Source: an uncultured Lentisphaeria bacterium (GTDB taxonomy: Bacteria; Verrucomicrobiota; Lentisphaeria; Oligosphaerales; Oligosphaeraceae). From it: a stretch of 34,537 nt of DNA. Position 1 is the first letter of the stretch, and each line of letters opens with the position of its first letter. The DNA is taken from assembly GCA_945827525.1 (NCBI GenBank), contig CALZPA010000008.1, forward strand, positions 1 through 34,537, written 5' to 3'. The notes beneath the pieces are model-generated. The model was not told the origin of the DNA. It ran no database searches and was given only the letters and a program-made list of their open reading frames with translations. Shown here one piece after another: positions 1 to 34,537 of this stretch. The translations under genes and the position numbers were made by a program.

Positions 1-915
1 GAAGCCGAGTTTGCGGAAGGTCTCGACCTGCCGTCGGATGGAGTAGCCGCCGGCGGGGGCGAGGAGGTGTCCGGCCCAGTTGGTGCCCTCGTCGAAGCAC
101 TGTTCGGTCTGGAATTCGAGCATGCGCGGGCAGGCGCGGAGCTGGGGGATGAGGGTGTCCCAGTCGATGGTGCCGTCGAAGGGCATGGCGTGGAGGTCGG
201 CGTAGCCGGTGTTGTCGTGGATGTGGCAGGTGACGACGTGGGGCTGGAGCTTGGCCAGGGCGTTGGGCTCCTCGCGGAAGCCCTCCCACCAGTTGCGGTT
301 GAGCTGGTAGTCGGGGTAGTTCTCGCGGCGTTTCCAGGGATAGGGGGTCATGATGTGGGCGTGTCCGGTGTCGTAGCAGACGCCGATGGCGGGGTTGCCG
401 GCGAAGGGGGCGATGACGCTGAGAACTTCCTGTGCGGAGTTGGTGGGCTCAAAGCTGTTTTCGACGGCGATGACGAGTCCGAGCCTTTCGGCGGTGGGAA
501 GGAGCTGTTCGAGTGACTGGATGGCGAGGGGGCGGAGCACGTCGATGGGAGTGTGGTGGGTGACGTAGTCGTAGGCGCCGATGTGCATGGTGTAGGTGCG
601 GCTGCCGAAGTTGGCGGCAAGCGCCATGGCGCGGCGGTGCGTCTCAAGCATGATGGCGCGCTGCTCGGGCTCGGGGACGTTGAGGTCGAGCTTGGGGCCG
701 AAGGGCGAGTGCATGGCGATGAGGCGGATGCCGAAGCGGTCGCAGAGCCCCTTGAGAAAGTCGATGCGGGTCTCGTCCTCAAGGCAGGCGCGGACGAGAG
801 GGTCGGTGAAGACGAAGGTGTTGACGCCCCAGTCGAGGTATTCGCGGATGATGCGTGGGTAGAGGGCGTCGGTCAGCTTGGTCCAGGGATAGTTGAAGGC
901 GAGTGGTGCGTTCAT
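1..915 (-). CDS. Sugar phosphate isomerase/epimerase (xylose isomerase-like TIM barrel), C-terminus runs off the window
   Basis: Manual reverse translation from ATG at 915: MNAPLAFNYPWTKLTDALYPRIIREYLDWGVNTFVFTDPLV...IAVENSFEPTNSAQEVLSVIAPFAGNPAIGVCYDTGHAHI...; the frame stays open to base 1; the VENS and CYDTGHAH motifs fit the AP endonuclease 2 / xylose isomerase-like TIM barrel family. Confidence 0.85.
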   Translation of the reverse strand, partial: MNAPLAFNYPWTKLTDALYPRIIREYLDWGVNTFVFTDPLVRACLEDETRIDFLKGLCDRFGIRLIAMHSPFGPKLDLNVPEPEQRAIMLETHRRAMALAANFGSRTYTMHIGAYDYVTHHTPIDVLRPLAIQSLEQLLPTAERLGLVIAVENSFEPTNSAQEVLSVIAPFAGNPAIGVCYDTGHAHIMTPYPWKRRENYPDYQLNRNWWEGFREEPNALAKLQPHVVTCHIHDNTGYADLHAMPFDGTIDWDTLIPQLRACPRMLEFQTEQCFDEGTNWAGHLLAPAGGYSIRRQVETFRKLGF

Positions 916-1404
916 GGTGGTTTGGGGGAAGGGATTGGTGGATGGGGTGGAATGGGTGGGGAATGGGTGGGGAATGGCCGTCCGTTCGGCGGAGGGTTTC
1001 CTCAGCCCTGGGAAGGGTGAGTGCGCGAAGGGGCCGTGGCGTCGGCAGGTTTGGTTTCCAGGGGCTGACGCCCCTCCCTCGTCGGGGGGCGCCCCTTCGG
1101 GGCGATGGCGCTGCCTCGCTGTTCTTGGCAAAGGGAAATATAAGCCTCGGACGGGGATTTGCGAGAAGGGTGGACGAGGTTGCGAAAAAAACAACCATAT
1201 CAGTAGGGAAGAGGGAACACCATCAAATTCGTCACGTCTAATTCGTTGCCTAATGACGAGGGTTTCAAGTTGTGGAAGGGCGGTCACACGGCCATGGAAA
1301 CGCGGAAGCCCTAAACATAACTTAAAAGGTAGTCAATATTAGGTGTGTACGATTAGGATTTCCGAAGAATGATGAGAGCAACCCATTGAGAAAGGAGAAG
1401 CATC

Positions 1405-1746
1405 ATGAAGAGAGTGATGAGTGCCGTGGTGTTCGCGGCTCTGCTGTGTTCGGCCGTTGTGCTGGCCTCGGAGTCTGGCGAGAAGGCGTCCTGTTGCAAG
1501 CAGGAGAAAGCGGCGTGCTGCAAGACTGAGTGCTGCAAGCCCAATGCGGACTGCTGCAAGCCTGGCGCGGCGTGCTGCAAGGCGGCGGCGTGCTGCAAGG
1601 GGCAGGTGAAGGCGAGCTGCTGCAAGACTGAGTGCTGCAAGCCGAGTGCGGACTGCTGCAAGCCTGGCGCGGCGTGCTGCAAGAAGGCGGATTGCTGCAA
1701 GGCGGCGGCTGACTGCTGCGCTCCGGCGGACAGTGAGAAGAAGTGA
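1405..1746 (+). CDS. Small secreted Cys-Cys-Lys repeat protein, putative metal-binding (metallothionein-like)
   Basis: 113 aa; AAAGGAG Shine-Dalgarno at about 1391-1397; signal-peptide-like MKRVMSAVVFAALLCSAVVLAS; 12 CC pairs (11 CCK and 1 CCA) separated by short spacers; followed by a strong hairpin. Confidence 0.85.
   Translation: MKRVMSAVVFAALLCSAVVLASESGEKASCCKQEKAACCKTECCKPNADCCKPGAACCKAAACCKGQVKASCCKTECCKPSADCCKPGAACCKKADCCKAAADCCAPADSEKK
1516..1581 (+). repeat. 66-bp internal direct repeat, copy 1 (partner 1618-1683)
   Basis: TGCTGCAAGACTGAGTGCTGCAAGCCCAATGCGGACTGCTGCAAGCCTGGCGCGGCGTGCTGCAAG; 2 mismatches to copy 2 by eye. Confidence 0.9.
1618..1683 (+). repeat. 66-bp internal direct repeat, copy 2 (partner 1516-1581)
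   Basis: TGCTGCAAGACTGAGTGCTGCAAGCCGAGTGCGGACTGCTGCAAGCCTGGCGCGGCGTGCTGCAAG. Confidence 0.9.
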
Positions 1747-1780
1747 CAGTCTGTCGCTGAGCTCAGTCTGAAGTCAGAAG

Positions 1781-1817
1781 AAGCCGCCCCGCGGGCCATG
1801 GACTGCGGGGCGGCTTT
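1781..1817 (+). terminator. Hairpin terminator of the Cys-Cys repeat gene, possibly bidirectional with the convergent antiporter gene
   Basis: AAGCCGCCCCGC (1781-1792) pairs with GCGGGGCGGCTT (1805-1816), 12-nt loop, then a short T-containing tail. Confidence 0.75.
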
Positions 1818-1910
1818 CCGTTTCTGGGGTGTGGGGGCTGGAGGCGATGCTGCGACCGATGCTGTGGGTAACTGCGGGCGGCTTTCCGTCTCTGGGGTGT
1901 GTGGGTGGGG

Positions 1911-3281
1911 TCAGAGGAGTTCGTCGTCCTGGACGACCTGTGGGGTTTCGATGTCTCCGCCCTGTGGGAATTCGTGGGCATTTTTGGCGATGACGAGTCG
2001 GACGAGGTTGGGGATGGGGAGAGTGGTGACGATGGAGAGGATGATGATGGCGTTGAAGAAGGCGTCGGAGAGGATGCCGAGGTCTTTGCCGACGGCGGCG
2101 GCGGCGAGGGTTGCGGAGAGCTGTGGGATGGTCATGAGTCCGGCGGCGAGTCCGGCGGCGTGTCCGAAGCCGACGAGTCGCATGGTGGCGTAGCCGCTGA
2201 GGAGTTTGCTGAGGACGAGTCCTGCGACGGTGAGGAGGATGATGGAGGCGTCGCCGGTGCCGGAGAAGGCGCGGAAGTCGGTCTGCATGCCGATGGAGAC
2301 GAAGAGGAAGGGGATGAGGAAGCCGTAGCCGATGCTCTCGAAGCGCTTGAAGAGGAGCATGTCGTGGTGTTTGACGACCTGGGAGAGTCCGAGACCGGCG
2401 ATGAAGGCTCCGACGACGAGGTTGATGCCGAAGAGTTCGCCGACGAGGACGGTGGCGAGGATGATGACCATGACGATGGTGATGAGCATGTCCTCGGAGG
2501 GTCTGAACCACTGGAGGAGTCTGTTTCCGAGCCAGCGGACGATGAGGATGGCGAGGACGAGGTAGGCGATGACGATGAGGAGGAAGATGGGCATGAAGCT
2601 GTTGCCCAGGATGGAGCCGTCGAGGTGGTCGAAGATGGAGAGGGTGCTGGAGCCGACCATGTGTGAGATGCCGTGCCGCTGTCGGAAGAGCTGGACGCTG
2701 ACGGCGAGGAGGATGATGCTGGCGATGTCGGTGATGACGGTGGAGATGAGGACGCTGGCGCCGAAGCGGCTGCGGGTGAGTCCGTGTGAGCGGATGACGG
2801 GGAAGACGATGCCGACGGAGTGCGAGGCGAAGAGGGAGGCGTAGAGGAGCTTTCCCTCGAGGGCGTTGGGCTCGAAGTGTGCGTAGACGAGGTATCCGGC
2901 GATGGCGGGGACGAGGAAGGTGGAGATGCTGAGGGCGATGACGGGGATGCGGACGGTGCGGATGAGCTTGAAGTCGGCCTCCATGCCGGCGATGGCCATG
3001 AGGAGCATGAGTCCGAGCGAGCCGAGGAGCGAGAGGAGGCTGTCGAAGACGCGCGCGGTCTCGGCGGCGGTTTCGGCGCGCTGTCCGGGCGGTCCGAGGA
3101 AGCTGAGGGCGTTTGAGAGGTGTCGGACGAGGTCGAGACCGCCGCCGTGGGGGGCAATGAGCATGCCGACGAGGAGGAGGGCGATGACCATGGGGATGCC
3201 GAAGCGCCGGAGGAGTGCGGGCACGAGTGCCATCAGGGCGGTGAGGGCGATGAAGAGGAGCAGCAGTGCGGATTGGCTCAT
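1911..3281 (-). CDS. Cation:proton antiporter (CPA2/Kef-type integral membrane protein)
   Basis: 456 aa, many hydrophobic segments; MSQSALLLLFIALTALMALVPALLRRFGIPMVIALLLVGMLIAPHG...; GELFGINLVVGAFIAGLGLS motif typical of CPA2 antiporters. Confidence 0.88.
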   Translation of the reverse strand: MSQSALLLLFIALTALMALVPALLRRFGIPMVIALLLVGMLIAPHGGGLDLVRHLSNALSFLGPPGQRAETAAETARVFDSLLSLLGSLGLMLLMAIAGMEADFKLIRTVRIPVIALSISTFLVPAIAGYLVYAHFEPNALEGKLLYASLFASHSVGIVFPVIRSHGLTRSRFGASVLISTVITDIASIILLAVSVQLFRQRHGISHMVGSSTLSIFDHLDGSILGNSFMPIFLLIVIAYLVLAILIVRWLGNRLLQWFRPSEDMLITIVMVIILATVLVGELFGINLVVGAFIAGLGLSQVVKHHDMLLFKRFESIGYGFLIPFLFVSIGMQTDFRAFSGTGDASIILLTVAGLVLSKLLSGYATMRLVGFGHAAGLAAGLMTIPQLSATLAAAAVGKDLGILSDAFFNAIIILSIVTTLPIPNLVRLVIAKNAHEFPQGGDIETPQVVQDDELL

Positions 3282-3317
3282 GCGGTGGGTCCTGGTCTCG
3301 GAGAGTGGGCTTCAGTT

Positions 3318-3671
3318 TCAGGGCCGGGTTCGCTCGATGGTGACGGTGGCGGCGGCGAGGCGCGGGCGTGGGTTGGGCTTGGTGACGCTGAGGGTGACCT
3401 TTTGGGCGGGCGTCAGTCGGAGGCAGAGCTGTGCGAGGTGTTCGGCGAGGGCCTCGATGAGCTGGAAGTCGGAGGCTTCGGTGGCGTCGAGGATGTTCTG
3501 GACGAGAAAGTCGTAGTCGATGGCGTCCTCGAGGCGGTCGGAGGCGGCGGCGTCGCGGATGTCGGTGTGGAGGGTGACGGAGATGGAGACGTCGCGCTTC
3601 AGGCGTCGCTCGTCGTCGTAGCAGCCGAGGATGCACTGGGCATGGATGTCGTGGAGGGTGATGGTGTCCAT
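3318..3671 (-). CDS. folB: Dihydroneopterin aldolase
   Basis: 117 aa; MDTITLHDIHAQCILGCYDDERRLKRDVSISVTLHTD...DAIDYDFLVQNIL...FQLIEALAEHLAQLCL matches the FolB pattern (IxxxGxxxxER, DYxxL, LIExLAE). Confidence 0.88.
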   Translation of the reverse strand: MDTITLHDIHAQCILGCYDDERRLKRDVSISVTLHTDIRDAAASDRLEDAIDYDFLVQNILDATEASDFQLIEALAEHLAQLCLRLTPAQKVTLSVTKPNPRPRLAAATVTIERTRP

Positions 3672-3707
3672 GGCGTTTGCGTTGTGTGTGGGGGGGAGGG
3701 AGAGGAG

Positions 3708-4727
3708 TCAGCGCAGTCTCTGGAGGAGGGTTTCGGGCGCGTCGTAGCGTCGATGGACGGCGTAGGGGGGGAATTTGGCGGCGAGGTTCTGGGGGAGGTT
3801 CTGTGGGAGGTAGCGCCAGCGCTTGTAGAGCCAGACGTACTGTTCGGGGTAGTCTCGGACGAGCGTCTCGAAGGCGTCGGCGATGTGCTGGGAGAGGGAC
3901 TCGTCGGTATCGTCTGGGGTGGGTGTGGGGAGGTGTCTGGCGATGCAGGCGAAGGAGCCGTCGGGCTGTCGGACGGAGGCGCAGACGATGATGGGGAGGT
4001 GGAGTTTCCGTGCGAGTCGTGCGGGGAGCGGTGACATGGTGGCGGGGAGTCCGAAGAAGCTGACGAAGATGCCGCCGTCGACGGGGGAGAGGTTCTGGTC
4101 GACGAGCATTCCGACGCAGTGTCCCTGTCGGAGTGCGAGGAGGACTTTTCGTGCGGCGCCGTCTCGCTTGATGATGTGGAGTCCGTTGGTTTCGCGCGCC
4201 TGGGTGACGATGGCGTCAAGGGTTTGGGAGCTGAGGGTTTCGGCGATGGCGGAGACCTGGAGTCCGGCGAGGGGGGCGCCCTGAGCGAAGACCTCCCAGT
4301 TTCCGAGGTGGGGGAGGCAGACGATGGCGGGCTGTCCGCGGAGACGGTCGAGGAAGCCGGGGGGCCAGGCGGGGAGGAGGCGCGAGATGAGGGTGGGTCG
4401 GTGGATGAGCCTGGCGGTCTCGAGTCCGGTGAGGATGGAGCTGGCGATGCTCTGTCGCGCGAGCTGTTCGCGTTGTGTCGCGTCGAGTTCCGGGAAGGCG
4501 ACGGTGAGGTTGTCGCAGACGGTTTGGAACGCCTGGAGCCGCAGTCGTGCGCAGGTGCGGGCGAGGGTGTCGGCGAGTCGTCGGGCGAAGCAGGGCGAGA
4601 GTCTCCCCAGGACTGCCAGTACAGGGCGGGTGAGGAGGCTCATGACCAGGGCTCGGACGGCGCGCCGGGCATTTCTGGCGCGCCGTCTGAGGGTTTTGCG
4701 TCGGCACGGTTCCACGGTGGGGGGCAC
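3708..4727 (-). CDS. Lysophospholipid/lipid A acyltransferase (LpxL/HtrB family)
   Basis: 339 aa from a GTG start at 4727 (an internal ATG at 4643 is possible); HLGNWE (HX4E) motif and GMLVDQNLSPVDGGIFVSFFGLPATMSPLPARLARK. Confidence 0.85.
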   Translation of the reverse strand: MPPTVEPCRRKTLRRRARNARRAVRALVMSLLTRPVLAVLGRLSPCFARRLADTLARTCARLRLQAFQTVCDNLTVAFPELDATQREQLARQSIASSILTGLETARLIHRPTLISRLLPAWPPGFLDRLRGQPAIVCLPHLGNWEVFAQGAPLAGLQVSAIAETLSSQTLDAIVTQARETNGLHIIKRDGAARKVLLALRQGHCVGMLVDQNLSPVDGGIFVSFFGLPATMSPLPARLARKLHLPIIVCASVRQPDGSFACIARHLPTPTPDDTDESLSQHIADAFETLVRDYPEQYVWLYKRWRYLPQNLPQNLAAKFPPYAVHRRYDAPETLLQRLR

Positions 4728-4745
4728 CAGGGATGGGGAGGGGGC

Positions 4746-6146
4746 CTATTCGAAGTAGCGGCTGGTGCCGGGCTTCAGGTCGGCGAAGAGCTCGCGGCGT
4801 TCGGCGACGTCCTGGGCGTCGACGAAGGAGCGTGGCGAGAGTTCGATGATGGTGTCGGCGGGTGCGGTGATGCCGGCCTGCGCGAGCCATTTGTGTGCGC
4901 GGGCGTTGAGTGCGGCGCGGCAGGAGTCGGGCGAGTCGTCGCCCTGAGCGTTCTTGACGGGCGCGAACTGCTCGTCGCGGCTGGCCTCGAGGATGAGTGG
5001 GCTGTGGGCGAGTGGGAGGGCGTCGAAGAGGAAGAATTCGAGTTTGATGGCGTTGGGCGCGTCGGGCTTGACGAGTTCGCCCTGTTCGTTGATGTAGGGG
5101 ACTTTCTTGTGGGCGACGTGGGGTGTGAAGCCGGCGTTTCCGGTGGCGACGTGGCGGATGAAGTCTCGGGAGATGACGTGCATGGCGGGGCTGCCGGCGC
5201 GGAAGGTGAGCTTGCCGTCGGGGTCTTTCCGCTGGAGGAGGTCGTTGGGCATGTCGGAGTACTCGACGATGACGAGCTTGCCGTCGAGGAGGCAGAAGTG
5301 TCCGAGCTTCTCCAGGGGGTCGCGCTTGATGAGAGCGCGCGAGGACATGTCGGAGCCGGTGAGGTCATGGAGTCCGATGAAGAGCGGGTCCATGGTCTTG
5401 ATGAGTGGGTTGTCGACCTGCCAGTAGGAGAGGATGGTGACGCCGCGGCGCTCCATGTCGTCGAGGGCTCCGGAGTCGAGGAGTGCGGCGAAGGAGCCGC
5501 CGTGTCCGTTGGGGGAGAGGGCGAGGGAGTCTCTGTCGGCGAGGAGGGCGTGTCCGTCGGGGTCGATGGCGGGGAGGGTGCCCTGCGCGAAGAGCATGAC
5601 GTTCTTGGGGTCGAGTCCGAAGTAGTGGTTGTCGGCGAAGAATTGGCGAGTGGCCTGGTCATTGATTTTGGAGGTCATGATGTACCAGGGGATGACGCAG
5701 CCGTACTTCTGCTGGTTGCGGAGGATGCTTTCGGCGAAGAGCTGGAAGAGGCTCTTGTGCTGGAGTTCGGAGACGGGGTAGGTGCCCTTGGGGGCGTCGT
5801 ATCCGAGTCGTGTTCCCTGTCCGCCGGCGACGGTGAAGCCGGCGACCTTTCCGGCCTTGAGGAGTTCGACGCCGTGGGCGGTGGCCTGCTGGAGGCGAGT
5901 GCGCTCGTCGTCGGTTGAGGGATTGAGGCTGACGTACTGTGCGGGGACGAGCTTGTCGAAGGGGATGTCGGGTCCGTTTCCGGCGGCGGCGTCCTTGGCC
6001 CAGGCGGTGACCTTCTGCCAGTTGACGGCCTTGAGCTGTTCGGCGAAGGACTGCTGGCGCTCGGGCGTCAGCTCATCCCAGAAGCGGAGGAGGTGGGTCT
6101 GGTCGAAGGGGGCGAGAAAGTCGAGGAGTTCCTGTTTGGTGGGCAT
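4746..6146 (-). CDS. UDPGP-family uridylyltransferase resembling eukaryotic-type UDP-N-acetylhexosamine pyrophosphorylase (UAP1)
   Basis: Start ATG 6146 (MPTKQELLDFLAPFDQTHLLRFWDEL); GGQGTRLGYDAPKGTYPV nucleotide-binding loop; SPNGHGGSFAALL, QVDNPLIKTMDPLFIG and VIVEYSDMP blocks. Confidence 0.85.
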   Translation of the reverse strand: MPTKQELLDFLAPFDQTHLLRFWDELTPERQQSFAEQLKAVNWQKVTAWAKDAAAGNGPDIPFDKLVPAQYVSLNPSTDDERTRLQQATAHGVELLKAGKVAGFTVAGGQGTRLGYDAPKGTYPVSELQHKSLFQLFAESILRNQQKYGCVIPWYIMTSKINDQATRQFFADNHYFGLDPKNVMLFAQGTLPAIDPDGHALLADRDSLALSPNGHGGSFAALLDSGALDDMERRGVTILSYWQVDNPLIKTMDPLFIGLHDLTGSDMSSRALIKRDPLEKLGHFCLLDGKLVIVEYSDMPNDLLQRKDPDGKLTFRAGSPAMHVISRDFIRHVATGNAGFTPHVAHKKVPYINEQGELVKPDAPNAIKLEFFLFDALPLAHSPLILEASRDEQFAPVKNAQGDDSPDSCRAALNARAHKWLAQAGITAPADTIIELSPRSFVDAQDVAERRELFADLKPGTSRYFE

Positions 6147-6394
6147 GGGGGTGCGTGGGGATGGTTGGAGGACGGATGGTTGTGTGTGGTGGGGGGAGGA
6201 CTGGCCGGCGGCGGGGCCTTCCGGCGCGTTTTCTATACAATAATGCGTTTTCATGGGATGTCATGCGGCGGTGTGTCTTTCGGGCGGGTTCAGGCTTGAA
6301 TTTTGGCGTTGGCCGTGCAAGTTATGGGGAGTTGGCCGTGGCAGGGCGCCACGGCGGGAGACGGGACGTGCGAGAACAGCAGGAGCAGGAAGAC

Positions 6395-7456
6395 ATGGGG
6401 CTGGATTTGGCCGCGAGACGGAAGCTGGTGGACGAGATGCTGGGGCGGCAGTTGGACCGTTGCCGTGGGCAGGTGCCCGAGCATCTTCTCAATGTGCTGG
6501 AGGGATATCTGTCCGGTGGGGGGAAACGGGTGCGCCCGCTGCTGATGATGCTGTGCTGCGAGGGTCTTGGCGGCTCGGCGGAGGACATCGTGCCGGCGGC
6601 GGCGGCGGTGGAGATGTACCACAACTGGACGCTGATACACGACGATGTGATTGACCATGACGCGCGTCGCCGTGGCCGTCCGACGGGTCATGTGATTGGG
6701 TCTCGGGAGGGAAGCGAGACGTTTGGGCTGGGCGGGACCGCGGCCGGCGACTACGGCATCAGCGTGGCGATCCTCTCGGGCGACCTGCTGCACGGGCTGT
6801 CGCTGGAGCTGCTGGCGTCGCTGGCGCCGTCGTATCCGAAGGTGATACCGGCGCTGCTGCAGCGGATGAGCGGTCGGCTGTGCCGGGAGCTGATTGGGGG
6901 CGAGCAGCTGGACGTGGAGCTGAGCCACATGCCGTTCGAGCGTGTGGGCGAGTCGCTGATACAACTGATGATGAACGGCAAGACGGGGGCGCTGTTCCGC
7001 TTCGCGATGGAGTGCGGCGCCGCGCTGGGGCTTGACTCCATCGAGGACGAGCGCATCAGCGCCATGGGCATCTTCGGCAGCAAGTTCGGGCTGTCGTTCC
7101 AGCTTCAGGACGACCTGCTGGGCATCTTCGGCTCGGACCAGAAGCTGGGCAAGCCGGTGGGCTCGGACATCCGCGAGGGCAAGCGGACGCTGCTGGCCGC
7201 ACGGACGCTGCAGGGGCTGGAGGGCGGCCGACGCGCCCGCTTCCTGGAGCTGTACGGGAAGGCCGACGTCACGTCTGGGGACATCGCGGAGGTTCAGGAG
7301 CTGATGCGCGAGAGCGGCGCGGCGGAGTCGGTGCGCAAGTCGGCGGCCCGCATCCTGGAGCAGGCGCTCCAGACGCTTCGCGGCGTCATGGCGCCGTCCG
7401 AGGCCTGCCTGGCCCTGGAGTCGCTGACGATGGACATGCTCTCGCGCGAGGTCTGA
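6395..7456 (+). CDS. Polyprenyl (trans-isoprenyl) diphosphate synthase
   Basis: ATG 6395 preceded by AGGAGCAGGA; GGGKRVRPLL, first Asp-rich motif LIHDDVIDHD, second motif FQLQDDLLGIFG. Confidence 0.92.
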   Translation: MGLDLAARRKLVDEMLGRQLDRCRGQVPEHLLNVLEGYLSGGGKRVRPLLMMLCCEGLGGSAEDIVPAAAAVEMYHNWTLIHDDVIDHDARRRGRPTGHVIGSREGSETFGLGGTAAGDYGISVAILSGDLLHGLSLELLASLAPSYPKVIPALLQRMSGRLCRELIGGEQLDVELSHMPFERVGESLIQLMMNGKTGALFRFAMECGAALGLDSIEDERISAMGIFGSKFGLSFQLQDDLLGIFGSDQKLGKPVGSDIREGKRTLLAARTLQGLEGGRRARFLELYGKADVTSGDIAEVQELMRESGAAESVRKSAARILEQALQTLRGVMAPSEACLALESLTMDMLSREV

Positions 7457-7486
7457 GCCGACGCGGGGAGAGCCGCAGACAGGACA

Positions 7487-7525
7487 AAGGCCGGCCGCCG
7501 GGGTGCCACCCCGGCGGCCGGCCTT
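7487..7525. terminator. Strong hairpin between convergent genes (bidirectional terminator)
   Basis: Perfect 17-bp stem AAGGCCGGCCGCCGGGG / CCCCGGCGGCCGGCCTT with a 5-nt loop TGCCA. Confidence 0.85.
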
Positions 7526-7550
7526 GTTTGCTGTTCAGGGCGCGGGTGTC

Positions 7551-8669
7551 TCAGTGATGGGAGAAGACGCGTTCGGGAGCATGGAAGAGGGCGACGCCGA
7601 GCTCGTTGGCGCGGATGATGACGTCGGCGTCCTTGAGGGAGCCGGCGGGTGCGATGATGGCGGTGACGCCGGCGGCGGCGGCGACCTCGACGCCGTCGGG
7701 GAAGGGGAAGAAGCCGTCGGAGGCCATGACGGAGCCCTTGATGCTCTCCTTGCCGTGGTACTTGTCCTTGAATTTGACGATGGCCTGTTCGACGGCGCCG
7801 ACGCGGTCCTGCTCGCCGGTTCCGACGCAGAGGGTGCCGCCGTTCTTGACGATGATGACGCCGTTGGAGCGGACGGAGATGTTGATGTACCAGGCGGCGA
7901 GGAGGTCGTCGAGCTGCTCGGGGGTTGCCTTGACGGTGGAGACGACGTGTCCGAGTGTCTTGGAGTCGGCCTCGGCGGGCTTGAGGTCGGCGACGGAGCG
8001 GATGTGGGTGAGGAGCGGGTCGGCGACGACGACGCAGCCGTCGGCGAGGACCTTGAAGGTCTGGTATCCGGCGACGTCATCGCCGACATACTTGGGGAGG
8101 AGTGAGAGGTCGCCGCACTTGAGGATGCGGATGTGGCGGTTGAGCTTGGAGTCGGGGTTGGAGAAGATGGCGACGGCCTCGTCGTCGAAGTCGGGTGCGA
8201 CGACGCACTCGACGAAGGTCTTCATGATTTCGCTGGCGGTGTCGGCGTCGACCTTGGTGTTGAAGGCGATGACGGCGCCGAAGACGGCGCGGTCGTCGCA
8301 GTCGCGGGCCTTGATGTAGACGTCCTTGAGGGAGTCGCCGGGGGCGGCGATGGCGGCGCCGCAGGGGTTGACGTGCTTCATGCAGGCGCAGGCGGGGCGG
8401 TCGAAGAACTTGACGATGTTGAGGGAGTAGGAGATGTCCTCGAGGTTGGTCTGGGAGAGTCCGGACTTTCCGTTCTTGAGGATGACCATGTCGCCGATGA
8501 CGGCGTTGCGGTTGGCGGGCTTGTAGAAGGCGGCGGTCTGGTGTGGGTTGGTGCCGTAGCGGAGGTCGTCGACCTTGGTGTAGTCGTGTCCGAGGAAGGA
8601 GGCGGTGTCGGGGAAGGAGCCGACGTTCTTGGAGAGGTAGGTCTGGCGGTTGAGTTTGTCGTCTGCCAT
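7551..8669 (-). CDS. Stand-alone AICAR transformylase (PurH C-terminal domain-like), no fused IMP cyclohydrolase domain
   Basis: 372 aa; DLRYGTNPHQTAAFYKP, KHVNPCGAAIA, DRAVFGAVIAFN, ASDGFFPFPDGVEVAAAAGVTAIIAPAGSLKDADVI. Confidence 0.9.
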   Translation of the reverse strand: MADDKLNRQTYLSKNVGSFPDTASFLGHDYTKVDDLRYGTNPHQTAAFYKPANRNAVIGDMVILKNGKSGLSQTNLEDISYSLNIVKFFDRPACACMKHVNPCGAAIAAPGDSLKDVYIKARDCDDRAVFGAVIAFNTKVDADTASEIMKTFVECVVAPDFDDEAVAIFSNPDSKLNRHIRILKCGDLSLLPKYVGDDVAGYQTFKVLADGCVVVADPLLTHIRSVADLKPAEADSKTLGHVVSTVKATPEQLDDLLAAWYINISVRSNGVIIVKNGGTLCVGTGEQDRVGAVEQAIVKFKDKYHGKESIKGSVMASDGFFPFPDGVEVAAAAGVTAIIAPAGSLKDADVIIRANELGVALFHAPERVFSHH

Positions 8670-8760
8670 GGTGGATGGTTCCTTTTTGGGTGGTTGGTTT
8701 TGGGGTGGGTTATGGTTGGGATGGATGGATGGATGGAATGGGTCGGGGGGGAGGGGGGGA

Positions 8761-10821
8761 TCAGGCGTGTTCCTGTGTCTGGAACTGGATGTCGTAGAGT
8801 TTTCGGTAGGTGCCGTTGAGCTGGTAGAGCTGGTGATGGGTGCCCTGTTCGACGATGCGTCCGTGGTCGCAGACGAGGATGAGGTCGGCGTTGATGATGG
8901 TGGAGAGCCGGTGTGCGATGGCGATGACGGTGCGGTCGGCCATGAGCTTGTCGAAGGCCTCCTGGACGAGTCGCTCGGTCTTGGAGTCGAGCGCGGAGGT
9001 GGCCTCGTCGAGGATGAGGATGGGCGGGTTGCGGAGGAGTGCGCGGGCGATGGAGAGGCGCTGGCGCTGACCTCCGGAGAGGAGGCTGCCGCGTTCGCCG
9101 ACGCAGGTGTCGAACTGGTCGGGCTTGTCGAGGATGAAGTCGAGGGCGTTGGCCTGCTGCGCGGCCTGCCGGATTTGCTCGGGTGTGGCGTTGGGCGAGC
9201 CGAAGGCGATGTTGCTGGCGATGGTGTCGTTGAAGAGGAACGACTCCTGTGCGACGACGCCGACGAGGGAGCGGAGGGCGTGGTTGTCGATGGCGCGGAG
9301 GTCGTTGCCGTCGATGGCGATGGAGCCCTGTGTGGGGTCGTAGAAGCGGCAGAGGAGGTGTGCGATGGTGGACTTGCCGGAGCCGGTGGGGCCGATGATG
9401 GCGACGAGCTGTCCGCGGCGGATGGTGAGGTTGAAGTCGGCGATGATGTCGGGGCCGTCGGGGAGGTAGCGGAAGGAGACGTGTGAGAAGTCGATGGTGG
9501 AGTGGAAGGCGGTGGGGGTGGCGGCGGGCTGGGAGACGGGGAGTCCGGTGTCGGCGTTGAGGAGGTCGAGGATGCGTTCGCAGGCGGCGGCGGACTTCTG
9601 GAGGTCGTTGTTGATTTTGGCGAGCTCCTTGATGGGGCGGTAGGCCTCCTGCGCGGCGAACGCGAGGGTGGCGAGGGAGGCGAGGGTGATGCCGTAGCGG
9701 TAGCAGACGACGAGGAAGAGTGCGCCGACGGTGAGCATGACGAGCTGCATGATGGGCTGCATGAAGGTGGCGGCGAGGAGGGCCTTCCTGACGGAGCGGA
9801 AGTAGCGGTTGCTCTCATGGGTGAAGCGCTCGGCCTCGCTTCGCTCGCAGTTGAACGCCTTGACGACGCGGATGCCGGAGAAGTTCTCCTGCATTCGGGC
9901 GACGAGGACGGCGATGCCCGCGAGGACGCGCTTCTGGTAGCGTCGCAGGTAGCGGGAGAGCATGTAGACGGGGACGATGCACCCGGGGATGGCGAGGATG
10001 AGCCAGATGGACTGGGTGAAGAGGTTCATGGCCATCGCCTTGACGATGATGAACTGGAACGAGGCGACGATCATGAGCGGCGCGGTGAAGAGCTCGGCGA
10101 CGGAGGTGGAGACGGACTTCTCGACGACGCCCGTGTCGTTGGTGCAGCGCGCGATGAGCTGCCCGACGTCGTGGTGGTCGAAGAAGGCGACGGACTGGCT
10201 CTGGATGCGGGTGAAGAGGGCGATGCGGATGTCGGTGACGATGCGTGCCCCGACCCAGCCGAGGCAGTACTTGGTGACGAATTCGCAGAGTGCCTTGGCG
10301 AGGAAGAGGGTGAACATGAGGGCGATGATGCCGACGAGGAGCTGGAGGGAGATGGCGCCGTCGCGGTTGATGCGGAGGTCGTAGCCGAATTTCGCGGCGA
10401 GCGCCTCGGCGGAGTCGAGGTAGCGGTCGATGTTGCGCTGTGCGGGCCGTGGGGGTGTGGGTTCGGGGACGGCGGCGGGCGCAAGGGACGGCGTGGGTGG
10501 CGTCGTCGTCATCGGTGCGCCGGGATCGGCGTTCGTCGGCGGCTGGGTTCGCGGGGATGCGGGCGCCATGCGGACGATGGCGTTGGGCGTCGTGGCGTCG
10601 TGACCGGGGCCGTTGAGGTTCTCGAAGACGTTGAGGCCGAAGTCCATGATGCGGAGGATGACGGAGACGGAGCCTCCCATGAGGAGTCCGGTGAGGATGC
10701 CGAGGGAGAGTCGTAGCCAGTAGCGTCCGGCGAAGCGGCTGAAGAGTCGCCAGAAGAGGGCGACGGCGGAGCCGCTGGAGCGTCGTGGCGGGTGTGGTCT
10801 GTCCTGGTCGCGGTGTGCCAT
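8761..10821 (-). CDS. ABC transporter, ATP-binding/permease half-transporter (MsbA-like exporter) with extended first extracytoplasmic loop
   Basis: 686 aa from ATG 10821; Walker A GPTGSGKST, signature LLSGGQRQRLSIARALL, Walker B ILILDEATSALD; TM segments in the N-terminal half. Confidence 0.93.
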   Translation of the reverse strand: MAHRDQDRPHPPRRSSGSAVALFWRLFSRFAGRYWLRLSLGILTGLLMGGSVSVILRIMDFGLNVFENLNGPGHDATTPNAIVRMAPASPRTQPPTNADPGAPMTTTPPTPSLAPAAVPEPTPPRPAQRNIDRYLDSAEALAAKFGYDLRINRDGAISLQLLVGIIALMFTLFLAKALCEFVTKYCLGWVGARIVTDIRIALFTRIQSQSVAFFDHHDVGQLIARCTNDTGVVEKSVSTSVAELFTAPLMIVASFQFIIVKAMAMNLFTQSIWLILAIPGCIVPVYMLSRYLRRYQKRVLAGIAVLVARMQENFSGIRVVKAFNCERSEAERFTHESNRYFRSVRKALLAATFMQPIMQLVMLTVGALFLVVCYRYGITLASLATLAFAAQEAYRPIKELAKINNDLQKSAAACERILDLLNADTGLPVSQPAATPTAFHSTIDFSHVSFRYLPDGPDIIADFNLTIRRGQLVAIIGPTGSGKSTIAHLLCRFYDPTQGSIAIDGNDLRAIDNHALRSLVGVVAQESFLFNDTIASNIAFGSPNATPEQIRQAAQQANALDFILDKPDQFDTCVGERGSLLSGGQRQRLSIARALLRNPPILILDEATSALDSKTERLVQEAFDKLMADRTVIAIAHRLSTIINADLILVCDHGRIVEQGTHHQLYQLNGTYRKLYDIQFQTQEHA

Positions 10822-10838
10822 GCTGCTGGGGACTCGTG

Positions 10839-11951
10839 TCAGGCGAGGAGTCGGCGGATGGTGTCGGCGACGTAGGTCTTCTGGTCGTCGGAGAGTTCGG
10901 GATAGATGGGGATGGCGAGGGTCTCGAGGGCGGCCTGCTCGCTGACGGGGAAGTCGCCCTGGCGGTGTCCGAGGTGGGCGAAGCACTTCTGGAGGTGGAG
11001 GGGGACGGGGTAGTAGACGTCGCAGCCGATGCCGTTGGCGTGGAGGCCGTCCCAGAGGGCCTGGCGTTTGGCGGCGGGGACGCGGATGACGAACTGGTTG
11101 CGGACGTGCCGGGTGGTCCAGGGGGCGCAGGCGGGGAGGGTGACGTCGGCGCAGCCGGCGAGGAGTCGCTCGTAGTCGCGCGCGTTCCGCTGGCGCGCCT
11201 CGGTCCAGGCGTCGAGGTGGTCGAGCTTGACGTTGAGGACGGCGGCCTGGAGGGCGTCGATGCGGAAGTTTCCGCCGACGAAGTGGTGGTGGTACTTGGG
11301 CGACATGCCGTGGTTGCGGAAGATTTTGAGCCGTTCGGCCTTTTCGGGGTCGTTGGTGAGGACCATGCCGGCGTCGCCGAAGCCTCCGAGGTTCTTGGAG
11401 GGGAAGAAGGAGAGGCAGCCGTAGTCTCCGAGGGAGGCGACGCGCTGTCCGCGGTAGTCGGCGCCGATGGCCTGCGCGGCGTCCTCGATGACGATGAGGT
11501 GGTGTCGGCGGGCGATGTCGAGGATGGGGTCCATGTCGGCGGGCTGCCCGTAGAGGTGGACGGGGATGATGGCTCTGGTTCTGGGGGTTATGGCCTGTTC
11601 GAGGCGGGTGGCGTCGATGGAGTAGGCGACGGGCTCGATGTCGACGAAGACGGGAGTGGCGCCGACGCGGGCGATGGCGCCGGCGGTGGCGAAGAAGGTG
11701 TAGGGGGTGGTGATGACCTCGTCGCCTTCGCCGATGCCCTCGGCCATGAGGGCGACGATGAGGGCGTCGGAGCCGGAGGAGACGCCGCAGGCGAAGCCGG
11801 CGTGGCAGTAGTCGGCGGCGCGGCGCTCGAATTCCTCGACCTTGGGTCCGAGGATGAACATCTGGGACTCGCACAGGGCGCTGATTTCGGCCTGCACCTG
11901 GTCTTTGATGGTCTGGTACTGCGGCTTGAGGTCGAGCATGGGGACATTCAT
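10839..11951 (-). CDS. DegT/DnrJ/EryC1/StrS family aminotransferase
   Basis: 370 aa; [62 protein letters not shown] (PLP lysine motif). Confidence 0.93.
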
Positions 11952-12044
11952 GGGCGGTATTCCTTACGGCGAAGAGTGTGGAGGTGGGAAAATGAGTTGT
12001 GTGTGTGTGGTGGGGGTGGTGGTGAGGGGGCGTGCCGTCTTCGT

Positions 12045-12878
12045 TCAGGAGGAGATGCGGTAGCCGGCCTGGAGGAAGAGGTGCATGAGGCTGCCGGGGC
12101 CGATGAGGTGTCCGGCGCCGACGACGGCGAGGACGGAGCGGTTGTCGGCGGAGGCGTGGTCGAGTGTCTCGAACCAGCGTCGGTTGCGTTCGTCGAGCAT
12201 CTGGGCCTGGAGTGGGGAGTTGCCGGCGAAGCCGTCGGCGATGAGGGCGGCGAGCTTGTCGTCCTGCTGTCGGAGCCAGAGGTCGAGCATGGTGGCGGTG
12301 AAGGAGGGCATGTCGCGGAGTTCGGCGAGAGTCTGTCGGATGAAGTCCTCGTCGGGCTGTCGGTTGATGTCGGCGAGGAGTTCGAGCTGGTGTTCGGGTG
12401 TCTCGAGGCAGATGATGGGGCGGTTCTGTGCGGCGGCCTGGCGGAAGATGACGGTGTCGATGCCGAGCTGTGAGTTGAGACCGGTCTGGCGGAGGGCGGC
12501 GCTGGTGAGGAGGGAGGCGGCGTACCAGGCTCTGTAGGCGTCGATGAGGTCGGGTGGGAAGCCGAGCCGTGTGGCCTCGGCGGCGAGTTCCTGCCAGGTC
12601 TGCGGCAGGAGTGACTGGTGGAGGCGCTGGCCGTCGGGGAGTCGTCCGCGTCGTCTCATGGCGTCGCTGAAGTCGAAGGTGGCGAGGGCCTCGAGGTCGG
12701 TCTCGAAGGCGAAGGCGTCGGCGGTCTGCCGTGCGTGCTCGAGGCGGTCGGGGAGCGGGTACATGTCATCGGAGCCGAAGTGGAGGGCTCCGAAGAGGGT
12801 GATGGTCCCGTGGGAGGGCGCGTGGGCCTGCCGGAGGATGCCGAAGGCGCGTGGGGCGTGGTGGTTGGAGTGCGGCAT
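12045..12878 (-). CDS. TraB/GumN-like (Tiki/ChaN-clan) protein
   Basis: 277 aa; GALHFGSDDMYPLPD...AFAFETD...LGIDTVIFRQA...ICLETPEHQLELL...VVGAGHLIGPGSLMHLFLQAGY. Confidence 0.8.
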   Translation of the reverse strand: MPHSNHHAPRAFGILRQAHAPSHGTITLFGALHFGSDDMYPLPDRLEHARQTADAFAFETDLEALATFDFSDAMRRRGRLPDGQRLHQSLLPQTWQELAAEATRLGFPPDLIDAYRAWYAASLLTSAALRQTGLNSQLGIDTVIFRQAAAQNRPIICLETPEHQLELLADINRQPDEDFIRQTLAELRDMPSFTATMLDLWLRQQDDKLAALIADGFAGNSPLQAQMLDERNRRWFETLDHASADNRSVLAVVGAGHLIGPGSLMHLFLQAGYRISS

Positions 12879-12935
12879 GGTGCGTGCGGGACGCCGTTCG
12901 CGTGGGTGGGGGTGTGGGGAGGGCGTCTGGCGGGC

Positions 12936-13751
12936 TCAGTGGACGAAGGTCCGGAAGAAGGCGACCTCGCGCTGGGCGTTCTCGTGGAAGTGGTCGGGGA
13001 TGGAGGAGCGGAATTCGCAGTGGACGGAGCAGGGGCCGTCGAAGCCGGCCTGGCTGAGGGAGTCGAAGACGTGCGTCCAGTCGACCATGCCGTGTCCGGC
13101 GAGCGTCCAGACGGGCTTGGGGCTGCCGTGTCCGTTGCGTTCGTCGCGGGTGATGGCGACGTCCTTGAGGGCGACGAGGGCGAGCCAGGGCTTGACCATG
13201 CCGATGGCGGTGGCGGGGTCTTCGCCCTCGACGAGGAGGTGGGCGGGGTCGAGGTAGACGCCGAAGCAGTCGGGGTCAAGTCCGTCGAAGAGGTGGGCGA
13301 GGCTGGCGCCGTTGAGGCCGAGGTTCTGGCGCGAGTGGGAGTGGTAGCAGATGCGGACGTGGTGTCGTCGTGCGAGGGGTTCCCAGGCGGCGAGGGTTCG
13401 CCGGGCGCTGTCGAGGGCCTGTCGGTAGTCCATCTCCGCTGGGCGGTAGGGGAAGTAGCCGAGCTTGAGGTGTCGGATGCCGGCCTGTCCCATGGCGGCG
13501 AGGAGGGGTTCGGCGGTGGGGTGGGTGGGTGCGAGGAGGTCGAAGTGGCCGGTGACCATGGGGATGTCCAGGCCCTCGGCGCGCAGGAGGGCGGCGGCCT
13601 GCGGCAGGGCGTCGGCGACGTTGGCGGGGCAGACGGGGAAGCCGGGTCGGACGCAGAGGTCGAAGCCGTCGAGTCCCCAGCGGTGGGCGGTCTCGACCAG
13701 CTGCGGCAGGGTCTGCTCCTGGAGCATTTTGGAGAAGAGGATGAGTTTCAT
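12936..13751 (-). CDS. Sugar phosphate isomerase/epimerase (TIM barrel)
   Basis: 271 aa; MKLILFSKMLQEQTLPQLVETAHRWGLDGFDLCVRPG...ICYHSHSRQNLG...GVYLDPAHLLVEGEDPATAI. Confidence 0.85.
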   Translation of the reverse strand: MKLILFSKMLQEQTLPQLVETAHRWGLDGFDLCVRPGFPVCPANVADALPQAAALLRAEGLDIPMVTGHFDLLAPTHPTAEPLLAAMGQAGIRHLKLGYFPYRPAEMDYRQALDSARRTLAAWEPLARRHHVRICYHSHSRQNLGLNGASLAHLFDGLDPDCFGVYLDPAHLLVEGEDPATAIGMVKPWLALVALKDVAITRDERNGHGSPKPVWTLAGHGMVDWTHVFDSLSQAGFDGPCSVHCEFRSSIPDHFHENAQREVAFFRTFVH

Positions 13752-13812
13752 CGCGGTCGCGTGGTCCTTCCGGGTCTGTTCCTGGCGTGCGTGTGCGGGG
13801 GGCGGGGTGGGC

Positions 13813-14364
13813 TCAGATGTCGTTGGTCTTGCGGAAGAGTGCCTGGTGCCGGAGTTCGGCCTTGAGTCCGAGGTCCCCCATGGTGACCTGGATGCTGCGC
13901 TTGAGCTTGGCGACGTCGGTGCCGGCGGGGATACTGACGAGGAGCATGACGTTGTAGGCGCCCTGGTGGACGGTGGTGTTGAGGTCGACGATGTTGATGT
14001 CCTTGGCGCGGAGGAGTTCGGCGATGGTGCTGACGATGCCGGGGCGGTCGGGACCGGAGGAGGTGAGGACGTAGAGGCTGTCGTCGGAGGGTGTGGCCTG
14101 GGGCTGGGCGGCGGCGGAGTCGGTGAAGGGCGCGAGGTCGATGGCGAGTCCGGCGAGGGCGCTGTTCCGGGCGAGTCCGTCGCGGACGGCGGCCTGGTCC
14201 AGGTCGTCGGGGAATTCGGCGAGGAGGATCATGGTGAAGTAGCCGCGCAGGACGGTCTGGGTCATATCCTCGAGGTTTCCCCGGAGCGCCTTGATGGCGC
14301 CGGCGACGTCGGCCACGATGCCGACACGGTCCTGGGACATGATGGAGAGGATGAATTTGGGCAT
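13813..14364 (-). CDS. Tandem ACT-domain protein (GcvR-like)
   Basis: 183 aa; two ACT-like blocks: MSQDRVGIVADVAGAIKALRGNLEDM and SGPDRPGIVSTIAELLRAKDINIVDLNT. Confidence 0.8.
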   Translation of the reverse strand: MPKFILSIMSQDRVGIVADVAGAIKALRGNLEDMTQTVLRGYFTMILLAEFPDDLDQAAVRDGLARNSALAGLAIDLAPFTDSAAAQPQATPSDDSLYVLTSSGPDRPGIVSTIAELLRAKDINIVDLNTTVHQGAYNVMLLVSIPAGTDVAKLKRSIQVTMGDLGLKAELRHQALFRKTNDI

Positions 14365-14411
14365 GGTGTGGGGGGGATGGGAGGGGGGAAAGAGAATGAG
14401 AGGGGAGGCAT

Positions 14412-14449
14412 GGCCGCGCCCCGCGCTGTGGTGAGCGTGGGGCGCGGCC
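14412..14449. terminator. Strong intergenic hairpin between rhaA and the ACT gene (terminator or processing structure)
   Basis: GGCCGCGCCCCGCGCT pairs with AGCGTGGGGCGCGGCC (16 bp, one G.T), loop GTGGTG; no clear U-tract. Confidence 0.5.
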
Positions 14450-14485
14450 CGGGACGGCGTGGGACGCTGCGGTTCAGGCGATGGG

Positions 14486-15763
14486 TCAGCGTGCCCGGAT
14501 GACCTTGCGGTCGTAGTCGATGAGGTCGTCGATCCAGCCGGCTCCGGAGGGGACGTTGTTCTGGAGGCAGAACATGTTCCAGACGTCGTTGACGGGGAAG
14601 AACTTGAGTTCCTCGAGGAGTGCGAGTCTCATGGCGCCGTCGCCGTCGTTCTCGAAGTTGCGGAGCATCTGCTGGGGCTCGAGGAGGGCGGCGAGGATGC
14701 CCTTCTGGGTGGCGCGGGTGCCGATGACCCAGGCGCCGATGCGGTTGATGGCGCCGTCGAAGAAGTCGAGTCCGATGTGGGTCTTGTCGAGGACGTCGCC
14801 GCGGACGATCTGCTGGAAGAGGTTGCGGATGTCGTCGTTGAGGATGACGACGTGGTCGGAGTCCCAGCGGATGCCTCTGGAGACGTGGAGGAGGAGTTCG
14901 TCCTTGAACTGGAAGATGGCGGAGACCTTGTCGTGGATGGTCTCGGTGGGATGGAAGTGTCCCATGTCGAGGCAGAGCATCTGGTCATGGGTCATGGCGT
15001 AGCCCATGTAGTACTCGTGGGAGCCGACGGTGTAGTCCTCGGCGCCGATGCCGAAGAGCTTGGACTCGACGGCGTCGCGGCAGAAGGCGGGGTCGATCTG
15101 GACGGAGAAGATGTCCTCGAGGGACTGGGTGAGTCGGCGTCTGGGGGACCAGCGGTCGAAGGGCTGGTCCTTGGCGCCGTCGGGAATCCAGTGGTTGACG
15201 ATGCAGGGGCTGCCCTGGTTGCGTCCCATGGCCTCGGCGATTTCGCGGCAGCGCTTGTCGTGGTTGATCCAGAAGCGGCGGATTTCCTCGCAGGGATGGG
15301 AGAGGGTGAAGCCGTCGTTGGCCTTGGGGTGCGCGAAGAAGGTGGGGTTGAAGTCGAGGGCGACGTGGTTGGCCTTGGACCAGGCCATCCAGCGGGCGAA
15401 GTGCTCGGGGCGGATCTGGTCGCGGTCGACGACCTGTCCGTCGGTCTCGGCGTAGATGGCGTGGAGGGAGAAGCGCTTGAGTCCGGGGATGAGGCTGAAG
15501 GCCTTTTCGGCGTCCTTGCGGAGGGTGTCGGCGTCCTGTGCGGCGCCAGGGTAGTTGCCGGTGGACATGATGCCGCCGCCGGAGACGCTGTCCTCGTGGA
15601 CCTCGAAGCCCTTGACGTCGTCACCCTGCCAGCACTGGATGGAGATGGGGGTGGCGGCGAGGCGGTCGAGGGCGGCGTCGGTGTCGACGCCGATGTTCTT
15701 GTACTGCTGCTTGGCGCAGTCGTAGCGCTTCTGGATCTGTTCGGCGGTGAGTTCGGGGAACAT
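14486..15763 (-). CDS. rhaA: L-rhamnose isomerase
   Basis: 425 aa; SIQCWQGDDVKGFE...GGGIMSTGNYPG, LDFNPTFFAHPKANDGFTLSHP, IVNHWIPDGAKD, SHEYYMGYAMTHDQMLCLDMGHFHPTE. Confidence 0.95.
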   Translation of the reverse strand: MFPELTAEQIQKRYDCAKQQYKNIGVDTDAALDRLAATPISIQCWQGDDVKGFEVHEDSVSGGGIMSTGNYPGAAQDADTLRKDAEKAFSLIPGLKRFSLHAIYAETDGQVVDRDQIRPEHFARWMAWSKANHVALDFNPTFFAHPKANDGFTLSHPCEEIRRFWINHDKRCREIAEAMGRNQGSPCIVNHWIPDGAKDQPFDRWSPRRRLTQSLEDIFSVQIDPAFCRDAVESKLFGIGAEDYTVGSHEYYMGYAMTHDQMLCLDMGHFHPTETIHDKVSAIFQFKDELLLHVSRGIRWDSDHVVILNDDIRNLFQQIVRGDVLDKTHIGLDFFDGAINRIGAWVIGTRATQKGILAALLEPQQMLRNFENDGDGAMRLALLEELKFFPVNDVWNMFCLQNNVPSGAGWIDDLIDYDRKVIRAR

Positions 15764-15896
15764 GTTGGTTGGTTTCCTTCGTGGGTTTGGGGTGATGGCC
15801 TTTGGGGGCCTGTGTGTATTCTTGTGCTCTCTTGGCTGGGCTTTCCGGTGATGGCAGGAAGAGGTGGTCTGAGCGGAGTTCTGGGACCCTTAGGCG

Positions 15897-17231
15897 TCAG
15901 CGGACCCAGGCCTTCTTTCTGACGGAGTCGGCGATGATGGAGAAGGCCTTGGAGTGTGTGGACTCCAGGAGGGCTCGGAGCGTCTCGGGTGGGGGTGCGG
16001 GGAGGGCGCCGATGTCGGCGCAGAAGCTGTTTTTGTAGGCGGCGTCATGGGAGCCGAAGTTATCGTCGGTGTAGGAGGTGTCGGCGAAGCGGAGGAGGCG
16101 GGTGTGTCCGACGAAGATGTTGGCGCCTCGGACGAAGACCTTCCGGTAGGGTGCGAGGGCCTCGGCCTCGAAGTCGTCGAGGAGTCGCTGTCCGGGCTTG
16201 TTGGCCTCGGTGCCGACGTTGATGGGGAGGTCGAGCTTGATGGCGGCGTCAAGGTAGCGGTGGAGCTCGCGGACTTTGGCGGCCTTGGTGTCGGGGTCCT
16301 TGAAGTTCCAGTTGCGGTCGGGGATGATGTTGACGGCGGCGATGCCGTGGTGCTTGAGGTACTCGAGTTGCTTGAGGGGGTTGGACTCGCCTGGGAGCGA
16401 GCCGTCGAGCCAGGCGGCCATGGGGATGGCGCGTCCGCCGTTGATGAGTCGGATGACGTCGGCGAGTGGGGGGAAGGTGCTGCTGTCGGGCTGCTGGTAG
16501 CAGACGCCGCCCTTCTTGATGAGCTTGCTGCGGAGGAGGTCGGTGAAGGCGTTGTCGTTGGCGATGGTGTTGCGGAGGGCGTCTGGGGGGAGTCCGAGGG
16601 TGGCGGCCCAGGACTGTGCGGCGCGTTCGGGGGAGCCGAGGACGGCGAGGGCCTTGTGGTGGAGGGCGACGCAGATGTGGCGCTCGGTGGCGTTGCCGGC
16701 GGGGGTGAGCGGCAGGACGTCCTGGTCATAGTCGAGCTGGAAGTCGCGAAGGACGGCGTTGATGCGTCCGATGAGGGCGCGGTTGCGCTCGTGGGAGCGT
16801 GTGAGGAGCTGTCCGAACTCCTCGGCGCGGTAGCCGGGAAGGGGTTGCCGGACGAAGCCCATGCCCATGAAGTAGAAGACTCCTGGTTCGCCGGGGGAGT
16901 TGATTTCCATGTCGGCCCATTCCGGGACGAAGGCTCTGGTCTCGCAGGCGACGGCGGCGCGGAGCTGGAGGAGGTCGGCGGCGGCGAGGAATTCGTCGAG
17001 TCCCTGGAGGACGTCGAAGTCGCAGATGGCGGCCGCATGGACTCCGAGTCGCTTCATCTCGAAGGCGATGCGGGAGGGGGACCAGCCTTCTCCGTTGTAG
17101 GAGAAGAAGGAGTGGAGATGCATGTTGACGCAGGGGGTGGTCTCGGGGAAGGCGGTGGTTCGGGCGAGCTGTTCCAGGGTCTCCCGGCGTGTCCGTTCGT
17201 CGAAGGAGTTGAGAGAGTCGAGCATGTTCAT
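15897..17231 (-). CDS. PHP-domain metal-dependent phosphoesterase-like protein
   Basis: 444 aa; CVNMHLHSFFSYNGEGWSPSRIAFEMKRLGVHAAAICDFD resembles a PHP N-terminal motif; substrate unknown. Confidence 0.75.
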   Translation of the reverse strand: MNMLDSLNSFDERTRRETLEQLARTTAFPETTPCVNMHLHSFFSYNGEGWSPSRIAFEMKRLGVHAAAICDFDVLQGLDEFLAAADLLQLRAAVACETRAFVPEWADMEINSPGEPGVFYFMGMGFVRQPLPGYRAEEFGQLLTRSHERNRALIGRINAVLRDFQLDYDQDVLPLTPAGNATERHICVALHHKALAVLGSPERAAQSWAATLGLPPDALRNTIANDNAFTDLLRSKLIKKGGVCYQQPDSSTFPPLADVIRLINGGRAIPMAAWLDGSLPGESNPLKQLEYLKHHGIAAVNIIPDRNWNFKDPDTKAAKVRELHRYLDAAIKLDLPINVGTEANKPGQRLLDDFEAEALAPYRKVFVRGANIFVGHTRLLRFADTSYTDDNFGSHDAAYKNSFCADIGALPAPPPETLRALLESTHSKAFSIIADSVRKKAWVR

Positions 17232-17314
17232 GGCGTCGTCCCTTGCGGTGGATGGGGGATGGTGATGGGCGAGTCGAGGTCGAATCCGTCGTGCGGGCAG
17301 TGAGCGAGACAGGG

Positions 17315-17344
17315 ATAATATAAGGTCAAAATGCGTGGTGGCAA
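17315..17344 (-). promoter_or_regulatory. Candidate sigma70-like promoter for the PHP gene
   Basis: On the minus strand: TTGCCA (17344-17339) then TATATT (17322-17317, 16-bp spacing) or TATTAT (17320-17315, 18-bp spacing), in a locally AT-rich spacer. Confidence 0.4.
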
Positions 17345-17367
17345 TTGTGTGTGGGGGCGGAAGTCCG

Positions 17368-18303
17368 TCAGCCCTTGTCGGCGAGGGAGCGGATGGCGTC
17401 GAGCGCGGCCATGCAGCCGGTGGCGGCGGCGGTGACGACCTGCTTGTAGGTTGGGTCGGCGCAGTCGCCGGCGGCGAAGACGCCGGGGACGGAGGTTTCG
17501 GTGCCGTGGGGGGAGGTGAGGCGGATGTGTCCCTGGGGGTCGAGGTCGAGCTGTCCCTGGAGCATGGCGGTGTTGGGCGCCTGTCCGACGGCGACGAAGA
17601 CGGCGGCGCAGGGGACGGTCTCCCGCTCGCCGGAGTCCTTGTGGCGGATGACGATGGCGGTCACCTTGCCGAGGCGGATGTCCTGGATCTCGGCGATGGC
17701 GCAGTTGAGGTGGAGGATGATGGCGGGGTTGTCGAGGATGCGCTGGCGGAGGGCGGGGGTGCCTCGGAGCGTCTCGTGGCGGCAGACGAGGTGGACGCGC
17801 GGCGAGAGGCGGGCGAGATGGAGGGCCTCGATGAGCGGGGCGTCGCCGGCGCCGCCGGCGACGGCGACGTCCTGGCCACGGAAGAGGGCGCCGTCGCAGA
17901 CGGCGCAGTAGGAGACGCCCCGGTTCTGGAGGGCCTTCTCGGAGGCGAGTCCGAGTTCGAGATGGCGTGAGCCGACGGCGACGATGAGGGCCTTGCAGGT
18001 GAGTTCGGAGCCGTCGTCGAGGCGGACGGTGTGGGGGCCGTGGGGCTGGAGGCGGAGTTCGGTGGCGATGCCGTAGTGGAGTCGGGCGCCGAGGTTCTCG
18101 GCCTGCTGGCGCATGTCCTCGGCGAGTTCGAATGCGTTCTTGGGCTGGGGGAAGCCGGGGTAGTTCTCGATGGCGCTGAGCTGGGTGGGCAGTCCGCCGG
18201 GCAGGCTGCCGGTGACGACGAGTGGGCTGAGGCCGGCGCGGGCGGCGTAGATGGCGGCGGTGAGGCCGGCGGGGCCGCTGCCGAGGATGATGAGGCTCTC
18301 CAT
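17368..18303 (-). CDS. Thioredoxin-disulfide reductase-like flavoprotein
   Basis: 311 aa; GSGPAGLTAAIYAARAGL FAD motif, redox CAVC (SYCAVCDGALFRG), GVFAAGDCADPTYKQVVTAAATGCMAALDA C-terminus. Confidence 0.88.
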   Translation of the reverse strand: MESLIILGSGPAGLTAAIYAARAGLSPLVVTGSLPGGLPTQLSAIENYPGFPQPKNAFELAEDMRQQAENLGARLHYGIATELRLQPHGPHTVRLDDGSELTCKALIVAVGSRHLELGLASEKALQNRGVSYCAVCDGALFRGQDVAVAGGAGDAPLIEALHLARLSPRVHLVCRHETLRGTPALRQRILDNPAIILHLNCAIAEIQDIRLGKVTAIVIRHKDSGERETVPCAAVFVAVGQAPNTAMLQGQLDLDPQGHIRLTSPHGTETSVPGVFAAGDCADPTYKQVVTAAATGCMAALDAIRSLADKG

Positions 18304-18350
18304 GGGGTGTCTGTCGCTCCTGGTCTGGTGGGGAGGGGGATGGTTCGTCG

Positions 18351-19499
18351 TCACTGGCGTTGGGCGAGGGCGCGGGTGACGAACGCGTGCTCGTCCCGCA
18401 TGGCGGCGATGACGGCGGCCTGGTTCTGGCGGAAGCCGGGCAGGACGCTGTAGGTGTAGGTCTCGATTTCGAGATGGGGGGTGAGTGCGGGCGTGTCGCG
18501 GAGGAGGGCGAGGGTCGCGAGGAGCTCGTCGCGGGCGGCCTCGAGGCCGGGGGCGAGCGTGGTGGCGTGGATGGGGACGTGGTAGTGGACGACGGCGCGG
18601 GCGTCGCCGTCGCCGTCGCCGTCGGGGATGGCGTCGGGCATGTCGGGTAGGGCGGTGCGCACGCGGCGGTAGCCGTCGAGCAGGCGCGTCTGGTGGAGGT
18701 AGACGTCGTCGTGGAAGTCGCGGAGGAGCGTCTGCCAGCCCTGTGGGGCGGTGACGGCGAGGGCGGCGCTGAACTGGATTTTGGGGACGGGGACGCCGTG
18801 GCGGAGGAGGAGGCGGAGTCCGTCGCCGGGGTGTCCGCCGAGGAGTTCCTGGTGGCAGGTGTCGTAGCAGACGCCGATGAGGGTTGCGGCGGGGTCGTCG
18901 GAAGCGAGGTGGCGCTGTCGGAAGTCGATGAACTGCTGTGGCGTCTCCCAGAGGCAGTCGGGCTCCATCTCGACGGCGAGGCGGATGGTGTGTCCTGTCT
19001 GCTGGCGGAGGCGTTCGAGGGCGTGGGCGCAGTCGCGGAGGTTCTGCGCGGCGAGTTCGAGGCGGTCGTGCGGGAAGTCGCGGTACCCGCAGGGGAGGGT
19101 GGAGATGGAGCCGTCGGCGTCTGGGGGGAGGATGTCGGCGAGGAGTCTGGCGACTCGGAGGGTGTAGTCGCGCCGTTCGGGGGTGCTCCAGTCGGGGAGG
19201 TAGACGCTGGTCTTGACGTGGGTGTGGTGGAAGCGTCCGTAGGGGAAGGCGTTGGCGGTCTGGGCGGTGAGCCCGTGTCGTGCCAGCTCCTGGACGAGGT
19301 GTCGGCGGGTGGTGTCGTCGTCGAGCTGTCGCATGGCGTCGGCGTCGAGCCAGAGTCCGAGTGGGAAGGGGGCGTGGTCGGGCTGTGGGATGGCGTCGCG
19401 GAGCTGTGCGAGGACGCCGTCGAGCTGGTGGAGGCGGTCGTCGAGGCCGTGTGCGGGGAAGGCGTTGGCGCAGATGGAGATGGTGGTGCGGCTGGTCAT
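18351..19499 (-). CDS. eboE: EboE-like metabolite-traffic protein (xylose isomerase-like TIM barrel)
   Basis: 382 aa; MTSRTTISICANAFPAHGLDDRLHQLDGVL...TANAFPYGRFHHTHVKTSVYLPDWSTPERRDYTLRVARLLADILP...STLPCGYRD; overlaps the upstream EboD-like ORF by ATGA. Confidence 0.75.
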   Translation of the reverse strand: MTSRTTISICANAFPAHGLDDRLHQLDGVLAQLRDAIPQPDHAPFPLGLWLDADAMRQLDDDTTRRHLVQELARHGLTAQTANAFPYGRFHHTHVKTSVYLPDWSTPERRDYTLRVARLLADILPPDADGSISTLPCGYRDFPHDRLELAAQNLRDCAHALERLRQQTGHTIRLAVEMEPDCLWETPQQFIDFRQRHLASDDPAATLIGVCYDTCHQELLGGHPGDGLRLLLRHGVPVPKIQFSAALAVTAPQGWQTLLRDFHDDVYLHQTRLLDGYRRVRTALPDMPDAIPDGDGDGDARAVVHYHVPIHATTLAPGLEAARDELLATLALLRDTPALTPHLEIETYTYSVLPGFRQNQAAVIAAMRDEHAFVTRALAQRQ

Positions 19500-20656
19500 G
19501 GCGTCTGGGGGAGGTGGAGGGCCTGGAGTCGTTCGGCGACGGCTCGGACAGCGGTCTTGAGGAGTCCGCGGTCGGGGTTTTCGCAGTCGCGGCGCTGTCC
19601 GGGGACGGTGGGGAAGGTGAGGACGAGCGAGCCACCGAGGTGTTCGCGGAATTCGTCGAGTCCGGCCATGACGGCGAGGTCGCCGTCGGGGCCGATGTCG
19701 TCGAGGTGGCGGATGGGCATGGGGATGCGGCAGGCGGTGAGGAGCCGGAGGAGCCGGTCGAAGAGAGGTTCGTCGAGGATGCCGGCGTGTTCGGCGTACC
19801 AGGTGTCGATGAGGAGTCCGAGGGCGACGGCCTCGCCGTGGCGGGCCTGTCCGCGGGCGAGTGCCTCGAGGCGGTGGGCGGCCCAGTGTCCGAAGTCGAG
19901 GGGTCTGGCGCTGCGGTGCTCGAAGGGGTCTCCGGCGGTTCCGATGTGGAGCAGGTGGAGCTCGGCGCTGCGGCGGACGGCGTGGCGCAGCGTGGGCAGG
20001 TCGCCGTCCGCGAGGGCCTCGGCGTGGCGTTCGAGCCAGGCGAAGAGGTCGGCGTCGCGGAGCAGGGCGACCTTGGCGCACTCGGCGATGGCGTGGCGGC
20101 GTTCGCGGAGGGGGAGCGTCGCGAGCATGGCGGCGTCGTTCAGGACGGCGTGGGGCGGCGCGAAGACGCCGAGCAGGTTCTTGCGCCCGAAGGCGTTGAT
20201 GGCGTTCTTGACGCCGACGCCGGAGTCGCACTGCGAGAGGGCGGTGGTGGGGACGCGGATCTGGTCGACGCCTCGGTGGAAGAGGGCGACGGCGAGGCCG
20301 GCGGCGTCGAGGAACGCGCCGCCGCCGATGAGGACGACGGCCGACTGGCGGCAGGGCGCCGCCTCGTCGAGGAGGGCGCAGAGACGGTGGAGACCGTCCT
20401 CCGACTTGAGCTGCTCGCCGCCGGGCAGGTGGCGCAGGCCCAGCGAGGGCGGCATCTCGGGCGCGAGCGCGGCGAGGGCGTCCGGCAGCTCCGGGCGGGC
20501 GTCGAGGACGGCCTCCTCGACGAGCGTGAGGACGCGCCGGTGGCCGCGGCAGGCGTCCGCGAGCAGGTGCGCGTCCGCGCCGAACAGGTCGTCGGTGAAG
20601 CAGGTGCGGTAGGCGTAGGGGATGGTGAAGGCGGTGTCGATGACGTGCGCGGCCAT
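19496..20656 (-). CDS. eboD: EboD-like 3-dehydroquinate synthase family protein
   Basis: 386 aa; GGGAFLDAAGLAVALFHRGVDQIRVPTTALSQCDSGVGVKNAINAFGRKNLLGVFAPP; H/E metal-ligand regions; directly followed by the EboE-like gene. Confidence 0.78.
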   Translation of the reverse strand: MAAHVIDTAFTIPYAYRTCFTDDLFGADAHLLADACRGHRRVLTLVEEAVLDARPELPDALAALAPEMPPSLGLRHLPGGEQLKSEDGLHRLCALLDEAAPCRQSAVVLIGGGAFLDAAGLAVALFHRGVDQIRVPTTALSQCDSGVGVKNAINAFGRKNLLGVFAPPHAVLNDAAMLATLPLRERRHAIAECAKVALLRDADLFAWLERHAEALADGDLPTLRHAVRRSAELHLLHIGTAGDPFEHRSARPLDFGHWAAHRLEALARGQARHGEAVALGLLIDTWYAEHAGILDEPLFDRLLRLLTACRIPMPIRHLDDIGPDGDLAVMAGLDEFREHLGGSLVLTFPTVPGQRRDCENPDRGLLKTAVRAVAERLQALHLPQTP

Positions 20657-20853
20657 GGCTGGGGAGTGGGGAAGGGGAGGGCGGGCGCGACGGCGGCTTG
20701 CATCCGCCGTCGGCGCACCTATACTATGGCGAATTCGGGACGCCCCGCGAGGGCGACACTAGAGAATGTACCGCCGGCGCCCCGGATTGCAAGTCGCAGA
20801 AAATGAAATTTATCCTGAAAGCAAAAAGATTGCAGAAAATTCACTGAATGAAT

Positions 20854-20882
20854 TTGACAGGAGGAAATATTGGGTATAGAAT
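20854..20882 (+). promoter_or_regulatory. Sigma70-type promoter upstream of the GH51 gene
   Basis: TTGACA (20854-20859), 17-bp spacer, TAGAAT (20877-20882), within an AT-rich spacer in an otherwise GC-rich window. Confidence 0.65.
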
Positions 20883-20980
20883 AGAGATTGTTCCGTGGGT
20901 GATAGTGGTGTTTGATTGTGATTTAGGATAAGTCATAAGGTTCGTTTGTGGCCGTCGTGTGCGGCCGAGGAGCAGAAGCG

Positions 20981-22492
20981 ATGCTGAGCGCCAGGGCGTA
21001 TGTCCATCGTCGGTATGAGGTGGGCGAGGTTGACCGCCGTCTGTTTGGCGGGTTTGTGGAGCACATTGGTCGGTGTGTGTACACGGGCGTGTACGAGCCG
21101 GGTCATCCGTGCGCGGACGAGGAGGGCTTCCGCCGTGACGTGGCGGAGCTGGTCCGTGGCCTGGACATGCCGGTGACGCGGTATCCGGGCGGCAACTTCG
21201 TGTCGGGGTACGACTGGAAGGACACGGTGGGGCCGCGGTCGGGTCGTCCGGTGCGCGCGGATTACGCATGGTCGGCGCTGGAGCCGAACCAGTTTGGCCT
21301 GGACGAGTTTGTGCGGTGGTGCCGGGTGGCGGGGACGTCGCCGATGCTGGCGGTGAACCTGGGGACGGGGACGGCGAAGTCGGCGCAGGAGCTGGTCGAG
21401 TACTGCAACTTCCCGCGTGGGACGGCGTGGAGCGACCTGCGCCGCCAGAACGGCGCGGAGGAGCCGCACGGCATCCGGCTGTGGTGCCTGGGGAACGAGA
21501 TGGACGGCCCGTGGCAGATTGGGCACAAGACGGCGGCGGAGTACGGCCGTGTGGCGCTGGAGGCGGGGCGGATGATGAAGCTGGTGGACCCGAGCATCGA
21601 GCTGGTCGTCTGCGGCTCGTCGGGCAGCTTCATGCCGACGTTCGGGGCGTGGGAGTCGGAGGTGCTGAAGGAGGCCTACGACATCGCGGACTACGTGTCG
21701 TACCACGCCTACTTCTCGTGCGCCGACCATGACCGCGCGGGGTTCTTCGCGATGCCGGACAAGCTGGGCCGCGACCTGGACGCGCTGATTGCGACGTGCG
21801 ACGCGGTGGCCGCGTCGCTGCGCCAGCGCCGCAAGGTGAACATCTCGCTGGATGAGTGGAACATCTGGTACCGCGGCGACCCGAACGCGCATCCCGAGAC
21901 GAAGTGGCTGGTGGCGCGTCCCATCAACGAGGAGACGTACGACATGGCGGACGTCGTGGTGACGGCGGGGCTGCTGATGTCGATGCTGGAGCGCGCGGAC
22001 CGGGTGAAGGTGGCCTGCCTGGCGCAGAGCGTCAACATCATCGCGCCCATCATGACGCGTCCCGGCGGCGGCTGCTGGCGGCAAACGACGTACTATCCCT
22101 TCCAGATCATCTCGCGCCATGGCCGTGGGACGGTGCTGCGCAGCGTCGTGGACACGCCCACCTACGAGACGGCGAAGTCGCCGGAGCCGGTCGGGCTGCT
22201 GAAGCTGACGTGCGTGCTGAGCCAGGACGGGAGCGAGCTGACCGTCTTCGCCCTGAACCGGTCGCTCGACGAGGAGCTGTCGTTCGAGCTGGAGCTGGCC
22301 GGCTTCGCGCCGACTGCGCTGCTGGAGGCGACGGAGATGCACCACGACGACCTGGACGCGGTGAACACGGAGGACTGCGAGCGGGTGCGCCCCGAGGCGA
22401 TGGGCGAGGGCCGCGCGGCGGTGTCGGGGACGGCGCTCACGGCGACGCTGCGTGCGGCGTCGTTCGCCATGTTCCGGCTGTCGGTGAAGTGA
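20981..22492 (+). CDS. GH51-type alpha-L-arabinofuranosidase (cytoplasmic, no signal peptide)
   Basis: 503 aa from ATG 20981; FGGFVEHIGRCVYTGVYEPGH, RYPGGNFVSGYDWKDTVGP, LWCLGNEMDGPW (acid/base), SLDEWNIWY (nucleophile). Confidence 0.93.
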   Translation: MLSARAYVHRRYEVGEVDRRLFGGFVEHIGRCVYTGVYEPGHPCADEEGFRRDVAELVRGLDMPVTRYPGGNFVSGYDWKDTVGPRSGRPVRADYAWSALEPNQFGLDEFVRWCRVAGTSPMLAVNLGTGTAKSAQELVEYCNFPRGTAWSDLRRQNGAEEPHGIRLWCLGNEMDGPWQIGHKTAAEYGRVALEAGRMMKLVDPSIELVVCGSSGSFMPTFGAWESEVLKEAYDIADYVSYHAYFSCADHDRAGFFAMPDKLGRDLDALIATCDAVAASLRQRRKVNISLDEWNIWYRGDPNAHPETKWLVARPINEETYDMADVVVTAGLLMSMLERADRVKVACLAQSVNIIAPIMTRPGGGCWRQTTYYPFQIISRHGRGTVLRSVVDTPTYETAKSPEPVGLLKLTCVLSQDGSELTVFALNRSLDEELSFELELAGFAPTALLEATEMHHDDLDAVNTEDCERVRPEAMGEGRAAVSGTALTATLRAASFAMFRLSVK

Positions 22493-22507
22493 CGTGAGGT
22501 GACGCGG

Positions 22508-25500
22508 ATGGCGTGCGGGGAGGAGCGGAGCGGCATGGCGGCGGCGTCCCGCGACTGGCGCGGGCTGTTCTCGGCGGAGACGTCGGGATGGTTCTCGCGG
22601 CGGTTTGGGGCGCCGACGGAGATACAGTCGCGTGCCTGGCCGCTGATTGCGGCGGGCGGGCACGTGCTGCTGACGGCGCCGACGGGTAGCGGGAAGACGC
22701 TGACGGCGTTCCTGTGGGGGCTGGACAGCCTGCTGACGGGTTGCTGGGAGCCGGGGCGGCTGCGCGTGCTCTATGTGTCGCCGCTGAAGGCGCTGAACAA
22801 CGACATCCGCGACAATCTGACGCGTCCGCTGGCGGAGCTGCGCCATGTGTTCGCGCACGCGGGCCGTCCGACGCCCGGGATTGGGGTGATGGTCCGCAGC
22901 GGCGACACGCCGCAGTCGGAGCGTCAGCGGATGTGGCGTCGGCCGCCGGAGATACTGGTGACGACGCCGGAGAGCCTGTCGCTGCTGCTGCTGTCGCAGC
23001 CGGCGCCGCTGTTCTTCTCGGGGTTGCGGACGGTGATTGTGGACGAGGTTCACGCGCTGTTCGCGAGCCGCCGTGGGGTACAGTTGGCGGCGTCGCTGGA
23101 GTGGCTGACGCGGTATGCGGGTGAGTTCCAGCGTGTGGCGCTGTCGGCGACGGTGCGGCCGCTGTCGGAGGTGGGGGCATTTGTGGGCGGCTATCTGGAT
23201 GGGGTGGCGCGTCCGGTGTCGCTGGTGTCGGGTTCTGGGGGGAAGCGCTACGAGCTGTCGGTGGCGCTGGCGGGCGAGGCGGATGATGCGGGTCGCGACG
23301 ACGCGTCGCACTGGGGGGCGGTGGCGTCGCGGGTGCGGCGTGAGATGTCTGGCGGCGGCTCGACGCTGGTGTTCTGCAATGGCCGTGCGTCGTGCGAGAA
23401 GCTGTCGCGGTGGGTGAACGGCGAGGGTTCGGAGCCGGTGATGTTCCCGTATCACGGGTCGCTGTCGCGGGAGGTCCGTCTGGACGTGGAGCGTCGGATG
23501 AAGCGTGGGGAGCTGCGGGCGGTGGCGGCGACGTCGGCGCTGGAGCTGGGGATTGACGTGGGTGCGATTGACCGTGTGGTGCTGGTGGACGGCGCGTCGT
23601 CGGTGGCGTCGGCGGCGCAGCGGATAGGCCGTTCGGGTCATCGTGTGGGCGCGGTGAGCCGCGCGTGTCTGCTGGCGGGGTCGCCGCTGCGTCTGCTGGA
23701 GGCGCTGTCGGTGCGGGAGGCGGTGCTGGCGGGCGAGCTGGAGCCGTCGCATGCGCCGCGCTGCTGCCTGGACTACCTGGCGCAGTGGGTGGCGGCGCTG
23801 TCGGTGGCGCGTGACTGGCGGGTGGAGGAGCTGTATGCGCTGGTTCGGCGCGTCTGGCACTACCGCGATCTGCCGGAGGCGGTGTTCCGGCAGGTACTGG
23901 CGATGGCGGGCGGCCTGGATGGCCGGAGCGTCGGCGGGACGCGTCTGCAGCTCATCGACTACGACGAGGCGTCGGGGACGGTGCGGGCGCGTCGGGGGAC
24001 GCGGCGGACGCTGTGCGCCTCGGGCGGGACGATACCGCCGCGCGGGATGTACCTGATGCGGCGCGAGTCGGACCGGACGCTGCTGGGCGAGCTGGACGAG
24101 GAGTTCGTGTGGGAGCTGCGTGTGGGGGAGGCGGTGCTGCTGGGGAGCCGCTGCTGGCGGGTGGAGCGCATCACGCATGAGGAGGTGCTGGTCTCGGCGA
24201 TTCGCGGGAACACGGGCATTCCCTTCTGGCGGGCGGAGCCGAACGACCGCAGCTTCGAGCTGTCCTGCCGGATTGCGGAGCGTCTGACGCGCTGGGGCGA
24301 GGCCAGCGAGGCGGGCTGCTGGCGCGAGATGGCGCGCGAGGAGGGGCTGGAGGAGGGCGCGGGCGAGGCGCTGGCCGCGCTGCTCGTGCGCCAGCGGCGT
24401 CTCACGGGCACGCTGCCCGGACGTCACCAGTGGGTGCTGGAGCGGGTGGAGCCGCCGGCCGGCTCGTCGGACTGCCGCTGCTCGGTGCTGCACACGTTCT
24501 GCGGCGGCCGCGTCAACCGTCCGCTGGCCATGGCGCTGGGCGAGGCGCTGCGCCGCGCGACCGGCGAGCGCTGGCAGTGCCACTGCGGCGACGACGCCAT
24601 CTGCCTGGCGGGCAGCCGACCGCTGGAGCGCGGGGACATCCTGGAGGCGGTGACGGAGGGGACGCTGATGGAGCTTTTGCGGACGTCGCTGGAGGGCAGC
24701 TCGTACTTCATGGCGCGTTTCCGCGAGAGCGCGGGGCGCGCGCTGCTGCTGACGCGTCCGTCCTTCCGTCGGCGGATGCCGTTCTGGCGGCTGCGGGCGG
24801 ACGCGGCGCAACTGTGGGAGAAGGCCAGCCGCGTGCCGGACTTTCCCGTGGTGCTTGAGGCCTGGCGGACATGCCTGGAGGACGACTTCGACCTGCCGGC
24901 GCTGCGCGGGATGCTGCGGGAGCTGGCCAGCGGCGAGACGCGGCTGGCCGTCGTGACGGTGCCCGAGGCCAGCCCGATGGCGCACGACTCGCAGTGGGCC
25001 ATCGTCAACGAGATGATGTATCGCCCCGATGGGGCGGGCCGCGACGCCGGCGGGGCGATGTCGGAGGCCGCGCGGGGCGCGGACTGGGTGAGGGAGCTGC
25101 TGGGGACCGGTGCGCTCGAGGCCGTGGTGCCACGGGAGGTCGCCGACGAATTCGCGCGGCGCCGCGCCCGGACTGCGCCAGGCTATGCGCCGCGGACGGT
25201 CGCCGAGCTGACCGACGTCATCGCCGACCGCTGGCTTGTCCCGGAGGCCGAATGGCGGTGTCTGCTGGACGCGATGTGGCGCGACGGTCTGGACGACTGG
25301 GATGGCGTGCCGATGCCGGCGTCGGCGTCGGACGGGGTGTGGGAGTGGGCGTTGTCGCTGCCTGGCGTGTCGGTGCTGGAGGACGGCGCGGGGGTGCGGG
25401 TGGGGGTTCTGCTGTCGCGTCGGGTGGCGGAGTGGCGGCACCTGTGGGACGGTTCGCCGGAGCGGCTGTCCGGCTGTCTCGCGCGCTGGCTGTCGGGAGG

Positions 25501-26884
25501 CGGGGCGGTGACGGCGGCGGAGCTGGCGAGCCAGTGGCGGCTGCCGCCGGAGCGGGTGACGGCGGCGCTGGAGGGGCTGTGCCGTGGCGGCGAGGCGGCG
25601 GCGCTGCTGCTGGAGCGTCCTGACGGGCAGCGCGAGATGGCGTTCGCCGAGCGCGAGGCGCTGGCCGCGATGCTGCGTCTCGCGCGGCGGCGCCGGACGC
25701 TGGCGGCGGTGCGGACGCTGACGCCGGAGGCGTTCCAGATGGTCGTGGCGCGTCAGCAGGGGCTGGGCGGCGAGGGCGGAGGACGCGAGGCGGTGCTGGA
25801 GCGTCTGCGGCGTCTCGCGGGGGTTCCGCTGCGTCCGGCCGAGCTGGAGACGCAGTGGCTGCCGGCGCGGCTGTCGCCCTACGACACGGCCTGGCTCGAC
25901 AGCCTCTGCCAGCAGGAACTCTGGTGCACGGGGACGCCTGATGGGCGTCTGCGTCTGCTGGAGGAGCCTGACCTGGAGGTGCTTCCGCCGCCGCCGGACA
26001 GCGCCGCCGGCGCCGATGCGGACGCCTGGAGCGCGTTCTGGGCCGGTCGCAGCCGCTGTCTGCGGTTCGAGCTGGTGCGCCGTCGGACGGAGGGGAAGGC
26101 GACGGGGGCGGTGCTGGCGGAGCGGGCGGCGCCGACGGCGCCGTCGCTGAGCCGTCGGCTGTCGGGGCTGCGCCGGCGCGCGGAGCGGTCGTCGGTGGAG
26201 ACGCCGCTGGACATGGTGCCGGTGACGTGGCCGGCGTCGGGGAGCGGCGATGCGGTGTCGGAGCTGGAGCGGGGGAAGGAGCGTGTGCGGATGCTGCTGG
26301 ACCGTTATGGGGTGGTGTTCCGTGAGCTGCTGGAGCGTGAGGAGGCGGGTTTCCGGTGGCGGGAGGTGTTTCCGGCGCTGCGGGTGATGGAGCTGTCGGG
26401 TGAGGTGGTGAGCGGGTGTTTCGTCGAGGGTGTTCGGGGGCTGCAGTTCACGGCGGCGGAGCTGTTGCCGGAGCTGGAGCGTGGCGAGGAGGCGGAGCGT
26501 GTGGTGTGGCTGTCGGCGACGGATCCGGCGTCGCTGTGCGGTCTGGGCGGCGGGCTGCTGCCGTCCGCGTTTCCGCGCCGCGTGGCGGGGTCGGCGCTGG
26601 TCTTCGTTGGGGGGCGGCTGCGGCTGGTGGGGCGTCGGCGCGGGATGGAGCTCGAGCTGGTAGGCGAGGGTGCCGAGTCGTCGTTCCGCGGCGAGTGGCT
26701 GGCGCCGTACATCAGCGCGATGTGGCGTCAGCGCCAGCCGATGCTGGTGGTGGAGATCCGGACGGTCAACGGCCGTCCCGCCACGGATGTGCTGCCGCGC
26801 CCTGAGCTGGAGCGGCTGTTCCGCGTCGAGACTGACGCGGGCGCCTATCTCCTCACCCGCCGCTGGGCAGATGGGGGACTCTAG
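22508..26884 (+). CDS. lhr: Lhr family ATP-dependent helicase, full length with extended C-terminal region
   Basis: About 1458 aa (GTG 22499 is an alternative start); Walker A [19 protein letters not shown] (DEVH), [37 protein letters not shown]; long winged-helix-like C-terminal region. Confidence 0.92.
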   Translation: [1458 protein letters not shown]

Positions 26885-26925
26885 AGGTTCTAGAGGTTCT
26901 AGAGATTCTAGAGATTCTAGGGCTT
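26881..26925 (+). repeat. 9-bp tandem array, five units (last degenerate), starting at the lhr stop codon
   Basis: CTAGAGGTT CTAGAGGTT CTAGAGATT CTAGAGATT CTAGGGCTT. Confidence 0.92.
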
Positions 26926-26933
26926 CCAGTCCA

Positions 26934-28838
26934 TCAGTCGTCGTTGCGTGTGAGCTGGCAGAGAGCGGCGTGGTGTGGGGGGATGATGGCGGGTGGGTTC
27001 TGTGAGAAGCGCCAGCCGGGGGCGGGTGTCAGGCGGGGGGGCTGTGGCTGGGAGCTGTTGTTGACGGCGACGAGCCAGCAGGTGCGGTCGTCGATGGGGT
27101 GTTCGGTGAGGGTGACGAGTCGGCAGTCGCGGATGGCGGCTCGCTGGGCGAGTGCCTGGTGGGCGATGAGCCGGTAGAGGCGTTCCCACTGTGGGGCGTC
27201 TGGGGCGTCGAAGGCGCGTGGGCGGGTGGAGAGGTGCTGTTCGAGGGGGAGGGTGAGGAGGAAGATGTCGCCCTGGCCATGGCGGCTGTGGATGAGGACG
27301 GGGTTGCCGTCGGGTTCGCGGGCGAGGACGTCGGCGGTGGTGGGCTGGAGGATGAGTCGGTAGGGAGCGGCGATGGAGAAGTCCTGGCCGTCGGCGGAGA
27401 AGGCGACGTTGGGGTTGTCGCGGGTCTCGCGGGAGAAGACGGAGGCGCCGAAGACGTCGGGGCTGAAGGGGGCGATGTCGCCGCCGTCGAGGGAGAGATA
27501 GAGGGTGGCGCCGTTGCGGGCGGCGTCCAGGAGCGCCCTGAATTCGTGGCTGCGTGACCAGTTGGTGCCTCGGATGCCGGGGACGAGATAGAGGTCGGCG
27601 GGTCGGAGGGGGTCTCCGATCCACTGGAATTCGAGGTCGAAGCCGGCGAGCTTGGCGAGGAGGAAGGCGCTCCAGGTGTTGTTGGTGAAGGCGCGGAAGT
27701 CCTGTTCGCGGGTGAGGACGCAGACGGCGTTGCGGCGGAAGGGTGGGAGGTGGTCGAGGGGGAGGGCGTCGAGGAAGCGGCGGAAGTCGGCGAGGGCGTT
27801 GCCGACGGGGCGGAGTCGGAGGTTCTCGTCGAACATGCCGAGCTCGCGTTCCCAGGTGCTCCAGGTGTAGGGCGGGAAGGGGAGCTGGGAGTGTTCGAAG
27901 GCGCACCACCAGAGGTAGTAGTCGGAGCCGTGTGCCCAGGCGTTGAGCATGGAGTTGGTGACGAACGCGGCCTTGGTCTGCTCGTCGCAGTAGCTGGACG
28001 AGAAGGTGCCGAGCTCCTCGACGAAGGCGGGTCGCTGGGCGAGGTCGGCGTACTGTCGGATTTCGATGGTGGCCTGGAAGGCGAGTCGGACGCTGGTGTG
28101 TCGGTCGAGGCGCGCGGGCGCCTTGCTGGTGGTGTGCGGGTAGGGATGTGCGGTGAGGAGGTCGCAGAGCTCGCCCTGCTGTCGGCAGGTCCAGGCGGGG
28201 GCGTCGAATTCGGCGTCGGCGCCGGCCATGAGGCTGTGCATGCCGGAGGAGACGGGTCTGGAGGGGTCGGCGAGCCGGATGGCGCTGGTGAGCATCCAGG
28301 TCCAGTTCCAGGCCTGCGCCTCGCTCTTGACCTGTCCCATGCAGTTGCACTCGTTGCCGAGTTCCCAGAGGATGATGGCGGGCTTGTCGCGGAGCTCCAG
28401 GACGAGTCGGCGGACGTAGCGTGTCTCCCATTTGAGGAGGAGGGGGTCGGTGATGGGGTTGCGCTCCTGGAACGCGGGCGGCAGGAACATGACGCCGCTC
28501 ATCCAGCCGGTGACGAGTCCGACGATGAGCTGCAGTCCGTTTTCGTGGGCGATGTCGCAGAGGAGTCGGAGGCGCTGGAGCTGGTTTTCGTCGATGCCGT
28601 CGCGTCCGCAGGGGGTGTCGGGGAGGGGTCGGCCGTGGAGGAGGAGTTCGGCGTCGAGGTTGGCCCATTTGCGGACCATTTCGAGAGGCTGGAAGTCCTG
28701 CCAGTTGGGGAAGACCCGGACGACCTGCATGCCGGCCTCGGCCATGCGTCTGAAGTCGTCGCGGACGGTCTGCTCGTCCCAGTCCTTCCACATGCGGGTT
28801 CCGGCGTTGGAGGCCCAGTAGTTGCATCCGATTTTCAT
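26934..28838 (-). CDS. Clan GH-A glycoside hydrolase (GH5-like cellulase/mannanase fold)
   Basis: 634 aa; MKIGCNYWASNAGTRMWKDWDEQTVRDDFRRMAEAGMQVVRVFPNWQDFQP; acid/base WELGNECN; putative nucleophile FVEELGTFSS. Confidence 0.82.
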   Translation of the reverse strand: MKIGCNYWASNAGTRMWKDWDEQTVRDDFRRMAEAGMQVVRVFPNWQDFQPLEMVRKWANLDAELLLHGRPLPDTPCGRDGIDENQLQRLRLLCDIAHENGLQLIVGLVTGWMSGVMFLPPAFQERNPITDPLLLKWETRYVRRLVLELRDKPAIILWELGNECNCMGQVKSEAQAWNWTWMLTSAIRLADPSRPVSSGMHSLMAGADAEFDAPAWTCRQQGELCDLLTAHPYPHTTSKAPARLDRHTSVRLAFQATIEIRQYADLAQRPAFVEELGTFSSSYCDEQTKAAFVTNSMLNAWAHGSDYYLWWCAFEHSQLPFPPYTWSTWERELGMFDENLRLRPVGNALADFRRFLDALPLDHLPPFRRNAVCVLTREQDFRAFTNNTWSAFLLAKLAGFDLEFQWIGDPLRPADLYLVPGIRGTNWSRSHEFRALLDAARNGATLYLSLDGGDIAPFSPDVFGASVFSRETRDNPNVAFSADGQDFSIAAPYRLILQPTTADVLAREPDGNPVLIHSRHGQGDIFLLTLPLEQHLSTRPRAFDAPDAPQWERLYRLIAHQALAQRAAIRDCRLVTLTEHPIDDRTCWLVAVNNSSQPQPPRLTPAPGWRFSQNPPAIIPPHHAALCQLTRNDD

Positions 28839-29184
28839 GGTGTCCTTGTGTCCTTGTGTCTCTGCTGCTGTGCTGTCCGCCGGTTGGCTGGCGGTGTCCG
28901 TCGTGGCTGCCGCAACGACGGGCGAGAGGAGAATATGGCCGCTGGAGGGGCGAAAGGCAAGACGGCGTCCAGGAAAAAGCGGGGACGTCGTGTCTGGGCT
29001 GCCAAAAATGCGAAAAGGGCGTCGTCGTCAGTTGCCATTCGGGGAAAAGCACACTATTTTATTAGATTTCGCGGCCATTCCGTGTGGGGTTCCCATGCGT
29101 GGGGGGACGTATGCGTCTGTCTGGCGAGTCGTTAGGGTCTCTGTGCCTGATTTGAACTTGGATCTGTCTGAGCGAGAATACAAC

Positions 29185-31284
29185 ATGAGTCTGCGAGCAT
29201 TGGTGATCGGTTTTCTGGGAGCGCTGTTCATTGCGGCCGGCGGTTTCATCAACGACGGTGTGCTGTACCTGGAGAGCTTCACCAACGGCTCGCAGCTGCC
29301 GATCATCGTGATAGGGGCGCTGCTGCTGACGCTGCTGCTGGTGAATCCGCTGCTGATGCTGTGTCGGCGCGGGCTGGCGCTGCGGGCCGGCGAGCTGGCG
29401 CTGATTGTGGCGCTGTGGAGCGCGTCGTGCAGCATTCCCGGCCGGGGGCTGCTGGAGCAGTTCACGCACTCGATGGTGATGCCGTACTACTGGGAGCTGC
29501 AGACGCCGGCGTGGGGCAAGTACGACCTGCTGAGCTACGCGCGTCCGGGGCAGCTGGTGACGCTGCCGCCGAAGGGCGACCCCGGGCACGACGAGGCGTT
29601 CGAGCGGGTCGTCAATGCGTATATCCGCGGCCGCAGCGACGTGTCGCCCCGTGATGCGTCGCTGTGGGAGCAGGTGGACCGGGCGGTGGCTCGGGTGCCG
29701 TGGTCGGCGTGGCGGGCGCCGCTGCTGACGTGGATGCCGCTGGTGCTGCTGAGCGCGCTGGCGTCGGTGTGCCTGGCGATGATCACGTATCGGCAGTGGG
29801 CGCACCATGAGATACTGAGCTATCCGATTGCGGTGTTCACGGATCAGCTGCTGGTTCGCGAGGAGGGCCGTCTCCTGCCGTCGGTGATGTGCAACCGGAT
29901 GTTCTGGGTGGGCTTTCTGCTGCTGCTGGTCATCCGGGTGAACAACGGCCTGGTGGTGTGGTATCCGGAGTACTACATTCCGGTGCAGCTGAACTTCAAC
30001 ATGACGCCGTTCGCGAAGGTGTGGCCGGAGCTGTTCCGGGTGCCGTATGGCTGGTCGCTGCTGACGGTTCGGTTCTTCCCGCTGGTGATTGCGTTCGCGT
30101 TCTTCCTGAGCGCGGAGATCTCGTTCACGCTGGGCGTGTCGCAGTTGTGCTGGGTGCTGGTGGCGCTGCCGATGGTGACGGTGGGCATGAACCTGAGCAC
30201 GGACTGGGTGGGCGGCTGGCAGGGCTGGCAGCGCGCCGGCTCCTACATCATGATGTTCCTCATCCTCGTCTACACGGGGCGCAACTACTACGCCGACATC
30301 GTGATGCGGGCGCTGGGGCTTCGCCGGCGCGGGCAGCGGGACGCGACGGACCGCGCGAACGTGTGGGCGTTCCGGGTGCTGGCGGTGGCGTTTGTGGCGC
30401 TGGTGGTTCTGGTGTGCCGTCTGGGTCTGGAGTGGCCGTTCGCGCTGATCACGGTGTTTCTGATGCTGCTGTCGTTCGTGGTGGTGGCGCGCATCAGCGC
30501 GGAGACGGGCCTGTTCTTCATCCAGCCTCGCTGGACGATCTTCGGCCTGCTGACGGCCGGTCTGGGCAGCTATGTGTTCTCGCCGACGAACCAGGTCATC
30601 TGCGGTCTGGTGTGCGTGATGCTGTGCATTGACCAGTGCCATGCGCTGCTGCCGTATGTGACGAACGGGATGCGCCTGTGCGAGCGGTCGCAGGTGTCGC
30701 CGTCCCGGGTGGGCGTCTGGACGTTCGCGATGTACGCGGTGTGCGTGGTGGCGGCGGTGCTGGTGCTGCTGGTGGCGGTCTACGAGTGGGGCGTTCCGCA
30801 GCGGATGGACTGGAGCTACAAGCGTCTGCCGACGATGACGTTCCGGACGGCGCTGCCGGAGATCAACCAACTGAAGGCGGTGGGGTCGCTGGAGGCGGCG
30901 GAGACGCAGCCGCTGCTGGAGCGCCTGTCGCATCTGGCCCCCCGCGAGAATTTCCTGGGCGCGTTTGCGTTTGGTCTGGTGGCGGTGGGGGTCTTCAGCT
31001 TTCTGCGTCTGCGTCTGCCGAAGTGGCCGCTGCATCCGGTGATGTTCCTGCTGTGGGCGACGTACCCGATGGAGCAGACGTGCCATGCGTTCCTGATAGG
31101 CTGGCTGCTGAAGAAGTGCACGCTGCGCTTTGGCGGCGTGCAGATGGTGCGGACGCTGCAGCCGCTGATGATTGGCGTCATCGGCGGCGAGCTGATGGCG
31201 GCCATTGTGTTCATGATTGTGGGAGTCGTCTACTATGCGTGCACGGGCGAGGTGCCGAAGGTCTACCGTTGGTTCCCGCGCTGA
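29185..31284 (+). CDS. Large polytopic membrane protein of unknown function (possibly DUF6785/DUF6784-like)
   Basis: 699 aa from ATG 29185; many TM-like segments; conserved-looking NDGVLYLESFTNGSQLPIIV and ASCSIPGRGLLEQFTHSMVMPYYWELQTP. The DUF assignment is from memory. Confidence 0.75.
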   Translation: MSLRALVIGFLGALFIAAGGFINDGVLYLESFTNGSQLPIIVIGALLLTLLLVNPLLMLCRRGLALRAGELALIVALWSASCSIPGRGLLEQFTHSMVMPYYWELQTPAWGKYDLLSYARPGQLVTLPPKGDPGHDEAFERVVNAYIRGRSDVSPRDASLWEQVDRAVARVPWSAWRAPLLTWMPLVLLSALASVCLAMITYRQWAHHEILSYPIAVFTDQLLVREEGRLLPSVMCNRMFWVGFLLLLVIRVNNGLVVWYPEYYIPVQLNFNMTPFAKVWPELFRVPYGWSLLTVRFFPLVIAFAFFLSAEISFTLGVSQLCWVLVALPMVTVGMNLSTDWVGGWQGWQRAGSYIMMFLILVYTGRNYYADIVMRALGLRRRGQRDATDRANVWAFRVLAVAFVALVVLVCRLGLEWPFALITVFLMLLSFVVVARISAETGLFFIQPRWTIFGLLTAGLGSYVFSPTNQVICGLVCVMLCIDQCHALLPYVTNGMRLCERSQVSPSRVGVWTFAMYAVCVVAAVLVLLVAVYEWGVPQRMDWSYKRLPTMTFRTALPEINQLKAVGSLEAAETQPLLERLSHLAPRENFLGAFAFGLVAVGVFSFLRLRLPKWPLHPVMFLLWATYPMEQTCHAFLIGWLLKKCTLRFGGVQMVRTLQPLMIGVIGGELMAAIVFMIVGVVYYACTGEVPKVYRWFPR

Positions 31285-31359
31285 GCGGGTCGCCGGCACG
31301 TTCCGTTTGTCGTTGACCAAATTTTGAGATAGAAGCTACAGAGAAGTCGAAGAAGAAGC

Positions 31360-33753
31360 ATGAAGACATCGATCAACTGGCTGAAGCATTACGTTGAGAT
31401 TCCGTGGGATGCGAAGGAGCTGTCGTCGCGTCTGACGGGCGCGGGACTGGAGGTTGAGGGCATCGAGACGTCGGGGACGGTTCCCGAGGGCGTCGTGGTG
31501 GGCCTGATACTGAGCCGCGAGCCGCATCCGAACAGTGACCACATGAGCGTCTGCCGCGTGGACATCGGCGCCGGCGAGCCGGTGCAGATTGTCTGCGGCG
31601 CGCCGAACTGCGACGCGGGGCGGAAGGCGCCCTGCGCCACCATCGGCACCGACTTCGGCGACTTCCGCATCAAGAAGTCTAAGCTGCGCGGCGTGGAGTC
31701 GCACGGCATGCTCTGCTCGGAGCGCGAGCTGGGGCTGAGCGACAACCACGAGGGCATCATGCTCCTCGACACCGACGCCGCTCCGGGGACGCCCTTCGCC
31801 AGCCTGGTCGCCGGCGACACCGTCATCGACTGGGAGGTGACGCCCAACCGCCCCGACTGGAACTCGCACGTCGGCATCGCTCGCGAGATTGCGGCCCAGA
31901 CGCGCGGCGAGCTGCGTCTGCCCGCGCCGGAGATTGTCGTGGACGAGTCGCATGACATCGCCGAGATGGCCTCGGTCGAGGTGCGCGCCCCCGAGCTGTG
32001 CCCGCGCTACATCGCCCGCGTCTTCACGGACGTCAAGATTGGCCCCAGCCCGGACTGGATGGTCAAGGAGCTGGAGGCCGTCGGGCTGCGCTCCATCAAC
32101 AACGTCGTCGACATCACCAACTATGTGATGCTCGAGTTCGGCAATCCGCTCCATGCGTTCGACCTGAGCACGATTGCCGGTCGCAGCATCATCGTGCGCC
32201 GTGCCGAGGACGGCGAGGAGATCACCACGCTGGACGGCAGCCACGTGACGCTCACCCATGACCAGCTGCTCATCGCCGACCGCGACCGGGGCGTCGCCCT
32301 GGCCGGCATCATGGGCGGCGAGAACAGCATGATCCAGGACACGACGACCACCGTCCTGCTGGAGGCCGCCACGTTCGACCGCTCCAACATCCGCCTCAGC
32401 TCCCGCAAGCTCGGCATCGCCTCCGACTCCTCCTACCGCTACGAGCGCGGCGTCAGCCCCGAGATCACGGCGCTGGCTAGCGAGCGCGCCGCGACGCTGC
32501 TGTGCCGCTATGCGGGCGCGAAGCAGGCGAAGGGCGTCATCGACTGCTATGGTCGCCCGTGGCAGTTCCGCGAGCTGACGTGCCAGGTGGCGCGGTGCAA
32601 CGCGATACTGGGTCTGGAGCTGTCGGCGGAGGAGATGGCGGACTGCTTCCGCCGTCGTGGCATCGAGGTGCTGTCGGTGACGCCGGAGCGGGTGTCCGTG
32701 CGGACGCCGGGCTGGCGCTTCGACCTGTGCGCGGAGCACGACCTGTGGGAGGAGGTGGCGCAGATGGTCGGTCTGGACCGCATTCCGGAGGCGGGCATGT
32801 CGTCGCGGCTGGTCGGCAGCATGAAGGACGACAAGTTCCTGCCGCTGGAGGAGATGCGCGGCCAGTTGCTCGGTCTCGGCCTGGACGAGATGCTGAACTA
32901 CACGATGTTCTCCGAGCAGCAGTGCCTGCAGGGCGCCGATGTGCGTCCGGAGGAGCTGCTGAAGGTGTCGAACCCCATCAGCGCGGAGCTGGCGTGCCTG
33001 CGGCCGACGCTGCTGCCGGGCATGATACAGGTGGTCGCGCACAACGTGGCGCGCAACGAGCATGACCTGCGGATGTTCGAGACGGGGCGCGTGTTCCGGA
33101 TGGTCGACGGCAAGATGACCGAGTCGCTGCAGGCGGGCATCATCATGACGGGGTGCCGTCAGGAGGGCGCGTTTGGCGCGGCCCGCTCGGAGATGGTCGA
33201 CTTCTACGACCTGAAGGGCGTGCTGGAGGGCTGGTTCGCGGCGCGGCGGCTGTCGGCGCCGCGCTGGGAGCCGGCGGAGAGCGCGTCGTTCAAGCGCGGC
33301 GCGTGCGCGGAGTGGCGCGTCGGCAAGCGCCGTGTGGCGATCTTCGGGCAGGCGTCGGAGGAGCTGGTGAAGGGCATCCGTCTGCGTCAGCCGCTGTTCG
33401 TGGCGCTGGTGGACTTCGAGGCGCTGCAGACGCTGCGTCCATCGGCGCTGAAGTACCGTGCACTGGCGCAGTTCCCGGGCACGTCGCGCGACTTCTCGTT
33501 TGTGGCGCCGTCGGAGGTGACGCACCAGCAGGTCGTCGACACCATCGGCTCGCTGAAGATGCCGCTGCTGGAGGACATCCGGCTGTTCGACATCTTCGAG
33601 GACGAGAAGGTGCTGGGCAAGGGTCGCCGCAGCCTCTCCTACTCCGTCACCTTCCGCAACCCCGAGCGGACCATCACGGACGAGGAGGGCAACGCCATGC
33701 AGGAGAAGATCCGCAAGGCGCTGGTCGACCGCCTGCACGTCGAGCTGCGCTGA
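31360..33753 (+). CDS. pheT: Phenylalanine--tRNA ligase beta subunit
   Basis: 797 aa; MKTSINWLKHYVEIPWDAKELSSRLTGAGLEVEGIE, CGAPNCDAGRK, EVTPNRPDWNSHVGIAREIAA, C-terminal FDX-ACB-like RALAQFPGTSRDFSFV. Confidence 0.95.
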   Translation: MKTSINWLKHYVEIPWDAKELSSRLTGAGLEVEGIETSGTVPEGVVVGLILSREPHPNSDHMSVCRVDIGAGEPVQIVCGAPNCDAGRKAPCATIGTDFGDFRIKKSKLRGVESHGMLCSERELGLSDNHEGIMLLDTDAAPGTPFASLVAGDTVIDWEVTPNRPDWNSHVGIAREIAAQTRGELRLPAPEIVVDESHDIAEMASVEVRAPELCPRYIARVFTDVKIGPSPDWMVKELEAVGLRSINNVVDITNYVMLEFGNPLHAFDLSTIAGRSIIVRRAEDGEEITTLDGSHVTLTHDQLLIADRDRGVALAGIMGGENSMIQDTTTTVLLEAATFDRSNIRLSSRKLGIASDSSYRYERGVSPEITALASERAATLLCRYAGAKQAKGVIDCYGRPWQFRELTCQVARCNAILGLELSAEEMADCFRRRGIEVLSVTPERVSVRTPGWRFDLCAEHDLWEEVAQMVGLDRIPEAGMSSRLVGSMKDDKFLPLEEMRGQLLGLGLDEMLNYTMFSEQQCLQGADVRPEELLKVSNPISAELACLRPTLLPGMIQVVAHNVARNEHDLRMFETGRVFRMVDGKMTESLQAGIIMTGCRQEGAFGAARSEMVDFYDLKGVLEGWFAARRLSAPRWEPAESASFKRGACAEWRVGKRRVAIFGQASEELVKGIRLRQPLFVALVDFEALQTLRPSALKYRALAQFPGTSRDFSFVAPSEVTHQQVVDTIGSLKMPLLEDIRLFDIFEDEKVLGKGRRSLSYSVTFRNPERTITDEEGNAMQEKIRKALVDRLHVELR

Positions 33754-33779
33754 GCCGCGCGCGTCCGGCGTTTCGTTTT

Positions 33780-33806
33780 CCCCGGGGCGGCGCCGCCGTC
33801 CCGGGG
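33780..33806. other. Strong GC hairpin in the pheT-efpL spacer
   Basis: CCCCGGGGCGGC (33780-33791) pairs with GCCGTCCCGGGG (33795-33806), 12 bp with one G.T, 3-nt loop; no downstream U-tract. Confidence 0.6.
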
Positions 33807-33853
33807 CAGTCATTCATTCTGAAAGCAAGCAGAGTCCAAGGAACCAAGAGTAC

Positions 33854-34429
33854 ATGCTAGTCAAGCAGTTCAAGACGGGCGGCGTCATCACGGTGAACAA
33901 CGCGCCCCACATCATCGAGAGCATCGAGAAGCACACGCCGAGCGCGCGTGGCGCGGCCACCATCTACAAGGTCCGCTGCCGCAACCTCCTCACCCAGACG
34001 AAGACCGACCTCTCCTGCAAGGGCGAGGACGCCTATCCGGAGCCCGACTTCCGCCAGCAGGAGGTTCAGTACCTCTACAAGGAGGGCAGCGACTACGTCT
34101 TCATGGACGTCAACACCTACGAGCAGTTCCCCCTGCCCGCCGCGGCCGTCGGCGACCAGAGGCAGTTCCTCATCGAGGACATGGAGGGCATCTTTGCCCT
34201 CATCCTCGAGGACCGCATCGTCGGCATCCGCCTGCCCGACGTCGTCGAGATGAAGCTGGTCGAGTGCGACCCCGCCATCAAGGGGCAGAGCGCCACCAAC
34301 CGCGGCAAGTCCGCCACCACCGAGACCGGACTCGTCCTCCAGGTTCCCGAGTACATGAAGGTCGATGAGGTCGTCCGCGTCGATACCCGCACCGGCGAAT
34401 TCCTCGGACGCGTTGGCACCACGTTCTGA
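33854..34429 (+). CDS. efpL: Elongation factor P-like protein, EfpL/YeiP subfamily
   Basis: 191 aa; HTPSARGAATIYKVR loop resembles the YeiP/EfpL SPTARGAATLYK loop (Arg tip) rather than EF-P KPGKGQA; VPEYMKVDEVVRVDTRTGEFLGR C-terminus. Confidence 0.85.
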   Translation: MLVKQFKTGGVITVNNAPHIIESIEKHTPSARGAATIYKVRCRNLLTQTKTDLSCKGEDAYPEPDFRQQEVQYLYKEGSDYVFMDVNTYEQFPLPAAAVGDQRQFLIEDMEGIFALILEDRIVGIRLPDVVEMKLVECDPAIKGQSATNRGKSATTETGLVLQVPEYMKVDEVVRVDTRTGEFLGRVGTTF

Positions 34430-34463
34430 TTGAGTCGATTGAGTCGAGTTAGTCGAGTTAGTC
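34428..34463 (+). repeat. 9-bp tandem array, four units, overlapping the efpL stop codon
   Basis: GATTGAGTC GATTGAGTC GAGTTAGTC GAGTTAGTC, then GAGTTCCGC; a further GATTGAGTCG copy at 34528-34537. Confidence 0.9.
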
Positions 34464-34471
34464 GAGTTCCG

Positions 34472-34526
34472 CCCGACGGCGAGGGCGCCGTCGGGACAGG
34501 CGCCGCTGGCGCGGCGCTTTCTTTCT
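34472..34526 (+). terminator. Tandem hairpin terminator downstream of efpL
   Basis: Hairpin 1 CCCGACGGCG/CGCCGTCGGG (34472-34495); hairpin 2 GCGCCGC/GCGGCGC (34500-34517) followed by TTTCTTTCT. Confidence 0.85.
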
Positions 34527-34537
34527 CGATTGAGTCG

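Follow-up and report, generated by a model that had tools for sequence, protein, structure and literature searches.

What is the function of a small, apparently exported protein built almost entirely of Cys-Cys-Lys repeats, encoded by an uncultured bacterium of the ruminant gut? The gene in question (Table 1) lies in a stretch of 34,537 nucleotides of Lentisphaeria DNA, referred to here as the window. We consider it probable, if well short of certain, that its product (the CCK protein) is exported and acts, much as a metallothionein does, as a thiol sink that takes up soft metals and is induced by envelope stress. The following sections set out the features of the gene, its relatives and its promoter, and weigh this proposal against other possible roles for an exported, cysteine-rich chain.

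A gene for a protein with all cysteines in pairs

The N-terminus of the CCK protein has visible n-, h- and c-regions (mean Kyte-Doolittle hydrophobicity of 2.66 over residues 4-20) and aligns with the signals of its homologues, in agreement with the signal-peptide-like N-terminus described in the initial annotation. Cleavage at the predicted site would release a mature chain that starts at residue 22 and comprises 92 residues and 9.3 kDa, contains 24 Cys (26%), and lacks F, W, Y, and H altogether. Every Cys falls within one of 12 CC pairs and none stands alone, as counted before for a chain of about 92 residues; the spacers listed in the same annotation (e.g. TE, PGAA, and KAD) are likewise correct, with QEKAA and GQVKAS additionally present. 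When the same residues were shuffled (n = 5000), CC occurred 4.8 times on average and at most 10 times, compared with the 12 observed, while CCK occurred 1.1 times on average and at most six times, compared with 11.

The gene has its own Shine-Dalgarno sequence and, as previously noted, is a plus-strand gene amid minus-strand genes, with a divergent neighbor on one side and a convergent neighbor on the other. Judged by its sequence features and by the homologues described below, the ORF is a real gene under selection. The terminator that had been assigned to it holds up in part: a strong hairpin (-38.4 kcal/mol; z of -3.58, or -3.6 when rounded) follows the gene, but it has only a short, interrupted T tract and went uncalled in a consensus terminator scan. 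A 30-bp direct repeat (93%) also lies 3' of the gene, at 1808-1837 and 1876-1905, and takes in part of the hairpin. Neither Rfam models nor a tRNA scan gave a match in the window.

Table 1. Features of the CCK gene region in the window, and SdhC-like genes with CC tails at two other loci
Feature	Position	Strand	Basis or remark
Divergent neighbor: AP_endonuc_2, sugar-phosphate isomerase/epimerase-type TIM barrel, not DUF692/MNIO	1..915	-	
A-rich element AAAAAAACAACC / AAAAAACAACC, 5' of the -35	1185..1196	+	by eye; also before several homologues
ECF-sigma-type promoter GGAAC-N17-GTCTAA, GGAACACCATCAAATTCGTCACGTCTAA	1214..1241	+	163 nt 5' of ATG
Shine-Dalgarno AGGAG	1393..1397	+	7 nt 5' of ATG; read from sequence
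CCK-repeat protein gene, 113 aa including signal	1405..1746	+	ORF, homologues, dN/dS
Signal peptide MKRVMSAVVFAALLCSAVVLA, type I-like, predicted cleavage after VLA	1405..1467	+	visible n-, h- and c-region
Mature chain with 12 CC pairs (CCK in 11)	1468..1743	+	sequence
66-bp segment, copy 1, CCKTECCKPNADCCKPGAACCK	1516..1581	+	
66-bp segment, copy 2, CCKTECCKPSADCCKPGAACCK	1618..1683	+	2 mismatches vs copy 1
Strong 3' hairpin, probable terminator, poor T tract	about 1774..1827	+	folding, inverted repeat
Convergent neighbor: Na_H_Exchanger-family transporter	1911..3281	-	
SdhC-like gene with CC tail, locus L051	ORF from about 3214; tail around 4045-4134	+	
SdhC-like gene with CC tail, locus L053	4999-5928	-	adjoins 716-aa SdhA-like gene

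Repeat expansion, homologues, and gene neighborhoods

The two copies of the 66-bp segment sit within a 102-bp period of 90% match. They differ at exactly the two positions that had been counted by eye, and the duplication bears out the recent internal expansion that was proposed from it. Protein queries against genome contigs gave no match in close relatives; the DNA pattern for CCKxGAxCCK did yield matches. Homologues of the CCK protein are present in 11 of the 29 genomes of the same Victivallales family, spread over six genera; 19 genomes searched from other families of the order had none. A phylum sample of 388 genomes contained two more distant relatives, which belong to a different family of the class. 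Most of the named relatives are Victivallales/Lentisphaeria MAGs that come from gut or rumen collections of goats, sheep, and water buffalo. A tblastn search of plasmids and phages with the CCK protein gave no match. The conserved CC spacing and variable copy number that the initial annotation led us to look for among PVC genomes are both found within the Victivallales family: homologues carry 5-18 CC pairs, mostly seven or six residues apart. For four of seven close homologue pairs dN/dS was about 0.1, with 0.15-0.38 in the others, and the homologues are under purifying selection. Several of their N-termini are lipobox-like (AGC) and others are type I-like.

A protein of this kind might serve as a structural component of the envelope, cross-linked by disulfides in the spirit of Chlamydia OmcA or the CCxPx hair keratin-associated proteins. 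OmcA is a small Cys-rich lipoprotein of Chlamydia, which also belongs to PVC, and the keratin-associated proteins are comparable. While the phylum, the lipobox-like signals of some relatives, and the repetitive CC design would suit such a role, an essential scaffold would hardly be expected to show the patchy presence in the family and the range of 5-18 CC pairs seen here, and the promoter is of a stress type. Moreover, the host is an anaerobe in whose genome (about 95% complete) the oxidases DsbB and VKOR were undetected, so that the thiols plausibly remain reduced. We therefore regard a cross-linked structural protein as quite unlikely.

Gene neighborhoods offer a different lead. Several homologues of family f1 lie near nadA and mnmA, and others near hydE, larE, or thiS. 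In family f16 the gene order is cysK-CC-nadA (L167:512-3220, and L168, in which mnmA follows). The proximity of Victivallales copies to these genes makes a link to sulfur and Fe-S metabolism a possibility, with the CCK protein acting as a reserve of cysteine or sulfur. Given that the protein is exported, that neighbors vary among genera, and that the window copy has none of these genes beside it, a sulfur reserve is very unlikely.

An ECF-type promoter motif common to the CCK gene and a sigma factor gene

A scan of the window found no sigma-70-type promoter for the CCK gene; in its place we identified an ECF-sigma-type motif, a new observation that the initial annotation had missed. RpoE-type ECF sigma factors have been reported to use GGAACTT as their -35 element (PMC12153292). 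The motif GGAAC-N17-GTC occurs upstream of all 11 homologues examined, the window included, with a constant 17-nt spacing (shuffle mean, 0.085 of 11). GGAAC-N16-18-GTCTAA has a single match in the 34.5-kb window, where shuffles expect 0.00, and the exact GGAAC-N17-GTCTAA occurs once in the 3.7 Mb of the organism's own genome, at this same site.

A GGAAC-N17-GTC-type motif also precedes an ECF sigma factor gene in genome G001, and this sigma factor has one strong orthologue per genome in all 11 genomes. The orthologue of the window's own genome (G000:C25:7469-8035, also delimited as 7433-8035) matches Pfam Sigma70_r2/r4. GGAAC-N17/18-GTC lies at the gene start of 10 of the 11 orthologues, the exception being a gene before which the contig extends for just 71 nt. 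The predicted start codon abuts the motif or lies partly within it in most of the genomes, which would require a leaderless mRNA or a re-annotated start. Autoregulation has been named a hallmark of ECF factors (PMC12153292). The conserved -35/-10 pair with its fixed spacing is thus common to the CCK genes and the ECF sigma gene, and we infer that this sigma factor may transcribe the CCK gene under envelope stress. Downstream of the sigma gene, the genomes read encode a putative anti-sigma factor with an HxxxCxxC motif and no match to a Pfam model; HxxxCxxC characterizes anti-sigma factors that bind zinc, the archetype being RsrA, a sensor of disulfide stress (PMC4960319). Among the orthologue loci (L149-L159), the sigma gene lies downstream of tpiA in the two that were read.

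Two species of genus g6 (G015:C558, locus L142, and G005:C78, locus L147) have the same motif before a gene for a MoxR-type AAA ATPase, and one genome of that genus has it before htpG. Genome-wide, GGAAC-N17-GTCTAA is in no excess over a reversed control, and a looser pattern gave eight sites in the organism's own genome, compared with 10 in the control, and two of the eight belong to the CCK and ECF sigma genes. Since motif counts do not exceed those of reversed controls, we do not claim a regulon beyond these two genes, and a wider one stands as a suggestion.

This regulatory context bears on the main rival to the metal sink, namely that the CCK protein is a sacrificial redox buffer, whose exported vicinal dithiols would scavenge oxidants, electrophiles, or disulfide stress whenever the envelope of an anaerobe is exposed to oxygen or oxidants, with any metal binding being incidental. 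Such a role would fit a promoter type common to an ECF sigma gene with a putative HxxxCxxC anti-sigma downstream, the occurrence of the motif before the MoxR-ATPase gene and htpG in genus g6, and the Fe-S genes nadA and hydE near several relatives. A simple thiol buffer would, however, have no need of strict vicinal pairs at a 6-7-residue spacing, no reductase partner is encoded alongside the CCK gene, and look-alike proteins of other phyla cluster with metal resistance (see below). We judge a redox buffer to be unlikely, though a candidate to be taken seriously.

Comparison with known thiol-rich proteins

Neither Pfam (up to an E-value of 10) nor PDB chains yielded a match to the CCK protein, and a match to NCBIfam Asr (E 0.28; 12 bits, where the cut-off is 50) was dismissed as one of composition only. 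With no family match in Pfam, NCBIfam, or PDB, the earlier statement that the protein fits no named metallothionein class stands. The open-access literature held no description of such a CC-repeat family, subscription journals being outside the scope of the search.

Bacterial metallothioneins are few and mostly cytosolic. Like metallothioneins such as SmtA/BmtA and MymT, and the ciliate CdMTs of family 7a, the CCK protein is small, free of aromatic residues, and rich in Cys with Lys neighbors, and it has undergone modular repeat expansion; its mass, its Cys content (within about 15-35%), and its lack of F, W, Y, and H are those expected of a metallothionein. It differs in matching no metallothionein family by sequence, in having a conserved export-type N-terminus rather than the usual cytosolic location, and in carrying its Cys all in CC pairs, with no CXC or CXXC; its metal clusters are putative. 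In the CdMTs of Tetrahymena, vicinal XCCX ranks with the commonest Cys clusters, and among Tetrahymena metallothioneins XCCX and CCC distinguish the Cd type from the Cu type with its CXC (PMC4862169), a weak hint that the metals of the CCK protein are divalent. The CCK protein thus may work like a metallothionein, even though its sequence does not place it among them.

The abundance of thiols is also reminiscent of copper storage proteins (Csp), whose thiols store Cu(I). Csp1 of methanotrophs is exported. Whereas Csps are pre-folded four-helix bundles (PMC7558416), AlphaFold predicted neither such a bundle nor any other stable fold for the apo chain (pLDDT 51, pTM 0.26, from a shallow alignment of 10). 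This prediction is compatible with an intrinsically unstructured chain, such as an apo-metallothionein would have.

Bufferins and other Buf_EGKCG-oxazolin precursors resemble the CCK protein in having a signal peptide, a repeated Cys motif, and presumed periplasmic metal chelation, and the precursor layout is the same (PMC12452194). If the CCK protein were a RiPP precursor of this kind, an MNIO would convert its Cys to thiooxazoles for copper chelation. MNIO (PF05114) was undetected in the window genome and in the ten relatives with the gene (0 of 11), and we rejected a MNIO/bufferin identity; the repeat is CCK in place of EGKCG, and Buf_EGKCG-type precursors rarely occur without MNIO genes (PMC12452194). 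A modified peptide is accordingly the least credible of the roles considered here.

Proteins of similar design in metal-resistance loci

A search for the pattern CCKxGAxCCK over 84,980 genomes identified CC proteins that are likewise small and exported at 74 sphingomonad loci, as well as in Bryobacterales, other Acidobacteria, Pyrinomonadaceae, Pedobacter, and Verrucomicrobiaceae. Those of sphingomonads, Bryobacterales, and Pyrinomonadaceae combine a signal peptide with CCKxGAxCCK units, as does the CCK protein. The look-alikes differ from it in having 2-7 CC pairs and often a Met/His-containing tail, and in sphingomonads they reside in metal-resistance loci. Within 8 kb, 66 of the 74 sphingomonad loci hold at least one metal-resistance-type gene and 63 at least two, as raw counts with no random-locus baseline (genes counted: MerR, glutaredoxin-MauE, DUF411, DUF305, RND, ZIP, CDF, ArsB, and ArsC). 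These loci hint at copper as well. The look-alikes resemble the Victivallales family in design and are at most candidate homologues of it. In Bacteroidetes, one protein (L084:3497-4912, minus strand) has an HMA-like domain (E 1.9e-4, falling just short of the cut-off in a scan by itself) fused to a CC-repeat tail, and its neighbors are a clear HMA protein and a small Cys-rich protein.

A proposed thiol sink at the envelope

Metal or redox buffering outside the cytoplasm, as suggested by the initial annotation, is partly supported and is, by context, the best-supported role. We infer metal binding by the CCK protein, and several lines of evidence favor the metal sink: the high content of exclusively vicinal Cys beside Lys, without aromatics; the retention of CC pairs among homologues of varying copy number, with dN/dS of about 0.1-0.38; export signals throughout, several of them lipobox-like; an ECF-type promoter conserved in 11 of 11; the MNIO modifying enzyme being undetected in 11 of 11 genomes; DsbB and VKOR being undetected in the organism's own genome; and the metal-resistance loci of sphingomonad look-alikes, together with the HMA-like fusion in Bacteroidetes. 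Counting against it, neither the window gene nor the Victivallales homologues examined have a metal gene next to them, the ECF promoter equally fits oxidant or general envelope stress, and the sphingomonad proteins are alike in design and at most candidate homologues.

We hypothesize that the ECF sigma factor would transcribe the CCK gene under envelope stress and that the protein would be exported via Sec to the periplasm, with a lipoprotein anchor in some relatives, where its vicinal thiols would stay reduced in the anaerobic host. Cys-Cys pairs from different repeats could there wrap Cu(I), Zn, Cd, Ag, Hg, or similar metals in thiolate clusters, with Lys residues balancing the cluster charge, and the protein would buffer metal before its entry to the cell, at a capacity tuned by the gain or loss of repeat units. 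If true, metal buffering extends to the envelope through an exported, CC-only type of protein that has repeat-tuned capacity, is linked to a promoter of envelope-stress type, and recurs in several phyla. Such a type would account for a group of small Cys-rich proteins that lack annotation, represent a natural, tunable metal sorbent, and be relevant to the way in which microbes of the ruminant gut deal with Zn and Cu from the diet.

More generally, these proteins might form a class of extracytoplasmic metallothioneins composed solely of vicinal Cys-Cys-Lys units and ECF-controlled in Victivallales, a design that would have arisen repeatedly in other phyla, both in small exported proteins and in periplasm-facing tails of SdhC-like and RnfG-like respiratory membrane proteins; we offer this broader grouping tentatively and hold it to be somewhat doubtful.

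Tails of this kind were observed in two protein types. In rumen Prevotellaceae/Paludibacteraceae, an SdhC-like fumarate reductase/succinate dehydrogenase cytochrome b (weak match to Pfam Sdh_cyt) carries a Cys-rich tail of 80-100 residues with CCKxGAxCCK units after its last membrane helix (Table 1). In ruminant Bacteroidaceae, RnfG/NqrC-like FMN_bind proteins (L058, from 2972 onward on the plus strand, and L103, on the minus strand, with a Pfam E-value of 6.6e-15) have a long Cys-rich tail with CCKPGADCCK units.
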